From contig NZ_CM001023.1 of assembly GCF_000166275.1 (NCBI RefSeq), forward strand, positions 682,001-746,000: a stretch of 64,000 nt of DNA, given 5' to 3'. The DNA comes from Algoriphagus machipongonensis. Its GTDB lineage: Bacteria; Bacteroidota; Bacteroidia; Cytophagales; Cyclobacteriaceae. The position numbers were made by a program, and so were the translations under genes. This document shows positions 1 through 64,000 of this stretch, in pieces (the first letter of the stretch is position 1; the number at the start of each line of letters is the position of its first letter). The notes under the pieces are model-generated. The model was given only the letters and a program-made list of their open reading frames with translations, did no database searches and was not told the origin of the DNA.

Positions 1-1
1 G

Positions 2-1363
2 GCTTTTCAAGTTATTCTTCCCACTTCCATACCGGTTTGGAATACTTTGGTAGAAAGTTTTGGTGGGATTTCTAATATGGCTCCACCAGCAGATCAGATT
101 GAATTCTATACAAAATTCCAATTATGGTTCGCTGTAGTTTTGGCCTTATTAACTGCCGTAGGCCAGTTTTTCTGGTGGCAGAAAATGGACAAGCAAACCT
201 TGAAAAACACGCTGGTCACACCTTATATAGTTTCTGTATTGATTTCGGCAGGCATTATTGTTTTAGCAAAAGTTTACGATTGGAAATATATCATTATCGT
301 ATTGGCAGCAACTTTCACAATTGTTGCCAACTCTGTAATTCTCGCTAAAATCCTGAAAAAGTCAACATTCAAACTTGCTGGAGGATCACTGGCGCATATA
401 GGTTTAGGAATGGCCTTAATAGGCATTATGTTCAGCTCAGGTTATTCTGATGTCATTTCTATCAATATGTCAGGATTGACCTATAGCAATAGCTGGGAGG
501 ATGAACTTAATAAAGAGCATGTCCTTCTTTGGATCAATAAACCTACTCAAATGAAAGACTACACGGTGACTTACCGTGGTAGACAGAAAAAGGTGGTAGG
601 AGTTCCAGAATATGTGCCTGCCAAACTATTGGAATCGACGGGAAATGTCAATGAGGCCATTGCTTTGGAAGATTATAAAAATTACTTCCAGCATGGAGAC
701 ACCTTGGACTTGGTTTTAGAAGAAAATGACTATTTCAAAATCGACTATTACCAAAATGAAAAGCTTCAGTTTTCTTTGAACCCGATGTCTCAGTTTAATT
801 CTAGCATGGGAGGTTTGATTTCTTCGCCAGATTCAAAAATCTATTTGGACAAGGATCTTTATACCTATGTCGCGGCTATGAACGACTATGAAGACCCAGA
901 TTGGAAAGAAGAAGAAATCTACGAAGCAGCTCCTGGAGAGCAATTCCATGTTGCAGATTTTGTCACCTATTTTGATGGTGCTGATGTGATGGAGGAAATT
1001 GATGGCTACGTGCTACAAGAAGGGGATGTTGCTGTAAAAGCAAAACTGAGAATTTTGGATTACGATGTAGAAAAAGTATTAGAGCCTACCTTTATCATCA
1101 GAAATAATCAAGTGGGTAAAATCCCAGTAATAGACTCAGAATTGGGGATCAAAATCACCTTAGATAATATCCTTCCAATGGAGAATAAATTTGTCTTTAA
1201 AGTCAATCAATACCAAAAGGATTATGTAGTGATGAAAGCCATTGTGAAACCTTACATCAATGTACTTTGGATTGGGACAATCATCATGCTGACCGGCTTT
1301 ACAGTCGCAATCTTTAGAAGGTTTGATGAGTTCAAAAAAATGAGAGACAAGGGTCTTGAATAA
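2..1363 (+). CDS. ccmF: Cytochrome c biogenesis protein, CcmF/CcsA type, C-terminal part (5' end outside window)
   Basis: The reading frame is open from base 2 with no stop and no convincing start, so the window cuts the gene; about 453 residues are present. The visible part begins with PTSIPVWNTL, then has three hydrophobic helices at roughly residues 35-130. A fourth, containing SLAHIGLG, has a His of the kind CcmF proteins use as a haem ligand. A long extracytoplasmic domain of about 250 residues follows, then a last helix (VLWIGTIIMLTGFTVAIF) and a short basic tail. This layout fits the C-terminal half of CcmF, which attaches haem to apocytochrome c at the membrane. The Bacteroidota family name may be CcsA or CcmF. 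A strong terminator follows the stop. Confidence 0.78.
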   Translation, partial: AFQVILPTSIPVWNTLVESFGGISNMAPPADQIEFYTKFQLWFAVVLALLTAVGQFFWWQKMDKQTLKNTLVTPYIVSVLISAGIIVLAKVYDWKYIIIVLAATFTIVANSVILAKILKKSTFKLAGGSLAHIGLGMALIGIMFSSGYSDVISINMSGLTYSNSWEDELNKEHVLLWINKPTQMKDYTVTYRGRQKKVVGVPEYVPAKLLESTGNVNEAIALEDYKNYFQHGDTLDLVLEENDYFKIDYYQNEKLQFSLNPMSQFNSSMGGLISSPDSKIYLDKDLYTYVAAMNDYEDPDWKEEEIYEAAPGEQFHVADFVTYFDGADVMEEIDGYVLQEGDVAVKAKLRILDYDVEKVLEPTFIIRNNQVGKIPVIDSELGIKITLDNILPMENKFVFKVNQYQKDYVVMKAIVKPYINVLWIGTIIMLTGFTVAIFRRFDEFKKMRDKGLE

Positions 1364-1380
1364 GATCAACTTGCTATAAA

Positions 1381-1416
1381 AACAGAAAAGCCCGATTTCA
1401 ATCGGGCTTTTCTGTT
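1381..1416. terminator. Bidirectional intrinsic terminator between ccmF-like gene and pheS
   Basis: A perfect 16-bp inverted repeat (1381-1396 and 1401-1416) with a TTCA loop. It has a GC core (GCCCGAT/ATCGGGC) and A/T-rich outer arms that give a U-run on either strand. It lies between two convergent genes. Confidence 0.9.
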
Positions 1417-1432
1417 TTAAAGATGTTTTTAT

Positions 1433-2461
1433 CTATAATATCGGCCTAAACTGCTTTAGGAACCGGACATCGTTTTCTGTAAATAATCGAAGATCTTTGA
1501 TCTGGTATTTCAACATGGCGATTCTTTCTATTCCCATTCCGAAAGCAAATCCAGTGTATTTTTTGGAATCGATACCACAGTTTTCCAAAACATTTGGATC
1601 TACCATTCCAGAACCACCAATTTCTACCCATCCTGTACCTTTACAGACGTTGCAGCCTTTTCCGCCACAAATCATACAGGTGATATCAATCTCTGCGCTA
1701 GGCTCAGTAAATGGGAAATAGGAAGGTCTGAATCTGACCTTGGTTCCTTTCCCAAACATCTCTTTTGCAAAGTGGTATAGGGTATTCTTTAAATCGGCAA
1801 ACCCAACGTTTTCATCTACATATAAACCTTCCACTTGGTGGAAAATACAATGTGCGCGAGCAGAAATTGCCTCATTTCTATACACTCTTCCCGGAGAAAG
1901 TGTTCTGATCGGAGGTTTTTGATTTTCCATCACACGAACCTGCACCGAAGAGGTATGCGTACGCAAGGCGATATCAGGATTTTTTTCAATGAAGAAGGTG
2001 TCCTGCATCTCACGGGCTGGGTGGTTTTCAGGGAAGTTTAAGGCAGTAAAATTATGCCAATCATCTTCTATTTCTGGTCCTTCAGATAAGTTGAAACCGA
2101 TTCTCTCGAAAATCTCAATAATTCTCTGTCTGGTTGCTGTTAGAGGATGAATACCACCAATTTCATGATTGGAGGGCGGTAAAGTCAAATCAATATCAGC
2201 AGATTTTGACTTTTTATTGGCTTGATTAACTTTCTCGATTAATTCCTGAAATTTTTCTTCAGCAATTTGCTTCACTCCATTTACCAATTGTCCAAAAGCT
2301 CGTTTTTCCTCATTTGGGATTTTCCCCATTTCGGCAAAAAGTCCACCCACTACGGATTTCTTAGAAATAAATTCCATTCGGAAAGACTCTAATTCTTCGG
2401 GTGTATTTGCGTCTGCCTTCGCAATAGCAGCTTTTATTGCTTCAATTTTCTCCTGATACAT
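1433..2461 (-). CDS. pheS: Phenylalanine--tRNA ligase alpha subunit
   Basis: Catalytic subunit of the heterotetrameric class II phenylalanyl-tRNA synthetase, which charges tRNA-Phe in the cytoplasm. At 342 residues it has normal family length. An N-terminal coiled-coil region (about 1-90) precedes the catalytic core. Visible core motifs are HPLTATRQRIIEIF, FPENHPAREMQDTFF, RTHTSSVQVR, PGRVYRNEAISARAH, a Cys-rich insert (CMICGGKGCNVCKGTGW) and the class II motif 3 GMGIERIAMLKY. The beta subunit gene pheT is not adjacent. A consensus Bacteroidetes promoter sits 22 bases ahead of the ATG. Confidence 0.97.
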   Translation of the reverse strand: MYQEKIEAIKAAIAKADANTPEELESFRMEFISKKSVVGGLFAEMGKIPNEEKRAFGQLVNGVKQIAEEKFQELIEKVNQANKKSKSADIDLTLPPSNHEIGGIHPLTATRQRIIEIFERIGFNLSEGPEIEDDWHNFTALNFPENHPAREMQDTFFIEKNPDIALRTHTSSVQVRVMENQKPPIRTLSPGRVYRNEAISARAHCIFHQVEGLYVDENVGFADLKNTLYHFAKEMFGKGTKVRFRPSYFPFTEPSAEIDITCMICGGKGCNVCKGTGWVEIGGSGMVDPNVLENCGIDSKKYTGFAFGMGIERIAMLKYQIKDLRLFTENDVRFLKQFRPIL

Positions 2462-2483
2462 GCTTTACCAATTAATCAAGCCA

Positions 2484-2515
2484 CAAAGCTAAGGGTTTTA
2501 GGCTTTTTAAGACAA
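2484..2515 (-). promoter_or_regulatory. pheS promoter, TTG-N21-TAGCTTTG
   Basis: On the minus strand TTG (2513-2515) is followed after 21 bases by TAGCTTTG (2484-2491). This matches the Bacteroidetes housekeeping consensus TTG-N19-23-TAnnTTTG. The pheS ATG is 22 bases downstream. Confidence 0.7.
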
Positions 2516-2660
2516 AAAAATGAAAAGGGATTCGCATCCTTTGCCAGCCAAAAAAGGAGAGTTCTTACAATTCTTTCAAATCTCCCTCAATCCAACCCAT
2601 CCATATGCTTCGTAATTCACTTCAAATAGGAAATAAAAAATCATCAAAACTTACAACATT

Positions 2661-3227
2661 ATGAAAATTCAAAATCTTTTAAAATTCGCCATGTCGGCAT
2701 TTATTTTCTTGTCTGCAAATATTGCTTTTGCTCAAATGGAGAATACCGTGATGGTGGGAGGAGCAGAAATGTATCCTTCTAAAAATATTGTGGAGAATGC
2801 AGTAAATTCTGCAGATCACACGACATTGGTTGCCGCAGTAAAAGCTGCTGGTTTGGTTGAGACATTACAAGGTGCAGGACCATTTACCGTATTTGCTCCG
2901 GAAAACTCGGCTTTCGAGAAACTTCCTGAAGGTACTGTAGAGACTCTTTTGAAGCCAGAGAACAAAGCGCAATTACAAGCGGTTCTTACTTACCATGTAG
3001 TAGCAGGTAAAATGGGCTCTAAGGAGATTGCTGCTGCAATTAAAAAAGGGAAAGGAAAAGCGGTTCTTACTACTGTGCAAGGAGGTAAATTAACTGCTTG
3101 GATGAAAGGTAAAGACCTTTATATCACAGATGAAAACGGGGGTCAATCTAAAGTGACTATCGCAGATGTTTGGCAGAAAAATGGAGTGATTCACTCTGTG
3201 GATACCGTAGTTCTTCCAAAAATGTAA
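2661..3227 (+). CDS. Secreted fasciclin (FAS1) domain protein
   Basis: 188 residues with a clear signal peptide at about 1-24 (hydrophobic stretch ending NIAFAQ). One FAS1 domain follows at about 45-186. Conserved FAS1 features are VFAPENSAFEKLP (H1 region), LTYHVVAGKM (H2/YH region) and the closing IADVWQKNGVIHSVDTVVLP. FAS1 domains act in adhesion or protein-protein contact outside the cell; the ligand is unknown. The gene is monocistronic, with about 200 bp upstream and its own terminator. Confidence 0.93.
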   Translation: MKIQNLLKFAMSAFIFLSANIAFAQMENTVMVGGAEMYPSKNIVENAVNSADHTTLVAAVKAAGLVETLQGAGPFTVFAPENSAFEKLPEGTVETLLKPENKAQLQAVLTYHVVAGKMGSKEIAAAIKKGKGKAVLTTVQGGKLTAWMKGKDLYITDENGGQSKVTIADVWQKNGVIHSVDTVVLPKM

Positions 3228-3252
3228 TAGTAATTTGTTACCCAATCGAAGG

Positions 3253-3282
3253 CCGGCTCTAGTATTAGAGTCGGTTTTTTTT
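3253..3282 (+). terminator. Intrinsic terminator after the fasciclin gene
   Basis: Nine-bp stem (3253-3261 with 3266-3274, one G-T wobble), GTAT loop and a run of eight T. It ends three bases before the stop codon of the converging lipoprotein gene. Confidence 0.88.
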
Positions 3283-3284
3283 GT

Positions 3285-4355
3285 TTATAAAAGCTCCTTC
3301 GGGATCTGAAAAACAGCAATGCCTGGATCTTCCCCAGTGGTCAAGGCATAGATTTCATTGGCCTGTTCGTTGATTGAAATATAAGAAACTGACCTATCCA
3401 ATAACAGTCGCCATTTTGGTTTTCCCTTTAAAGTGAATACCCTGATTTCTTTGGCTGTCAACCCTGATTTTGCATAGTCGTTATAAGAAAATCCGGAGTA
3501 GAGTGCAAAAATGAATTTTTCACTTACAGCCACCTCTTGATATTTCTTTGGATAGTTAGGGGGAAAACTCATCATTCCTCCGAATTTACTGTCTATGTAC
3601 TCAAATTCAGGTACCTTCAGGTCGGGCCCGATCACGGAAATAAAATCTTTAGTTTTATAATTGAATATTTCCAGCTTATCTCGATACATACTCGTTAAGA
3701 CATAAACCTCATTTTCCTGATTTCCACCAAACCTACCTTTGTTTAGAAGGCTTATTTGATTTATTGGTAAATCTGGCATTTCAGCAATTTTTTCTAAGTC
3801 ACCATAATGTCCAATTAGTTTTCCTTCTCGATCAAATTCCAAAATTTTGCTTTCGCTTTCACTTGCCATTCCCAGATAGTTTCCATTAGGAATTAAAATC
3901 AGATCCAAACGTCCCAGACTTGGATCAGGAATATTGTGATCCTTACTAGCCAATAAAGAGGTGTCATTCATCGAAAATGAAGAGATCTTTCTGTTATTGT
4001 AGTCATTTACCCAAAAATTGTCTTTGTCCTGTGATTCTATAAAAGAGGGTACATTATTTTCTAATGGACCTTGGCCAACTTTACCTTTGGGTTTATCATA
4101 AGTCCAGTCTACCGTATTGATGATATGAAAGCGAGGATATTCATCTGGAACATTATGGTATTCACCAATCAGTATTTTATCCCCTTGATGCATAAAACTT
4201 GAAGGATTTATTATCTCTTCAAAAAAGTGTAATTCAGAACTGATTTCGATCTCTTTAAAATCATCGAGTTCTATTGATATTATCGAGTTCTTCTCGGATT
4301 CTGATGTACAGGAAAAGAAAAAGATGGATAGAGCAAGGTGGTATAAATATCTCAT
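3285..4355 (-). CDS. 6-bladed beta-propeller lipoprotein (BF3164-like)
   Basis: 356 residues. The N-terminus is a lipoprotein signal with lipobox FFSC (Cys16). The rest is rich in short beta-strand repeats. Segments such as GKVGQGPLENNVPSF and the pattern (aromatic)-N-x-x-x-x-K(I/L) recall the BF3164/TolB-like 6-bladed propeller lipoproteins common in Bacteroidota. The function of that family is unknown; propellers often bind peptides or glycans. It ends three bases past the fasciclin terminator and has no operon partner. The fold call is by resemblance only. Confidence 0.72.
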   Translation of the reverse strand: MRYLYHLALSIFFFSCTSESEKNSIISIELDDFKEIEISSELHFFEEIINPSSFMHQGDKILIGEYHNVPDEYPRFHIINTVDWTYDKPKGKVGQGPLENNVPSFIESQDKDNFWVNDYNNRKISSFSMNDTSLLASKDHNIPDPSLGRLDLILIPNGNYLGMASESESKILEFDREGKLIGHYGDLEKIAEMPDLPINQISLLNKGRFGGNQENEVYVLTSMYRDKLEIFNYKTKDFISVIGPDLKVPEFEYIDSKFGGMMSFPPNYPKKYQEVAVSEKFIFALYSGFSYNDYAKSGLTAKEIRVFTLKGKPKWRLLLDRSVSYISINEQANEIYALTTGEDPGIAVFQIPKELL

Positions 4356-4404
4356 ATAAATAACAATTTAGTTATCATTACTAATATTTAGTAGAAGGGT
4401 AAAT

Positions 4405-4433
4405 AAAAAAACCGACTGAAAATTTCCAGTCGG
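4405..4433 (-). terminator. Intrinsic terminator of the outer-membrane barrel gene
   Basis: Read on the minus strand: 7-bp stem (4427-4433 with 4412-4418), then a run of seven T. It lies about 50 bases past the stop of the gene at 4483-7332. Confidence 0.85.
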
Positions 4434-4482
4434 CTTAAAATCGTATGATCTCGTAATCTTAAATCCTATTTGGTAATTCTTT

Positions 4483-7332
4483 TTACCAAGTTCTACCGCC
4501 TCGTCTTGGTCCTCCCCAAGGTCTATCTCCACCATTATTTTCAGGTTGTTTAAAATTACCTATGATGTAAGTGAAGGTCAGCAATCCATATCTTGTCAAA
4601 ACATTGGTATAAACATCCGTAACAGCCACATCAGAAATTGTTCTCTGAATGCTGTTATTCTGATTTAACAAATCGAAGATGACGACTTTCAATTCAGCTT
4701 TATTGTTTTTGGCAAAGCGGTAACCTGCTTCAATATTCCATAACCAAACGGATTGATCAAACCCTTCAGAAAGTCCACTATACAGGGAGTTGTTGATGTT
4801 ATTACCCACAAATAACTTCCCATCATTTGGAGAATAGTAAAGGCGTAGATTTGATTCTTGGATATAATAGTTTTGATCTAAATTTTCCTGAAGACTTGAG
4901 TTGACAATGGTGTAAGTACCCGTTGTGCTAATGGTGAAATCAAAGTCCTTACTGATATTACTTGTCAGGGTAAGTCCTTGGCTTAAATCGATGTTGTCAT
5001 TTAAGTTTCTCTCTCCATTAATCAAACCTGGATTACGAGTAAAACCAAGCCTAGTATTGAAGTTGATTTTTGACTTGATTTTTTGAATCGGTGTGCCATA
5101 ACTCATAAACAAGCGCGTGTTGAAATTTCCATCCAAATTCACTGGCATCCTGATTTGTCCACCTTTTCTCAGTAATACATCCCCATTGATCAAAGTATCT
5201 TGTTCCGCTATAAAAGTGCTACTACCGATGTAATTATTGGTGCTAGAATAGTTGAGGAACATAAAGAAAGAACGATTCTTCTCCATGTTGAATTTACCGA
5301 TGTTGGCAAAGATGCTATTCTGAAAACTTTGGCTCAAAGTAGGGTTACCAACACTAAGGTTTAGAGGGTTTTGGTTGTTTACCACATTCTGTAATTGGCT
5401 TACAGAAGGTTCATCTGTATTGGTACGGTAGCGAATTCGGAAATTCATTCCTGTTTCACGGTTTCTGAAACTCACATGAGCACTTGGTAGGATGTTATTA
5501 AAGTCTCTATTAAAAACACCTGGGTTTGGGAAAGTAGCCTCATTGTCCAATCTGGCGTTTTGATAATCCAAGTTGACGTTAAAGTTCCAACCTTCGTTAT
5601 TATAAGCGTATCCGGTACGAAGTCTTTGAGTGATAAATTTGTTTTCAAAAACATTACTTAATGCAGTGTCCAAGACGGGTTGCATTTCTTCGTTAAATAC
5701 TCGTGTTCTCTGGTCAGAATCAGTTTTGTTATTTCCAATTTGGTAACCTACCGTACCAATAGATTTTTCTCCCAAAGGTTCTGTCCACGTCATGTTGACA
5801 CGATAATTAAAGCCTTTTGATAACACGTCGGTTTCTTGCAAGGTTGTGTCTACTGCGTTTCTATCATAGTCTACACTTGCTGCCAACAGTTCGGAATATT
5901 GGTCATTATTATTCCAATTGGTAAAGATGTCCGTAGAAAATGTTCTTCCCTTTTTGTCAAACTTATATCGGTAAGTGATGTTGTTTGAGATATTGTATGA
6001 ATTGTTTTCTGCATCCGTAATTGATCTTAGTGCAGATAGGGAATCGCCTGCATTATTAGAGGTGAAGGCATCTCGATCACTAAAGGTCTTCCGGGTAGAG
6101 AAAGAAATATTTGGGGTGATGATCAGAGAGTTTTTATCATTTAAGTCTGCTTCAATTCTCGCATTTGCTCTGTGGTTGTAATTTTCCACGGTATTGACCA
6201 AGTTCTCTTGATAATACTGAGTCAGACTTTCGTTGATGACAGTTTCACGATTGGTGATTTGTCTCAAGGAGTTATTGGAGTTATTGAAGAAATAACTTCC
6301 GGTTAAATTTACTTTGGAACCCAGCTTGTCACTATAGTTCAAACCAATCGCGTTGGTGGTAATCGTTCCAATATCATTGCCACCGTAGAAGCTTCCGCCT
6401 CCACCTCCCCAGCCGCCACGACCACGTCCTCTTCCTCCAGAAGCGTTGGCATTTACACCTGCTAGGTCTTCGCTTGAAAAGTTTTGCTGATTGACATTAT
6501 TGAATAGACCTAAAATAGAAACTCTTCGGTCTCCATTAAATAGGTTCACACTTCCTCCAGCCGAATATCTATCGTCTGTTCCATATCCTCCGTAGACTCT
6601 ACCAAACTTTCCGTTTTTACGGTCTTCTCTCAGGATGATATTAATGGTTTTGGTATAGGTTCCATCATCAAAACCCGTTAATCGGCTTTGGTCAGACTTC
6701 TGATCAAGAACTTCTACACGGTCAATCGCATCTGCGGGGAGATTTCGAAGAGCGATATTCGGATCCGAACCGAAAAATTCTCTTCCATCTACTAATATCT
6801 TTTGAACGGCTTCGCCTTGGGCTTGAACTTCTCCATTAGCGATGGTTACTCCCGGTAATTTTCTTACCAGGTCTTCAGCCATTCCATTTTCTTTTGTTTT
6901 AAAAGCTGAGGCATTGAAAGAGGTAGTATCTCCTCTCATTTCTCCTACCGGAGATTGGCCTTCAATAATCACTTCTCCTAAAGTCTGGGTATCTTCTTTT
7001 AACACTAAGGTTCCCAAATCAGATGGGTCTCTTAGGTTGTGAGTTTTGGTAATCGTTTCATAACCGATGAATTTAATCTCAATCTTTACTTGTGGAATGT
7101 CAGGTCGGTTTACTTCAAATTTTCCTTGAGCGTCAGTCACTCCTCCTACCAACAAAGAATCGGTCACGGTTTTAATTAGGATGTTTGCACCATTCATTGG
7201 CGTTTGAGTACTGCCATCCATGACAGTTCCGCGAAGCTTGATCTGGTTTTGTCCCTGAGTACGTTGCCCATACGCTTCAAAAACTAGAAACAGGCATGAA
7301 ACAATAAAAATGGTCTTGTATAGGTTTCTCAT
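4483..7332 (-). CDS. Outer-membrane beta-barrel protein with carboxypeptidase-regulatory and TonB-plug domains
   Basis: 949 residues. A signal peptide (about 1-22, ending AYGQ) is followed by a carboxypeptidase-regulatory-like beta-sandwich at about 32-115 (LRGTVMDGSTQTPMNGANI). A plug-like domain at about 120-215 contains VRKLPGVTI, VQKILVDGREFFG and LPADAIDRVEVL. The rest is a 22-strand-type barrel of the outer membrane protein beta-barrel family. There is a Gly/Arg-rich loop near residue 300 and a Gly/Arg-rich C-terminus ending GGRTW. No SusD partner is adjacent, so it is not a typical SusCD pair. The substrate is unknown. Confidence 0.88.
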   Translation of the reverse strand: MRNLYKTIFIVSCLFLVFEAYGQRTQGQNQIKLRGTVMDGSTQTPMNGANILIKTVTDSLLVGGVTDAQGKFEVNRPDIPQVKIEIKFIGYETITKTHNLRDPSDLGTLVLKEDTQTLGEVIIEGQSPVGEMRGDTTSFNASAFKTKENGMAEDLVRKLPGVTIANGEVQAQGEAVQKILVDGREFFGSDPNIALRNLPADAIDRVEVLDQKSDQSRLTGFDDGTYTKTINIILREDRKNGKFGRVYGGYGTDDRYSAGGSVNLFNGDRRVSILGLFNNVNQQNFSSEDLAGVNANASGGRGRGRGGWGGGGGSFYGGNDIGTITTNAIGLNYSDKLGSKVNLTGSYFFNNSNNSLRQITNRETVINESLTQYYQENLVNTVENYNHRANARIEADLNDKNSLIITPNISFSTRKTFSDRDAFTSNNAGDSLSALRSITDAENNSYNISNNITYRYKFDKKGRTFSTDIFTNWNNNDQYSELLAASVDYDRNAVDTTLQETDVLSKGFNYRVNMTWTEPLGEKSIGTVGYQIGNNKTDSDQRTRVFNEEMQPVLDTALSNVFENKFITQRLRTGYAYNNEGWNFNVNLDYQNARLDNEATFPNPGVFNRDFNNILPSAHVSFRNRETGMNFRIRYRTNTDEPSVSQLQNVVNNQNPLNLSVGNPTLSQSFQNSIFANIGKFNMEKNRSFFMFLNYSSTNNYIGSSTFIAEQDTLINGDVLLRKGGQIRMPVNLDGNFNTRLFMSYGTPIQKIKSKINFNTRLGFTRNPGLINGERNLNDNIDLSQGLTLTSNISKDFDFTISTTGTYTIVNSSLQENLDQNYYIQESNLRLYYSPNDGKLFVGNNINNSLYSGLSEGFDQSVWLWNIEAGYRFAKNNKAELKVVIFDLLNQNNSIQRTISDVAVTDVYTNVLTRYGLLTFTYIIGNFKQPENNGGDRPWGGPRRGGRTW

Positions 7333-7453
7333 AATTGCGTAAATCTATCTCTTTGACCTAGATACTTGGTCAATGGTTTACTGCAGATGAGAAGAAAAAT
7401 TAGAGTGGAAAAACAAAGGGATAAAAGGCAAAAAAATCATTTAAACTTCCATG

Positions 7454-7792
7454 CTATTTTAAGTGCTCCATGATCTCGGAATAAGAAATTCCATAATGGC
7501 TGTTGTCATAAACAGCTTTTCCATTTTTAACCAAAATGACTTGAGGAGATTCATGAGGAATTCCAAAATCAATACTCACCTGATCTGAAAGTTGACGATT
7601 GGCAATTAAATCCAAAAAGTAAGGTGCTACTTGTTGATTATCTTCATCCTTCCAATTCCGCTGAAGCCTATTTAAAGACATGCTGCTCAAGGAACAGCGG
7701 GTACTATGTTTATAAATTAACACAGGGGTTTCTTCGCTCAATTGCTTGATCGCATCTATTTGACCTTCTTCTGTAAGTTTATTCCAATTCAT
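7454..7792 (-). CDS. ytxJ: Bacillithiol-system redox-active protein YtxJ
   Basis: 112 residues, a small thioredoxin-fold protein. Residues about 22-40 (VLIYKHSTRCSLSSMSL) carry the single active-site Cys in the TRCxxS context of YtxJ (DUF2847). The central VDFGIPHESPQVIL holds a cis-Pro-like SPQ. YtxJ is thought to act as a monothiol bacilliredoxin in species that make bacillithiol. It lies alone, divergent from the DUF4403 lipoprotein gene. Confidence 0.85.
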   Translation of the reverse strand: MNWNKLTEEGQIDAIKQLSEETPVLIYKHSTRCSLSSMSLNRLQRNWKDEDNQQVAPYFLDLIANRQLSDQVSIDFGIPHESPQVILVKNGKAVYDNSHYGISYSEIMEHLK

Positions 7793-7824
7793 TGATCACA
7801 ATTTATAACTGGGCAATATTTTTG
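7792..7824 (+). promoter_or_regulatory. Promoter of the DUF4403 gene, TTG-N22-TATTTTTG
   Basis: TTG at 7792-7794 and TATTTTTG at 7817-7824 fit the TTG-N19-23-TAnnTTTG consensus. The ATG is 40 bases downstream. Confidence 0.55.
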
Positions 7825-7864
7825 GGGAGAATAAAGTTCCCTGATTTAATATGAATTTTATCGC

Positions 7865-9262
7865 ATGAAAATACAATCCAAAAAGCTTCCATACCAAATT
7901 CTTCAATTTATGTTTTTAGGAGGATTGCTTCTTTCTTCCTGTAAGTCTTTCAATCCTCATCAAATTCCAGATTCTCCGCTTCCCCCTCCGGCATATTCCA
8001 GTGTTAATGTGCCTGTATCCATACCTCAACAATCTCTCAATAAAATCTTAAACCAAGTCATCCCTGCAGTTATCATTGATGATGAAAATCTGGATATGGG
8101 AAATTTAGAGGGAGAGTTAAAGTTGAACAGAAATGGAATGGCTTCTTATACAACGTTAGATAGCCAGAGGATGCAACTTACCCTTCCCCTGAAAATCGAA
8201 GGAGAGTTAGGTTTAAAGAAAAAAGGCTTAGGTAACTTGATTCAAACTCGAATTCCTCTGGATGAAACTGTTTCTCCTGTATTTATTATCAACCCAACCA
8301 TCAATCCTGATTGGTCAATCTCTGTCCAGGATTTTGAACTTGTGGATCTTGGAGGGGAGCTTTCCCTGGATGTCTTTGGGATGAAAGTAGATTTATCGGG
8401 CTTATTAGAGAAAGAAATAAATAAATGGGGAGAGGAAAACCTAAATTCAAACTCTTCCATATTTTCTTTAAAGTCATTTATAGACCTCGCTTGGAATCAA
8501 GTAGGAAGACCATTTACCATCAATTGGGAAGAAGAAAAATCAGCATTTTCTATTCAGCCGGATTCCCTGAAACTCAAAGAATACTTTGGAGCCAATCAGG
8601 ATTTGAATTTATGGCTTGGGCTAAATGGTAAAGTCAATACCCACCCAGGAGACGCTGCGCCAAGCAGGGCATTTCCATTGCCTGAATTGTCCGAAAACAG
8701 TGATTCTGAAAATCACCTGGAAATTACTCTGCCTTGGACGATTTCTTATGAACAACTAGATGAACTTCTGGGTGAAAATTTTAATGGAAAGCAGATCAGA
8801 GTTGATAAGAAAACCATGATGACGCCAAGTAACCTGAAGAGTTATGCCTACGGAGAATTTCTAGGCATCTCAATGGATTTCTTTGCTACCCAGACCAATG
8901 GGAAAAGTTTGGAGGGTAAGATCTATGTGATCGGAAAACCTGCTTATGATGCAGTGAATGAGACTCTTTATTTTGAGGACATTAATTTCAAAATGGAAAG
9001 CGGAAACTTTGGAGCTCAAACAAGCGTGGGTTTGAAGAAGCGAAAAATCATCAAAAACATAGAAAAAAGGGCTGTTTTTCCTATTGGTGAAACCTTAGTG
9101 GAAAGTCTTGTGACAATTGAGGATAGGCTGTCACTGAAAACAGGAATTGCCAACTTAGAAATAGAGGGTCTGGAAGTAAGTCCAGAGGATTTCTTCCCTT
9201 CCAAAAATGGATTGACAGTTCATATGAAGGCCAAAGGGAATGTAACAATTGACTGGAAATAA
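7865..9262 (+). CDS. DUF4403 family lipoprotein
   Basis: 465 residues. The signal peptide ends in lipobox LSSC (Cys about 26), so the protein is probably anchored in the outer membrane. DUF4403 fills the mature part. Typical points are an early SSVNVPVSIPQQSLNKILN, paired beta-strand repeats, and a late section reading NLEIEGLEVSPEDFFP. Such proteins look like lipid- or membrane-binding tubular/BPI-like folds, but no function is established. It is monocistronic with its own promoter. Confidence 0.85.
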   Translation: MKIQSKKLPYQILQFMFLGGLLLSSCKSFNPHQIPDSPLPPPAYSSVNVPVSIPQQSLNKILNQVIPAVIIDDENLDMGNLEGELKLNRNGMASYTTLDSQRMQLTLPLKIEGELGLKKKGLGNLIQTRIPLDETVSPVFIINPTINPDWSISVQDFELVDLGGELSLDVFGMKVDLSGLLEKEINKWGEENLNSNSSIFSLKSFIDLAWNQVGRPFTINWEEEKSAFSIQPDSLKLKEYFGANQDLNLWLGLNGKVNTHPGDAAPSRAFPLPELSENSDSENHLEITLPWTISYEQLDELLGENFNGKQIRVDKKTMMTPSNLKSYAYGEFLGISMDFFATQTNGKSLEGKIYVIGKPAYDAVNETLYFEDINFKMESGNFGAQTSVGLKKRKIIKNIEKRAVFPIGETLVESLVTIEDRLSLKTGIANLEIEGLEVSPEDFFPSKNGLTVHMKAKGNVTIDWK

Positions 9263-9287
9263 TTAATATCCTTCGGAAGTGAGGTAG

Positions 9288-9959
9288 TTATTTTCTAAGG
9301 GTACCCCAGTTCATGATCCCTTTTTTTTGAGCAGCTTTTAATAATTTTAGCAACAGGTTCGCCGTAAGAAATGCATCACCTCCTGCGGTATGCCTGTCAT
9401 CCGTTTTGATGTCATATCGCTGACAAAGGCTGTCAAGAGAATAGTCTTTAAAATCAATATAATTCCGGTCAGCCATGAGACCATGGTCTAGTCGAATCGC
9501 TAAGCTCATGGTATCAATACATTTGTTTTGAATTTTATCCAGCCCAAAAGGCTTCAAGGCCTTTTCCAACATCTCTAAATCAAATCCCAAGTGGTGCCCC
9601 ACCAGGATATTGTTTTCAAAGTATTCCAGTACCCGCTTAGCAAACTGTTCTAGCGGAACTGCTTCTTCATTTCCGATGAGCCCATGAACAGGAATTGTTT
9701 TAAAATCTTTTTTTGAGGACTTTAAATACCACTCTACACCCGTAGAAATTTGGATCATTTGATCTTCAATTTTTACAGCTCCAAAAGATAAGATATGATC
9801 TACTGATGGGTTTAGACCTGTAGTCTCTGTGTCCAAGACCACAAATGACAGCTGGTCCAAACTTCGGATTTCAGGGATGCTGACATTGACCTTTGTAAGG
9901 TAATCCTTGACGAAGGGTTGCTGATTTGGGGTCTTATTGTCAAAGGGCCACCAACTCAT
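9288..9959 (-). CDS. DnaQ-like 3'-5' exonuclease (DEDDh)
   Basis: 223 residues. The exonuclease domain spans about 36-210. Motif I is FVVLDTETTGLNP (catalytic D and E), motif II is VGHHLGFDLEML, and motif III is HTAGGDAFLTANLL with the H and D of the DEDDh class. It resembles the epsilon proofreading subunit of DNA polymerase III. Its place in the acetate cluster, overlapping the DUF294 gene by 4 bp (ATGA), indicates a different, probably linked, role. The same DUF294-exonuclease pairing is known next to acetate transporters in proteobacteria; the biochemical reason is not known. Confidence 0.87.
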   Translation of the reverse strand: MSWWPFDNKTPNQQPFVKDYLTKVNVSIPEIRSLDQLSFVVLDTETTGLNPSVDHILSFGAVKIEDQMIQISTGVEWYLKSSKKDFKTIPVHGLIGNEEAVPLEQFAKRVLEYFENNILVGHHLGFDLEMLEKALKPFGLDKIQNKCIDTMSLAIRLDHGLMADRNYIDFKDYSLDSLCQRYDIKTDDRHTAGGDAFLTANLLLKLLKAAQKKGIMNWGTLRK

Positions 9960-11902
9960 TTTGAAAAGTAATCTAGTTGAAATCTGATTTTCACTAACTC
10001 CTGAAGCTCAGAAAGGGGGGAGAAGGTGGTTTTTAATATTTGTTTTTGGAGCTTCCCGAGCTTTTCCGGGTCGATAAAGCGCCCATTATTTTCATTTTGA
10101 AAACCTTCCAAAGCCCTCATTCTCATTAATATCTCATAAGCTTTTCCTGCCTGAATAAAAAGTTCTCTGTTGTTAGGTTCCAATTCGGCGAGTTTCTCAA
10201 ATCGCTTAAAAGTATTGTTGATTTTCACGACTCCATGGCCTAAAATTAACAGTCTTGCCAAATCAGCTAAAGGCATCATTGCCCGACCTTTGATGTCAAA
10301 TTGGTTTCTGTGTTCCCCGGATTTTTCAACCATAAATCCTTTAAAGAATCCCAAAGGTGCTGGATTTAAGTAGGCGTTTTTTGCCAGAAAGTTTAGGAAA
10401 AAATGCTTCTTTTCAACTTCCTCGTAAATATGATCTGTCAGTTTTTCAGCCAGTAACTTCGTCCCTGTGATAGGTCGAAAATCAAAGAAGATAGCAGACT
10501 TTAATAGCGCCTCTTCATTAGGTCTTAAGATCCATTCTGAGAATAATTTCTTCCACTCGGTCAAGGGTTGAACCCATAAAGGATTTGTTGCCATGATTTT
10601 TCCAGGACAGGGGGAAAAACCAGCATTCAGTAAAACCTCTACTATCTCAGTTCCGATTTTCAAGAAGTACTCCGATGCTTTCTTTTCCAATTCAAGGGGT
10701 ACATCCTCATACAGTAAGGCATTATCCTGATCTGTTCTAAGTAATTGCTCCTCTCTTCCTTCACTTCCTAATGCCAATATGCAGTACTTGGTATCTTTAA
10801 ATTCTGGATAAAGGGCTGCATATTTTTTTTCGGCTATGACCCTTGCTTGCCCAATGATTACATCATTGATCTCAGTCACAACCGAAGCGATAAAATCCAT
10901 AGCCACTTCATTTTCCAAATAGTACCGAAGCATTTGTTCAGCTCTATCTCTGATGTGTCTAATCTCTTTTAAATCTAGGGTATTTAGCAAACCATGAATT
11001 AACACAGCGGGGCTATTTCCCATAGATAACAGCACATCGTGGTCAGAAATAATTCCTGATACTGGACTGTTGACGCTTCCATCTTCTGTTAGAATCAGAT
11101 GATGTAGGCGATTTTTGATCATAGATAGGTACAAATCCGCAAATGCTTCTCCACGCTTTTTTACGATCAAGGAATTGCTCATGATTTCACTGGCTTTTGA
11201 GCTGAGAGGCAAAGCTTCGGTAACGACTTTTTTACGCAGATCTTTATCCGTTATAATTCCAAGCGGATGCTTTTGCGTATCTACAATAACGATACTGCTC
11301 ACATCTGCTTTAGTCATTGCAGATGCTACTTCTTGTATGGTCAGATTTTTATGCCCAGTCAGTACATTTTCAGAAATGCTTATAACTGAAGGGTCTGAAA
11401 AAATCAATAGGGAGTGATCTTGGGGATTGCCCCGAAATATTCCTCGGGCCTTCTGAGTTTGGGAGAGATCCTGCCGGACGACCACTTGTCCACTAGCGAA
11501 TCCCGCAGCAAAAAACAGAGCTACGCGGCTATTTTGCTCCATTATCGATTCAAAGATCGACACCGGAATATAGTAGAGAAGGCTGTCTTCTCCAGCTCGG
11601 GCATTTAGCACATAGGGTCTTTTTCCCAATAAAGCCAATACACCAAAGACATCTCCCTGATCACAATATTCAACGATTTCTTCTCCTGATTCACCGTTTT
11701 CGGTTAGTTCAATGGCACCGTCTTTGACAATAAAGAAATGTGGCTGAGCCGGATCTCCTTGATGAAATAAGGTCTCTCCTTTTTCTAAAAATTGGATGCT
11801 GACATTCCTTGCTACGGTTTCTAGATCTTCTATTCCTAAGAATGAAAATGGAGGGAAACTCCTTAAAAATTCCGCAACTCGGTGGATGATAACATTGGCC
11901 AT
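9956..11902 (-). CDS. CNMP-CBS-DUF294 putative nucleotidyltransferase regulator
   Basis: 648 residues in four parts. A cyclic-nucleotide-binding-like domain lies at about 15-130 (GETLFHQGDPA, IVKDGAIEL, GDVFGVLALLG). A CBS pair at about 168-295 includes HPLGIITDKDLRK. A DUF294 nucleotidyltransferase domain follows, with LGSEGREEQ (about 378-386) and TDQD (390-393), as in GlnD. A DUF294_C domain covers about 470-640. Proteins of this design are presumed to sense nucleotides and modify or regulate a partner. The downstream exonuclease overlaps by 4 bp, so the two are translationally coupled. Lies in the acs/actP neighbourhood. Confidence 0.88.
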   Translation of the reverse strand: MANVIIHRVAEFLRSFPPFSFLGIEDLETVARNVSIQFLEKGETLFHQGDPAQPHFFIVKDGAIELTENGESGEEIVEYCDQGDVFGVLALLGKRPYVLNARAGEDSLLYYIPVSIFESIMEQNSRVALFFAAGFASGQVVVRQDLSQTQKARGIFRGNPQDHSLLIFSDPSVISISENVLTGHKNLTIQEVASAMTKADVSSIVIVDTQKHPLGIITDKDLRKKVVTEALPLSSKASEIMSNSLIVKKRGEAFADLYLSMIKNRLHHLILTEDGSVNSPVSGIISDHDVLLSMGNSPAVLIHGLLNTLDLKEIRHIRDRAEQMLRYYLENEVAMDFIASVVTEINDVIIGQARVIAEKKYAALYPEFKDTKYCILALGSEGREEQLLRTDQDNALLYEDVPLELEKKASEYFLKIGTEIVEVLLNAGFSPCPGKIMATNPLWVQPLTEWKKLFSEWILRPNEEALLKSAIFFDFRPITGTKLLAEKLTDHIYEEVEKKHFFLNFLAKNAYLNPAPLGFFKGFMVEKSGEHRNQFDIKGRAMMPLADLARLLILGHGVVKINNTFKRFEKLAELEPNNRELFIQAGKAYEILMRMRALEGFQNENNGRFIDPEKLGKLQKQILKTTFSPLSELQELVKIRFQLDYFSK

Positions 11903-12009
11903 ATTCGAAATATACTAATTCAAATCACTGATTTTTAAGAGTCTGCCAAAATGGCAATAAAAATTTGTGGTACGGAAATTGGCAAAATAAAATTTTAGTG
12001 ATCTGTAAA

Positions 12010-12183
12010 ATGAGAATAATTCATCAGGTAGTTAGGTATTTTCGAAGGTTAACTTGGGCCTTGATTGTGGCTTTTATGGTTGGAGTTCATAATTTCTACA
12101 AACAAGAAATGGACTCTCCAGACACTATCAAAACATCGATAGAAGTTGATGCCACTGAAGAGGATTCTAGACCAAAAGTTTAA
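12010..12183 (+). CDS. Small single-helix membrane protein, unknown
   Basis: 57 residues from the ATG at 12010. The frame could extend to 11965, but that gives an unlikely hydrophilic start. A basic N-terminus (RRLTW region) is followed by one hydrophobic helix (about 16-26, WALIVAFMVGV) and an acidic C-terminal tail (VDATEEDSRP). This is a positive-inside pattern with a small outside tail. It runs against the surrounding acetate cluster, between DUF294 and acs, and ends just before a hairpin. No family recognised. The helix and charge pattern favour a real gene, but it is short. Confidence 0.5.
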   Translation: MRIIHQVVRYFRRLTWALIVAFMVGVHNFYKQEMDSPDTIKTSIEVDATEEDSRPKV

Positions 12184-12215
12184 TCAGAGGTTGTCCTGAA
12201 AATCCCCAATAAGTA

Positions 12216-12249
12216 AAATGAGCGTCCTTCGTTAGAAAGACGCTCATTT
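12216..12249. terminator. Bidirectional hairpin between the small membrane gene and acs
   Basis: Eleven-bp perfect inverted repeat (AAATGAGCGTC at 12216-12226, complement at 12239-12249), extended inside by TTC/GAA. T-runs are short, so its strength is uncertain, but it sits between convergent genes. Confidence 0.6.
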
Positions 12250-12308
12250 GAAGTAAAGCCCAATTCAATTGATTATTAAACGGGCTTATATTCTTATAGC
12301 TTCCTTAA

Positions 12309-14201
12309 TTATTTTCTGCCATCAATAATTTTCTCCACTACATCTGGGTCCAGTAGGGTACTGGTATCACCCATATTATCTAGGTTGTTTTCAGCTACTT
12401 TTCTTAATATTCTACGCATGATTTTACCCGATCTTGTTTTTGGTAAACCAGGAACGAGCTGGATTTTATCAGGCTTAGCAATAGGGCCAATAATTTTAGA
12501 AACCATTTCCTTGATTTCATTTACCAGATTATCCTCAGTTCTATTGGTTAAATCACAGATGACATAGGCATAAATTCCTTGTCCTTTGACATCATGAGGG
12601 TAGCCGACCACGGCAGATTCAATGACTTTTGGATGTTCGTTGATTGCATTTTCTACTTCCGCAGTTCCCATTCTATGCCCAGAGACATTGATTACATCAT
12701 CTACTCTTCCGAGGATTCTATAATATCCATCATGATCTCTCTTGACTCCATCTCCTGTAAAGTACATTCCTTTGTAAGTGGAGAAATAGGTCTGCTTACA
12801 TCTATCATGATCCCCATAAGTGGTTCTGATCATAGATGGCCAAGGAAACTTGATACATAGGTTTCCTTCTACAGAGTTTCCGGTTAGTTCATTTCCTTCT
12901 GGGTCTACAATGCAAAGTTGAACGCCAGGCAAGGGAAGTGTTGCATAGGCAGGCTTCGTTGGTGTGATTCCAGCAATAGGAGAGACCATGATTCCCCCTG
13001 TTTCTGTTTGCCACCAAGTATCCACTATTGGGCATTTATTTTTACCTATGTGAGTATGATACCAATGCCAAGCTTCTTCATTGATTGGCTCACCAACGGA
13101 ACCGAGTACCTTCAAGGAGCTTAAATCATACTTTTCAATTTCTACTGTTCCATATGCTTGCAATGCTCTAATTGCAGTCGGAGCAGTATAAAATTGGTTC
13201 ACTTTATATTTTTCTACGATAGCCCAAAACCTCCCGCAATCCGGGAAAGTGGGAACACCCTCAAACATTATTGTTGTAGCTCCTGCCAATAATGGACCAT
13301 AAACGATGTAGGAGTGACCCGTGATCCAGCCCACATCCGCTGTACACCAATACACATCTCCAGGAGAGTATTGAAATACATTTTCGAAGGAGTATTTGGA
13401 ATAAACCATATATCCTCCTGTGGTGTGTACTACTCCTTTTGGTTTTCCTGTAGAGCCTGAGGTATATAGAATAAATAGCATGTCTTCGCTATCCATTTCT
13501 TCTGCTGGGCAGTCCTTTGATTCATCTGCCACGACATCGTGCCACCAATAATCTCTTCCATCCTGCATGGTGACATCTTGATGAGTCCTTTGGTAAACGA
13601 TGACAGTTTCCACAGAGCTTTTTGTCAAAGCTTCATCAACTACGGCTTTGACTGCTATTTTTTTGCTGCCTCTGAAGTTTCCATCGGAAGTTAAAACTGC
13701 CTTTGCTTCGCAATCATTGATTCGATCTGCCAAGGCATTACTTGAAAATCCTGCAAAGACTACTGAATGGATGGCGCCAATTCTCGCACATGCCAACATA
13801 GCTACAGCTGCCTCCGGCACCATAGGCATGTAAATAATGACCTTGTCACCTTTGCCGATTCCTTTGCTTTTTAGGGCGTTGGAAAATCGAGAGACTTCCT
13901 CAAATAATTCACGATAGGTCAATGTCCTACCAGCTTCATTTGGATCATTAGGCTCCCAGATAATGGCAGGCCGGTCTCCAATAGTAAAAAGATATCTCTC
14001 AAAAATATTTTCGGTGATATTCAATTTTCCATTTAAGAACCATTTGACATCTGGTCCTTCAAAATTCCACTTTAACGTTTTGTCCCACCGTTTTCGCCAA
14101 TGGAATGAATCAGCAATTCTTGCCCAAAATTCTTCTGGCTGCGCGACACTTTTTTGGTACTCGTGTAGGTACCCGCTAAGGGTATGTATTCTATCACTCA
14201 T
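12309..14201 (-). CDS. acs: Acetyl-CoA synthetase (acetate--CoA ligase)
   Basis: Makes acetyl-CoA from acetate, ATP and CoA through acetyl-AMP. It has 630 residues, normal length. An AMP-binding P-loop YTSGSTGKPKG lies at about 246-256. WWQTETGG (motif A5), the hinge/A8 GRVDDVINVSGHRMGT and a C-terminal KTRSGKIMRR follow. The lysine in KTRSGK is the one acetylated to shut the enzyme off in Acs proteins. It lies 52 bp downstream of the symporter gene on the same strand, so the uptake and activation genes are probably cotranscribed. Confidence 0.97.
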   Translation of the reverse strand: MSDRIHTLSGYLHEYQKSVAQPEEFWARIADSFHWRKRWDKTLKWNFEGPDVKWFLNGKLNITENIFERYLFTIGDRPAIIWEPNDPNEAGRTLTYRELFEEVSRFSNALKSKGIGKGDKVIIYMPMVPEAAVAMLACARIGAIHSVVFAGFSSNALADRINDCEAKAVLTSDGNFRGSKKIAVKAVVDEALTKSSVETVIVYQRTHQDVTMQDGRDYWWHDVVADESKDCPAEEMDSEDMLFILYTSGSTGKPKGVVHTTGGYMVYSKYSFENVFQYSPGDVYWCTADVGWITGHSYIVYGPLLAGATTIMFEGVPTFPDCGRFWAIVEKYKVNQFYTAPTAIRALQAYGTVEIEKYDLSSLKVLGSVGEPINEEAWHWYHTHIGKNKCPIVDTWWQTETGGIMVSPIAGITPTKPAYATLPLPGVQLCIVDPEGNELTGNSVEGNLCIKFPWPSMIRTTYGDHDRCKQTYFSTYKGMYFTGDGVKRDHDGYYRILGRVDDVINVSGHRMGTAEVENAINEHPKVIESAVVGYPHDVKGQGIYAYVICDLTNRTEDNLVNEIKEMVSKIIGPIAKPDKIQLVPGLPKTRSGKIMRRILRKVAENNLDNMGDTSTLLDPDVVEKIIDGRK

Positions 14202-14253
14202 GATACTGTTGGGTTATCGATAATCTAATTTTTACTGTTGCACTAAGTTACAA

Positions 14254-15939
14254 TTAATGATCTACTGCTTTTCCTGCTCCTCTTGGAATTCGAATTTCTT
14301 GAATCATATCCTGAACGTCCTGTGGAGGTGCTGGTGTTACTCTTGAAACGAGCACACAGACCACGAAGTTGATCAACATCCCGATGGAGCCAATCCCTTC
14401 TGGAGAAACCCCAAACCACCAATGGTCACTCGTATTAAATTCGGGAGAGATGAATTTAAAATAAATGATGTAAGCAAGGGTGAATATTAATCCCGAAAGC
14501 ATTCCTGCGATTGCCCCCTCTTTATTTATTCTGGAAGAGAAAATTCCCATGATAATTACCGGGAAGAAAGAGGCTGCTGCCAGCCCAAAAGCGAAAGCCA
14601 CTACCTGAGCGACAAATCCTGGAGGGTTGACACCAAAATATCCTGCTAATACAACTGCTCCAGCAGCAGCGATTCTTGCTATTCTTAGTTCTTTTTTCTC
14701 TGAAATTTCTGGTCGGAAGGTTTTAAATAAGTCTCTGGATACTGAAGTAGAAATAACCAAGAGTAAACCCGCTGCCGTGGAAAGTGCAGCAGCCATCGCA
14801 CCTGCAGCAACAAGTCCTACCACCCAATTGGGTAACTCGGCAATCTCTGGACTCGCCAAAACCATGATATCACGATCGATGCTTAGCTCATTGGCATCAG
14901 AATCTGCTACATATTGGACTTTTCCGTCTCCATTTTTATCGTCTACTGAAATCAAGTTGGTTTTTTGCCAGGTAGAAACCCATGCAGGGAGTTCTGATAT
15001 GTTTTTTTCTGAGGTGCTTTCTATCGTGTTGAATATCCCAAAGGCTGCAATGGCAGGAGCCGTAGTATAGAGGATGGCAATAAAAACCAAAGCATAGCCT
15101 GCTGATAATCTTGCATCTTTAACTCTGGGTACGGTGAAAAATCTCACAATCACATGGGGTAAACCGGCAGTTCCAACCATTAAGGCCAAAGTGATCATAA
15201 ACATGTCAGTAATGCTTTTTCTACCGGAGGTATAAGCCGCGAATCCAAGTTCGGTCAATACTCCATCTAATTTGTCCAAAAGCGGTGTTCCATCAGCAAC
15301 AGCCCCTCCTAAACCTAATTGAGGGATTGGATTACCCGTTAGCTGCATGGAAACGAAGATTGCCGGAACCATGTAAGCAAAAATCAATACACAATACTGC
15401 GCTACTTGGGTATAAGTAATTCCTTTCATGCCTCCTAAAACCGCATAGAAAAACACGATACACATTCCTATCACCACTCCCCATTCGATAGGAACTTCCA
15501 AGTATCTAGAAAATACGATGCCGACACCACGCATTTGCCCTGCCACATAAGTGAATGAGATAAATAAGGCACAAATGACAGCCACCACCTTTGCAGTTTT
15601 GGAGTAGTATCTATCTCCGACGAAATCAGGGACGGTAAATTTCCCGAATTTTCTTAGGTAAGGAGCCAAAAGGAGTGCAAGGAGTACATATCCTCCAGTC
15701 CATCCCATCAAGTAAACTGAGCCATCATAACCTGCGAAGGAAATGATCCCGGCCATGGAGATAAAAGAGGCTGCAGACATCCAGTCAGCAGCGGTAGCCA
15801 TTCCATTGGCAAGAGGGGAAACTCCGCCCCCTGCAACATAAAATTCTTTGGTGGAGCCTGCTCTTGACCAGATAGCTATACCTATATATAGGGCAAAAGA
15901 TAATCCTACGAGAAGATAAGTCCAGGTTAAAATTTCCAT
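14254..15939 (-). CDS. actP: Sodium:solute symporter, cation/acetate (ActP) type
   Basis: 561 residues and about 13 hydrophobic segments, SSS family. N-terminal YVAGGGVSPLANGMATAADWMSAASF segment is typical of ActP-type carriers; the core GTAGLPHVIVRFFTVPRVKDAR also matches. An insert of about 60 residues with Asp-rich DDKNGDGKVQYVADSD (EF-hand-like) is characteristic of the DUF4212-linked subgroup. It probably imports acetate or short monocarboxylates with Na+. It sits between the DUF4212 gene (27 bp upstream) and acs. Confidence 0.9.
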   Translation of the reverse strand: MEILTWTYLLVGLSFALYIGIAIWSRAGSTKEFYVAGGGVSPLANGMATAADWMSAASFISMAGIISFAGYDGSVYLMGWTGGYVLLALLLAPYLRKFGKFTVPDFVGDRYYSKTAKVVAVICALFISFTYVAGQMRGVGIVFSRYLEVPIEWGVVIGMCIVFFYAVLGGMKGITYTQVAQYCVLIFAYMVPAIFVSMQLTGNPIPQLGLGGAVADGTPLLDKLDGVLTELGFAAYTSGRKSITDMFMITLALMVGTAGLPHVIVRFFTVPRVKDARLSAGYALVFIAILYTTAPAIAAFGIFNTIESTSEKNISELPAWVSTWQKTNLISVDDKNGDGKVQYVADSDANELSIDRDIMVLASPEIAELPNWVVGLVAAGAMAAALSTAAGLLLVISTSVSRDLFKTFRPEISEKKELRIARIAAAGAVVLAGYFGVNPPGFVAQVVAFAFGLAAASFFPVIIMGIFSSRINKEGAIAGMLSGLIFTLAYIIYFKFISPEFNTSDHWWFGVSPEGIGSIGMLINFVVCVLVSRVTPAPPQDVQDMIQEIRIPRGAGKAVDH

Positions 15940-15966
15940 TAATTCAGGTGATTTTGGGTGATTGAT

Positions 15967-16230
15967 TTATTCCTCGTCGACGTCAAATTCTTTATCTAGC
16001 TTATTCATGCGATAGACATAAATAAAAATTAAAACAACAAAAGCATAGATAGAGCCCTGTTGGGCAAACCAGAAACCTAACTTGTACCCTCCTAATCTGA
16101 TCGTATTGAGTTCTTCAACCAATAATATTCCAAAACCAAAGGAAACAACAAACCATACTAACAGTAAAAAAAACAGAGTTTTGAGATTCTTTTTCCAGTA
16201 GGCTTTCATTTTGCCCGGATCCTGCGCCAT
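15967..16230 (-). CDS. DUF4212 membrane protein, symporter small subunit
   Basis: 87 residues from the ATG at 16230. The frame is open to 16338, but the extra 36 residues do not fit the family. Two hydrophobic helices (about 14-33 and 48-68) are joined by EELNTIRLGGYKLGFWFAQQGS, the hallmark of DUF4212. The tail is short and acidic. DUF4212 proteins are encoded next to ActP-like symporters and are probably an accessory subunit, like YjcH with ActP. First gene of the presumed acetate operon. Confidence 0.88.
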   Translation of the reverse strand: MAQDPGKMKAYWKKNLKTLFFLLLVWFVVSFGFGILLVEELNTIRLGGYKLGFWFAQQGSIYAFVVLIFIYVYRMNKLDKEFDVDEE

Positions 16231-16410
16231 GCTATTTGGGGTTTGTTTATTAATCAGTACTAAAAGTAATGGGAGATAATGCCTAAAAGCAACTCCTTTT
16301 CCATGAATTAATAAAAAATTAAGGTAATTACAGCACATTACCTGATATTATTCCGAATGCTTAAAAAATCCCCAAATATTTCCGAGCCTGTATCTGGGAA
16401 ATCGAACGCT

Positions 16411-17162
16411 TTAGAAGAAAAATTCTGATAATATAGCCAAGCCTGCAGCAAGAAAGCTGACGATTAATTTGTTCCAATTAAATTTATGGTGTGGGCTGCT
16501 TTCAAAGAAGATCGTAGTGGAGATATGCAAGAAGCCTCCTGCCACTAAACCAAATAACATTCCGGCACCTTGGGTTTCCAAGAAACCATTTTGGAATAAA
16601 TAGGCACTGGAAAACATTCCTAATGGGGATGCCAAAGCAAAAAGAGTCAGCAAGATCAAGGACCATTTCTTGGATAAAGTACTGCTCAATACTGCTGCCA
16701 ATGCAAATGCAGCTGGACCTTTATGCATGATGACACCAAAAAGTACGGTTTTGCTATTATGTACATGGCCTAAAGCTTCAGAGCTGTTACCAATCAAGCT
16801 GCCATGAGATAAAAGAGTGCCTTCCAAGAATGCATGAATAAACAATCCAAGCATAATAGTAAACACTCCAGTCGAAGACTCTTTGTGGTGATGATGGATA
16901 TGCCCATGCTCTACACCGCTGGATAAAACTCAAGTAATTGCTGAAGTAGAAATCCTATTAAGATAAAAAGACCCATTTTACCTCCCTCAAATCCACTATG
17001 GAAAAGCTCAGGTAAAATGTGTAAAATGGTAATTGAAAACAGGTAAGATCCTGCAAAAACGAGCACCAGTTTAAAGTACTTATCCCGAAATTTAGGAGCT
17101 ACAAAAACCAAAGAACCAGCGCCTAAGGCAGTAAGGAATAAAAGAAGGAAATTTAAGGCCAT
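16411..17162 (-). pseudogene. ZIP family metal transporter, split by a one-base frameshift
   Basis: Two adjacent frames together make one ZIP protein. Residues 1-83 (start 17162) contain two helices and ITILHILPELFH. This frame hits a stop at 16911, just after LLEFYPAV. The -1 frame continues through VEHGHIHHHHKESS, LGLFIHAFLEGTLL and HKGPAAFALAAVL (ZIP metal-site His/Glu) to 16411. One extra T in the TTTT run (minus strand, 16925-16928) would give LLEFLSSGVEHGH and a normal protein of about 250 residues. So it is a recent frameshift, a sequencing error, or less likely programmed frameshifting. A -7 element CAAAGGTA (plus-strand reading) lies 49 bases upstream of the start. Confidence 0.88.
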
Positions 17163-17210
17163 GAATTAATTTGGATCCCCTTTAAATGGAAACTCGTTGT
17201 ATAACCGTGG

Positions 17211-17218
17211 CAAAGGTA
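17211..17218 (-). promoter_or_regulatory. Candidate -7 element TACCTTTG for the ZIP gene
   Basis: Minus-strand TACCTTTG fits TAnnTTTG. No TTG is found at the expected distance, so it is a weak call. Confidence 0.4.
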
Positions 17219-17281
17219 ATAAAATTCAATAATGTTGCATTTATGTTTTGAAACTCTAGCAAAATCTTGATTGTAAAGGCT

Positions 17282-18346
17282 TTATTCTTGAACAAAAGAA
17301 AGGTAAGGCTTTAGCTCCTCACTCGCATAAGTTTTATAATCCCCCTTCTCATCGCTATAAATTAGGAAAACCTTAATTTCATCCAAAGCGGAGTCCAAAG
17401 CAATCGCTTTATCTGTTCCCATAACCATTAAAGCAGTAGCATAGGCATCTGCCGTCATGCAGTCATTTGCCACCACAGTCGCGCTTAATAAGTTCTGGGC
17501 CACAGGGTACCCTGTCTTTGGGTTGATGGTATGAGAAATTTTCACTGAATCTCTCACATAAAAGTTCCTGTAATTTCCTGAAGTTGCCATTCCCTGATCC
17601 TGCAGTGCGATGATACTATAAAGATCCGCAGAGTTTGCAGATTCTTCGGGTCTATTGACTCCCACTTTCCATAATTCACCACTTTCATTAAGCCCTCTAG
17701 CAACAAGCTCTCCACCGATTTCAATCAAGTAATTGTCAATTCCTTTTTGTTTCAAAAGATCTGAAACTACATCTACTCCATAACCTTTGGCAATCGAACT
17801 AAAATCCAGATAAATCCCCTGAACTTTTTTTCTAACCTGGTTGGCATCAAAATCTATTTTTTCAAAACCCACAAGCTTCAATAAGTTTTGAATATCTACG
17901 CTGTCTTTGAGTTCAGGTCCAGTGGGGCCAAATCCCCAGATATTGACAAGTGGACCTACAGTTGGATCAAAAGCTCCTGAAGTTTTGGTGAAAATATCTT
18001 TACTGGCATTCAAGACTTCAGGAAAATAAGGAAGTTCAAAGTCTAAAGTGTCTGAATTATTAAATCGAGATAATTCAGAATCTTCTATATAAGTGGATAA
18101 GCTTTGGTTAAAAACGACCAAAACAGAATCAATTGAAGGTTGGAAATCCCTACCTTCTTCATCTAAATAGGTAATGTTATAAGTCGTGCCCATCGTTTTT
18201 CCGGATAGGGTAATCTTTCCGGAGGACTGAGGTTCTCTACTTTCTTCAGTCTCACTATTATTTTGATTCCTCCAAGTATAGACCAGGAGTACCATCGCCA
18301 GTAAGACAAGAGAATAAATAATGTTTTTTCGAGTATTTTGACGCAT
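17282..18346 (-). CDS. apbE: FAD:protein FMN transferase (ApbE)
   Basis: 354 residues. The N-terminal helix (about 8-24) is a signal or membrane anchor. The ApbE domain starts at SGKTMGTTYNITY. Conserved motifs are FDPTVGPLVNIWGFGP, DFSSIAKGYGVD, YLIEIGGELVARG, MATSGNYRNFY, HTINPKTGYP and the metal-binding DCMTADAYATALMV. It attaches FMN to Thr in targets such as NqrB/C and RnfG, outside the cytoplasmic membrane. No target gene is in view. The gene lies 119 bp from the ZIP start, on the same strand. Confidence 0.95.
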   Translation of the reverse strand: MRQNTRKNIIYSLVLLAMVLLVYTWRNQNNSETEESREPQSSGKITLSGKTMGTTYNITYLDEEGRDFQPSIDSVLVVFNQSLSTYIEDSELSRFNNSDTLDFELPYFPEVLNASKDIFTKTSGAFDPTVGPLVNIWGFGPTGPELKDSVDIQNLLKLVGFEKIDFDANQVRKKVQGIYLDFSSIAKGYGVDVVSDLLKQKGIDNYLIEIGGELVARGLNESGELWKVGVNRPEESANSADLYSIIALQDQGMATSGNYRNFYVRDSVKISHTINPKTGYPVAQNLLSATVVANDCMTADAYATALMVMGTDKAIALDSALDEIKVFLIYSDEKGDYKTYASEELKPYLSFVQE

Positions 18347-18443
18347 ACCAATCTGAATTTCGCTGCGAAGTTAAGAGTTATTTCCTAGTTTCAGGAGTTT
18401 TACTGATGGATCAAAATTCCCAATTCCCGCATGGGTATTTTTT

Positions 18444-18451
18444 TATCTTTG
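18444..18451 (+). promoter_or_regulatory. -7 element TATCTTTG of ruvB
   Basis: TATCTTTG fits TAnnTTTG, 18 bases ahead of the ruvB ATG. No clear TTG upstream. Confidence 0.5.
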
Positions 18452-18469
18452 TAGGTGTAAGCAATTGGT

Positions 18470-19504
18470 ATGAGAGAAGATTATCTAAAAGGGGACGATG
18501 AACACCTGAGTTCGAAAGACAAAGAATACGAAAAGGCATTGCGTCCTTTGAGTTTCGAAGACTTTACAGGACAGTTTAAAATCATCGAGAATTTACGAGT
18601 TTTTGTGCTCGCTGCTAAGAAACGAAGTGAGCCATTGGATCATGTATTACTTCATGGACCTCCCGGACTAGGTAAAACTACCCTAAGCCATATTATTGCA
18701 AACGAACTTCAATCCGGTATCAAAATTACTTCGGGTCCCGTCCTTGACAAACCTTCTGATTTGGCTGGTTTGCTTACAAATTTAGAAGAAGGTGATGTTC
18801 TTTTTATTGATGAGATTCACAGACTAAATCCTATCGTGGAGGAATATCTTTATTCTGCCATGGAGGATTTTAGGATCGATATCATGCTTGATTCCGGTCC
18901 CAATGCCCGTTCCGTTCAGATTTCTCTTAGTCCATTTACTTTGATTGGAGCTACCACACGGTCTGGACTTTTGACTTCTCCACTTCGTGCAAGGTTTGGG
19001 ATCAATTCCAGGTTGGAATATTATGATGCTAAATTATTAACAGATATCGTATGCCGATCGGCTGGGATTTTACAAACACCCATTGAGGAGGTAGCGGCTT
19101 ATGAAATAGCGAGAAGAAGTAGGGGGACACCTAGAATTTCCAATATGCTACTTCGAAGAACCCGTGATTTTGCTGAGGTCAAAGGCGATGGAACTGTCAC
19201 CTTGGCTATTGCAAAAATGGCTCTGGATGCCTTGGATGTGGATGAACATGGGCTTGATGAAATGGATAATAGAATTCTATTGACCATTATAGATAAATTT
19301 AAAGGAGGCCCTGTTGGGCTGAGCACAATTGCCACCGCCTGTGGGGAAGAAGCAGAAACAATAGAAGAGGTCTACGAGCCATTTTTAATTCAGGAAGGTT
19401 ACCTGAAAAGAACGGCAAGAGGTAGAATGGCTACAGAAATGGCTTACAAGCATTTGAATATCAAGCCTGCCCAAGGTTTGGGTGGATTATTCGATAATAT
19501 GTAA
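18470..19504 (+). CDS. ruvB: Holliday junction DNA helicase RuvB
   Basis: Hexameric AAA+ motor that with RuvA drives branch migration of Holliday junctions. 344 residues, normal length. Walker [12 protein letters not shown] (about 64-74), Walker [10 protein letters not shown], sensor 1 [19 protein letters not shown] and a C-terminal winged helix ([10 protein letters not shown] to [12 protein letters not shown]) are all present. ruvA and ruvC are not adjacent. Monocistronic, between its own promoter and a strong terminator. Confidence 0.98.
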
Positions 19505-19526
19505 AAAGTGAAAAGCTTTATTAAAT

Positions 19527-19556
19527 AAAAATGCCCGATGATCATCGGGCATTTTT
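19527..19556. terminator. Bidirectional terminator between ruvB and pgl
   Basis: A self-complementary block centred on GATC: ATGCCCGATGATCATCGGGC plus AT, flanked by A4 on the left and T5 on the right. Strong on both strands. Confidence 0.9.
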
Positions 19557-19565
19557 GTTTTTATA

Positions 19566-20279
19566 TCAACCGAGTTTCTCGGCAGCATCTTCATCCAGGT
19601 ACCAGGTTAAGTTTTCAGAACTTGGCTGGACCAGATGGGCTGGGTATTTGGCAAAATCGCCTTCTTCCATTACAATCTCCCGCACTTTTTCCGCTTTATT
19701 TACTCCAGTCACCAAGAAAGCTACTTCTTTGGCATTGTTTACGATTTTTCCTGTAATAGTCACTCGCTTTTGCCCCGAATCAGGATGAGTTGCCACAACG
19801 CAGTTTTCTTCAGCATCCCAAAGCTCAATTGAATTTGGGAAAATAGAAACTGTGTGACCATCATCTCCCATACCTAACATGACTAAGTCAAATTGAGGGA
19901 TTCCATTTACTTGTGGCAGTTCCTTATCAAGGACATTTCCATAGCGAATGGCTTCCAGACTGGGATCTTCTTCTCCTAAAACCCGAAAGATATTAGACTC
20001 AGGAATATCCACTTTTGAAATCAAGTGATCTACCGTCATTTTATAATTGCTTTCAGAGTCAGTTGGGGGTACGCACCTTTCATCTCCCCAGTAGAAATAG
20101 ATATTCTGCCAAAGAATCTCATTTCCAAGGTATTCAGCCATGTAATCAAAAATCACTTTGGGAGTGCTTCCCCCTGAAAGGGCAACATGAACTTTTTCTC
20201 CCTTGTCAGCTAGCTCCTTTAGATAATAAGAAAACTCTTCCGCTAATGCCGTTTTGGAGCTTGAAATCGTGATATTCAT
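19566..20279 (-). CDS. pgl: 6-phosphogluconolactonase
   Basis: Hydrolyses 6-phosphogluconolactone in the oxidative pentose phosphate pathway. 237 residues, DevB/SOL type. HVALSGGSTPKVIFDYM (about 32-48) is the sugar-phosphate loop. WGDERCVPPTDSESNYKM and LGMGDDGHTVSIFP are family signatures, and TITGKIVNNAKEVAFLVTG closes the core. It is 33 bp downstream of zwf on the same strand, so they form a zwf-pgl operon. Confidence 0.95.
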   Translation of the reverse strand: MNITISSSKTALAEEFSYYLKELADKGEKVHVALSGGSTPKVIFDYMAEYLGNEILWQNIYFYWGDERCVPPTDSESNYKMTVDHLISKVDIPESNIFRVLGEEDPSLEAIRYGNVLDKELPQVNGIPQFDLVMLGMGDDGHTVSIFPNSIELWDAEENCVVATHPDSGQKRVTITGKIVNNAKEVAFLVTGVNKAEKVREIVMEEGDFAKYPAHLVQPSSENLTWYLDEDAAEKLG

Positions 20280-20312
20280 CGTGTAGTTTTTGCTTGTTTG
20301 GATAAGATTTTA

Positions 20313-21839
20313 TCAAAGGATACAGAAGCCAGTTTCGTCTGTTAGAAGTTTGCCTGGATTCCTCCATCCGAAATGCCCGTCGAACATTTCATCTGAGTTT
20401 CTTGGCCCCCAGGTTCCTGCCGCATATCCATAAGTAGGAACATCCTCATTGCTCCAATATTCCAAAATAGGATCCACAAATTTCCAGGCAGCTTCCACTT
20501 CATCCGCTCTGGCATAAAGCGTCGCATCTCCCTGCATAGCGTCCAGCAATAATCTTTCGTATGCGTCCATCACTTGGGCAGAGTCCAAATCTGAGTAATA
20601 GAAATCAAGATTGGCTTGCTCTACATTGAAACCAAGCCCAGGGACTTTTACTCCAAATTTGATTAAAATTCCTTCGTCTGGCTGGATACGAATAATCAAT
20701 TTGTTGTCTTTACGATAGGCATCCTGACTTTTAAATACCTCATGGGCCGGAGATTTGAAGTGGATAACTACTTCTGTCACTTTGGTGGGCATGTATTTAG
20801 CCGTTCTTACATAAAACGGCACGTCCTTCCATCTCCAGTTGTCAACAAAGAATTTTACGGCAGCAAATGTTTCAGTCTTAGAATCAGGATCAACACCCTC
20901 TTCTTCTCTATATCCTTTTACTTTTTTTCCTTTGATGGTGGAAGCCACATATTGACCTTTCATCGTATGAGTAGCCAAAACATCTGGGTCAGTCATCAAA
21001 CGAAGAGATTTTAGAGCTTTTACTTTCTCATCCCGGATTTCCTCTGCGCTGGCGTTGATTGGAGGCTCCATCACTATTAATGAAAGAATTTGAAGTAAAT
21101 GACTCTGGAACATGTCTCTTAGCGCTCCAGACTTATCATAGTATCCACCTCGTTTTTCCACCCCAACGGTTTCCGCATTCGTGATTTCCACATGATGAAT
21201 GTATCTACGGTTCCATGTCGGTTCAAAAATGGAGTTGGAGAATCTTGTAACCAATAAGTTTTGTACGGTCTCTTTTCCTAAGTAATGATCGATTCGGTAT
21301 ACCTGAGATTCGTGGAAATATTTATGCAAACCATCATTTAGTTCTTTGGCAGATGCCAAACTATAACCAAAAGGTTTTTCTACGATAATTCTTTTCCATC
21401 CATTCTCCTCTTTAGTTAAGCCAGCTTCACTGAGGTTTTTAGCGATTGCTTCATAAAGGCTAGGTGGAGTAGAGAGGTAAAAAATGTAATTTTCATCACA
21501 GCCATTTTCTCTATTCAGTTGTTCGATTCTTTTAGTAAGAGTGGAGTAATCGCCATCATATTTATCTCCTAAATCCTGGTAATAAAGTTTGTCTGCAAAA
21601 TTTTTGATGAATGCAGCATCTTCTTTACCGATCTCCTCTTGTAAGAATTCACTTTCCTGGACTACTTTCTCTCGAAATTTTTCATCCGTCATATTACTAC
21701 GACTGGCTCCTAAAACAACAAAGCTGTCAGGTAAATGCTTTCCTTTATATAGGTTAAAAAGGGCTGGAACCAGTTTTCTAGCTGTCAAGTCTCCAGAAGC
21801 TCCAAAAATGATGAGCATCTGGTTCAATGTTTTTTTCAT
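20313..21839 (-). CDS. zwf: Glucose-6-phosphate 1-dehydrogenase
   Basis: Oxidises glucose 6-phosphate to the lactone, giving NADPH. 508 residues, normal length. The N-terminal Rossmann motif is IIFGASGDLTARKL. The catalytic signature is RIDHYLGKE (about 182-190) and EKPFGYSLASAKEL lies before it. C-terminal substrate and structural-cofactor regions are present through WRNPGKLL. It is transcribed divergently from gnd across a 183-bp intergenic region, with pgl next, so all three oxidative pentose phosphate genes sit together. Confidence 0.97.
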   Translation of the reverse strand: MKKTLNQMLIIFGASGDLTARKLVPALFNLYKGKHLPDSFVVLGASRSNMTDEKFREKVVQESEFLQEEIGKEDAAFIKNFADKLYYQDLGDKYDGDYSTLTKRIEQLNRENGCDENYIFYLSTPPSLYEAIAKNLSEAGLTKEENGWKRIIVEKPFGYSLASAKELNDGLHKYFHESQVYRIDHYLGKETVQNLLVTRFSNSIFEPTWNRRYIHHVEITNAETVGVEKRGGYYDKSGALRDMFQSHLLQILSLIVMEPPINASAEEIRDEKVKALKSLRLMTDPDVLATHTMKGQYVASTIKGKKVKGYREEEGVDPDSKTETFAAVKFFVDNWRWKDVPFYVRTAKYMPTKVTEVVIHFKSPAHEVFKSQDAYRKDNKLIIRIQPDEGILIKFGVKVPGLGFNVEQANLDFYYSDLDSAQVMDAYERLLLDAMQGDATLYARADEVEAAWKFVDPILEYWSNEDVPTYGYAAGTWGPRNSDEMFDGHFGWRNPGKLLTDETGFCIL

Positions 21840-22022
21840 GCGCTTGAGTATAGGTTTGAGACCTTATTTTACTTTTTTTGTGATTACTTATGCCAAAAAT
21901 GAGATAAAGGTCATCGGTATAATTAATTTTGGGTAGCGGACGTAAAATTAAACCTTATTTACGATTCAGCTAAATGAACGGAGAAATTGCTTCGAAAATC
22001 TATTGAAAAACAAAAATTGAAG

Positions 22023-23435
22023 ATGGACAATCCTGTATATGATTTTGGTTTGGTCGGCCTGGGCGTGATGGGCCGTAATTTTATTTTAAATGTTGCCGAT
22101 AATAATTTTAAGGCATTTGGATACGATCTGGATGCAGAAAAAGTAGAGGCACTAAAACAAGAAGGAGGTAATTTAGATCGAGTGAATGCCTCTACTGACA
22201 TTAAGACTTTTGTAGACTCATTGACGCTTCCAAGAAAGGTGATGTTGTTGGTTCCTGCAGGTAAGATTGTAGATCAGGCAATAGAAAGCCTCCTGCCTTA
22301 TTTGGATAAAGATGACATTATCATTGATGGAGGAAATTCATTTTTTACAGATACCGATCGTAGAGAGACTTATCTTAAGGAAAAAGGGGTTCACTTCTTC
22401 GGTTCCGGAGTATCTGGAGGTGCCGAAGGAGCTAGGAAAGGGCCAAGTATCATGCCTGGAGGAGATAAAGCTGCCTACCAGCATGTGAAACCTATTTTTG
22501 AGGCGGTTTCTGCCAAATATAAGGGTGAACCTTGTGTCGCTTATTTAGGGCCAAAATCCGCTGGAAATTATGTCAAGATGGTGCATAATGGTATTGAGTA
22601 TGCCATGATGCAGCTGACTTCTGAGATATATGATTTGTTGAAAAAATCCTGTGATCTTTCCAATGAAGAATTACATCAGGTCTATTCCAAGTGGAATGAT
22701 GGCAGGTTACAATCTTTCTTAGTAGAGATTACTGCAGAGATTTTCACTCAAAAAGATGACTTGACCTCAGCAGATCTAGTGGATATGATTTTGGATAAGG
22801 CCAAGCAAAAAGGGACTGGTAAATGGACTTCTCAAAACGCAATGGATCTGGGTATTCCTGTGCCAACCATTGATATGGCAGTGAGTATGCGTGAGATTTC
22901 TGCTTTGAAAGATGAGCGTGTTCAAGCCGATATTCTTTATTCCAGGCCTGAAGTTGAAGATAAACCAAAGGAGGAATTGATAGAACAAGCGGAACAAGCC
23001 TTGTATTTCTCTTTTATCATTGCTTATGCACAAGGATTGCATCAGTTGATGTATGCTTCCAAAGATTACGGATATGACTTGGATATGTCGACCATTGCCA
23101 AGATCTGGAGAGCTGGATGTATTATCCGAGCAGGTCTTTTGGCTGACATCGCCGAAGCCTATACTGCAGATAATTCTATCCCGAATTTATTGCTATCACC
23201 TTCATTTGTACCCAAAGTACAGGGGACATTGCCAGCAGTTCGTGAAGTAGTAGCCTTTGCAGCAAAAAATGGAATTCCTGTCCCGGGTCTTTCGAGTGCA
23301 TTAAGCTATTTCGATGCTTATACTTCTACTAAGCTTCCGCTAAATCTTATTCAGGCTCAAAGGGATCATTTTGGTTCACATACTTACGAGCGAACTGATA
23401 GAGAAGGAATTTTCCATACGGAATGGGGGAAATAA
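22023..23435 (+). CDS. gnd: 6-phosphogluconate dehydrogenase, decarboxylating
   Basis: Converts 6-phosphogluconate to ribulose 5-phosphate, CO2 and NADPH. 470 residues from the ATG at 22023, typical length. The in-frame TTG at 21987 would add 12 basic residues that fit no homologue. Motifs: FGLVGLGVMGRNF (NADP site), SGVSGGAEGARKGPSIMPGG, KMVHNGIEYAMMQL with the catalytic Lys, and the all-helical C-terminal domain ending with RTDREGIFHTEWGK. It is divergent from zwf-pgl and followed by a very strong terminator. Confidence 0.97.
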   Translation: MDNPVYDFGLVGLGVMGRNFILNVADNNFKAFGYDLDAEKVEALKQEGGNLDRVNASTDIKTFVDSLTLPRKVMLLVPAGKIVDQAIESLLPYLDKDDIIIDGGNSFFTDTDRRETYLKEKGVHFFGSGVSGGAEGARKGPSIMPGGDKAAYQHVKPIFEAVSAKYKGEPCVAYLGPKSAGNYVKMVHNGIEYAMMQLTSEIYDLLKKSCDLSNEELHQVYSKWNDGRLQSFLVEITAEIFTQKDDLTSADLVDMILDKAKQKGTGKWTSQNAMDLGIPVPTIDMAVSMREISALKDERVQADILYSRPEVEDKPKEELIEQAEQALYFSFIIAYAQGLHQLMYASKDYGYDLDMSTIAKIWRAGCIIRAGLLADIAEAYTADNSIPNLLLSPSFVPKVQGTLPAVREVVAFAAKNGIPVPGLSSALSYFDAYTSTKLPLNLIQAQRDHFGSHTYERTDREGIFHTEWGK

Positions 23436-23474
23436 CAGTAAGCAGTCTCAGTAGGCAGTTTGCTGATTACCCCA

Positions 23475-23518
23475 AAAAACAAAAGCTCGTTGAAATGGAT
23501 CAACGAGCTTTTGTTTTT
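23475..23518. terminator. Bidirectional terminator between gnd and the unknown gene
   Basis: Perfect 19-bp inverted repeat (23475-23493, 23500-23518), 6-base loop, A-rich left and T-rich right arms. Confidence 0.92.
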
Positions 23519-23539
23519 ACTCCTTATAAGTTTTTAGGA

Positions 23540-24052
23540 TTACCCTACTTTCAGCTTCAGTTCACCATGCCTTTTGATCACTTTGAGTTCAAAGAATTGA
23601 TTGATAAATGCTTTGCAGTGGTTTTCGGCCCATTCTGCACGATTTTCAGTATCAAATAGCAGTGTCATTCGCAACATGGTTTTTACATATTGTTCATGCA
23701 TTCCTAAATCTTGGACATATCTGAGCATTGCTGCTGACCAGTCTTCTTTAAATTTGTCAAGGTGGGTTCTGCCGTCAAACAGCATTTCCAACTGATTGTC
23801 GCCATGTCTAAACCTGTAGATCCCGCAAAGCTGTCGATAGATTAACCTAATTCGTTCTCTTGGGACATCATAGGTGTCTAAAATCTTGGCAAAAGTATGA
23901 TCCATTAAGCGCAAAGGGTTGTATAAAAGAGTGTAGGAGCGCTTAAGTTCAAAAATCATTCGATCAATTAACTCCTCCTCCAGCTCAGATTGAGCTTGTC
24001 TAAGGATGTAATTTTTATCGAGTGGGAATAACTTCTGGATCATTTTTGACAT
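23540..24052 (-). CDS. Conserved-looking protein of unknown function, helical
   Basis: 170 residues from the ATG at 24052. A longer reading from 24073 would start inside the promoter. No family recognised. The protein is charged, with no signal peptide or membrane helix, and probably all-helical: QAQSELEEELIDRMIFELKRSYTLL, then RERIRLIYRQLCGIYRFRH, and a C-terminal segment rich in Met/Phe/Trp. It looks cytoplasmic. A TATTTTTG element only nine bases ahead of the ATG supports the start. It converges with gnd over a strong terminator. Confidence 0.75.
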   Translation of the reverse strand: MSKMIQKLFPLDKNYILRQAQSELEEELIDRMIFELKRSYTLLYNPLRLMDHTFAKILDTYDVPRERIRLIYRQLCGIYRFRHGDNQLEMLFDGRTHLDKFKEDWSAAMLRYVQDLGMHEQYVKTMLRMTLLFDTENRAEWAENHCKAFINQFFELKVIKRHGELKLKVG

Positions 24053-24061
24053 GTTGCACCG

Positions 24062-24069
24062 CAAAAATA
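24062..24069 (-). promoter_or_regulatory. -7 element TATTTTTG nine bases ahead of the start at 24052
   Basis: Minus-strand TATTTTTG followed by CGGTGCAAC and then ATG. With transcription starting a few bases after the element, almost no leader remains. Confidence 0.55.
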
Positions 24070-24207
24070 GCAAATTATCTTTTTAGGATAGTTTTAAATT
24101 AAGCTAAATGTGAAAGGTTTGATGGGCGAAAGCCAATTCTCACTTCTTTTTACCTGAATAGAAAATTGCTATGGGTACTTAATTGTGGAAAAGGGAATTA
24201 AAATCAA

Positions 24208-24771
24208 CTACCAATCCGAAGGTCTTTTTGCCTGGTATTGCCCCATTTGATCTAATATTTCCACCGGGTCATCTGAAACAATTAATAACTCCTCCTGCTC
24301 TGGGTATAAAAAGCCTTGCTCCATCGCATGATTCAAAAAGTCAATTAGCTTATCATAATAACCATTGACATTATAAAGTGCCAATGGCTTTTGGATGTAA
24401 TGCAGTTGGTTAAGTGTCATAATTTCAAAAAGCTCCTCCAATGTCCCTATTCCGCCTGGCATAGCGATAAAACCATCTCCCTGCTCTGCCATAAGCCACT
24501 TTCTGTCCCGCATGGTTTCCACAACAATTAGTTCTGTGCAGCCAGTATGTGCAACTTCTCTATCAACAAGTTTCTGAGGAATAATGCCAGTGACCTCTTT
24601 TCCTGCATTTAACATTTCATCGGCTATGATGCCCATCAAACCCACTCTGCCCGCTCCATAAATCAATTCATGGTCTCTTTTAATCATTTCCTGAGCCAAA
24701 GCTCTTACAGCAGCTTCGTAAACTGAGCTTTCTCCTTTTCTAGATCCACAATAAACAGTGATTTTTTTCAT
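24208..24771 (-). CDS. LOG-family protein (TIGR00730 Rossmann fold)
   Basis: 187 residues, with the two LOG signatures: PGGIGTLEELFEIMTLNQL (PGGxGTxxE, about 99-117) and, before it, METMRDRKW-like VETMRDRKWLMAEQGDGFIAMPGG (MxxRK). N-terminus ITVYCGSRKG is the usual Rossmann start. LOG proteins are 5'-monophosphate phosphoribohydrolases; in bacteria they may cleave nucleotide monophosphates. The gene lies divergent from rdgB, another nucleotide-cleansing gene. Confidence 0.92.
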   Translation of the reverse strand: MKKITVYCGSRKGESSVYEAAVRALAQEMIKRDHELIYGAGRVGLMGIIADEMLNAGKEVTGIIPQKLVDREVAHTGCTELIVVETMRDRKWLMAEQGDGFIAMPGGIGTLEELFEIMTLNQLHYIQKPLALYNVNGYYDKLIDFLNHAMEQGFLYPEQEELLIVSDDPVEILDQMGQYQAKRPSDW

Positions 24772-24899
24772 GGCTGGATTTGATAAAAATATGAGACGAA
24801 ATTACTGTTTTCTATGCTGAATGCATAAGTTGATTGCGATTAATATTTATTCCTTTTTAGAATCCATTCAGACTCTTAGGGAGTTTTATTTTGAACCCT

Positions 24900-24907
24900 T
24901 ATTTTTG
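24900..24907 (+). promoter_or_regulatory. -7 element TATTTTTG four bases ahead of the rdgB start
   Basis: TATTTTTG then GGAT then ATG at 24912. An upstream in-frame TTG at 24891 lies before this element, so it is unlikely to be in the transcript. Confidence 0.6.
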
Positions 24908-24911
24908 GGAT

Positions 24912-25490
24912 ATGAAAATTTGCTTTGCTACAAATAATCAAAAGAAGATAGCTGAAGTTCAGGCTGCTTTGGTTGACACGAATATTTCTATTCTTTCTTT
25001 GGAAGAAATTGGTTGTAAGGAAGAAATCCCTGAAACTGGTGACACATTGGAGCATAATGCCTTTCAAAAAGCTGAATATGTAAAAGAGCATTACGGCGTA
25101 GATTGCTTCGCAGATGACACTGGGTTGGAAGTGGAGGCCTTAGAAGGAGAACCTGGCGTTTACTCTGGCAGATATGCCGGTGAGCCTAGAAGTGATCAGA
25201 GAAATATGGATTTGTTGCTGAAGAAGCTTGGAGATAGCTCTGATAGAAAAGCCAAATTCAAAACCGTAATTGCCCTATTAATTGATGGTGAAAAGTACAA
25301 ATTTGAAGGGGTTGCCGAAGGAGAGATTTTAAAGGAGAGAACTGGGGAAGGAGGGTTTGGATATGATCCTATCTTTTTGCCTTCAGGATTTGATAGAACT
25401 TTTGCTCAGCTTAGCATGGAAGAGAAAAATGAGATTAGCCATCGGGGTAAAGCTGTTAGGCAATTGATAAATTTTTTGGCAACTAGATAA
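24912..25490 (+). CDS. rdgB: dITP/XTP pyrophosphatase (RdgB/HAM1)
   Basis: Removes non-canonical purine NTPs (ITP, XTP, dITP) from the nucleotide pool. 192 residues from the ATG at 24912, the usual length. Motifs: ICFATNNQKKIAEV (nucleotide loop), CFADDTGLEVEALEGEPG (catalytic Asp), VYSGRYAGE, GFGYDPIFLP and SHRGKAVRQL. Promoter position rules out the TTG start at 24891. udk follows after 37 bp with its own -7 element. Confidence 0.96.
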   Translation: MKICFATNNQKKIAEVQAALVDTNISILSLEEIGCKEEIPETGDTLEHNAFQKAEYVKEHYGVDCFADDTGLEVEALEGEPGVYSGRYAGEPRSDQRNMDLLLKKLGDSSDRKAKFKTVIALLIDGEKYKFEGVAEGEILKERTGEGGFGYDPIFLPSGFDRTFAQLSMEEKNEISHRGKAVRQLINFLATR

Positions 25491-25515
25491 ATTCCTTCCA
25501 AAACGAGTTTTACAT

Positions 25516-25523
25516 TAACTTTG
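25516..25523 (+). promoter_or_regulatory. -7 element TAACTTTG four bases ahead of the udk start
   Basis: TAACTTTG then TCTT then ATG at 25528. Fits TAnnTTTG. Confidence 0.55.
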
Positions 25524-25527
25524 TCTT

Positions 25528-26142
25528 ATGAAAAAACCATTTATCGTCGGGATCACAGGTGGTTCTGCTTCAGGGAAAACTCTTTTTCTGGAACGCTTGC
25601 TTAGTACTTTTGAATCTGACGAAGTGTGTTTGATTTCTCAGGACAACTATTATAAGCCTCGACATCAGCAGCCCATTGACGCTCATGGGGTTCATAATTT
25701 TGATACTCCTCATAGTATAGATTTTGAAGAGTATGCAGCTGATATCAGAAAAATTCAAGCAGGGGAATCTGTTGAAAGGGAGGAATACACTTTTAATAAT
25801 GCCTCCAAAACTCCCAAAATGCTAAAATTCAAGGCTGCTCCAGTTGTAGTTGTGGAAGGGATTTTTGTTTTGTATTACCCAGAATTGGCGAGTCTTTTAG
25901 ATCTGAAGGTTTTCATTGATGCGAAAGACCACATCAAGTTGAAAAGAAGGATCATCCGTGATAAGGTGGAAAGAGGCTACGATCTGGATGATGTATTATA
26001 TAGATATGAAAAGCATGTAATGCCTACTTACGAGAAGTATATTGAGCCATTTAAGGATGAGGCAGACCTTATCGTACCTAACAATGAAAGCTTTGATAAG
26101 GCCTTGGACGTAATCCGTACCTATCTGAGAGCCAGGTCTTAA
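25528..26142 (+). CDS. udk: Uridine kinase
   Basis: Phosphorylates uridine and cytidine in pyrimidine salvage. 204 residues. P-loop VGITGGSASGKTLFL (about 6-20), SQDNYYKPRHQQPIDAHG and FDTPHSIDFEEY (substrate loops), VVVEGIFVLYYPEL (Walker-B-like) and RRIIRDKVERGYDLDDVLYRYE all match the uridine kinase family. It has its own promoter element between it and rdgB, so the two may be separate units. Confidence 0.93.
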   Translation: MKKPFIVGITGGSASGKTLFLERLLSTFESDEVCLISQDNYYKPRHQQPIDAHGVHNFDTPHSIDFEEYAADIRKIQAGESVEREEYTFNNASKTPKMLKFKAAPVVVVEGIFVLYYPELASLLDLKVFIDAKDHIKLKRRIIRDKVERGYDLDDVLYRYEKHVMPTYEKYIEPFKDEADLIVPNNESFDKALDVIRTYLRARS

Positions 26143-26195
26143 GGTTGTAAAATTCCAAAAAAGTCCCTTGACTTCTATTTATTTCAAATAATGGC

Positions 26196-26203
26196 TATAT
26201 TTG
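26196..26203 (+). promoter_or_regulatory. -7 element TATATTTG six bases ahead of the start at 26210
   Basis: TATATTTG then CGCCGA then ATG. Fits TAnnTTTG with almost no leader. Confidence 0.5.
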
Positions 26204-26209
26204 CGCCGA

Positions 26210-26569
26210 ATGAAAAATAGAAGTCAACATAGCAACATCTTACAACAGCGCATTACCATGGTGCTGGCTTTGCTATTCTGTCTTTTCATTTCCAGTGTTG
26301 AATATGTACCTGAAACTATTTCAGAGAATACTATTGAACACCAGCAAGATCATTCAGAGGATCAAAATCAAAACCAGACTTTTTTGAATGTCGCAGTAGA
26401 TGCAGTCATTCCATTTGTGGTGCATGTGTCCCACACCGTTATGCATTTGATCTATCAAATTGATCTTGAAGAAAATCAGGGTTTTCATGTTGAAACGGCT
26501 GTCATTCCGCAGGTAAATCAGCTTTCAGAAATCCTGTTTGAGCGCATCATATCGACCAAAGGGCCCTAA
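26210..26569 (+). CDS. Small exported or membrane-anchored protein, unknown
   Basis: 119 residues from the ATG at 26210; the TTG at 26201 lies inside the -7 element and is rejected. The basic N-terminus is followed by a hydrophobic helix (about 14-31, ITMVLALLFCLFISSV), a signal peptide or anchor. Next is an acidic, Gln-rich stretch (about 48-59, HSEDQNQNQ), then an amphipathic or membrane-associated part (VIPFVVHVSHTVMHLIYQI). No family recognised. It precedes secDF by 93 bp on the same strand, so a link to membrane-protein export is possible but unproven. Confidence 0.72.
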   Translation: MKNRSQHSNILQQRITMVLALLFCLFISSVEYVPETISENTIEHQQDHSEDQNQNQTFLNVAVDAVIPFVVHVSHTVMHLIYQIDLEENQGFHVETAVIPQVNQLSEILFERIISTKGP

Positions 26570-26662
26570 TTAATCCCAGAATTCCGTCTTTCTATTTACT
26601 TTCTGATCCTCAGAGAAGTAATCAATCTGTATTTATAATAAATCAATTAATATCTAATCCTT

Positions 26663-29638
26663 ATGCAAAATAAAGGTGTCATTGTGTTTTTGACAGTGAT
26701 TGTTACAGCGCTTTGTCTGTACTATCTGTCATTCACATTTGTATCAAATAACGTCCAGAATAAAGCGGAAGCTTATGCGACGGACGCCTCTGGCAACGTA
26801 GATTTCGCCCAGAGAAGAGCTTATCTAGACTCCGTTTGGAGAGAGCCTGTTTATAACTTCTTAGGTGCTGATTATACATATCAGGAAGTAAAAGAAACTG
26901 AGCTTGGTCTTGGTCTAGATCTACAGGGTGGTATGCATGTTACTTTGGCGGTATCTCCAGTGGAGATCGTGAAAGGACTTGCTGGTAACCCAAAAGATGT
27001 AGCTTTCAACAAGTCTGTAGAAGAGGCAAGAGAAGCTTCCAAGACTTCAGATGAGAAGTATGTTGACTTGTTTTATTCTGCTTGGCAGGCCAATAGTTCT
27101 GGTAAAAACTTAAGTTCCATTTTTGCTACTGCAGCAAACAGAGGAAGAATTTCTTTGGAATCTTCTGATTCTGAAATTCTTGATATCATCGATACTGAAA
27201 TCGAAAATGCTATTGAGCGTTCCTTTAATATCCTAAGAACTCGTATCGATAGATTCGGTACTTCTCAGCCTAATATCCAGAGAATTCAAGGTTCAGGAAG
27301 AATTCAGATCGAACTTCCAGGGGTAGATAACCAAGAGCGTGTAAGAAACTTATTACAAGGAGTTGCAAAACTTCAGTTTTGGGAAGTTACTGAGATAAAT
27401 GAAATTGGAGCTTCCCTTGAAGCAATCAATAGTGCATACCTAGCGGAGCAGAAAAATACTGCAAGCACAGAAACTGCTGCAACAGACTCTCTTTCTACAG
27501 AGAACCTATCTCCTGAAGATTCTTTGAGAAATGCCTTGGATGAGCAGTTGAATCAGATTGACCCAACAAATCCAGATGCCAGCACTTCACCAATTTTTAG
27601 CTTACTAAAAGCTAATTATGGCTTGGTTTACGACATCAAAGATACGGTTACTATCAACAGAATCTTGAAGAGAGACGAATACAAGGCACTACTTCCAAGA
27701 GATGTGAAATTACTTTGGGGAGTTAAGCCAACCGTCGCTGAAGATGGATCTGAATTATTAGAACTATATGCAATCAGTACTCCAAGAGGTACTGACCAAG
27801 CGCCATTAGAGGGTGATGTGGTTACAGATGCTCGTCAGGTTCTTGACCAAACTTCAAGACCTGCAGTTTCTATGCAAATGAATGCAGAAGGTGCTAGAAA
27901 ATGGAGAAAATTGACGGCTGACAATACAGGTAGAAGAATCGCCGTAGTATTGGATGATTATGTTTACACGGCGCCGGTAGTAAATGGAGAAATCCCAACT
28001 GGACAATCCGAAATTTCTGGCAACTTCACGTTACAAGAGGCTCAAGATTTGGCTAACATCCTGAAATCAGGTTCTCTTCCTGCTCCAACTCAAATTGTAG
28101 AAGAAAGTATCATCGGTCCAACCTTAGGTAAAGAAGCTCTTAATCAAGGTTTGATTTCTATGGTAGCTGGTTTAGCTATCGTTGTTCTATTCATGGTGGC
28201 ATATTATGCTAAAGGTGGATTGATCGCGATCGCTGCTTTGGTTTTCAACATCTTCTTTATCCTAGGGATTTTAGCTCAGCTTCAGTCATCCTTGACTTTG
28301 CCAGGTATCGCAGGTATTGTACTGACCATAGGTATGTCCATTGATGCCAACGTCCTGATTTTTGAAAGGATTAAAGAAGAACTCAGGAATGGGGTAGGCC
28401 TTCTGGCAGCTATCAATGCCGGTTATAACAAAGCCTTCTCCGCAATTCTTGACTCCAATGTTACAACTTTCTTGACAGGTGCTATTCTATATGCTCTAGG
28501 TCAAGGTCCTGTAAAAGGATTTGCAATCGTATTGATGATTGGTATTGCTTCTTCTTTCTTCTCTTCGGTATTCATCACTAGAGTGATTGTTTCTTGGATG
28601 AGCAAAAAAGGAGATAAGAGTTCTATTAACTTCTCTACACCATTCACAAAGAATGCATTGAGTTCTTTGAACATCGATTTCTTAGGCAAGAGAAAAGTTG
28701 CTTACTTGATTTCTACAAGTATCATCGTTCTTGGATTAGGTGTTGCAGCCATTAATGGCTTGAAGTTCGGTGTGGATTTCACTGGAGGTAGATCTTATAT
28801 TGTAGCTTTTGCTGAGCCAGTTGCTGCTTCTGAATTGAAAACTGGCCTAGACGGTGAGTTTGATGGTTCTGTAGAAGTTAAAACATACGGCGCAACGAAT
28901 GTTTTGAAAGTAACGACATCCTATTTGATCAATGAAGATGATGATGCTTCCAATAAAGAAGTAGAATCAAAAGTAAAAGAAGGTATTGCTTCAGTGACAG
29001 GACTTACTTTTACGGAGGATGCAGAAGACCTCACAAACCAAGAGTTTGCAATTACTGGATCTTCTAAAGTAGGAGCAACCGTGGCAGATGATATTAAAGC
29101 TTCTTCAGGTGAAGCGATGATTGTCGCTTTGATTGCGATCTTCCTTTATATTTTGATCAGATTCCGTAAGTGGCAATTCTCATTGGCATCTATCATTGCA
29201 TTGATTCACGATACGTTATTTGTGATTGCTGCATTTGCCATTGCAAGTGCCTTTGGAGCGACCTTTGAAATTGATCAGGTGTTCATTGCTGCTGTCTTGA
29301 CCGTAATTGGTTATTCGATTAACGATACTGTAATTGTATTTGATAGAATTAGAGAGAATCTGGATAATAGAGGAACTAACCGATTGGTGAAAACATTCAA
29401 CGATGCCATTAACCAAACATTAGGAAGGACTTTGATTACCTCATTTACTACTATGATCGTGATTATCGTATTACTATTATTTGGTGGTGAGGTATTGAGA
29501 GGCTTCTCTTTTGCCTTATTTATCGGTATCCTAGTGGGTACTTACTCATCGGTTTACATCGCTACTCCAATTGTCGTTGATTTGATGAAAAGAGAAATTG
29601 ATCAAGAAGAATTAAAAGAAGCTAAGAAGGTAGCTTAA
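26663..29638 (+). CDS. secDF: Protein translocase subunit SecDF (fused)
   Basis: 991 residues, SecD and SecF in one chain. The SecD part runs to about 640: N-terminal helix, LGLGLDLQGGMHVTLAV (about 80-96), large periplasmic P1 domain with a low-complexity insert (about 265-310), then GIAGIVLTIGMSIDANVLIFERIKEEL. The SecF part runs from about 665: GLKFGVDFTGGRSYIV and TVIGYSINDTVIVFDRIREN. Twelve membrane segments in total. It uses the proton gradient to pull secreted proteins across the inner membrane, with SecYEG. The fusion is normal for Bacteroidota. Ends at a terminator. Confidence 0.98.
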   Translation: MQNKGVIVFLTVIVTALCLYYLSFTFVSNNVQNKAEAYATDASGNVDFAQRRAYLDSVWREPVYNFLGADYTYQEVKETELGLGLDLQGGMHVTLAVSPVEIVKGLAGNPKDVAFNKSVEEAREASKTSDEKYVDLFYSAWQANSSGKNLSSIFATAANRGRISLESSDSEILDIIDTEIENAIERSFNILRTRIDRFGTSQPNIQRIQGSGRIQIELPGVDNQERVRNLLQGVAKLQFWEVTEINEIGASLEAINSAYLAEQKNTASTETAATDSLSTENLSPEDSLRNALDEQLNQIDPTNPDASTSPIFSLLKANYGLVYDIKDTVTINRILKRDEYKALLPRDVKLLWGVKPTVAEDGSELLELYAISTPRGTDQAPLEGDVVTDARQVLDQTSRPAVSMQMNAEGARKWRKLTADNTGRRIAVVLDDYVYTAPVVNGEIPTGQSEISGNFTLQEAQDLANILKSGSLPAPTQIVEESIIGPTLGKEALNQGLISMVAGLAIVVLFMVAYYAKGGLIAIAALVFNIFFILGILAQLQSSLTLPGIAGIVLTIGMSIDANVLIFERIKEELRNGVGLLAAINAGYNKAFSAILDSNVTTFLTGAILYALGQGPVKGFAIVLMIGIASSFFSSVFITRVIVSWMSKKGDKSSINFSTPFTKNALSSLNIDFLGKRKVAYLISTSIIVLGLGVAAINGLKFGVDFTGGRSYIVAFAEPVAASELKTGLDGEFDGSVEVKTYGATNVLKVTTSYLINEDDDASNKEVESKVKEGIASVTGLTFTEDAEDLTNQEFAITGSSKVGATVADDIKASSGEAMIVALIAIFLYILIRFRKWQFSLASIIALIHDTLFVIAAFAIASAFGATFEIDQVFIAAVLTVIGYSINDTVIVFDRIRENLDNRGTNRLVKTFNDAINQTLGRTLITSFTTMIVIIVLLLFGGEVLRGFSFALFIGILVGTYSSVYIATPIVVDLMKREIDQEELKEAKKVA

Positions 29639-29658
29639 GCCTTTAAAATATGACCTTT

Positions 29659-29690
29659 AAAAGGAGCAGGGTAATCCCTTGCTCCTTTTT
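29659..29690 (+). terminator. Intrinsic terminator of secDF
   Basis: Stem AAAAGGAGCAGGG with CCCTTGCTCCTTTT (one bulged base), TAAT loop, T6 run. It separates secDF from the A/B array. Confidence 0.85.
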
Positions 29691-29692
29691 TA

Positions 29693-29724
29693 TTGCTCTG
29701 TAGGTGAAAAATAACTTATCTTTT
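29693..29724 (+). promoter_or_regulatory. Promoter of A1, TTG-N21-TATCTTTT
   Basis: TTG 29693-29695, 21 bases, TATCTTTT 29717-29724. The final G of the TAnnTTTG consensus is T here, as at A2 and A3. It is followed by a 40-base leader whose last part is shared by all three A genes. Confidence 0.6.
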
Positions 29725-29764
29725 CCATGAAATTAATTTCACACTTAACGGACAGCATTTTTCT

Positions 29765-30169
29765 ATGAAAATTACAAAAGAGGACTTCAAGTCTATGCAA
29801 GAAAAGTATGACAAAGAAGTCAAAAAAGGTAAGCCTGCCAAAGGCAAAGGTGACAAGGATAAAAACAACCAAACCGATTGGATTTTTATAGATAGAGGGA
29901 CATTAGAGGGGTTATTGGAAAAAGTGGATCAAGACCCAAATGTTGGTGGGATCCAATTTTATTTCACGGAGTACACTGAAAAAATGGCCAAAGAACGGTA
30001 CCCAGAGGGATCAGATAAATATGTCGGGCAAATGACCCTTGTCATGCGAGCGGCTAACCTTAAAGGAAATAAATTGGTAGCTGTCGAGTTAACCGGAAGA
30101 GAAGGTGAATACGAAAACGATGGGGTAGAGTGCCCATTTGTCTGTGAGCCGGAACCAACAGACACCTAA
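29765..30169 (+). CDS. Array protein A1: soluble protein with C-terminal CPxxCEPEP, unknown
   Basis: 134 residues, no signal peptide or membrane helix. No named family recognised. The N-terminal segment MKITKEDFKSMQEKYDKEV is followed by a Lys-rich linker (about 17-33), a compact alpha/beta part (TDWIFIDRGTLEGLLEK, then GGIQFYFTEYTE, then MTLVMRAAN) and an end with Cys123 and Cys127 in CPFVCEPEP. It is about 60 percent identical to A2/A3 by eye. The B1 gene starts two bases after the stop, so the two are probably translationally coupled. The two-Cys motif could bind metal or be redox-active; this is inference. Confidence 0.85.
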   Translation: MKITKEDFKSMQEKYDKEVKKGKPAKGKGDKDKNNQTDWIFIDRGTLEGLLEKVDQDPNVGGIQFYFTEYTEKMAKERYPEGSDKYVGQMTLVMRAANLKGNKLVAVELTGREGEYENDGVECPFVCEPEPTDT

Positions 30170-30171
30170 AC

Positions 30172-30933
30172 ATGGACAGTAAAATTTGGATTGCCTTTGG
30201 ACACTGGTATCTTCTTGTTTTAGATGTTTTTCTAATCCTGGGCGTCTATTTTTTCTTTAGATTACCAAAAGAAATGAGAGCCAATAGCAATTATTGGCTT
30301 CCATTTTTAATTTTATGCTTCATCTTTTTATATAACAATTTCGCAGGTTATACCAATTACAATTTTGAGTTTAAGAAGGCAGTTAATGCCTATTTAGGGA
30401 ACACGGAATTCCCCAAATTCAATCTTTGGCTTTATAATATAACCAGAAGGCAAATCCAGGTAGTTCTTTATTTGTTTTTAGTAAAATCTTGGTTGGAGCC
30501 TTCCAAGAGGAAATACATCAACTGGATGATTTATGCTTTTATATTCCTTGCACTCCTATTGCAAATCTTTGGAGTTGAACTCATGTATCTTCAGCAGCCG
30601 ATCATTTATTCCATCGGTGCTAACATGATCCTGATTGCCTGTGGACTTTATTTTATTGGTATGATCACAACCGATAATTATCTGAATTCAAACCCCATTC
30701 GCTTAGTATCTTTTTGGGCCACAACCTTATTATTATTTGACTATTCTATTACATACATCTATACTGTCTCACTCTTTTACTTGTATCAAGTAAACCCAAC
30801 TTTTGGGGCAAGTCTGGGAGGTGTAGTAAATGTGATCAATCTTATAAATACCTCAGCTTTACTTTTGTTAATTGCCTCACCTTATCTATCAAAAGTTTTT
30901 GACAAGGAACCGTTTTTTAAATTGAACTATTGA
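30172..30933 (+). CDS. Array protein B1: seven-helix membrane protein ending in DKEPF family motif, unknown
   Basis: 253 residues. Seven hydrophobic segments: about 13-30, 42-60, 92-106, 117-135, 140-164, 180-203 and 217-240. Loop signatures shared by all four B proteins are LPKE (after helix 1), NYNFEFKKAVNAYLGNT (after helix 2), QPII (start of helix 5), NPIRLVSFW (before helix 6) and FDKEPF near the C-terminus. No named family recognised. The seven-helix layout resembles the membrane sensor half of 7TM histidine kinases, but there is no attached signalling domain. Paired with A1. Confidence 0.85.
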   Translation: MDSKIWIAFGHWYLLVLDVFLILGVYFFFRLPKEMRANSNYWLPFLILCFIFLYNNFAGYTNYNFEFKKAVNAYLGNTEFPKFNLWLYNITRRQIQVVLYLFLVKSWLEPSKRKYINWMIYAFIFLALLLQIFGVELMYLQQPIIYSIGANMILIACGLYFIGMITTDNYLNSNPIRLVSFWATTLLLFDYSITYIYTVSLFYLYQVNPTFGASLGGVVNVINLINTSALLLLIASPYLSKVFDKEPFFKLNY

Positions 30934-31014
30934 TAGAGCAATTGATCAAAAACTCAAGACCCTGACCCGCCTAGTATGTTGTCTATCCTATTGATCCTAC
31001 ATCACTCAAAAAAA

Positions 31015-31046
31015 TTGACTTAAAGGCAATAATTATAGTATATTTT
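31015..31046 (+). promoter_or_regulatory. Promoter of A2, TTG-N21-TATATTTT
   Basis: TTG 31015-31017, 21 bases, TATATTTT 31039-31046; same spacing and variant -7 as at A1 and A3. A 54-base leader follows. Confidence 0.6.
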
Positions 31047-31100
31047 CAGGATCATCCTTATGATGAAATTGATTTTATACTTAACGAAAAACATTTTTCT

Positions 31101-31496
31101 ATGAAAATTTCAAAAGAAGACTTCAAGTCTATGCAAAAAAAGTATGACAAAGAAGTCAAAAAAGGGAAGCCTGCCAAAGACAAAAAAGGGAAAGATAAAG
31201 TAGATCAAACCAATTGGATTTTTTTCAACAGAGAGACTTTGGAAGGTTTATTGGAGAAAGCTGATAAAGACCCAAAAAAGGGTGGAATTCAGTTTTACAT
31301 TACAGAATATACTGAGGAAGTTGCCCAAAAATATCATCCTAAGGAAGTAGAGCAATTAACAGGAGCACTTACTATTGTGATGAGGCCGGCAAATTTGGAA
31401 GAAGACCAACTTACCTTGACCGCAGGCGAAGAAGATTATGAAAATAATGGAAGAATTTGTCCTCCATTCTGTGATCCCGAGCCTACCAATTCCTGA
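31101..31496 (+). CDS. Array protein A2: soluble protein with C-terminal CPPFCDPEP, unknown
   Basis: 131 residues. Almost identical to A3: Lys versus Asn at residue 21 and a different last two or three residues. Same layout as A1: N-terminal KISKEDFKSMQKKYDKEV, Lys-rich linker (17-33), NWIFFNRETLEGLLEK, GGIQFYITEYTEE, TIVMRPANL, then Cys120 and Cys124 in CPPFCDPEP. Predicted soluble and cytoplasmic. B2 starts two bases after the stop. Function unknown. Confidence 0.86.
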   Translation: MKISKEDFKSMQKKYDKEVKKGKPAKDKKGKDKVDQTNWIFFNRETLEGLLEKADKDPKKGGIQFYITEYTEEVAQKYHPKEVEQLTGALTIVMRPANLEEDQLTLTAGEEDYENNGRICPPFCDPEPTNS

Positions 31497-31498
31497 TA

Positions 31499-32284
31499 AT
31501 GGATAGTAAATTCTGGGAGGCCTATAGTAATTATTATACAATCACCATAGATTGCATATTGATCATAGGGGTCTATTTCTTTCTAAAATTGCCAAAGGAA
31601 AAAAAAGCCAATAGTATCTATTGGCTTCCTTTGTTGATTTTAGGTTTTTCCGTTTTTTATGAAGCTTTGGGAGCTTATGCTAATTACAACTTTGAATTTA
31701 AAAAAGCTGTCAATGCCTTTTTAGGCAATACTGAGAACCCAAAATATAACATTTGGATATACAATATTACCAACAAACAAATCTCAACTTTACTTAATTT
31801 GTTTTTGATAAAAAAATTAATTGAGCCAACAAAGAAGGTATATTTAACATGGATGATCTTTTTTTTTATTATAGTAGCCTTCATTTTACAAGTTACAGGT
31901 ATTGAACCCTTATATTTAAATCAGCCCATTATTGCAGTCATGGCTGCTAGTATGATTTTAATCGGGAGTGGTCTTTATTTTATAGGATTGATCAGCAATG
32001 AACAATATTTAAATTCCAAACCAATCCGATTAAATTCATTTTGGATCATGACCCTTTTACTTTTTACCTATGCACTGACCTATATAAATTCTGTAGCACG
32101 CATCTATATTTATGAGTTTAATCCTCAAACAGCATTGAGTTTAGCCCATATTGATAGAATCCTTGGGATTTTACTCAGGTTAACTCTCCTATTAATTATT
32201 ATTTCTCCTTTTCTCCCTAGAGTTTTTGACAAAGAACCATTTTCCCAATCCAAAAGGAAGTTTAAACTTCAAAGTAGTTTTTAA
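31499..32284 (+). CDS. Array protein B2: seven-helix membrane protein, unknown
   Basis: 261 residues and seven hydrophobic segments as in B1. Family signatures: LPKEKKANSIYWLP, NYNFEFKKAVNAFLGNT, NQPII, KPIRLNSFW and VFDKEPF. After DKEPF it carries a basic tail of about 14 residues (SQSKRKFKLQSSF) that B3 and B4 lack. Similarity to B4 is moderate (a little over half of residues by eye), much lower than between their A partners. The codons are strongly A/T-rich. Confidence 0.85.
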   Translation: MDSKFWEAYSNYYTITIDCILIIGVYFFLKLPKEKKANSIYWLPLLILGFSVFYEALGAYANYNFEFKKAVNAFLGNTENPKYNIWIYNITNKQISTLLNLFLIKKLIEPTKKVYLTWMIFFFIIVAFILQVTGIEPLYLNQPIIAVMAASMILIGSGLYFIGLISNEQYLNSKPIRLNSFWIMTLLLFTYALTYINSVARIYIYEFNPQTALSLAHIDRILGILLRLTLLLIIISPFLPRVFDKEPFSQSKRKFKLQSSF

Positions 32285-32352
32285 GATCTTGTTTTAACAT
32301 TTAATCCCATATTTTGTGTCTTAAAATAAAGGAATGGAATTCCACCTGAGAA

Positions 32353-33108
32353 ATGAGCGATAGATTTATAGAAGCCTTTTTTACTGCCTATCCGCAATAC
32401 TCCATTCCACCTGACCTGTTACTCCTGATTGGAATATTTATCTTTATTAAATTACCAAAGGAAAAAAAACGAAATATTCACTTTTTGCTTCCTTTTGTGA
32501 TTTTGTGCTTCACCGTTTTTTATGGAAATCTGGGCAGTTACACTAACTACAATTATGAATTTAAAAAATCAGTAAACGCATACTTGGGAAATACCGAGTA
32601 TCCTCAGTTCAATCTCTGGCTTTTTAATATAGCTGAAAGACAAGTAGGCACTATTCTTTATTTAATGCTGATCAAATCTTATTTGAGACCTTTCAAAAGA
32701 AAAATTATCAATTGGATGATTTTTCTATTTATAGTGACGGCATCGATACTTCAATTTTCAGGAATTGAACCTATCTATCTGAACCAGCCTATCATTTTTG
32801 CAATCGGTGCAAATATGATCTTGTTTGGAGGCGCTTTGTATTTTACTGACTTGATTACCCATCCCTCATATCTAAATGGCAATCCGTTAAGATTAACCTC
32901 ATTCTGGCAAATGACAGCTATTATCTTCATGTTTACCTTAAGCTACATAAGTTCTGTGGCCTTAATTTATCTATATGAAGTCAATCCAGTATTAGGTAGT
33001 GCCTTGCAATCTATTGGTATTTATCTAGGGATATTAACATTAGCAGTTTTAACTATTAGTATTGCTTCTCCCCTCCTTCCAAATATATTTGATAAAGAAC
33101 CATTTTAA
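32353..33108 (+). CDS. Array protein B3: seven-helix membrane protein without an A partner, unknown
   Basis: 251 residues and seven hydrophobic segments. Signatures: LPKEKKRN, NYNYEFKKSVNAYLGNT, NQPIIFAIGANMIL, NPLRLTSFW, and it ends exactly with IFDKEPF. It starts 68 bp after B2 and has no A gene or A-type leader in front of it; the N-terminus also differs (SIPPDLLLL). Either its A gene was lost or B proteins can share one A. Function unknown. Confidence 0.84.
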   Translation: MSDRFIEAFFTAYPQYSIPPDLLLLIGIFIFIKLPKEKKRNIHFLLPFVILCFTVFYGNLGSYTNYNYEFKKSVNAYLGNTEYPQFNLWLFNIAERQVGTILYLMLIKSYLRPFKRKIINWMIFLFIVTASILQFSGIEPIYLNQPIIFAIGANMILFGGALYFTDLITHPSYLNGNPLRLTSFWQMTAIIFMFTLSYISSVALIYLYEVNPVLGSALQSIGIYLGILTLAVLTISIASPLLPNIFDKEPF

Positions 33109-33210
33109 AAATTCATATAGGTAGCCTTTTAATCAAAAAAGAATGCCAAACATTCTACTAATACTAACTTGGCATTTAGATCCCTCTATAAATCTACTTC
33201 CTAATTTTAA

Positions 33211-33242
33211 TTGACTTAAAGGGAAAAATTATAGTATATTTT
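33211..33242 (+). promoter_or_regulatory. Promoter of A3, TTG-N21-TATATTTT
   Basis: TTG 33211-33213, 21 bases, TATATTTT 33235-33242. Part of the long direct repeat. A 54-base leader follows. Confidence 0.6.
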
Positions 33243-33296
33243 CAGGATCATCCTTGGAATGAAATTGATTTATCACTTAACGAAAAACATTTTTCT

Positions 33297-33689
33297 ATGA
33301 AAATTTCAAAAGAGGACTTCAAGTCTATGCAAAAAAAGTATGACAAAGAAGTCAAAAATGGAAAGCCTGCCAAAGACAAAAAAGGGAAGGATAAAGTAGA
33401 TCAAACCAATTGGATTTTTTTCAACAGAGAGACTTTGGAAGGTTTATTGGAGAAAGCTGATAAAGACCCAAAAAAGGGTGGAATTCAGTTTTACATTACA
33501 GAATATACTGAGGAAGTTGCCCAAAAATATCATCCTAAGGAAGTAGAGCAACTAACTGGAGCACTTACTATTGTGATGAGGCCGGCAAATTTGGAAGAAG
33601 ACCAACTTACCTTGACCGCAGGCGAGGAAGATTATGAAAATAATGGAAGAATTTGTCCTCCATTCTGTGATCCAGAGCCTAATACCTGA
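33297..33689 (+). CDS. Array protein A3: soluble protein with C-terminal CPPFCDPEP, unknown
   Basis: 130 residues, near-duplicate of A2 (KNGKPAK in place of KKGKPAK, and a different C-terminal end after DPEP). Cys120 and Cys124 are kept. Predicted soluble, with no signal peptide. B4 starts two bases after the stop, the same gap as in the other two A-B pairs. Function unknown. Confidence 0.86.
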   Translation: MKISKEDFKSMQKKYDKEVKNGKPAKDKKGKDKVDQTNWIFFNRETLEGLLEKADKDPKKGGIQFYITEYTEEVAQKYHPKEVEQLTGALTIVMRPANLEEDQLTLTAGEEDYENNGRICPPFCDPEPNT

Positions 33690-33691
33690 TT

Positions 33692-34450
33692 ATGAGAGGT
33701 GATTTCTGGGAGGCCTTTGGGGGTTGGTATATGATTTCGATTGATCTTATTTTAGTGATCGGTATTTACTACTTTTTTAGGCTTCCGAAAGAAAAAAGGG
33801 CCAATAGTTTCTATTGGTTACCTTTTTTAATTTTGACTTTTACTGTTTTCTATGAAAATTTTGGAGCCTATACTTTATTTAACTTTGAATTTAGAAAAGC
33901 TGCGAATGCTTTCTTAGGGAACACAAAAGATCCAAGATATAATATTTGGATTTTCAACATTGCTAATAAACAAATCTCAACAATACTTTATCTTTTTTTG
34001 ATTAAATCTTGGTTGGATCCATCAAAGAAGATTTATATCAAATGGATTATTATTTCGTTTTTTATCATCACTCAAGTCATACAGTTTTCTGGTGCTGAGC
34101 CCGTATATTTAAATCAACCCATCATTTTTAGCATTGGGGCTAATATGATATTAATATCAAGTGGGCTTTATTTTATTGGATTAATGACTAATGAAAATTA
34201 CCTATCCTCCAACCCACTTCGATTGCTTTCATTTTGGCAGATGACTTTTATACTATTTACATATTCATTGACCTACATAACCTCAGTTTCAATGATGTAT
34301 CTCAATACCCACTATCCTCAATTTTTGTATTCCCTATTAAAAATTGATTGGGTCATGGGAGTAATAAATTTAGCTATTTTGGGATTGACAATTGCTTCTC
34401 CAAAATTCCCTGGCCTATTTGAAAAAGAACCATTTTATGAATCCCACTGA
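33692..34450 (+). CDS. Array protein B4: seven-helix membrane protein, overlaps the kinase gene
   Basis: 252 residues and seven hydrophobic segments. Signatures: LPKEKRANSFYWLP, FNFEFRKAANAFLGNT, NQPIIFSIGANMIL, NPLRLLSFW and LFEKEPF. The TTTATGAA directly after the KEPF codons contains the ATG of the histidine kinase gene, giving a 14-bp overlap and tight coupling. This ties the A/B array to the two-component pair. Function unknown; a membrane sensor input for the kinase is my inference. Confidence 0.86.
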   Translation: MRGDFWEAFGGWYMISIDLILVIGIYYFFRLPKEKRANSFYWLPFLILTFTVFYENFGAYTLFNFEFRKAANAFLGNTKDPRYNIWIFNIANKQISTILYLFLIKSWLDPSKKIYIKWIIISFFIITQVIQFSGAEPVYLNQPIIFSIGANMILISSGLYFIGLMTNENYLSSNPLRLLSFWQMTFILFTYSLTYITSVSMMYLNTHYPQFLYSLLKIDWVMGVINLAILGLTIASPKFPGLFEKEPFYESH

Positions 34451-35192
34451 AGATCAAATTTACGTCATCATTTTCAGCACCCTATTTTTAGGAGGCTTAA
34501 TGTCCACTTTTGTTGTGGCTATGGTTTTTATCCATAGACAAAGACAGGCGCAGAACCGCCAAAAAATGGATCAGATCAAATCTGAACACGAAAAAACTTT
34601 GCTGAATATAGAAAATGAAATCCAGCAGGAAACACTAACTCATATCGGTAGGGAGCTACATGATAACATTGGTCAGTTACTTTCCCTGGCGAAGCTTTAC
34701 CTGGGCTCTTCCAAGCCGGAAAAGCAAGCAGAGGGTCGATATACGATCAATCAAGTGATTACGGAGGTCCGTGCCCTATCCAAAACGCTGAATTTAGACT
34801 GGGTAGAAACTTTGAGTATAAAGGATTTTATAGAGCAGCAACTTGAAAAGATCCAAACGACAGGGTTTTGTGAGACCAAACTAGAAGTAGAAAAAGATTT
34901 AGGTGAGTTGCCTAAAGATCATAAACTTGTTCTTATTCGAGTGATCCAGGAAGTATTAAATAATTCTATCAAACATGCCTCACCTGATGAGATCAGTGTG
35001 AAAATTCTAGAAAAAAACGGCGTGAGGCAAGTGGAAATAAAAGACAATGGGAAAGGGTTTGATACTTCAATCAAGTCACAAGGAAGTGGCATGTACAATC
35101 TTGAGAAGAGAATGGAGACGATAGGAGGAGAGTTTAAAATTTCTTCTCAACCAGGAAAAGGAACACTTATCCATTTATTGTTGCCAAATTAA
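34437..35192 (+). CDS. Sensor histidine kinase, HisKA_3 (NarX/DesK-like) type, without sensor domain
   Basis: 251 residues from the ATG at 34437 inside the end of B4; a longer frame from 34392 lies wholly inside B4. One membrane helix (about 9-32) is followed by a coiled coil (about 36-68), the dimerisation/phospho-acceptor segment IGRELHDNIGQLLSLAKL with His75, then the HATPase domain: N box VLNNSIKHA (Asn175), G1 box DNGKGF (203-208) and G2 GSGMYNLEKRM. There is no periplasmic or other sensor domain, so the signal must come from a partner, plausibly the B proteins. Its regulator follows after 65 bp. Confidence 0.93.
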   Translation: MNPTEDQIYVIIFSTLFLGGLMSTFVVAMVFIHRQRQAQNRQKMDQIKSEHEKTLLNIENEIQQETLTHIGRELHDNIGQLLSLAKLYLGSSKPEKQAEGRYTINQVITEVRALSKTLNLDWVETLSIKDFIEQQLEKIQTTGFCETKLEVEKDLGELPKDHKLVLIRVIQEVLNNSIKHASPDEISVKILEKNGVRQVEIKDNGKGFDTSIKSQGSGMYNLEKRMETIGGEFKISSQPGKGTLIHLLLPN

Positions 35193-35257
35193 AATTCAAG
35201 GCGTAATTTCATTTTTGAATTATTTCAAAAGCGTGATCCCCCTAATTACCCAATTAA

Positions 35258-35884
35258 ATGATCAGAATAGCTTTAGCTGATGACCACAAACTATTCGCTA
35301 AAGGAATAGAAAGTTTGTTGGATGAATATGACGACTTACTCATCACGGGTATTTACCCGAATGGGAAAGAACTGATTGATTCGCTCAAAATGGATCTTCC
35401 TGATGTTATTTTGACAGATTTGAATATGCCAGTTTTAGATGGTTTTGGAGTCCTAAAATCTTCTAAAAAGGCTTTTCCCAAGATTAAGGTCATAGTACTC
35501 TCTATGTATGATGATGAGAAAATCTACAAGAAATGTATGAAAGAAGGGGCGGATGCTTTTATTCTTAAAGATGCAGATCCTGACGAATTAGTCTATACCA
35601 TACACGAGGTTTATGATGGCAGGCACATCGCCAACTTTCAAAGGGTAATACAACAGGCCAATCAAAGTTCTTTTTACGATGCATTTAGAGAGAAATTTAA
35701 ACTTTCCAGAAGGGAAGTGCAGATCATTAAGTTGATTAAAGATGGAATGCAGAATAAGGAAATCGCAGATGATCTCAGCTTAAGCGTTCAAACAATAGAA
35801 ACCCATCGAAAAAATATCCATTCTAAACTTCATGTTTCTTCCAGAATCGAACTGGTAAACAAAGTTCAGGATATGAATCTTTAA
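35258..35884 (+). CDS. Response regulator, REC plus LuxR-type helix-turn-helix
   Basis: 208 residues. The receiver domain (about 1-120) has the acidic pair Asp8-Asp9, phospho-acceptor Asp54 (ILTDLNMPVLDG) and Lys104 (FILKDAD). The DNA-binding domain (about 143-205) reads LSRREVQIIKLIKDGMQNKEIADDL, then VQTIETHRKNIHSKLHV, a NarL/FixJ-type HTH. It is the natural partner of the upstream HisKA_3 kinase. Its targets could include the A-gene promoters, which share a leader, but no operator was identified. Confidence 0.94.
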   Translation: MIRIALADDHKLFAKGIESLLDEYDDLLITGIYPNGKELIDSLKMDLPDVILTDLNMPVLDGFGVLKSSKKAFPKIKVIVLSMYDDEKIYKKCMKEGADAFILKDADPDELVYTIHEVYDGRHIANFQRVIQQANQSSFYDAFREKFKLSRREVQIIKLIKDGMQNKEIADDLSLSVQTIETHRKNIHSKLHVSSRIELVNKVQDMNL

Positions 35885-35891
35885 ACTCACT

Positions 35892-36938
35892 ATGAAATCT
35901 CCAATCAAAACAGCAATTGTCGGCTACGGATCTGTCGCTGAAAAAATGCATGCGCCTCTGATAAGCGTTTGTTCAGATTTGGAATTGATAGCTGTGGTTG
36001 AACGTCATCAAAACAAGAGTCAAGAGAAATATCCAGAAGTAACAATTTATAGAAGTTTAGAGGAACTACTCGAAAAAAGTGATGTTGATTTGGTCGTGAT
36101 TACCACCCCAAATACTCATCATTTTCCGATGGCAAAACAATGCCTTTTGGCGGGGAAGCATGTGGTAGTAGACAAGCCTATCACGATCCATTCTTGGGAA
36201 GCTGAGGAATTGAAAGTCCTATCTGAGAAAGTAGGGAAAATTTGCACCGCTTTCCAAAACAGAAGGTTTGATGGAGATATTTTGACTCTTCAGCAATTGG
36301 TAGAAGAGGAGACATTAGGGGGCTTGGTTTACCTGGAGTCACATTTCGATAGGTTTAGGCCCGATTTGTCCGGAAATTGGCGTGAAGAAGTAGGAGCTGG
36401 GAATGGGATCACTTATGATTTAGGATCTCACCTGATTGACCAGGTGTATATAACCTTCGGAGCTCCCGACAGTATACAGGCTGATATCCGAAAGCAAAGG
36501 ACCGATGCGATCGTTGATGATCATTTCGATATCACGATGGATTATGGGAGGTTTAAAGCTCGGTTGACAGCTGGTGTTTTAGTCAATGCGCCTACGCCAA
36601 AATATCTTCTTTTAGGTCAAAATGGCTCCTACCAGAAATTCGGAATGGATGTTCAGGAGCAAGCCTTTAAAGCAGGGGTTCAGCCAGCAGGGGATTCTTG
36701 GGGAGTAGAACCTGAGGAGAATTGGGGGAAAATATTCCTCAAAGATGGCACGAAGCCCTACCCTTCAATTCCTGGAGATTACAGAATTTTTTACAATAAT
36801 ATCGCGGATGTTTTATTGCGTGGAGCTTCTCTCAAAGTAACTATTCAGCAAGCAATCAGTGTTTTAAAGATGATTGAAGCTTCTTTTTTAAGTGCTTCTG
36901 AAAATCGATCCATTGCCAGAGAAGAGGGGAATTGGTAA
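35892..36938 (+). CDS. Gfo/Idh/MocA family oxidoreductase
   Basis: 348 residues. An N-terminal Rossmann fold with AIVGYGSVAEKMHAPLI (NAD(P) site, about 7-23), DLVVITTPNTHHFPMA and the conserved VVVDKPIT (EKP-like). The C-terminal substrate domain contains GNGITYDLGSHLIDQVYITFG, with the Asp/His catalytic set of the family. The YdgJ-like subgroup oxidises sugars or polyols; the substrate is unknown. It starts seven bases after the regulator stop, so it is probably cotranscribed with the two-component genes. Confidence 0.92.
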   Translation: MKSPIKTAIVGYGSVAEKMHAPLISVCSDLELIAVVERHQNKSQEKYPEVTIYRSLEELLEKSDVDLVVITTPNTHHFPMAKQCLLAGKHVVVDKPITIHSWEAEELKVLSEKVGKICTAFQNRRFDGDILTLQQLVEEETLGGLVYLESHFDRFRPDLSGNWREEVGAGNGITYDLGSHLIDQVYITFGAPDSIQADIRKQRTDAIVDDHFDITMDYGRFKARLTAGVLVNAPTPKYLLLGQNGSYQKFGMDVQEQAFKAGVQPAGDSWGVEPEENWGKIFLKDGTKPYPSIPGDYRIFYNNIADVLLRGASLKVTIQQAISVLKMIEASFLSASENRSIAREEGNW

Positions 36939-36991
36939 AAACTTAAGTTTGGCTCATTCTTGGTTTAGGGTATAGAAAAAACTAAACCACC

Positions 36992-37432
36992 ATGAAAAAA
37001 GTAATCTTACTCGCATTTGGTCTATTTGCTTTTATTTCAATCACGCAAGCGCAAGTTTCAGTAGGGCTTAATTTCCAGACTTCTGATACTTTTATCACAG
37101 TAGGAACAGACCCTGACAAAGAATTCTTTGGAGAAGCGAGACTAGGTATAGGCCACGATATTGGTCTAGAACTAATGGGAGGATATAATTTCGTAAGAAA
37201 AAGTGAAGTCAATGCCTATGTGGGCGCAGGCTTAGGATTGTTAGGAGATCATCATCACAAGCATCATGACGACCATAATGATATCTATGTCGCTATTCCA
37301 GTTGGGGTTTTGATTAAACCGTTTTCTAATACCAGGAATCTTGGCTTTTTAATAGAAGCCGCTCCGGTTATTGCCAATCACTCGCACACTTACCTAAGAG
37401 GTGGGGTTGGAGTGAAATACACTTTCAGGTAA
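36992..37432 (+). CDS. Small secreted/outer-membrane beta-barrel-like protein with His-rich loop
   Basis: 146 residues. Signal peptide about 1-21 (ends ITQAQ). The mature part shows alternating strands with Gly turns (GEARLGIGHDIGLELMGGYNF, AYVGAGLGLLG) and ends with VGVKYTFR, typical of small OmpA/OmpW-like barrels with a C-terminal aromatic/Arg. A loop with GDHHHKHHDDHND (about 86-98) could bind divalent metal, but this is only suggested by composition. It sits 53 bp after the oxidoreductase and before a strong terminator. Confidence 0.8.
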   Translation: MKKVILLAFGLFAFISITQAQVSVGLNFQTSDTFITVGTDPDKEFFGEARLGIGHDIGLELMGGYNFVRKSEVNAYVGAGLGLLGDHHHKHHDDHNDIYVAIPVGVLIKPFSNTRNLGFLIEAAPVIANHSHTYLRGGVGVKYTFR

Positions 37433-37456
37433 AAAACACAACCACCAATAACCAGA

Positions 37457-37489
37457 AAAAGGTCAACTCAGCATTTGAGTTGGCCTTTT
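37457..37489. terminator. Bidirectional terminator between two small outer-membrane protein genes
   Basis: 14-bp stem (37457-37470 with 37476-37489, one wobble), GCATT loop, A4/T4 flanks. Confidence 0.88.
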
Positions 37490-37504
37490 CTAGTTTAGAG
37501 TTTA

Positions 37505-38194
37505 TTACTTGTTGTTCAGGAAAAAAGAGACGCCCAGGTTGATGCTGGATGTACTCATTCCAAAATCGAATTTGTTAGAATTTGCTTTTTGAATATTATC
37601 CTCATTTTTCCTTTTCGAATGGGTGAATGACAATAAGTTGGAAGATAGTTCTACTGCCAACCAGTTTTTTGGGAAATAAGCGATCCCTGCAAGCATATTG
37701 GATTGTAATTCATTGTACTTAGTTTCACTTATAGTGGCTTCACTATCAGTCCTCTCATAGTTACTCTCATGGTTTTGCCAAACAGAGCCAGAATTGAATT
37801 CAGCAAATCCCGAAAACTTTTCGCCAAATGGAAAGTATTTTCGAATAAATAAAGCTCCACCAAAAGCATGATCATTTGTGGTTAATCTATCGGAGGTTGA
37901 ACTAGAACTTGTTGATGAATTTTGATTCACCACTGTTTTTCCGGCCTTAAAAATAAGCATGGTACCTAAGGTCCAGTTGTTTCCTAATGTATAGCCTATT
38001 TGCGGATGGAAATTAAACTCGATCGATTTTGATTCTCTACCTGAAGTATTTGGTAAATCCCCAAACCATTGATCAGAATTTGAATTGTTGAAATTAAGCT
38101 TACCACCAATCAAAATGCTGCCTTTCTCGATTTGAGCATTTGCTGTAAAGATAAAAAGTTGAGATAAGGTCAGTAGAATCAAAAGTTTCTTCAT
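37505..38194 (-). CDS. Outer-membrane beta-barrel protein, porin-like
   Basis: 229 residues. Signal peptide about 1-21 (ending FTANAQ). Eight or so amphipathic strands with typical segments such as KGSILIGGKLNF, HPQIGYTLGNNWTLGTMLIF, HAFGGALFIRKYFPFGEKFSGFAEF and AGIAYFPKNWLAVELSSNLLSF. A Ser/Thr-rich loop (about 95-107) probably faces outward. It ends with INLGVSFFLNNK. The family looks like the outer-membrane beta-barrel (OMP_b-brl) group of unknown function. Monocistronic. Confidence 0.85.
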   Translation of the reverse strand: MKKLLILLTLSQLFIFTANAQIEKGSILIGGKLNFNNSNSDQWFGDLPNTSGRESKSIEFNFHPQIGYTLGNNWTLGTMLIFKAGKTVVNQNSSTSSSSTSDRLTTNDHAFGGALFIRKYFPFGEKFSGFAEFNSGSVWQNHESNYERTDSEATISETKYNELQSNMLAGIAYFPKNWLAVELSSNLLSFTHSKRKNEDNIQKANSNKFDFGMSTSSINLGVSFFLNNK

Positions 38195-38313
38195 AGAAAT
38201 TATTTTTTAGTTTAGTTGTGTGAGTCTTACGTCATATTTAATCAATTAGTTTTTTAATAGTTCATCAATTAGTTAAGACATTGATTTTTATATCGAGATT
38301 CATTCATTTTCCC

Positions 38314-38321
38314 TATTTTTG
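38314..38321 (+). promoter_or_regulatory. -7 element TATTTTTG five bases ahead of the glyS start
   Basis: TATTTTTG, then GCGCC, then T/ATG context with ATG at 38327. Nearly leaderless. Confidence 0.55.
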
Positions 38322-38326
38322 CGCCT

Positions 38327-39793
38327 ATGGCAAAAACAGCAACTCCGGCGGAAAACGCCCAACTGAAAGATATTATTTCCCATGCCAAAGAGTATGGTTT
38401 TGTTTACCCTAGTTCTGAGATCTATGACGGCCTTCAGGCAGTTTATGATTATGGGGCTTATGGGGTTGAATTAAAAAATAATCTGAAGCGTCTGTGGTGG
38501 GAAACTATGACAAGGGTTCAGGATAATATTGTGGGAATCGATGCAGCTATTTTTATGCACCCTACTACCTGGAAGGCTTCTGGACACGTGGATAGCTTTA
38601 ACGATCCAATGATTGACAACAAGGACTCTAAAAAGCGTTACCGTGCGGATGTTCTCGTAGAAGAACATGCAGCAGTATTCGAAAGAGCAGGGGATATCGA
38701 GAGAGCAAATGAGTTAACGGGTGCTTTGGCAAGATTGCTTGAAGCAGAAGATCTGGCAGGAGTGCGTGACTTGATCATCAATGAGGATATTAAGTGCCCT
38801 ATTTCAGGTACTTCTAACTGGACCGACGTTCGGCAGTTCAACTTGATGTTTTCTACTCAAGTAGGTTCGGTAGCGGAAGATGCTTCTACAATTTTTCTAA
38901 GACCAGAGACTGCTCAAGGGATTTTTGTCAACTTCCTGAATGTACAGAAAACTGCCAGAATGAAAGTTCCCTTTGGGATTGCTCAGATTGGTAAGGCATT
39001 CCGAAATGAAATCGTAGCTCGTCAGTTTATTTTCCGTATGCGTGAATTTGAGCAAATGGAGATGCAATTTTTCGTTCGTCCCGGCACTGAGTTGGAATGG
39101 TATCAAAAATGGGCTGAGACCAGAATGAAATGGCATTTGGCATTGGGTACCACAGCTGAAAAGCTAAGAAAGCATGACCATGAAAAATTGGCTCACTATG
39201 CCAATGCTGCCATGGATATTGAATATGATTTCCCATTTGGATTCAAAGAAGTGGAAGGGATTCATTCCAGAACTGACTTTGATTTGAAATCACATCAGGA
39301 ATTTTCTAAAAAGAAGCAGCAATACTTTGATCCAGAGGTCAATAAAAATTATATTCCTTATGTGATTGAAACCTCGATTGGGGCGGATCGACTTTTCTTG
39401 ATGACTTTATGCAATGCATATACGGAGGAAAAAACTGAAGAGAAAAGCCGAACTTATTTAAAATTCCATCCTGCAATCGCGCCTGTGAAAGCAGCAATAT
39501 TGCCAATCACTAAAAAAGATGGTTTACCAGATAAGGCAAAAGAAATCGTGGACTTGTTGAAGTATGATTTCAATATCATCTATGAAGAGGCAGCATCTAT
39601 TGGTAAACGTTATGCTCGTCAAGACTTGATCGGTACCCCTTTCTGTATCGCAGTAGATCACCAGACTTTAGAAGACAACACGGTAACGATTCGTCATCGA
39701 GATACCACCGAGCAAGAGCGAGTTCCTATCTCAGAACTTCATGGTAGAATCGCTGAGGCTACAAGCTTTAGAAGAGTATTTGAGAAGTTGTAA
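38327..39793 (+). CDS. glyS: Glycine--tRNA ligase, dimeric (eukaryote-like) type
   Basis: 488 residues, the alpha2 class II type, not the alpha/beta tetramer. Motif 2 region is FRNEIVARQFIFRMREFEQMEMQ. LRPETAQGIFVNFLNVQ is the glycine/ATP-binding signature, VIETSIGADRLFLM is motif 3, and the C-terminal anticodon-binding domain starts around residue 385 (IAPVKAAILPI). Near the N-terminus PSSEIYDGLQAVYDYG is the usual start of this enzyme. Monocistronic, with a -7 element just ahead of it. Confidence 0.97.
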   Translation: MAKTATPAENAQLKDIISHAKEYGFVYPSSEIYDGLQAVYDYGAYGVELKNNLKRLWWETMTRVQDNIVGIDAAIFMHPTTWKASGHVDSFNDPMIDNKDSKKRYRADVLVEEHAAVFERAGDIERANELTGALARLLEAEDLAGVRDLIINEDIKCPISGTSNWTDVRQFNLMFSTQVGSVAEDASTIFLRPETAQGIFVNFLNVQKTARMKVPFGIAQIGKAFRNEIVARQFIFRMREFEQMEMQFFVRPGTELEWYQKWAETRMKWHLALGTTAEKLRKHDHEKLAHYANAAMDIEYDFPFGFKEVEGIHSRTDFDLKSHQEFSKKKQQYFDPEVNKNYIPYVIETSIGADRLFLMTLCNAYTEEKTEEKSRTYLKFHPAIAPVKAAILPITKKDGLPDKAKEIVDLLKYDFNIIYEEAASIGKRYARQDLIGTPFCIAVDHQTLEDNTVTIRHRDTTEQERVPISELHGRIAEATSFRRVFEKL

Positions 39794-39809
39794 GAAATGA
39801 TATGGTATA

Positions 39810-39845
39810 AAAAAGGGCTTGAGAATTAATCTCAAGCCCTTTTTT
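39810..39845. terminator. Bidirectional terminator between glyS and the DUF302 gene
   Basis: 15-bp perfect stem with core AGGGCTTGAGA/TCTCAAGCCCT, ATTAA loop, A5 left and T6 right. Confidence 0.92.
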
Positions 39846-39882
39846 GGTTTTAGAAACCTTGCTCTTCAGAATTGTAATACCA

Positions 39883-40275
39883 TTACCCAAGGTTTTCAAT
39901 TACTTTTTTGAGTTTGCTTTGCACCTCAATTGCGATTTCTCCTAACGATTCATTTTGAACTGATGACATGCTGGATATTGGGTCAACAGCAACGACTTCT
40001 ATCAGCCCGTCCTTTTTTTCTTTTACTAGGACATTGCAAGGAAGAAATACACCGATCTTATCTTCTTCGGAAATGGCTTTATGCGCAAAATGTGGATTAC
40101 AGGCTCCTAGTATTGTATATCGTTGAATATCAACATCTATTTTCTTTTTCAGAGTCGCTTGTACATCGATCTCAGATAGGATGCCAAATCCCTCCTTTTT
40201 CAGTTCCTCTGTTACCAACTCCTTGGCTTCATCATAGGATTTTCTTGGTAATACTTTTGAAAAATAGTAACTCAT
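39883..40275 (-). CDS. DUF302 domain protein
   Basis: 130 residues, one DUF302 domain. Visible features are an N-terminal amphipathic helix (YDEAKELVTEELKKEGFG), VDVQATLKKK-like IDVQATLKKKID, YTILGACNPHFAHKAI (the conserved CNPxxA motif) and GVFLPCNVLVKEK with the second conserved Cys. It is a small cytoplasmic domain of unknown function, sometimes linked to sulfur or metal handling. Monocistronic. Confidence 0.9.
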   Translation of the reverse strand: MSYYFSKVLPRKSYDEAKELVTEELKKEGFGILSEIDVQATLKKKIDVDIQRYTILGACNPHFAHKAISEEDKIGVFLPCNVLVKEKKDGLIEVVAVDPISSMSSVQNESLGEIAIEVQSKLKKVIENLG

Positions 40276-40354
40276 AAGATTAGTATTTGATTTAGAGAAA
40301 AGTTAATAAAGGCACAGTTAGATCTTGGTAACTAAAATCACATAAGAAAGACAT

Positions 40355-40390
40355 AAAAAAACCTCTGAGATTATTCTCAGAGGTTTTTTT
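40355..40390 (-). terminator. Intrinsic terminator of the lipoprotein gene at 40406-41269
   Basis: 16-bp perfect stem (40355-40370 with 40375-40390), TTAT loop, T-run on the minus strand. 15 bases past the stop. Confidence 0.9.
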
Positions 40391-40405
40391 ATTAGAAATT
40401 TTCTC

Positions 40406-41269
40406 CTATTCTTCAGACGAGCAAGATTGTACATCTAAGTGGATTACATAATAACGATCTCCATTTGTGTCAATTACTAAGTCTGTATTTTTGTTCGGTG
40501 CATGACCAGGTGTAGGGCGGCCATCTGTGGGTAAAGAACCATCTGCATAGCTATACCATTTAACTGATTCAGTAGAACTTTCAACAAGAGAGTATGCCGC
40601 TAAAAGATTTATAGTAATAGTACCATCAACATCATTATAAGTTGCACTTCCTATTACATTTTCATTTTCATAAACATTTTGAGTTGATTCACCTTCAGTA
40701 TCAAAAGCATACCACCAAGCACCATTATTTCCATTCCCTTGCCCTGGATCATTTCCACCTTTAAGATCTCCTACATACCCTGTGTCTTCAATAATGGTAC
40801 ATTCCTCGGAACAGTCCTTAACTACAACAATAAATTCAATATTCTGAACGCCATTTCGACCACTTACTTTCCATCGAAATGTATAAGATCCAATTCCATA
40901 ATCTGATAAAGACCCTGAAACTCCCGAAGATGCTTGAGCCTCTTGAAAAACTTGGACCCAATCACCATTAATAAATTGTTGGATTTGTACAGTTCTTTCA
41001 TCCGTAAAGGCAACTCCACCAAATGAAAAATCGATTGTCTCTCCAAAACAAATTTCACTATTATAGGTAAGATTTAAATCTCCACTTACAGAAATAGAAG
41101 CATTCTCAAATCCACTTGTTCCATAAGGACTCAATTTGAATCCGGACTGATCTGCTTTATCCAAACCTAAAGTAAGATCTTCATTATCATAAGTAGCCAT
41201 TTGGCTACAGGCTCCTAGGAGCAATGCTGAGGTCACTAACGCCAGCAATTTTGTGTTAAAAATTTTCAT
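40406..41269 (-). CDS. Secreted lipoprotein of unknown function
   Basis: 287 residues. Lipoprotein signal with lipobox LLGAC (Cys21). The mature part appears all-beta: an Ig/PKD-like part (about 55-155, SGDLNLTYNSEICFGETIDFSF to FRWKVSGRNGVQNIEFIVVV) with Cys residues, then a Gly/Asn-rich hinge (about 172-184) and a second part (NNGAWWYAFDTEGEST to YYVIHLDVQSCSSEE). No family recognised. Surface exposure is likely. The gene has its own terminator. Confidence 0.82.
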   Translation of the reverse strand: MKIFNTKLLALVTSALLLGACSQMATYDNEDLTLGLDKADQSGFKLSPYGTSGFENASISVSGDLNLTYNSEICFGETIDFSFGGVAFTDERTVQIQQFINGDWVQVFQEAQASSGVSGSLSDYGIGSYTFRWKVSGRNGVQNIEFIVVVKDCSEECTIIEDTGYVGDLKGGNDPGQGNGNNGAWWYAFDTEGESTQNVYENENVIGSATYNDVDGTITINLLAAYSLVESSTESVKWYSYADGSLPTDGRPTPGHAPNKNTDLVIDTNGDRYYVIHLDVQSCSSEE

Positions 41270-41434
41270 ATTTGTGAGAAGGGTTTAAAATTTCGAATAA
41301 ATATAAATGTAATTTATACCATAAAAAAAGCCGATTGTGTAATTTTTATTAAAATATTACAATTCTTATTTGAATTTTCTCAAAACCTTTATCCCTTCGA
41401 CCAACTTATTAATAGTTGTACCTTTAAAATCTAA

Positions 41435-42910
41435 ATGAAAAAGAAAGCCCTTATCATAGGTTCTGGAATTGCTGGGATTGCATCCTCAATTCGTTTAGCT
41501 CAAAAAGGCTTCAATGTGGAGGTTTTTGAAGCCAATCCATATCCTGGAGGCAAGCTTTCCGAAATTCAAATCGATGGGTACCGGTTTGATGCGGGTCCTT
41601 CACTTTTTACCATGCCGGAATTGGTGGAAGAGCTTTTTGAATTGGCAGGTAAAAACCCAAAAGACTATTTTGAGTACCAAAAACTGGAAGTCAATTGTCA
41701 TTATTTTTGGGAGGATGGCACCAGACTTCAGGCTTATTCAGATCCGGATCTCTTTATTCAAGAAGCTGAAAAAAAATTAGGAGAGCCTTCGGACCATGTA
41801 AAAGAAGCACTTTCAAAGTCGGAATACATTTACGAGCACTTAGCTCCATTATTTATGCAGCGTTCTCTTCATGAGTGGAAAACCTGGACGAATCCTGACG
41901 CTTTAAAATCCTATCTCCGCATGGGAAAACTTGGGATTTTTTCTACCATGAATGAAGCCAATAAAAAGCTTTTTGATAGCCCCAAATTAGTTCAGCTGTT
42001 TAATCGCTATGCTACATATAACGGTTCAAACCCTTACGAAACTCCAGCTACTTTGAATATTATCCCCCATTTAGAGTTTAACCAAGGTGCCTTTTTTCCA
42101 AAAAATGGGATGCATGAAATTACCTCAAGTCTGTTTAAGCTATCCAAAGACCTAGGTGTTCAATACCATTTTAATAAAAAAGTGGAGGAGGTTTTAGTGG
42201 AAAACAAGCATGCGATTGGGGTTCAGGTAGCTGGTGAGCAATATATGGCTGATGTAGTGATCAATAACATGGACATGGTCAATGCTTACAAAACGATATT
42301 AAAAAAGCAAAGCCAGCCCAAAACCTTGTTGAAACAACCGAAATCTAGTTCGGCACTGATTTTTTATTGGGGAATTCGTAGAACCTTTCCCGAGCTGGAT
42401 CTTCATAATATTTTCTTTTCTGAGAATTACCTGGAGGAATTTGATCATATTTTTAAGAAAGGAAGCATCTACCATGATCCTACCGTCTATGTGAACATTA
42501 CCTCTACCCACAACTCAAAAGATGCTCCTGAAGGGAGTATGAATTGGTTTACGATGATAAATGTCCCCAACAATCAAGGTCAAAATTGGGATCAAATGAT
42601 TCAAGAGGCTAAAAAGGATATTATCCACAAGCTTAATAGAATTTTGAAAACAGATGTGGAGTCGTTGATCGAAGTAGAGGAGATTCTAGATCCAAGGAAA
42701 ATAGAGTTTAAGACCTCTAGTGCAAATGGAGCCCTTTATGGTAATTCATCCAACAATAAATTTGCGGCCTTTTTAAGGCATGCAAACTATTCATCGAAAA
42801 TTAAAAACTTGTATTTCTGTGGTGGATCTGTTCATCCCGGAGGTGGGATTCCACTTTGCTTGCTTTCCGCAAAGATTATGAGCGGAATGTTTCCAGAATT
42901 GGAAGATTGA
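41435..42910 (+). CDS. crtD: Carotenoid desaturase, CrtI/CrtD family
   Basis: 491 residues. N-terminal FAD site LIIGSGIAGIASSIRLAQKGFNVEVFE (about 5-30; GxGxxG...E) and C-terminal FAD motif NLYFCGGSVHPGGGIPLCLLSAKI. The middle part RYATYNGSNPYETPATLNII is typical of CrtI-like desaturases. In Bacteroidota this type is usually the 1-hydroxycarotenoid 3,4-desaturase (CrtD), acting late in flexixanthin or saproxanthin synthesis; phytoene desaturase CrtI is the alternative. No other crt gene lies next to it. Membrane-associated enzyme. Confidence 0.83.
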   Translation: MKKKALIIGSGIAGIASSIRLAQKGFNVEVFEANPYPGGKLSEIQIDGYRFDAGPSLFTMPELVEELFELAGKNPKDYFEYQKLEVNCHYFWEDGTRLQAYSDPDLFIQEAEKKLGEPSDHVKEALSKSEYIYEHLAPLFMQRSLHEWKTWTNPDALKSYLRMGKLGIFSTMNEANKKLFDSPKLVQLFNRYATYNGSNPYETPATLNIIPHLEFNQGAFFPKNGMHEITSSLFKLSKDLGVQYHFNKKVEEVLVENKHAIGVQVAGEQYMADVVINNMDMVNAYKTILKKQSQPKTLLKQPKSSSALIFYWGIRRTFPELDLHNIFFSENYLEEFDHIFKKGSIYHDPTVYVNITSTHNSKDAPEGSMNWFTMINVPNNQGQNWDQMIQEAKKDIIHKLNRILKTDVESLIEVEEILDPRKIEFKTSSANGALYGNSSNNKFAAFLRHANYSSKIKNLYFCGGSVHPGGGIPLCLLSAKIMSGMFPELED

Positions 42911-43080
42911 AAATTTATCCTCCTAGCACGATTAATTGCCCGGATTTCATCTTTCGACAAACGGGATAAGGAAAATGAAGAACAGAGAATAAACTGTCCT
43001 AAAAAACTTCATCATGTTGAATTCGAATTTGAAGAACCCTCCTAAATCTCCTCTGATGCATGTGAATCGTACTCCAAGAG

Positions 43081-43587
43081 TCATTGCGACTGCAGACTTT
43101 CTATCGCTTCTTTTAATAAGTCCATTTCAAAGCCTTTACCCATCAGGTAATTGATTACTTTATACTTCTTTTTATATAGATCAGGCTCTTTAATTCTTTC
43201 CCAGTGCTTTTCTGTCTGGGCCAATAGCGTATCATAATATTCTTCCGGCTCAATCTCCATCATCCCAGACCTAATATGGTCTTGACTGATTTGCCTCATC
43301 TGTAATTCCCTTCTGATTCGGTTTTTACCCCACTTTTTCTGCCTGAATTTTCCCCTAACAAAGGATTGAGCATACCTTTCTTCGTTGATAAAATTCGTGT
43401 CAATCAGGTAATCGATTAACTCATCCGACTCTGGTTCTTGGATCCCTTTCTCATATAATTTGCGGCGTGTTTCCCAAATGCACCTCTCCTGATAGGCGCA
43501 ATAGGTTGAAAGCTTTTCCTTTGCTTCATCCAGAGCCCAGTATTTTTTTGAGGACTGTTCTTGGTTATTTTTTCGCCAGACGGACAT
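43081..43587 (-). CDS. recX: RecX family regulator of RecA
   Basis: 168 residues, all-helical RecX repeats: YCAYQERCIWETRRKLYEKG, LIDYLIDTNFINEERYAQSFVRGKFRQKKWGKNRIRREL and a third repeat KVINYLMGKGFEMDLLKEAI. RecX binds RecA filaments and limits recombination. recA is not in this window. It is divergent from tpiA, with 73 bp between. Confidence 0.9.
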   Translation of the reverse strand: MSVWRKNNQEQSSKKYWALDEAKEKLSTYCAYQERCIWETRRKLYEKGIQEPESDELIDYLIDTNFINEERYAQSFVRGKFRQKKWGKNRIRRELQMRQISQDHIRSGMMEIEPEEYYDTLLAQTEKHWERIKEPDLYKKKYKVINYLMGKGFEMDLLKEAIESLQSQ

Positions 43588-43660
43588 TTTCTGTAATTTT
43601 AAGCCAAATTACTTTTGAAAACTTTTCTTTCAAACCTGAATTCTTAAACAAACCAAAATC

Positions 43661-44422
43661 ATGCGTAAGAAAATCGTTGCCGGCAACTGGAAAATGAATA
43701 TGACTTTTGACGAAGGTCAGAAACTGACTTCTGAGATTGTCAATATGTATAAAGATGAAAATGTAAAGGATGTTGTGGCAATCTTAAACCCTCCTTTCCC
43801 ACATATTTTTCCTGTTAAAAAACTGATTGGTGGAGTAGAAGGGATTTCTCTTGGTGCACAAAACTGCTCAGATAAAGAAGCTGGAGCTTTTACTGGAGAG
43901 GTATCCGCTAAAATCATTGCTTCCTTTGGGGTAGAATATGTAATTCTTGGCCATAGCGAAAGAAGAGAGTATTTCCAGGAGGATAATGAGATTCTAGCTA
44001 CAAAAGTAAAAGAAGCTTTAGCCAATGGGTTGAAACCAATATTTTGCTGTGGTGAATCTTTGGATATCAGAACTGCTGGAACCCATGAGCCAAATGTGAA
44101 ATTTCAATTGACTCAAAGTCTTTTTGATTTAAGCCCTGAGGATTTCAGTAAAATCACCATTGCTTACGAACCAATTTGGGCAATCGGAACAGGTAAAACG
44201 GCTACAGCTGATCAAGCACAAGAAATGCATGCTGCATTGAGAAGACATATTGCTAGTCATTATGGTAAGGAGATCGCTGACAACACTTCCATTTTGTACG
44301 GTGGTAGCTGTAACCCAAAAAATGCTCAGGAGATTTTCTCTAAGCCAGATGTAGACGGTGGATTAATTGGAGGAGCTTCCTTGAAGTCCAGAGACTTCGT
44401 AGACATTATCAAATCATTCTAA
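43661..44422 (+). CDS. tpiA: Triosephosphate isomerase
   Basis: 253 residues. Active site: NWKMN (Lys), YVILGHSERR (His, about 100), IAYEPIWAIGTGK (Glu, loop 6), then ILYGGSCNPKNAQE and GLIGGASLKSRDF (phosphate site). Interconverts DHAP and glyceraldehyde 3-phosphate. First gene of a plus-strand run: prmA follows after eight bases. Confidence 0.98.
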   Translation: MRKKIVAGNWKMNMTFDEGQKLTSEIVNMYKDENVKDVVAILNPPFPHIFPVKKLIGGVEGISLGAQNCSDKEAGAFTGEVSAKIIASFGVEYVILGHSERREYFQEDNEILATKVKEALANGLKPIFCCGESLDIRTAGTHEPNVKFQLTQSLFDLSPEDFSKITIAYEPIWAIGTGKTATADQAQEMHAALRRHIASHYGKEIADNTSILYGGSCNPKNAQEIFSKPDVDGGLIGGASLKSRDFVDIIKSF

Positions 44423-44430
44423 AAAATCCC

Positions 44431-45258
44431 ATGGATTACCTGGAATTTAAAATTGCCTGCCTGGAAGAATACCGGGAAATCCTAATTGCAGAATTAGCAG
44501 AAATAGGCTTCGATTCCTTTCTTGAAACAGAGGAGGGAATTGAAGCCTATGCTCCTGAAAATGACTTTGACAGAAGTTCATTTGATGAACTCATCGATAA
44601 ATATGTGGTCCCAGCTCATATTTCTGTTCAAGAAAACATCATGTCAAAAGTTAACTGGAATGAGGAATGGGAAAAAAACTACGATCCCATTGCCGTAGAA
44701 GATTTGGTGTATGTGAGAGCCTCATTTCACCCTGCACAGCCTGAATTTAAGTATGATATTGTAATCAACCCCAAAATGTCTTTTGGCACGGGGCATCATG
44801 CTACAACCTATCAAATGCTTTTACATCAAGCCGAGTTGGACCATCAGGGAAAACGTGTACTAGATGTGGGTTCGGGAACCGGTATTTTGGCAATAATGGC
44901 TAAACTTCTTGGGGCCGATCAAGTAGAAGCCTTCGATATTGACGAATGGTGTGTAGAAAATGGTAATGAAAATTTTCAACTCAATGAGGTGGAAATTAAA
45001 ATGGACATTGGTACTATCAGAGAGGTCGATCCCCAAGGTACATTTGATATCATTTTAGCGAATATCAATAAAAATGTATTGCTTGATGAAATGGAGATTT
45101 ATACAGAGCTTTTGGCTCCTGAAGGTCTTCTTTTATTGAGTGGTTTTTATACCGAAGACATCGAAGATTTATTGGAGAGGTGCACACCTTTAGGTTTCAG
45201 CCTGGTGAAAAAACAAAGCAAAGACAATTGGGCAGCATTGGTTTTAGAAAAAAAGTAG
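44431..45258 (+). CDS. prmA: Ribosomal protein L11 methyltransferase
   Basis: 275 residues. An N-terminal substrate-binding part (YLEFKIACLEEYREILIAELAEIGFDSF) is followed by a SAM domain: MSFGTGHHATTYQML, VLDVGSGTGILAIMAKLLGA and FDIILANINKNVLL (NPPY equivalent). PrmA trimethylates L11. It is eight bases after tpiA and one base before a small membrane gene. Confidence 0.95.
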   Translation: MDYLEFKIACLEEYREILIAELAEIGFDSFLETEEGIEAYAPENDFDRSSFDELIDKYVVPAHISVQENIMSKVNWNEEWEKNYDPIAVEDLVYVRASFHPAQPEFKYDIVINPKMSFGTGHHATTYQMLLHQAELDHQGKRVLDVGSGTGILAIMAKLLGADQVEAFDIDEWCVENGNENFQLNEVEIKMDIGTIREVDPQGTFDIILANINKNVLLDEMEIYTELLAPEGLLLLSGFYTEDIEDLLERCTPLGFSLVKKQSKDNWAALVLEKK

Positions 45259-45259
45259 C

Positions 45260-45448
45260 ATGACAGAATTGATTATTTATGCCATCGTTTTTGCGGCATT
45301 AATCGGCCACTGTCTTCTAGCTGGAAAAATGTATCGTCATGTTCATCAGGACGAAAGCCTCAGCTTAAAGGATAAAAATGATTGGAAGTTGAAAGCCTTG
45401 GTGTTTCCAGGGTATTTTTGGTTTCAATATAAAAAGAGAAAAGCTTAG
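45260..45448 (+). CDS. Small membrane protein, unknown
   Basis: 62 residues. One N-terminal hydrophobic helix (about 3-21, ELIIYAIVFAALIGHCLLA) and a basic tail (KALVFPGYFWFQYKKRKA). Starts one base after the prmA stop, so it is very likely translated from the same message. No family recognised. The spacing supports it as a real gene. Confidence 0.72.
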   Translation: MTELIIYAIVFAALIGHCLLAGKMYRHVHQDESLSLKDKNDWKLKALVFPGYFWFQYKKRKA

Positions 45449-45535
45449 TGCCATTTTCGATTTTGAAGAACTTTTTTACCACATTAGAGGATTAAGGTAA
45501 ATACACATTTATCTTTTTAACCCCAGAAATAACCC

Positions 45536-47260
45536 ATGGAGTACGTTTGGAAACAGAAACCAAGAGCGACAGGAACACTTGTCGAACAACTAGGACGGGA
45601 AATCAATGTCAATCCCATTCTTGCCAACATGCTCATCAATCGTGGGGTAGATAATTTTGATACAGCCAAAAATTACTTTCGACCCAGCTTAAGCAAATTA
45701 CATGATCCTTTTTTGATGAAGGATATGACCGAAGCGATCGAAAGAATTGAAAAGGCAATACAGCAAGATGAAAAGATTCTTGTTTACGGTGATTATGATG
45801 TAGATGGCACGACCGCTGTCGCATTGGTTTACAGTTATCTTCAGAGCTTTTACTCTAAAGTTGATTTTTATATCCCGGATCGATACAAGGAAGGGTATGG
45901 TATTTCTTCCAAAGGCGTCAGGTTTGCAGCAGAAAACAATTATAAACTGATCATTGCTCTTGACTGCGGAATTAAAGCAATCGAGAAAGTAGCCTTAGCC
46001 AAAGAACTGGGGGTGGATTTTATTATTTGTGACCACCACACACCAGGAGATGAATTACCCCAAGCAGTAGCCGTCTTGGATGCAAAGCGGAAAGATTGTG
46101 AATACCCTTACAAAGAGCTGAGCGGTGCTGGAGTAGGCTTTAAACTTATTCAAGCGCATGCAAAAATAAGAGAGATTGAAGAGTCTGCGCTTTATGCTTA
46201 TTTGGACCTGTTAGTTGTAAGTATCGCGGCAGACATTGTTCCGATTACAGGTGAGAATAGAATTCTTGCCTATTATGGCTTAGAGAGAATCAACAATACC
46301 CCAAGACCGGGTTTAAAAGCGTTGATGCTTAGTGCCAAAATCGAAAAGGAGATTGGTATTTCGGACATTGTTTTTAAGATAGGACCTAGAATTAATGCCT
46401 CTGGTAGACTGGAGCATGCCAAAGCTTCTGTGGAACTTCTGATTTCAACAGACCTTGATTTGGCCATAGAGCGAGCTAAGGTAGTGGATGAGGTAAACAC
46501 GACTCGTAGGAATTTTGACGAAAATATTACCAAGGAGGCCTTTGAAATGATCGCCGAACGTGAAGCGTCCAATGAATGGAATTCCACGGTGCTTTTCAAA
46601 GAAGATTGGCATAAAGGTGTGATAGGGATTGTAGCAAGTCGCTGTATTGAAAAATACTACAGGCCTACAATTATTTTGACAGAGTCTAATGGCAAGGCGA
46701 CAGGTAGTGCTAGATCGGTAGTGGATTTTAATATCTACGAGGCCATTTCTGAATGCGCAGGATTGCTAGACCAATTTGGAGGACATAAATATGCTGCCGG
46801 ACTTACTTTGTCTGTAGACAAGGTGGAGGATTTTCAGATTATGTTTGAAAAAGTGGTTAAAAGCCGCATCGAGGAAGTCCATAGGAAACCTGTTATTGAG
46901 ATAGATGATGAGTTACTTTTGGATCAGATCAACTATAAGTTTTATAACATCCTGAAGCAAATGGCTCCTTTTGGACCAGGAAATACAGAACCTGTTTTCA
47001 GAATTTCACAGGCATATGCTGAAAACGTCATTATATTGAAGGACAAACACCTAAGATTTAATATTGTCCAAGATGGTCAGGTGACAAAACCCGTTTGTTT
47101 GGGGTTTGGCCTGGCAGATAAAACCAAAGACCCCGATCATACGATAGTAAAGATGTTGCAAGGGAAAATGCGTTTCGATATTGTAGCAGAAATGCGCGAG
47201 AATTTCTTCCGTGACAAATCTAGTTTACAACTCTATGTGAAAGACATCAAATTTGATTGA
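45536..47260 (+). CDS. recJ: Single-stranded-DNA-specific exonuclease RecJ
   Basis: 574 residues. DHH phosphoesterase motifs: [17 protein letters not shown] (DYDVDG at 86-91), [20 protein letters not shown] and [11 protein letters not shown]. The DHHA1 domain has [14 protein letters not shown], and the OB-like C-terminal domain contains [13 protein letters not shown]. Degrades single-stranded DNA 5' to 3' in recombination and mismatch repair. lptB begins two bases after the stop. Confidence 0.97.
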
Positions 47261-47261
47261 T

Positions 47262-47999
47262 ATGCTGCTAAAAGCCGATAACCTAGTCAAAATATACAAA
47301 GGTCGCCGTGTGGTGAATGATATTTCTGTGGAAGTGGAGCAAGGAGAGATCGTAGGTCTTTTGGGGCCAAATGGAGCAGGGAAAACCACTTCTTTTTATA
47401 TGATTGTGGGGCTTGTTCAGCCAAATGAAGGGAAAATATATCTGGATAAGGATAATATTACCAGCCTTCCCATGTACAAAAGAGCAAAGCTTGGAATAGG
47501 CTATTTGGCACAGGAGGCTTCTGTATTTAGAAAATTATCGGTAGAAGAAAATATCATGGCTGTTTTGGAGATGACCAAAATGCCCAAACAGGAAAGAAAG
47601 GAAAAAGTAGAAAGTTTGCTGGAGGAATTTAGCTTAACCCATGTGAGAAAAAACTTGGGGATGGTATTGTCTGGGGGAGAAAGAAGAAGGACAGAAATAG
47701 CTAGAGCTTTGGCTGTAGATCCTAAATTCGTTCTATTGGATGAGCCTTTTGCCGGAGTAGATCCGATTGCTGTAGAAGAAATTCAAACGATTGTTGCTAA
47801 ATTAAAGAATAAGAACATCGGGATTTTAATAACTGACCACAATGTCAATGAAACGCTTTCTATCACAGACAGGGCATATTTGATGTTTGAAGGGAAATTA
47901 TTAAAAGCAGGTACTGCGGAAGAACTTGCTGCTGATGAACAAGTAAGAAAAGTGTATTTGGGAAGTCAATTTGAGCTAAAAAGAAAAATTTTTAATTAA
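47262..47999 (+). CDS. lptB: LPS export ABC transporter ATP-binding protein LptB
   Basis: 245 residues from the ATG at 47262, just past the recJ stop; the TTG at 47253 would overlap recJ. Walker [15 protein letters not shown]-loop YLAQEAS, signature [15 protein letters not shown], Walker [14 protein letters not shown] and H-loop TDHNVNET. LptB powers extraction of LPS from the inner membrane with LptFG. The stop overlaps the next start (TAATG). Confidence 0.93.
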
Positions 48000-49540
48000 T
48001 GGAAGTCCTTAATTCTTTTATGTCCTGGATTTTTAAAAACCGCTTGGGGCAAATCGAAAATTTCAAGAACCACCCGATTCAGGTTCAGGACACTATATTT
48101 TTTGAATTAATAAAAGCTGGAAAAGAGACAGAGTTCGGTAAAGAGTATAATTTTAATTCTATTCGCAATTACGATGATTTTGCGAGGCAAGTCCCAATTT
48201 TGGATTATGAAGGGATCAAGCCTTACATAGATAAAACCATGAAAGGAAACCAAGGGGTTCTTTGGAATTCGGACATAGAATGGTTTGCTAAATCTTCAGG
48301 AACTACCTCATCAAGAAGTAAATATATTCCAGTCACCACCGAATGTCTGGAAGAATGTCATTATAAAGGGGGGAAGGATTTGGTTTCACTTTATATAGCC
48401 AATTACCCAAATTCTAGACTTTTTGCAGGAAAAAGCCTCACTATAGGAGGGACTTTAGAAAAGAATCCTCTAAATCCACAAGGAACTGCTAAAGCTGGTG
48501 ATATTTCCGCAGTGATCATGCAAAACCTTCCTATTTGGGCTCAGTTTGTAAGGACTCCTTCCTTGGAGACGGCACTTATGAGCGAGTGGGAGGCAAAGAT
48601 CGATAAGATGGCCAGAGAGACCATGAATGAAGATGTAACCTGTATTGCAGGAGTTCCCACCTGGACTATCGTCTTGATCCAAAAGATCATGGAAATCAAA
48701 AAGGCCAATAACATATTGGAAGTATGGCCAAATTTGGAAGTTTTTTTCCATGGTGCCGTCGCGTTTGGTCCTTATCGTAGTCTTTTCAAAGAATTAATTC
48801 CTTCCTCAAGAATGCGGTATGTAGAAACCTACAATGCCTCGGAAGGCTTTTTTGGAATTCAAGATCAAGCTAATTCAGAGGAGCTTTTACTGCTTTTGGA
48901 TTATGGTATTTTCTACGAATTTATTCCCATGGAAGAATGGGAGAAAGAAAACCCCAAAGTGGTACCATTGGCGGGTGTGGAAGTAGATAAGAATTATGCT
49001 ATGGTCATTACTACGAATGGTGGACTATGGAGATATAAAATTGGCGATACGGTTAAGTTTACTTCGACTACCCCTTATCGATTTAAAATCACAGGCAGGA
49101 CCAAGCATTTTATCAATGCATTTGGAGAAGAAGTGATCGTAGAAAACGCAGAAAGAGCAATACAGTTTGCAGCTGAGCATACCGGTGCCACGATATCTAA
49201 TTTTACAGCTGCCCCAGTTTATTTTGAGAATTCTGAATCAAAAGGAGCTCATGAATGGCTAATAGAATTTCATAAGGGCCCCTCTGATTGTAATAAATTC
49301 AATTCCTTACTCGATAAGCATTTAAGAGAAATCAATTCTGATTACGATGCCAAAAGGTATAAGGATTTAGCTTTGACTGCGCCTGTAATTCATCATGCTC
49401 CTCATGGTCTTTTTGATCTTTGGTTAGGAGAAAAAGGCAAACTTGGAGGCCAACACAAAGTGCCTAGACTTTCGAATAATAGGGAGTATTTGGATGAAAT
49501 TCTGAAATTGATGGAAAGTGTAAATTCCGTAAAAAATTAA
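47999..49540 (+). CDS. GH3 family acyl-adenylating enzyme-like protein
   Basis: 513 residues, similar to GH3 auxin-responsive proteins: AKSSGTTSSRSKYIPVT (ATP-binding P-loop, about 100-116), FFHGAVAFGPYRSLFKEL, MRYVETYNASEGFFGIQD and LWRYKIGDTVKFTSTTPYRFKITGRTKHFINAFGEEV (hinge). Plant GH3s join amino acids to hormones after adenylation; the bacterial substrate is unknown. It overlaps lptB by one base and precedes an M23 peptidase, so it may act in envelope metabolism. Confidence 0.9.
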   Translation: MEVLNSFMSWIFKNRLGQIENFKNHPIQVQDTIFFELIKAGKETEFGKEYNFNSIRNYDDFARQVPILDYEGIKPYIDKTMKGNQGVLWNSDIEWFAKSSGTTSSRSKYIPVTTECLEECHYKGGKDLVSLYIANYPNSRLFAGKSLTIGGTLEKNPLNPQGTAKAGDISAVIMQNLPIWAQFVRTPSLETALMSEWEAKIDKMARETMNEDVTCIAGVPTWTIVLIQKIMEIKKANNILEVWPNLEVFFHGAVAFGPYRSLFKELIPSSRMRYVETYNASEGFFGIQDQANSEELLLLLDYGIFYEFIPMEEWEKENPKVVPLAGVEVDKNYAMVITTNGGLWRYKIGDTVKFTSTTPYRFKITGRTKHFINAFGEEVIVENAERAIQFAAEHTGATISNFTAAPVYFENSESKGAHEWLIEFHKGPSDCNKFNSLLDKHLREINSDYDAKRYKDLALTAPVIHHAPHGLFDLWLGEKGKLGGQHKVPRLSNNREYLDEILKLMESVNSVKN

Positions 49541-49568
49541 AATCATTTTCGCAGTGGTAGAGAAATCA

Positions 49569-50387
49569 ATGTTTGGAAGCAAAATAGGTTTGTTGCTCCT
49601 CTTTTTCCTTTCTGCCCATTTCCCCATTCTTGCTCAGAAGAATATCAAGATTTACACTGAAGAAGATAATAATCTCATCAAGCTATATGCTGATAACATG
49701 GAGTATTCTCCCATCAGCATGGACTTGGTTTTGGATCTGGATAATTTTAAAGCTGCTGATGGAGAGAACCAATCTTTTACTCTTCCTGCTAGGTCCACGA
49801 AGTTTCTGTTAACGGAACTGGAGATTTCCGATCGAAGGAAAGTATCCAAGTTTTCTTACAATTTTAAAACCTGGTTTGGGCCAAAAGAATTGATAGATGA
49901 AAACCCTGACTTTGAGTATTCTTTGCCTTTTGAGTCTGGTAAAAGTTTTATTTTATCCCAAGGTTATGACGGTAAACTTTCTCATAAGGGGCAAAATGAG
50001 TTAGATTTCACTATGCCCATTGGTACCATAGTTACTGCCATCCGAGATGGGGTGGTCATAGATTTTGTAGAGGAGAATGATCGGGGATGTCCTACGGAGG
50101 ATTGTAAGAAGTTAAACAATTACATCTTGGTGTATCAGAGTGATGGCACGCTCGCTGAATATGTTCATTTAAAAAAGGATGGAGTTGATGTTGAAATTGG
50201 AGATGAGATTGAGCAAGGCCAAGCCATAGGTTTCAGTGGCAACACCGGCTATAGCTCAGGACCTCATTTACATATTTCTGTTTTCCAATTTCGTGAGGGA
50301 AGGAAAGTTACTTTCCCTACCAAATTCAAGGTAGCAAATGAAGAGCAAGCGATTTTTTTGGAGGAGGGCAATTTCTATGAGAAATAA
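49569..50387 (+). CDS. Secreted M23 family metallopeptidase-like protein
   Basis: 272 residues from the ATG at 49569; the frame opens at a GTG (49554) but the ATG gives a clean signal peptide (IGLLLLFFLSAHFPILAQ). An N-terminal beta domain (about 25-120) precedes the M23 domain (about 125-260). The metal site has SHKGQNELDF (H...D), and GYSSGPHLHISVF gives HxH. It probably cleaves peptidoglycan cross-bridges or binds them. Last gene of the tpiA-prmA-recJ-lptB-GH3 run. Confidence 0.88.
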   Translation: MFGSKIGLLLLFFLSAHFPILAQKNIKIYTEEDNNLIKLYADNMEYSPISMDLVLDLDNFKAADGENQSFTLPARSTKFLLTELEISDRRKVSKFSYNFKTWFGPKELIDENPDFEYSLPFESGKSFILSQGYDGKLSHKGQNELDFTMPIGTIVTAIRDGVVIDFVEENDRGCPTEDCKKLNNYILVYQSDGTLAEYVHLKKDGVDVEIGDEIEQGQAIGFSGNTGYSSGPHLHISVFQFREGRKVTFPTKFKVANEEQAIFLEEGNFYEK

Positions 50388-50388
50388 A

Positions 50389-50414
50389 AAAAGCGATCTA
50401 TTTAGACCGCTTTT
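50389..50414. terminator. Bidirectional hairpin overlapping the kmo stop codon
   Basis: AAAAGCGATCTA (50389-50400) pairs with TAGACCGCTTTT (50403-50414). On the minus strand the T-rich tail follows the kmo stop; on the plus strand it follows the M23 gene by two bases. Confidence 0.75.
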
Positions 50415-51754
50415 GCTGTTTCCATCTGAAAGATGATTTCCTCATAATCGAGTTTATTCCAATTTTCAGTAATGAGAGGATCTCTCATCACGCGGTCCAT
50501 AATTTCTTCCTGTAGTTTTCCTTGAGCATAAGCTTCAGAATAACTAATGTCAGAAAAAGTCACCATAGTATATAACGGAATCCAATCGTTTGGATAAAGC
50601 TCATGAAGCTTGGCTTCAATTTTCTTTCTTAAAATAAACTTAGGGTCTGCTACGGAATCACGCATCTCTACAAAATTCTCCATAGCAAGCTGGCAGATCG
50701 CATCCGTATCTCTTTTTCTGACCTTCTGGAATTTTTCAAATACCAAGTCCCAGCTATTGGTTCCTAGTTTTTCGATGAGCTCATTTAAGATAAAGCAATC
50801 TTCGAAGCCACAGTTCATACCTTGACCATAGAATGGTACCATCGCATGAGAGGCATCACCAATTAAGAGGCTATTACCTTGAACCCATGGATAGCATTCC
50901 ACATTGACCAATGCAGAGGTAGGGTTTTTGAAAAACTCCTCGGCTACCTTAGGCATTAACTGGTAAGCGTCGTCAAAGTAATTTTTGAAAACACTTTTAA
51001 GGTCTTTTTCATCCCGGATTTTGTCAAAGCATACTTTTGTCCCTTCAAATGGGAGAAATAAAGTACAAGTGAATGACTTATCTGGATTAGGTAAGGCAAT
51101 CAGCATGAATTTACCTCTTGGCCAAATATGCAGAGCATTCGGGTCCATGGCAAACTCACCATCTTTAGTAGCTGGAATTGTTAATTCCTTATATCCATGC
51201 GAGATATACTCTTGCTTGTAATTAAAGCGAATTTGCTTTTGCATGGAAAGCCTTAATGCTGAATAGGCACCATCAGCTCCTACAATGACAGGGGCTTGTA
51301 ATTTTTTCTCGCCGGCAGGAGTTTCAAAAGAGATTACCTGATCAGAAAAATCTACCTCTTGGCATTTATACTCAAATTCAAAATGAGCACCTAATCGCTC
51401 ACCTTCTTCAGCCAATAACTGATTGAACTTACCACGCGAAATTGAATAAATGGCTTGCTCCTCCGTTCCGTAGGGAATAAAGGTGGTGCCTCCATGTTCA
51501 TCGTGTATTTTTCTTCCATACATCGGGATTGCCAGCGGAAGAACTTTGTCTTTTAGACCAACCTGCTCCAGGCTTTTCCAACCTCGGTGGCTCAAAGCCA
51601 TGTTGATTGATCTTCCTCCTTCATCATAAGGAGTTTTTCGCTTATCCGGGCGTTTGTCGTAGACAGTTACATCCAGTCCGTGACGCTTCAGGTAGATGGC
51701 CATTAATGAGCCAATTAATCCTGCTCCCAGTATGGTGATTTCATTCTTTTTCAT
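50402..51754 (-). CDS. kmo: Kynurenine 3-monooxygenase
   Basis: 450 residues. Flavoprotein that hydroxylates L-kynurenine with NADPH and O2. FAD site ILGAGLIGSLMAIYLKRHGLDVTVYDKR (about 8-35), GRSINMALSHRGW (substrate/FAD loop), VIVGADGAYSALR (DG motif) and GDASHAMVPFYGQGMNCGFEDC (GD motif). The C-terminal part that anchors the eukaryotic enzyme is short here. It follows kynU by 25 bp and shares its strand, giving a kynurenine operon. Confidence 0.96.
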   Translation of the reverse strand: MKKNEITILGAGLIGSLMAIYLKRHGLDVTVYDKRPDKRKTPYDEGGRSINMALSHRGWKSLEQVGLKDKVLPLAIPMYGRKIHDEHGGTTFIPYGTEEQAIYSISRGKFNQLLAEEGERLGAHFEFEYKCQEVDFSDQVISFETPAGEKKLQAPVIVGADGAYSALRLSMQKQIRFNYKQEYISHGYKELTIPATKDGEFAMDPNALHIWPRGKFMLIALPNPDKSFTCTLFLPFEGTKVCFDKIRDEKDLKSVFKNYFDDAYQLMPKVAEEFFKNPTSALVNVECYPWVQGNSLLIGDASHAMVPFYGQGMNCGFEDCFILNELIEKLGTNSWDLVFEKFQKVRKRDTDAICQLAMENFVEMRDSVADPKFILRKKIEAKLHELYPNDWIPLYTMVTFSDISYSEAYAQGKLQEEIMDRVMRDPLITENWNKLDYEEIIFQMETAKAV

Positions 51755-51779
51755 TTGGATAATTTTTATCCCAGTTTCT

Positions 51780-53066
51780 TTAAGCGAATTTTTTAAGACT
51801 TTGTTCCAAAATCAGACCAAAGCTGAAAACATCCATGAAACTATTATACAGCGGAGTAGGTGCTAATCGAATTACATTTGGATTTCTCCAATCACCCACC
51901 ACTCCTTGACTATACCACTCATCGAATACGGCCTTGCCTCCTCGATGAATGTGCAAAGATAGTTGACAACCTCTCTCGGCAGGGTCTTTTGGCGTAATAA
52001 TTTCCAAAATCCCTGATTTTCCGCTTATTTCCTGAATTAGATACTCCAAATAGCCGGTTAATTTTTCGCTTTTTGCCAGTAATTTTTCCATTCCGGCTTC
52101 TTGAAAAATATCTAAAGAAGCCTGATGTGCTGCCAAAGCAAGTACATTTGAGTTGGCTACTTGCCAACCATCCGCGCCATGCATAGGGATAAATCCTTTT
52201 TCCATAAGAAAACGCTGCCCTTCATCATGTCCCCACCAACCAGCAAAACGAGGAAGGTCTGGTCTCTCGGCAAATCGCTCATGAACAAATATTCCTGAAA
52301 TGTTTCCTGGGCCTGAATTCATGTATTTATAACTGCACCAGGTAGCAAAATCAACATCCCAATCATGCAGCTTCAAACTTGCGTTTCCAGCGGCATGAGC
52401 TAAATCAAATCCAGCATAGGCTCCCACAGCATGTGCGGCATTGGTGATTGCCTTGATGTCAAATAATTGACCTGTATAATATTGTAGCCCTGCCATATTT
52501 ACTACGGCCAGGGAATCACCCAGTTCATGGATTTTAGCAAGAATATCCTCAGTTCTTAGATTGTGCTCGCCGGCTCTTGGTTTTAGTTCTATAATAGTGC
52601 TTTCTGGATCTAGCCCATGAAATTTAACCTGAGTTTCGAGCATGTATTGATCCGATGGAAATGCTCCTGCTTCCACCAATATTTTATTTCTTTTTTCTGT
52701 TGGCTGGTAGAAAGAAACCATTAAAAAGTGGAGGTTAGAACTCAAATTATTCATTGCCACCACTTCATGTGTATGGGCTCCCACAATTTCAGCTAATGCA
52801 GGTTTGGATTTTTTTCTTGCATAATACCATGCGTCTTCTCCATGGAAATGACCATCAACAGCTAAATTTTCCCAGTTGGAAAGCTCTTTGTCGAGATAAG
52901 ACTTTACCGTCTTTGGCTGTAAGCCAAGGGAGTTTCCACAAAAATAAATGGCTTGTTTTCCATTCACCTTTGGGAAATAAAATTGATCTCTAAATTTCGC
53001 CAATGGATCATCTTCATCCATTTTTTTGGCAAACTCTGCTGTAAACTGATATTCGGTTGGGTTCAT
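51780..53066 (-). CDS. kynU: Kynureninase
   Basis: 428 residues from the ATG at 53066; the extra four residues up to 53078 are not needed. PLP enzyme that splits 3-hydroxykynurenine to 3-hydroxyanthranilate and alanine. Motifs: YFCGNSLGLQPK, ANMNNLSSN-like AMNNLSSNLHFLM, GFDLAHAAGN (PLP Asp) and WCSYKYMNSGPGN with the Schiff-base Lys; GWWGH and VRLAPTPLYN-like VIRLAPTPLYNSF complete the family signature. Middle gene of the kynurenine cluster. Confidence 0.96.
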   Translation of the reverse strand: MNPTEYQFTAEFAKKMDEDDPLAKFRDQFYFPKVNGKQAIYFCGNSLGLQPKTVKSYLDKELSNWENLAVDGHFHGEDAWYYARKKSKPALAEIVGAHTHEVVAMNNLSSNLHFLMVSFYQPTEKRNKILVEAGAFPSDQYMLETQVKFHGLDPESTIIELKPRAGEHNLRTEDILAKIHELGDSLAVVNMAGLQYYTGQLFDIKAITNAAHAVGAYAGFDLAHAAGNASLKLHDWDVDFATWCSYKYMNSGPGNISGIFVHERFAERPDLPRFAGWWGHDEGQRFLMEKGFIPMHGADGWQVANSNVLALAAHQASLDIFQEAGMEKLLAKSEKLTGYLEYLIQEISGKSGILEIITPKDPAERGCQLSLHIHRGGKAVFDEWYSQGVVGDWRNPNVIRLAPTPLYNSFMDVFSFGLILEQSLKKFA

Positions 53067-53086
53067 AATTATTCTCAAATAAATAA

Positions 53087-53110
53087 AGCAGCCTGAACAC
53101 TCAAGCTGCT
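53087..53110 (-). other. Hairpin in the 83-bp gap between 3-hydroxyanthranilate dioxygenase gene and kynU
   Basis: Minus-strand stem AGCAGCTTGA / TCAGGCTGCT (one wobble) with GTGT loop, followed by TTATTTATTT. It resembles a weak intrinsic terminator or attenuator inside the presumed operon. A second, A/T-only stem (53126-53133 with 53144-53151) lies at the dioxygenase stop. Confidence 0.55.
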
Positions 53111-53149
53111 ATAATTTAAACTTATAAAAAGTGTCAAAACGTTCACTTT

Positions 53150-53662
53150 TTACTTTTTCATCACGGTTCCACACTTTTTGCAGGTCGTATTCTCTGGGTT
53201 GGACCAAAAACGATCCATGATAGGAGGAAGCTGATTTACAATATCTGTTACCTCTGCATATTCTTCATACAGCTTTTCACCGCAATTTTCACAGTGCCAA
53301 ATAAACCCATCCTTTTCTCCTGCATTTCTGTATCTCTCCACGACAAGTCCAATTGTATTGGCCGGTCTTCTTGGAGAATGAGGGACTTTTGGAGGCAATA
53401 GGAAAATCTCACCCTCGCGTATGTGAATATCAACAGGCTTACCGTCTTCGATGATTTTTAATACAATATCACCTTCAAGTTGGTAGAAAAACTCCTCTCC
53501 TTCATTGTAATGGTAATCCTTTCGAGAGTTGGGTCCTCCCACCACCATGATGATAAAATCCTCATTTTCTACATAGACTTGCTTATTGCCAACAGGGGGC
53601 TTCAGCAAATGCCTATTTTCATCAATCCAGTTTTTAAAGTTGAATGGTTTAGCGACTGCCAT
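53150..53662 (-). CDS. nbaC: 3-hydroxyanthranilate 3,4-dioxygenase
   Basis: 170 residues. A cupin Fe(II) enzyme that opens 3-hydroxyanthranilate to 2-amino-3-carboxymuconate semialdehyde, which cyclises to quinolinate. Metal site KDYHYNEGEEFFYQLEGD (His and Glu), then FLLPPKVPHSPRRP with the third ligand. The C-terminal rubredoxin-like Fe site has two CxxC pairs: CENCGEKL and CKKCGT. First gene of the presumed kynurenine operon; kynU and kmo lie downstream. Confidence 0.95.
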   Translation of the reverse strand: MAVAKPFNFKNWIDENRHLLKPPVGNKQVYVENEDFIIMVVGGPNSRKDYHYNEGEEFFYQLEGDIVLKIIEDGKPVDIHIREGEIFLLPPKVPHSPRRPANTIGLVVERYRNAGEKDGFIWHCENCGEKLYEEYAEVTDIVNQLPPIMDRFWSNPENTTCKKCGTVMKK

Positions 53663-53781
53663 GAATAATTATTTTTTAGTTAAAAAGGGACTTTGCTTTT
53701 TACTAGGGTATCTCATCTCAAGCTTAAAAGTATTAAAAAACATGCGCATTTTTGGCTTACTTTGTTCCAAAGCCCAAAAAC

Positions 53782-54771
53782 ATGCAAAATCCAATAATTG
53801 ACTTGCATTGCGATATGCTTTCCTATCTGGCAAAAGTACCCGCTGCAAGCCCATTTTCTAAAGATGATATTGCCTGCGCAATTCCCTTCCTTAAATCAGG
53901 AGAGGTTCGCATGCAAGTGATGGCTATCTACACGGATGTCAAAGAGGAATCTATGAATTTAGCTTTAAAACAAGCTACAATCTTTAGTCAGCTGCTTGAG
54001 AAACATACCATTGATCTGGAGCTGGTGACAAAGGCGTTTTTACAGAATTGGGAAAATCAATCTAAAATTGGAATCATCGCTTCAATAGAAAATGCTGCGG
54101 GTCTTGGCAATGAATCTGCCTCCATGAAGGAAGTTTATCAGCAGTTTGATGATATTTTAGAAAAGACGAAGGCTTTAGCCTATGTCTCATTGACTCATCA
54201 TACTGAAAATCGATTTGGAGGGGGAAACTATACCGAAGGAATAGGTCTCAAAGAAGATGGGAAAAGGGTTCTTGATTATATGCATGGAAAAAAAATCCCT
54301 ATTGACCTTTCTCATACTTCAGATTTACTTGCCGAAGGTATTTTCAATCATATTGATCAAGCAGGATTGGATGTGCCAATTATTGCCAGCCACTCCAATT
54401 TTAGATCCATTTGGAATCATAAAAGAAATCTAACCGATGAGTTTGCAAAGGAAATCTCGAAACGAGGAGGGATAATCGGTGTGAACTTTCTCCGTGCTTT
54501 CTTGGATAATGATCATCCAGAGAGGATTCTCGAGCACCTGTCGTATGGTTTTGAGCTTTGTGGAGATGATACCATCTGTTTTGGTGCAGATTTCTTTTAC
54601 ACCAAGGATTTTGGAGATCCTTCGAGAATTCCCTTTTATTTTCCAATGGTAGAAAACTCAAGTAAATACCCATCCTTATTAGAAGCTTTGTCAAGTGATT
54701 TGAATGAGCAACAGCAGAGCAATTTGGCTTATGGGAATGCACTCAATTTTTACAAAAAACTCTGGAGCTGA
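53782..54771 (+). CDS. Membrane dipeptidase, peptidase family M19
   Basis: 329 residues from the ATG at 53782; the TTG at 53752 is rejected. Metal ligands: PIIDLHCDML (HxD, about 4-13), SIENAAGLG (Glu), DLSHTSD and IASHSNFR (His). ICFGADFFYTKDFG closes the barrel site. M19 enzymes cut dipeptides, including D-amino-acid-containing ones. There is no signal peptide, so it is probably cytoplasmic. It is divergent from the kynurenine genes. The next gene starts two bases after its stop. Confidence 0.93.
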   Translation: MQNPIIDLHCDMLSYLAKVPAASPFSKDDIACAIPFLKSGEVRMQVMAIYTDVKEESMNLALKQATIFSQLLEKHTIDLELVTKAFLQNWENQSKIGIIASIENAAGLGNESASMKEVYQQFDDILEKTKALAYVSLTHHTENRFGGGNYTEGIGLKEDGKRVLDYMHGKKIPIDLSHTSDLLAEGIFNHIDQAGLDVPIIASHSNFRSIWNHKRNLTDEFAKEISKRGGIIGVNFLRAFLDNDHPERILEHLSYGFELCGDDTICFGADFFYTKDFGDPSRIPFYFPMVENSSKYPSLLEALSSDLNEQQQSNLAYGNALNFYKKLWS

Positions 54772-54772
54772 T

Positions 54773-55393
54773 ATGTCTTCCCATCATTTTGTCAAAGACC
54801 AACAAGAGCCTGCCGTTTTTATTCTAAAGGGTGAAGGCTTGAAATTAGAGCAGATTAGTCCATTGCTGGAGTGGGTACCAATGGTCTTGGTAGCTCAGGA
54901 AGCATTAGATCAAGTGCTCAGTTGGGGGATAAAAATTGATGTGATTTTAGCCACAGAGTCTTTTCAAAAAGAGAATATCCATTTATTGGAGGAACAGTAT
55001 CCAGTTAAATTTTTAACCGCAAAACCAGAAAATACACTTGAAGAAGGGATCCAGTTCCTTTTGGCTAGTAAGTATTTTGCGGTGCATCTGATTGGCTTTT
55101 CACATCAAGGCGCATTGACATTGGGAGAAAAAGTAAAGTTGATGGATTTGACCTTGATGGATGGAGATTGGAAATATTATCCCGTGAAGTCAGGAGTTTT
55201 TAAGAAATGGCTTCCAGAAAGTGATATCCACATTCATGGAAAAGAAGGGATGCCCATAGAAATTCAAAATGAAAATGGAACGTTGCTTTTGCCCATTACC
55301 TATGCCACTTTTATTGAGGTTCCTGAAGGGATAACAGAAATTAAAGGATCTGAGATTTTTTGGATTGGAGAGAAGGTCGGTTCATCCACTTAA
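54773..55393 (+). CDS. Thiamine pyrophosphokinase-like protein
   Basis: 206 residues from the ATG at 54773, two bases after the M19 stop. The layout resembles thiamine pyrophosphokinase: an N-terminal Rossmann-like half (PAVFILKGEGLKLEQ, VLSWGIKIDVILATES) and a C-terminal beta half. The usual GDxDS motif after the VIL strand is replaced by ATESF, so activity is doubtful. The assignment rests on overall pattern and could be wrong. Its 3' end overlaps the converging small membrane gene by 53 bp. Confidence 0.55.
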   Translation: MSSHHFVKDQQEPAVFILKGEGLKLEQISPLLEWVPMVLVAQEALDQVLSWGIKIDVILATESFQKENIHLLEEQYPVKFLTAKPENTLEEGIQFLLASKYFAVHLIGFSHQGALTLGEKVKLMDLTLMDGDWKYYPVKSGVFKKWLPESDIHIHGKEGMPIEIQNENGTLLLPITYATFIEVPEGITEIKGSEIFWIGEKVGSST

Positions 55394-55727
55394 AAAACAT
55401 GAGTGTGCCTGTAGCATAACAAAGCACATCCAGAGGGTCGGCAGTATAAGTTGTAGAAACCCTAGGCAATACCAATTCAAAAATAATTGAGAAATAGAGG
55501 AGGCCGATAAACAATTGTTTTTTAGTAAATACCAGTTCCATTTTTGATGGATGAATCCATCGCATTACTTGTAGACAAATTCCAAAAACGACAGGCATTG
55601 CCATCAGATCATCTCCATAGGAGTGGTAAAATGGAATAAATACCCCAAGAGATTTTTCAAAATACTGATTGAGCCAAAAAGCAAGGGAAGCAAAAATGAA
55701 TAAGGGATTTTTGAAAAGTTCTATCAT
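55341..55727 (-). CDS. Small membrane protein, unknown
   Basis: 128 residues from the ATG at 55727, which overlaps the stop of the preceding gene (ATGA); a longer start at 55751 is possible. Four hydrophobic helices; charged loop DPLDVLCYATGT. Segments IFASLAFWLNQYFEK and HSYGDDLMAMPVVFGICLQVMRWIHP recall a small Bacteroidota family sometimes labelled magnesium citrate transporter, without good evidence. The 3' end overlaps the converging TPK-like gene. Confidence 0.75.
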   Translation of the reverse strand: MIELFKNPLFIFASLAFWLNQYFEKSLGVFIPFYHSYGDDLMAMPVVFGICLQVMRWIHPSKMELVFTKKQLFIGLLYFSIIFELVLPRVSTTYTADPLDVLCYATGTLMFFKWMNRPSLQSKKSQIL

Positions 55728-56008
55728 CCTGGCAAAGCTGCTATTAGCCACATTAGAAAAGTCATAATGGTCATGAAAACCATATAAAATAGGTTTCCTG
55801 ATTTTTTGAAAAATTTTACAATACTGCTGTCATCTGGATGGACATAAAACATCCAGTTTTTCTCATTCTGCTCTTTCTCATTCGCTATCTTTTGTGCCCT
55901 ATCCAGTTCTACTTTGGACAAGGGCTCTCCGCAGTGTTCGCACTTGTCTTGAAAGTTATTACTCCATTCCGACCATTGGCCGCAATGAGGGCATTTCTTC
56001 TGACTCAT
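55724..56008 (-). CDS. Zinc-ribbon membrane protein, unknown
   Basis: 94 residues. The N-terminal zinc ribbon CPHCGQW...CEHCGEP (two CxxC pairs, about 6-26) is followed by a charged helix (about 30-50) and one C-terminal membrane helix (about 72-91, LFYMVFMTIMTFLMWLIAALPG). The ribbon end would face the cytoplasm. Coupled by a 4-bp overlap to the next small membrane gene and 17 bp from prmC. No named family. Confidence 0.8.
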   Translation of the reverse strand: MSQKKCPHCGQWSEWSNNFQDKCEHCGEPLSKVELDRAQKIANEKEQNEKNWMFYVHPDDSSIVKFFKKSGNLFYMVFMTIMTFLMWLIAALPG

Positions 56009-56025
56009 GATTCAATTGGTTTTTT

Positions 56026-56859
56026 TCAAGTATTTGCCGCCACCATTCGGTCTTTGCCATTCAGGTCCTGTACCAAGTCAATATTTTTGTAGCCTAAACT
56101 TTCTAAAAGCTTGACTGTCTGAGGACCAAAATTATTATGGATTTCATAGTATAATTTTCCTCCGGGTTTCAATAATTTCAGTGCCTTTTCTGCAATCACC
56201 CTATAAAATAAGAGAGGATCATGATCAGGAACAAAAAGTGCTAACCCGGGCTCGAAATCCCTAACATTACTATGCAATTCATCCCATTCTGCTTCCGGCA
56301 CATAGGGAGGATTGCTCACAACAATATCCAATTCAGATAAGGCTGGAGTATCTTTCAATATATCTAAATGGAAAAACGTAACCTGAGCCCCCAAGTGTTC
56401 GGCATTTTCTTCAGCAACTTCCAATGCCTCTTCGGAAACATCCGCTGTATAAATTTCAGGCTTATTCAGCTCCAAAGCCAAGCTGATCGGGATACAGCCA
56501 GAACCGGTACCGATATCTAAGACTTTTAGACCAGCACTTGGATTTTGTTTGATGATCATATGGACCAACTCTTCCGTTTCATTTCTTGGGATTAATACTG
56601 ATTCATCCACAAAAAAATCCCTGCCATAAAAAGGAGCCTTGCCAATGATGTACTGTACGGGTTCACCAGACTTGAGTCGCTGCAAATCTTCAAACAAGTC
56701 TTCCGATAAGCTGTCTTCTTTTACTTCATTCAGTCCATCAACTTTTCTCAAGCCTAAATGGTATTCCAGCAACCATTGAATTAGGTTGTTTGCTTCTTCC
56801 GGTGAATATAAGGTGAGCTCATTCGCCCATTGTTTTACTAGTTCGTTGTAATTGCTCAT
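56026..56859 (-). CDS. prmC: Peptide chain release factor N5-glutamine methyltransferase
   Basis: 277 residues from the ATG at 56859; the frame runs to 56931 but the extra 24 residues do not resemble PrmC. It methylates the GGQ glutamine of release factors. N-terminal helical domain, then VLDIGTGSGCIPISLAL (SAM), DVSEEALEVAEENA and VVSNPPYVPEAEW (catalytic NPPY). TACCTTTG promoter element lies 28 bases ahead. First gene of a minus-strand group with the two small membrane genes. Confidence 0.94.
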   Translation of the reverse strand: MSNYNELVKQWANELTLYSPEEANNLIQWLLEYHLGLRKVDGLNEVKEDSLSEDLFEDLQRLKSGEPVQYIIGKAPFYGRDFFVDESVLIPRNETEELVHMIIKQNPSAGLKVLDIGTGSGCIPISLALELNKPEIYTADVSEEALEVAEENAEHLGAQVTFFHLDILKDTPALSELDIVVSNPPYVPEAEWDELHSNVRDFEPGLALFVPDHDPLLFYRVIAEKALKLLKPGGKLYYEIHNNFGPQTVKLLESLGYKNIDLVQDLNGKDRMVAANT

Positions 56860-56886
56860 GCTGATGCGAATGCCCTTAGTTTGCAG

Positions 56887-56894
56887 CAAAGGTA
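56887..56894 (-). promoter_or_regulatory. -7 element TACCTTTG of prmC
   Basis: Minus-strand TACCTTTG 28 bases ahead of the chosen ATG. It lies inside the longer open frame, which supports the shorter protein. Confidence 0.5.
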
Positions 56895-57010
56895 GCAAAC
56901 CCCGATCATGATTTCTGAAAATTTTGACCAAAAATGATTGAGAGTTAACTCTTATTGCCTTACAATCAATTCATTTTAAAAACTGATTCTGAGAGAACAG
57001 AAAGAAAACC

Positions 57011-57018
57011 TACCTTTG
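57011..57018 (+). promoter_or_regulatory. -7 element TACCTTTG of the RsmB-type gene
   Basis: TACCTTTG 18 bases ahead of the ATG at 57036, past the earlier TTG start at 56955. Confidence 0.5.
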
Positions 57019-57035
57019 TGAAGAATTTCTTTCTC

Positions 57036-58223
57036 ATGAAGCTACATAACAATACCATCCGCGGGGTTCATTCTGCACTCGCTGCCATATTCGAAGAAGG
57101 TCAATACGCAGATAAAGTGATCGAAAGGACACTTAAATCTAATCCTAAATGGGGATCCAGAGACCGTTCATTCATCGCAGAAACTACCTACGAGATGGTC
57201 CGATGGTGGAGGCTGATTAATTATCTCAGCCCATCAAATAATCCATATGATCTTTTCGGAACCTATTGGTTGATGCAGGGGCATAGTTTACCACCTTGGG
57301 AAGAGTTTGAAAAAATAAATCCAGACAAGTTAAAAGATCGATACGAGAAGTTGGAAGACCCCGCTTTGATAGAGTCAATTCCAGACTGGCTTCAGGAATT
57401 AGGTGAAAAAGAGTTGGGAGACCTTTGGGAAGCTGAGATCCATAGCCTTAATCAGGAAGCGGAAGTAGTACTTCGAGTAAATACCCTGAAGGCGACCAGA
57501 GAAAGGCTTAAGAATTTATTAGCTGAGGATAATATCAGTACCCATATCATCAAAGGCTATAAAGACGCCTTGATTTTGGATGAGCGACAAAATGTATTTA
57601 GGCATCCTTCATTTAAACAGGGGATGTTTGAGGTACAGGATGGATCTTCTCAGCTAGTTGCGGAGTCTTTGGCTGTAGAGCCAGGAATGCGAGTTATCGA
57701 TGCCTGTGCAGGAGCTGGAGGAAAATCTTTGCATTTAGCTGCACTGATGGAAAATAAAGGGAAAGTTCTTTCGATGGATGTGGAAGAATGGAAACTACAA
57801 CAAACCAAGCTAAGAGCCAGAAGAGATGGAGTATCAATTATTGAGAGAAAGGTCATAGAAAACTCTAAAACGATTAAGAGACTGAAAGAGTCAGCAGATC
57901 GTTTGTTGCTGGATGTGCCTTGCTCAGGGTTAGGGGTTTTGAAAAGGAACCCAGATACCAAATGGAAATTGAATCCAGAATCCATCGAAAAGGTAAAACA
58001 AACTCAACAGGAGATTCTCCAAAATTACCCATCCATGTTAAAGCCTGGAGGCCAAATGGTTTATGCAACATGTAGCATTTTGCCTTCGGAGAATCAGGAG
58101 CAAGTACAAAAGTTTCTAGCTTCAGAAGCTGGGAAAAACTTCGAATTGATAGAAGATCAAAAAGTGCTTTCTCACGAGAGTGGCTTTGATGGATTCTACA
58201 TTGCGAGACTCTTGAAAAAATAG
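57036..58223 (+). CDS. RsmB/NOP family rRNA (cytosine-C5) methyltransferase
   Basis: 395 residues from the ATG at 57036, just after a promoter element. N-terminal NusB-like helical part (about 1-115), then the NOP2/Sun domain: DACAGAGGKSLHLAALM (SAM), LLDVPCSGLGVLKRNPDTKW with the PC cysteine, and YATCSILPSENQEQV with the TC cysteine. Both catalytic cysteines are present. It probably methylates 16S rRNA (RsmB-like, C967) but could be another m5C site. Confidence 0.93.
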   Translation: MKLHNNTIRGVHSALAAIFEEGQYADKVIERTLKSNPKWGSRDRSFIAETTYEMVRWWRLINYLSPSNNPYDLFGTYWLMQGHSLPPWEEFEKINPDKLKDRYEKLEDPALIESIPDWLQELGEKELGDLWEAEIHSLNQEAEVVLRVNTLKATRERLKNLLAEDNISTHIIKGYKDALILDERQNVFRHPSFKQGMFEVQDGSSQLVAESLAVEPGMRVIDACAGAGGKSLHLAALMENKGKVLSMDVEEWKLQQTKLRARRDGVSIIERKVIENSKTIKRLKESADRLLLDVPCSGLGVLKRNPDTKWKLNPESIEKVKQTQQEILQNYPSMLKPGGQMVYATCSILPSENQEQVQKFLASEAGKNFELIEDQKVLSHESGFDGFYIARLLKK

Positions 58224-58288
58224 TTATTAGAGATATATCTCTCAAAATCAAAAAGTTATTTCTAACTTCATAGCTTAATTTTTATTCT

Positions 58289-58741
58289 ATGAAGTTGGAA
58301 TTAATTTTTACTATAGTCAATACCATAGCCTTCCTCTGCTGGGTTTTTCTATTTGCTTTATACCAAAAGCGATGGGTTTACCAGTTACTTTTTAGCATCA
58401 CATTTGTGATTTTAGGAATCGCCTATTTATTCTTTATCATTCGTGGGATGGGAGCTGGCACAGGAGGAAACTTCGATTCTTTGGCGCACGTCCGATTGCT
58501 GTTTGAAAGCGATGAAGCCTTATTGGCAGGATGGATTCATTACTTGGTTTTTGACCTTTTTGTGGGAATGTGGATCTCTCATAATGCCGATCAGCGAAAA
58601 ATCAACCGTTGGATTCTTTTTCCATGCCTTGTTTTGACATTTATGGCTGGGCCCGCAGGGCTTTTATTGTATATAATTATCCGGGTGGTACACTCGAAAA
58701 AATGGATTCAGGAACCATTTTCCAATCGGTTTACCTCTTGA
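58289..58741 (+). CDS. ABA4-like family membrane protein
   Basis: 150 residues, four hydrophobic helices. The section LLAGWIHYLVFDLFVGMWI then PCLVLTFMAGPAGLLLYIIIR (about 79-135) matches the ABA4-like (DUF4281) signature of a plant carotenoid enzyme family involved in neoxanthin formation. In bacteria the role is unknown; carotenoid work is possible, since a CrtD-like gene is in this window. Lies 65 bp after the rRNA methyltransferase gene. Confidence 0.82.
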   Translation: MKLELIFTIVNTIAFLCWVFLFALYQKRWVYQLLFSITFVILGIAYLFFIIRGMGAGTGGNFDSLAHVRLLFESDEALLAGWIHYLVFDLFVGMWISHNADQRKINRWILFPCLVLTFMAGPAGLLLYIIIRVVHSKKWIQEPFSNRFTS

Positions 58742-58832
58742 TTTATAGAAGATTCTTTAAGTTTTGACAAAAATTATTGCCTGATTCGATATTAATTTTG
58801 TCAATGATTAGTTTCATAATGATTTTTGTTTG

Positions 58833-58840
58833 TAATTTTG
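58833..58840 (+). promoter_or_regulatory. -7 element TAATTTTG of guaB
   Basis: TAATTTTG fits TAnnTTTG, 36 bases ahead of the guaB ATG. No TTG at the usual distance. Confidence 0.45.
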
Positions 58841-58852
58841 ACGGGCAAATAG

Positions 58853-60355
<1,503 letters not shown>

Positions 60356-60375
60356 TCCCAAAGAATTTTAAGTAT

Positions 60376-60406
60376 AAAAAAATCCGGCCTTCAAGCCGGA
60401 TTTTTT
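60376..60406. terminator. Bidirectional terminator between guaB and the GNAT gene
   Basis: AATCCGGC / GCCGGATT stem extended by A/T pairs, CTTCAA loop, T6 run. Confidence 0.9.
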
Positions 60407-60455
60407 GTTTATGAATACCGATCCTTAAAATTCTGAGATCGTTTTTCTTCTTCAA

Positions 60456-60929
60456 TTAGGTAAGATCTTTGATTTCATAATCCTGAAGGTGAACATTGTA
60501 CCAGCCACCTTCGAGCGTAGCGCCATACTTTTTGTAAAAATTGATTGCTGGCTCGTTCCAGTCCAATACTTGCCACATCATTCCAGTACAACCATCTTCT
60601 ATGGTTTTAGCCATCACTCGGTCAAACAATAATTTTCCTGCGCCATTCCCTCTTTCTGATTCCGTCACAACCAAATCCTCCAAATACAATCTCTTACCTT
60701 TCCAAGTACTGTAACGATAATAATAAACTGCAATCCCTATGATTTCATTAGTCTCATCTTTTTCGCAAACAAACATTCCATAAACAGGATTTGGACCAAA
60801 ACCATCCTTTTTCATCATTTCTACCGTATTGATGACTTCCTCTGGAGCTTTCTCATAAAGTGCCAATTCATGGATTAACTCAAGTGCTCTCGGTAGATCC
60901 TCCTCGCGGCAATTTCTTATTGAGTACAT
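60456..60929 (-). CDS. GNAT family N-acetyltransferase (SAT1-like)
   Basis: 157 residues. GNAT fold: YSIRNCREEDLPRALELI start, YLEDLVVTESERGNGAGKLLFDRV (acetyl-CoA site, R/Q-x-x-G-x-G/A variant GNGAGK) and WQVLDWNEPAINFYKKYGA, the signature of the diamine/thialysine acetyltransferase (SAT1/SAT2) group. The substrate may be a polyamine or thialysine. Divergent from coaX. Confidence 0.92.
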   Translation of the reverse strand: MYSIRNCREEDLPRALELIHELALYEKAPEEVINTVEMMKKDGFGPNPVYGMFVCEKDETNEIIGIAVYYYRYSTWKGKRLYLEDLVVTESERGNGAGKLLFDRVMAKTIEDGCTGMMWQVLDWNEPAINFYKKYGATLEGGWYNVHLQDYEIKDLT

Positions 60930-61004
60930 TACTATGTTGTTTAAGGTAAATTAATTTGCTTTTTCCTCCAATGAAGGGCTAAATTTAATCAAATCCAATA
61001 AACA

Positions 61005-61775
61005 ATGTTTTTAGCCATCGACGCCGGTAATTCCAATGTGGTTTTTGCACTTTTTGACCAAGAGAATGAAACTTGGACAAATCATTTTAGGGTGGAAACC
61101 AAAGGGAGTAAACTTACTTCACAATTGAGTAAGAAAGTCCCACTATACTTTTTGGAACACGATATTTCTCCTTCCGAAATCAGTGAAATTGGTTTTAGCT
61201 CGGTAGTGCCTGAAGTGAATCCTGTCATTCAGCAGTTTTGCAAAAACTTTTTTGGTATTTCACCTTATCAAATTAGCCCAAAAAGTTATAAGAAGCTTCC
61301 AGTGTCTTCTTTACGACCTAATGAAATAGGCACTGATCTCATGTGCAATGTCATGGCAGCCTATGATAGATATCAAAAGGCAATACTGGTTGTGGATTTT
61401 GGGACGGCTTTAACTTTTACAGTGGTGGATCAGGAGGGTAAAATCCTTGGGGTCAATATCGTTCCAGGATTGAGAACAGCAATCAATTCCCTGTTTCACA
61501 ATACCTCCAAGCTGCCCAATGTAGCGTTGAAAATGCCAGATTCAGCTTTGGGTCAAGATACGATCCATGCCATTCAGGCAGGTATTTTATACGGCTACAC
61601 AGGTTTGGTGAGAGGGATGATAGAAAGTATAGAAAAGGAGACCAAATATAGCTATCAGATCATTGCCACTGGTGGCCTTTCTTCGGTTTTAACTCCCTTG
61701 GCAGAGGTGTTTGACGAAATTGATTTGAATTTGACCTTGGAAGGTTTGAGGTTAATTACCAAAGCAAACACCTAA
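61005..61775 (+). CDS. coaX: Type III pantothenate kinase
   Basis: 256 residues. ASKHA-fold kinase for the first step of CoA synthesis. Motifs: LAIDAGNSNVVFALFD (phosphate 1), GTDLMCNVMAAYDRY, VVDFGTALTFTVVD (phosphate 2) and IIATGGLSSVLTPL. CoaX needs a monovalent cation and resists CoA feedback. The stop overlaps the converging M23 gene by 4 bp. Confidence 0.96.
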   Translation: MFLAIDAGNSNVVFALFDQENETWTNHFRVETKGSKLTSQLSKKVPLYFLEHDISPSEISEIGFSSVVPEVNPVIQQFCKNFFGISPYQISPKSYKKLPVSSLRPNEIGTDLMCNVMAAYDRYQKAILVVDFGTALTFTVVDQEGKILGVNIVPGLRTAINSLFHNTSKLPNVALKMPDSALGQDTIHAIQAGILYGYTGLVRGMIESIEKETKYSYQIIATGGLSSVLTPLAEVFDEIDLNLTLEGLRLITKANT

Positions 61776-62440
61776 ATCAGAGGACATTGGATGATCCTAT
61801 TTGGGTCCGGGCAGATCGCTCGATATTTCTCAATTTCTTTTTGTGAACATACGCCCGGGAAGTCCCCTTTTTTGCCAAGCATGTCTCGCATTAACTGAAA
61901 GTGGAGGTGTGGAGGCCAGTCTCCATTTTCTGGATAAGGGCCTATATGACAAAGTAGTTCTCCGGCCTGTACAGCTTTTCCAACTTGAAGATTATCTAAA
62001 TCGCTTTTTAACAAGTGACCGTATAGCGAATAAAAATGTTCTCCTGCAATGGAATGCTCCAAGATGATGGTTGCTCCGTAATCACCGAAGCCAGCATTAT
62101 CTTGAAAAGAGTGAATCTTACCTTCTAAAGGCACAAAAACTGGAGTTCCTGATTCCGTCCAAACATCTACTCCTAAATGGATATTTCTGAAATCAGCTTC
62201 TTTCGTGGCAAAAACTTCCGATCTTCTGTATATCGCCCGATGCTCAAAATATCCCCCAACACCATATTTCTTTCCTTGGTCCTTAAGCTGATGGAAGACA
62301 TACCTATTAAAAGCATTTGTGTTTGATAAATCTACGATTGCTAAATCAGCGTTAGCTGGACTAAAGTCCAACTTCATCGTGTTTTTTTCAGTCAGAGCCT
62401 CTCCCATCAAAGGGTAGAAGTCAATTCCATTCCAATTCAT
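61772..62440 (-). CDS. M23 family peptidoglycan endopeptidase
   Basis: 222 residues. The M23 domain has RNIHLGVDVWTESGTPVFVPLEGKIH (His and Asp ligands, about 101-126) and PPHLHFQLM (HxH). No signal peptide is visible, which is unusual for a wall enzyme; the start at 62440 may be too late or it is exported another way. Convergent with coaX by a 4-bp overlap. Divergent from the PLP gene. Confidence 0.87.
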   Translation of the reverse strand: MNWNGIDFYPLMGEALTEKNTMKLDFSPANADLAIVDLSNTNAFNRYVFHQLKDQGKKYGVGGYFEHRAIYRRSEVFATKEADFRNIHLGVDVWTESGTPVFVPLEGKIHSFQDNAGFGDYGATIILEHSIAGEHFYSLYGHLLKSDLDNLQVGKAVQAGELLCHIGPYPENGDWPPHLHFQLMRDMLGKKGDFPGVCSQKEIEKYRAICPDPNRIIQCPLI

Positions 62441-62546
62441 TTCTCAAGATAAAAAATGAATTTTTCTATGCTAGTACCTTCCATAAACTTGGAATAAATT
62501 TCAATCTAATTATTCCTAATTCTAGCCAAATGTCTAATTTCATTTT

Positions 62547-63497
62547 ATGAATCCTAACTTCCCCTCATTAGCTGGAATCAAGGCAGCACACCGGCGCATT
62601 CAACCTTTTATTCATAGAACTCCCATCCTTTCTTCAGAGGCAATCAATGAGATTGCTGGATGTGAAATAGTTTTTAAATGTGAGAATTTTCAAAAAGTGG
62701 GAGCATTTAAAGCAAGAGGGGCAGCAAATGCGGTGATGAAGCTTAATGAAGAGCAAAAGAGAAAGGGAGTGGCTACACACAGTTCGGGGAATCATGCAGC
62801 TGCATTGGCGAGAGCGGCAGGTGTTGCAGGAATCCCTGCCTATATCGTCATGCCATCCAATGCTCCTGAAATAAAAAAGAAAGCAGTCAAAGGATATGGT
62901 GGAGAAATCATAGAATGTGAACCCAATCTAATGGCTCGAGAAACTACTTTGGAGTCAGTGGTGGCTAGGACAGGGGCTACTTTTATCCCACCTTATGATT
63001 TTATGGATGTGATCGAAGGGCAAGCCACTTGTGCTTTGGAGTTCCTGGAAGATGAAGAGGGAATCGAACTATTGATGGCCCCTGTCGGTGGTGGTGGGCT
63101 TTTAGGTGGAACGGCTTTGACGGCCTATTACATGTCGCCTGAAGTAGAGGTTATTGCTGGAGAGCCTACGGGAGCAGATGACGCATATCAGTCCTTTCAA
63201 GCAGGAAAAATCATCCCTCAGTCCGGGCCCAACACCATTGCTGATGGTTTATTGACTTCTTTGGGTGAATTGAATTTCGAGTTGATTCAAAAGTATGTTT
63301 CAGATATCCTATTGGCAACGGACCCTCAAATTATAGAAGCAATGCGACTTATTTATGAGCGAATGAAGATTGTCATCGAGCCTTCCTGCGCGGTACCGCT
63401 GGCCGCACTTTTGGCCAATAAAGATCGATTTAATGGAAAAAAAGTAGGGATAATTCTTTCAGGAGGAAATGTAGATTTAGGGAAACTTCCTTTTTAA
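62547..63497 (+). CDS. PLP-dependent threonine/serine dehydratase-like enzyme
   Basis: 316 residues, fold-type II. Schiff-base Lys in ENFQKVGAFKARGA (about 49-62), ATHSSGNHAAALARAA (phosphate/carboxylate loop), PVGGGGLLGGTAL (PLP phosphate) and ILSGGNVDLGKLPF at the C-terminus. This is the family of serine racemase and catabolic threonine dehydratase, without an ACT domain, so it is not the biosynthetic IlvA. Either activity is possible. Confidence 0.92.
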   Translation: MNPNFPSLAGIKAAHRRIQPFIHRTPILSSEAINEIAGCEIVFKCENFQKVGAFKARGAANAVMKLNEEQKRKGVATHSSGNHAAALARAAGVAGIPAYIVMPSNAPEIKKKAVKGYGGEIIECEPNLMARETTLESVVARTGATFIPPYDFMDVIEGQATCALEFLEDEEGIELLMAPVGGGGLLGGTALTAYYMSPEVEVIAGEPTGADDAYQSFQAGKIIPQSGPNTIADGLLTSLGELNFELIQKYVSDILLATDPQIIEAMRLIYERMKIVIEPSCAVPLAALLANKDRFNGKKVGIILSGGNVDLGKLPF

Positions 63498-63634
63498 TTT
63501 CCTGATTACTTCAAAGTTGAATATTATAGGATTTGGACATAAAGTGAAGGATGGTTCTAAATGAGGCTTATATTTTATAAATAAGATAATAATTGGCCGG
63601 AAACATCTGTTTTATTATGAAATTTATAAAAGCC

Positions 63635-63652
63635 TACCCCTGTACTAGGGTA
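63635..63652. promoter_or_regulatory. Palindromic candidate operator TACCCCTGTACTAGGGTA upstream of the Rrf2 gene
   Basis: Imperfect inverted repeat TACCC-NN-GTAC-NN-GGGTA with 14 of 18 bases symmetric. It lies 15 bases ahead of the -7 element, over the likely -33 region, where an autoregulator could bind. Confidence 0.45.
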
Positions 63653-63667
63653 TTTGCCTAAAAAGGT

Positions 63668-63675
63668 TATTTTTG
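63668..63675 (+). promoter_or_regulatory. -7 element TATTTTTG three bases ahead of the Rrf2 start
   Basis: TATTTTTG, then CTT, then ATG at 63679. A nearly leaderless arrangement. Confidence 0.55.
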
Positions 63676-63678
63676 CTT

Positions 63679-64000
63679 ATGCTTTCTAAAAAGACGAAAT
63701 ACGCCCTGCATGCCCTGACTTACCTAGGTAAGCATAAGGATGAAAAGACAGTTCTGATTCATGAAATAGCTGAGGAACATGGGATTTCTCATAAATTTTT
63801 GGAGAATATTCTTCTCGAACTGAAAAAGGCTGGCCTGCTGGGTAGTAAAAAGGGGAAAGGTGGTGGATACTATTTGATTAAAGAACCAAAAGATATTCCC
63901 CTCTCGAAAGTTATTCGGTTGTTGGATGGACCGATTGCGCTGCTTCCTTGTGTGAGCTTAAATTACTATGAACCCTGCGATGAATGTAAAAATGAAGCTC
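63679..64000 (+). CDS. Rrf2 family transcriptional regulator (3' end outside window)
   Basis: 107 residues visible; the window ends inside the gene. Rrf2 start LSKKTKYALHALTYLGKHK, winged helix (about 24-65, IHEIAEEHGISHKFLENILLELKKAGLL), wing GSKKGKGGGYYLIK, then PLSKVIRLLDGPIALLPCVS and YEPCDEC. Three Cys in CVSLNYYEPCDEC could bind an Fe-S cluster, as in IscR/NsrR, or sense sulfur. In this phylum, such regulators often precede sulfate-assimilation genes; those would be beyond the window. Confidence 0.9.
   Translation, partial: MLSKKTKYALHALTYLGKHKDEKTVLIHEIAEEHGISHKFLENILLELKKAGLLGSKKGKGGGYYLIKEPKDIPLSKVIRLLDGPIALLPCVSLNYYEPCDECKNEA

Follow-up and report, generated by a model that had tools for sequence, protein, structure and literature searches.

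The locus analysed here raises the question of where the sensor of a short histidine kinase resides, and whether it is supplied by the repeated genes of two families, here called A and B, that lead into the kinase. The window, i.e. the whole stretch of DNA analysed, comprises 64,000 nucleotides of Algoriphagus machipongonensis (NZ_CM001023.1, positions 682,001 to 746,000), and the closest named relatives are Algoriphagus. Open frames confirmed the starts given in a preliminary description for the three A and four seven-helix B genes as well as for a HisKA_3 kinase and a NarL-type regulator (Table 1). Also the identical 2-base gap reported there for three A–B pairs was recovered, measuring 2, 2 and 2 bases in A1–B1, A2–B2 and A3–B4. 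With regard to strand and order the array does lead into the kinase without a break, as stated, but three gaps of 167 (B1–A2), 68 (B2–B3) and 188 bases (B3–A3) are present inside the array. The B4 and kinase genes overlap by 14 bases, and the regulator follows the kinase after 65 bases. The seven A and B genes have the appearance of a signalling input.

Table 1. Features of the A/B array and the adjoining two-component genes, in positions of the window.
Feature	Position	Strand	Description	Source
A1	29765..30169	+	134 aa, leaderless; CPFVC in tail, seven residues before the end	family alignment
B1	30172..30933	+	253 aa; seven-helix membrane protein, B family	alignment
Start of repeat block upstream of A2	31013..31100	+	block recurs from 33209 on; shorter similar stretch from 29727	blastn
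A2	31101..31496	+	131 aa	
B2	31499..32284	+	261 aa, B family	
B3	32353..33108	+	251 aa; follows B2 in tandem, own A not directly before	
A3	33297..33689	+	130 aa	
B4	33692..34450	+	252 aa; seven long helices	AlphaFold2 model, family alignment
Histidine kinase	34437..35192	+	251 aa; few residues, one membrane helix, linker, HisKA_3, HATPase_c	
Response regulator	35258..35884	+	208 aa; receiver and GerE, NarL/LuxR type	

The blastn comparison identified a duplicated block within the array, positions 31013–32087 matching 33209–34280 at 82.6% over 1085 columns, and positions 29727–29940 matched 31063–31276 at 83.3%. A2 and A3 are near-identical, with differences in eight of the 128 compared codons, seven of them silent. 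The host genome held no A or B beyond these three and four in single-sequence and profile searches. In the B tree, which included 129 of the 132 B (those shorter than 195 aa were left out), the Algoriphagus copies form a genus-level expansion; on the earlier idea that tandem B copies may broaden the range of signals, the tree speaks only to this radiation. A1, A2 and B1–B4, the sequences scanned, stayed below every Pfam and NCBIfam cut-off; the two families could not be named in the preliminary description, and no curated family was found for them here either.

The last two genes form a HisKA_3/NarL-type two-component pair. The kinase matches HisKA_3 with 25.4 bits (cut-off 24) and HATPase_c with 48.7 (cut-off 26.4), and the adjoining regulator matches Response_reg with 80 bits (cut-off 30.2) and GerE with 63.5 (cut-off 23.5). 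Translation of the kinase likely starts at ATG 34437 and not at the TTG of the 266-aa open frame, and the protein has only one helix, as previously described. The four other HisKA_3 kinases of the host have open frames of 604–662 aa, compared with 267 aa for the array kinase, and the median length of the 162 kinases situated directly 3' of B is 259 residues. These short kinases look sensorless, and their sensor is probably the product of the adjoining gene. The explanation preferred here, which we consider reasonably probable, is that B serves as a membrane receptor which controls a kinase poor in sensor parts in trans, that A is the partner of B, and that these genes constitute a conserved Bacteroidota cassette. 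The earlier proposal of B as a detached membrane sensor also emerges as the best reading.

The non-redundant sets included 58 A and 67 B, of which three A and one B were kept out of the alignments. For B, a seven-helix bundle with the N-terminus outside and the C-terminus inside is confidently predicted: AlphaFold2 models B4 as a compact bundle with seven long helices (mean pLDDT 95.7), and the K+R counts place the C-terminus and loops 1-2, 3-4 and 5-6 on the inner side in 65/66 aligned sequences. Six residues are near-invariant in the same alignment (Y13, E55, N84, N89, F181 and W182 in B4). The solved structures closest to B are receptors and rhodopsins, the likeness being one of fold arrangement only; the B profile found no matches among PDB sequences at E 0.1, and GPCRs or microbial rhodopsins may at most be remote kin. 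The B profile did not match HisKA_7TM (PF16927), hhalign giving 0.2% with a 12-row profile. Against 7TMR-DISM_7TM (PF07695) the values were 2.3% and 1.2%, yet one of 24 divergent B matches this family at E 0.00045. As controls, two distant B sets gave 98.5% (E 3.9e-15) and two other 7TM families 0.3%.

It is also conceivable, if unlikely, that B works in transport or as an enzyme of the membrane and that the kinase reads this activity, since no family reveals what B does; flux sensing of this kind is found in Bce-type systems. Weak matches to Cation_efflux (E 0.0005, one of 34 B), MnhB (E 0.0008, one of 24 B) and SDF (E 0.001, 18.6 bits and thus under the cut-off of 27.9, one of the three B scanned) point in this direction, but every one of them concerns a single member and each a different family. 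The compact seven-helix bundle with its six near-invariant residues, together with the arrangement shared with receptors and rhodopsins, a likeness of fold only, speaks against this explanation.

In the A proteins of the window's own family, the tail has the form N-x-G-x2-C-P-x2-C, mostly CPPxC, and belongs to the best-conserved parts of the alignment, in which the core is conserved too. A CPxxC-like end is present in all 75 own-family A, in 12 of the 63 A found elsewhere in the phylum and in 22 of 47 small genes that precede other B. For A, no similar fold was found among solved structures. By a simple rule, an export signal is absent from 75/75 own-family A, while 22 of the 63 A outside this family appear lipoprotein-like; a false A of locus L305 was dropped before the signal and tail-motif counts. 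The description of A as a soluble adaptor therefore holds for the window and its own family, but not for the lipoprotein-like A elsewhere.

Could A be the message rather than a partner of the receptor? If A gave rise to a pheromone-like signal, secreted or displayed on the surface, with the message in its C-terminal part, B would be a receptor or exporter in a quorum-type circuit; in circuits of the Agr/Com type the message is a peptide that is processed from a short precursor and exported. The order A-B-kinase-regulator resembles peptide-pheromone loci, and the lipoprotein-like signals outside the own family would fit. So would the strongly conserved tail, which in the own family finishes at most eight residues from the C-terminus in 74/75 A and stands behind a linker of 20–46 residues (68/75 measured). 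The chances of this explanation nevertheless seem slim. The own-family A, including those of the window, are leaderless by the simple rule. The core is conserved as well and the tail is nearly constant within the family, in contrast to variable pheromones, and the alignment of 66 B includes no near-invariant cysteine or histidine.

Still more improbable is that A is the real sensor, perceiving thiols, metals or redox state through its CPxxC pair, with B as a mere anchor or relay. In the 55-row alignment of the own family the two cysteines never vary, but just the 12/63 A of other families mentioned above have the pair, while PP is kept in 52/63. It would then also be hard to explain why B is the faster-changing, multiplied part.

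The order (B)-A-B-kinase-regulator is that of a signalling cassette found across Bacteroidota. At the family level, 70 loci (the window, nine others and 60 picked because they hold A) included a HisKA_3-type kinase in 70/70, B in 67/70 and the regulator in 68/70. The A profile gave 62 matches in 44 of 395 Bacteroidota genomes, and a B-profile match was situated downstream on the same strand within 2 kb of 51 of these. Ten of the remaining 11 show B in a gene-level scan, and the last, a 721-aa chemotaxis-like protein, looks like a false match. Starting from B, 109 stretches were analyzed, without genomes G000, G082, G158, G130 and G078, which had been fetched earlier. Among the 120 B counted, an A-like gene is present upstream of 107, intervening B being passed over. 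This count is partly circular, since 28 of the 47 upstream genes were listed by eye and 25 of them went into profile A8, which in turn served for the count; 15 of the 107 calls are based on a loose tail pattern alone. A HisKA_3-type kinase is present downstream of 101, with one stray gene allowed, and the complete A-B-kinase-regulator set at 84. The exceptions are 13 B without an A-like gene and 19 without a HisKA_3-type kinase, of which six have another kinase and 13 no kinase that was found. Up to seven B matches were detected in one genome by profile search. Directly adjacent B and kinase genes, with starts set by a simple rule, overlap in 72/95 cases in the phylum and 31/67 in the family. 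The survey bears out the expectation that A and B accompany HisKA_3/LuxR pairs in many genomes (61/62 A with B), and the opposite case named beforehand, A and B widespread apart and without a two-component system, did not occur.

The cassette occupies one place after secDF in Algoriphagus and much of its family, and adjacency there is therefore partly due to common descent. That unrelated genes merely travel together in one operon, as this shared place might suggest, is very hard to believe, as the same succession recurs in the phylum among different neighbours, with gene overlaps and with other kinases. In four loci the front end precedes a kinase other than HisKA_3: a His_kinase/LytS kinase with a LytTR regulator in L292, and PAS-HisKA kinases in L224, L226 and L231, the last lacking a membrane helix in the frame as called. 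The A/B front end therefore seems portable. A and B also evolve faster than kinase and regulator, the mean pairwise distances in 40 cassettes being 1.16 for A, 1.88 for B, 0.67 for the kinase, 0.57 for the regulator and 0.24 for SecDF. Correlation of distances did not single out the B-kinase pair, and a Gfo/Idh-like neighbour correlates more strongly with the kinase.

No description of the cassette was found in titles and abstract openings of the open-licence PMC literature, which is no proof of absence, and passages of a paper on lipocone proteins (PMC12419801) do not mention it. A membrane-protein gene beside a kinase that lacks an outer sensor domain recalls LiaFSR/VraTSR, a likeness seen in gene order and in the single helix of the kinase only. 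Membership was rejected: A1, A2 and B1–B4 have no LiaF-family match over the cut-off, and the kinase, at 65 bits, stays below the 450 required by Strep_LiaS. LiaF is not known as a seven-helix protein, and no A-like protein is known from LiaFSR. PMC7191749 describes the same combination of a kinase without outer sensor, a NarL-type regulator and a third protein from the same locus controlling the kinase, but LiaS, which has no outer sensor domain, differs from the one-helix array kinase by two membrane regions and a HAMP domain.

Also UhpABC was rejected, as B1–B4 have no MFS match at E 1 and the kinase reaches 79 bits against the UhpB cut-off of 408. The output of the Uhp system is of LuxR type, and no A protein is known from it. 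According to PMC7607045, the resemblance lies in UhpC, a separate membrane protein that senses the outside and stimulates the kinase UhpB, and the difference in UhpC being an MFS member and UhpB having eight predicted membrane helices. According to the abstract of PMC10653868, BtsS/LytS-type kinases have seven helices and a periplasmic N-terminus, and bind a small ligand on the periplasmic side of the helices. They combine sensor and kinase in one protein, whereas B, encoded by its own gene, has no family match to them. The seven-helix sensor modules 7TMR-DISM and HisKA_7TM are both present in Algoriphagus, but inside long frames (376–651 aa in one profile search with 14 matches over the cut-off, mostly 500–1000 aa in the other), unlike the separate B of 220–260 aa.

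In the preferred reading of B as a receptor in trans, a seven-helix protein with its N-terminus outside and its C-terminus inside would supply the sensory half that the kinase is without. We infer that the signal runs from B to the kinase, most likely through contact within the membrane that shifts the kinase/phosphatase balance, because the kinase crosses the membrane with one helix and has next to nothing outside it; the regulator would then act on DNA. A, with its small core, flexible linker and short conserved C-terminal tail, would be the partner of B, its tail most likely docking with either B or the B-kinase pair and setting its state. A looks exported in part of the lineages and is leaderless in the rest, which one docking site on B does not account for. 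In Algoriphagus, where the B gene was multiplied and A copies added, several B variants may feed one kinase.

A bolder and rather doubtful proposal is that Bacteroidota possess a large unnamed class of receptors with GPCR topology, separate from varied kinases and each with its own small partner A, whose conserved C-terminal tail would be a tethered or secreted ligand of the receptor. If true, A tail and B would form a bacterial pair of protein ligand and seven-helix receptor. Since some genomes hold several cassettes, sensing through the cassette may be common in the phylum, and because the front end precedes three kinase classes, it lends itself to studying how a one-helix kinase can be switched by a seven-helix protein encoded apart from it. 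A and B, neither of which matched a curated family, are the probable home of the missing kinase sensor.

In the 4.79 Mb single-contig genome carrying the window, the genes of the small A proteins (A1–A3) and the seven-helix membrane B proteins (B1–B4) run into a one-helix HisKA_3 kinase and a NarL/LuxR-type regulator (see table). A1, A2 and B1–B4 gave no match over the cut-off in Pfam or NCBIfam, nor did ten A proteins of other lineages in NCBIfam. The phylum-wide A and B member sets produced only stray family matches (E 0.00045 or weaker), and PDB sequences no match at E 0.1. Within the libraries and papers searched, A and B appear to be undescribed families.

Features of the array and its surroundings in the window.
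Feature	Positions	Strand	Remark
SecDF-like gene (name presumed)	26663-29638		directly precedes the array
Array: A1-B1, A2-B2-B3, A3-B4, kinase, regulator		+	in this order after the SecDF-like gene
Repeated block, first copy	31013-32087		A genes near-identical, B genes clearly diverged between copies
Repeated block, second copy	33209-34280		as above
Gfo/Idh/MocA-like oxidoreductase (name presumed)	35892-36938		starts 7 bases past the regulator

Seventy family loci were compared: the window, nine from a collection scan (all nine named A relatives being Algoriphagus) and 60 fetched for containing A. All 70 stretches had a HisKA_3-type kinase and 68 a regulator (not found in L051 and L114); all four components were labelled in 61. 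A was not called as a gene in six loci (L058, L098, L103, L106, L107 and L111) and B in three (L105, L106 and L111). Of the 245 genomes in the family sample, 61 had A and 13 had B by single-sequence search; since B adjoins A in 67 of the 70 loci, the low B count reflects the faster divergence of B. Among the genes of these loci were 47 relatives of the SecDF-like gene and 41 of the Gfo/Idh/MocA-like gene. For the latter, agreement of the distances with those of the kinase was at least as good as for the regulator.

Profiles from alignments reaching other families (alignment A3 for B, alignment A4 for A) matched B in 70 of 395 genomes (122 matches, seven of them in genome G491) and A in 44 (62 matches). 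A same-strand B match lay within 2 kb, always downstream, for 51 of the 62 A matches; 53 of the 122 B matches had an A match. When 109 stretches were read at gene level, B was present for ten of the eleven remaining A (L266, L268, L269 twice, L276, L277, L282, L284, L285 and L297), while the eleventh, in L305, was a chemotaxis-like protein and looks like a false A match. For many B without an A match, a small gene occupied the place of A; length, strand and distance gave 47 such genes, a few of them clearly of another kind, such as a methyltransferase-like gene in L255. Twenty-five of the 47, picked by eye, yielded a profile that matched the family A profile (98.0% probability, E 1.5e-13), and the Algoriphagus B profile matched that of 24 B without an A match (98.5%, E 3.9e-15). 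In these stretches an A-like gene lay upstream of 107 of 120 B (92 by profile, 15 by tail pattern only), 101 had a HisKA_3-type kinase, 89 a regulator as well, and 84 the complete set. Directly adjacent B and kinase genes overlapped in 31 of 67 family pairs and 72 of 95 phylum pairs. A, B, kinase and regulator almost certainly form one system. Two different A genes stood in tandem ahead of one B in L269, L272, L290, L293 and L294, those of L272 being one lipoprotein-like and one apparently membrane-anchored; L216, L225, L230 and L233 each held two B–kinase cassettes or an extra B nearby in a single stretch.

The gap is 2 bases in all three A–B pairs of the window, and in 11 of 69 directly adjacent family pairs, where the median is 6; the exact gap is therefore a local habit, whereas the closeness of A and B is general. 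Of 128 codons compared between A2 and A3, 8 differ, seven of these silently; both genes sit within a repeat some 1.1 kb long (82.6% overall) that continues into the beginning of B2 and B4. The pattern is as if A were held uniform while B diversified, through recent copying, conversion or constraint. B1, B2 and B3 are 54–58% identical to B4. A 100/100 branch separated the 33 Algoriphagus rows from the rest of a tree of 129 B. B1 and B3 joined B of other species in separate well-supported pairs (100/98 and 99/81); for B2 (98/74) and B4 (88/56) the pairing was less certain. The copies thus represent a genus-level expansion at least partly older than A. machipongonensis. Seventeen other Algoriphagus loci held 0–3 called A (the zero, L058, being a missed call) and 1–4 B each, which places the window's three A and four B at the top of the range examined.

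The B4 model (mean pLDDT 95.7) has seven long helices, and charge bias placed the N-terminus outside and the C-terminus inside for 65 of 66 B. Of the nearly invariant residues, E55 and N84/N89 would lie towards the outer side and F181–W182 at the inner side, as read from the helix limits. GPCRs and rhodopsins were the most similar solved structures (Foldseek E 0.17 or worse, VIA Z to 12.8), a likeness that in the model points to shared arrangement and not to demonstrated kinship. The A model (pLDDT 82.6) was like none of the structures ranked by Foldseek. Y15, L51, G61, G62, G88, C123, P124 and C127 are invariant in 55 family A rows, and a linker of 20–46 residues precedes the tail (measured in 68 of 75); in other lineages the two cysteines of the tail occur in 12 of 63 A and PP in 52. 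By a simple rule, which misses some lipoboxes seen by eye and may over-call one, all 75 family A are leaderless, and the 63 elsewhere comprise 22 with a lipobox, 17 with another hydrophobic start and 24 leaderless. The location of A thus seems to differ between lineages.

Across both sets, the median length of the 162 kinases directly behind B is 259 aa. In L217, L223 and L237 the kinases reach 385–409 aa, by their look with a PAS-like stretch inserted past the helix. The window kinase has one helix and hardly any outer part, its gene overlaps B, and it is the only short one among five HisKA_3 kinases found in the genome. These features suggest that B would sense and A would condition it, and B is probably the input receptor. 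As an accessory-protein system the cassette would work like LiaFSR (PMC7191749) and UhpABC (PMC7607045), but by the features tested it belongs to neither. Of the 120 B, 19 lacked a HisKA_3-type kinase, and other kinases followed six of these in four loci: a LytS-type kinase with a LytTR regulator behind A–B in L292, a PAS-HisKA hybrid kinase with a receiver in L224, and PAS-HisKA kinases in L226 and L231, the last as called starting about 180 bases past B with no helix seen. That other kinase types follow A–B in these loci is the strongest sign that A–B provides input as a module that is not tied to a single pathway.
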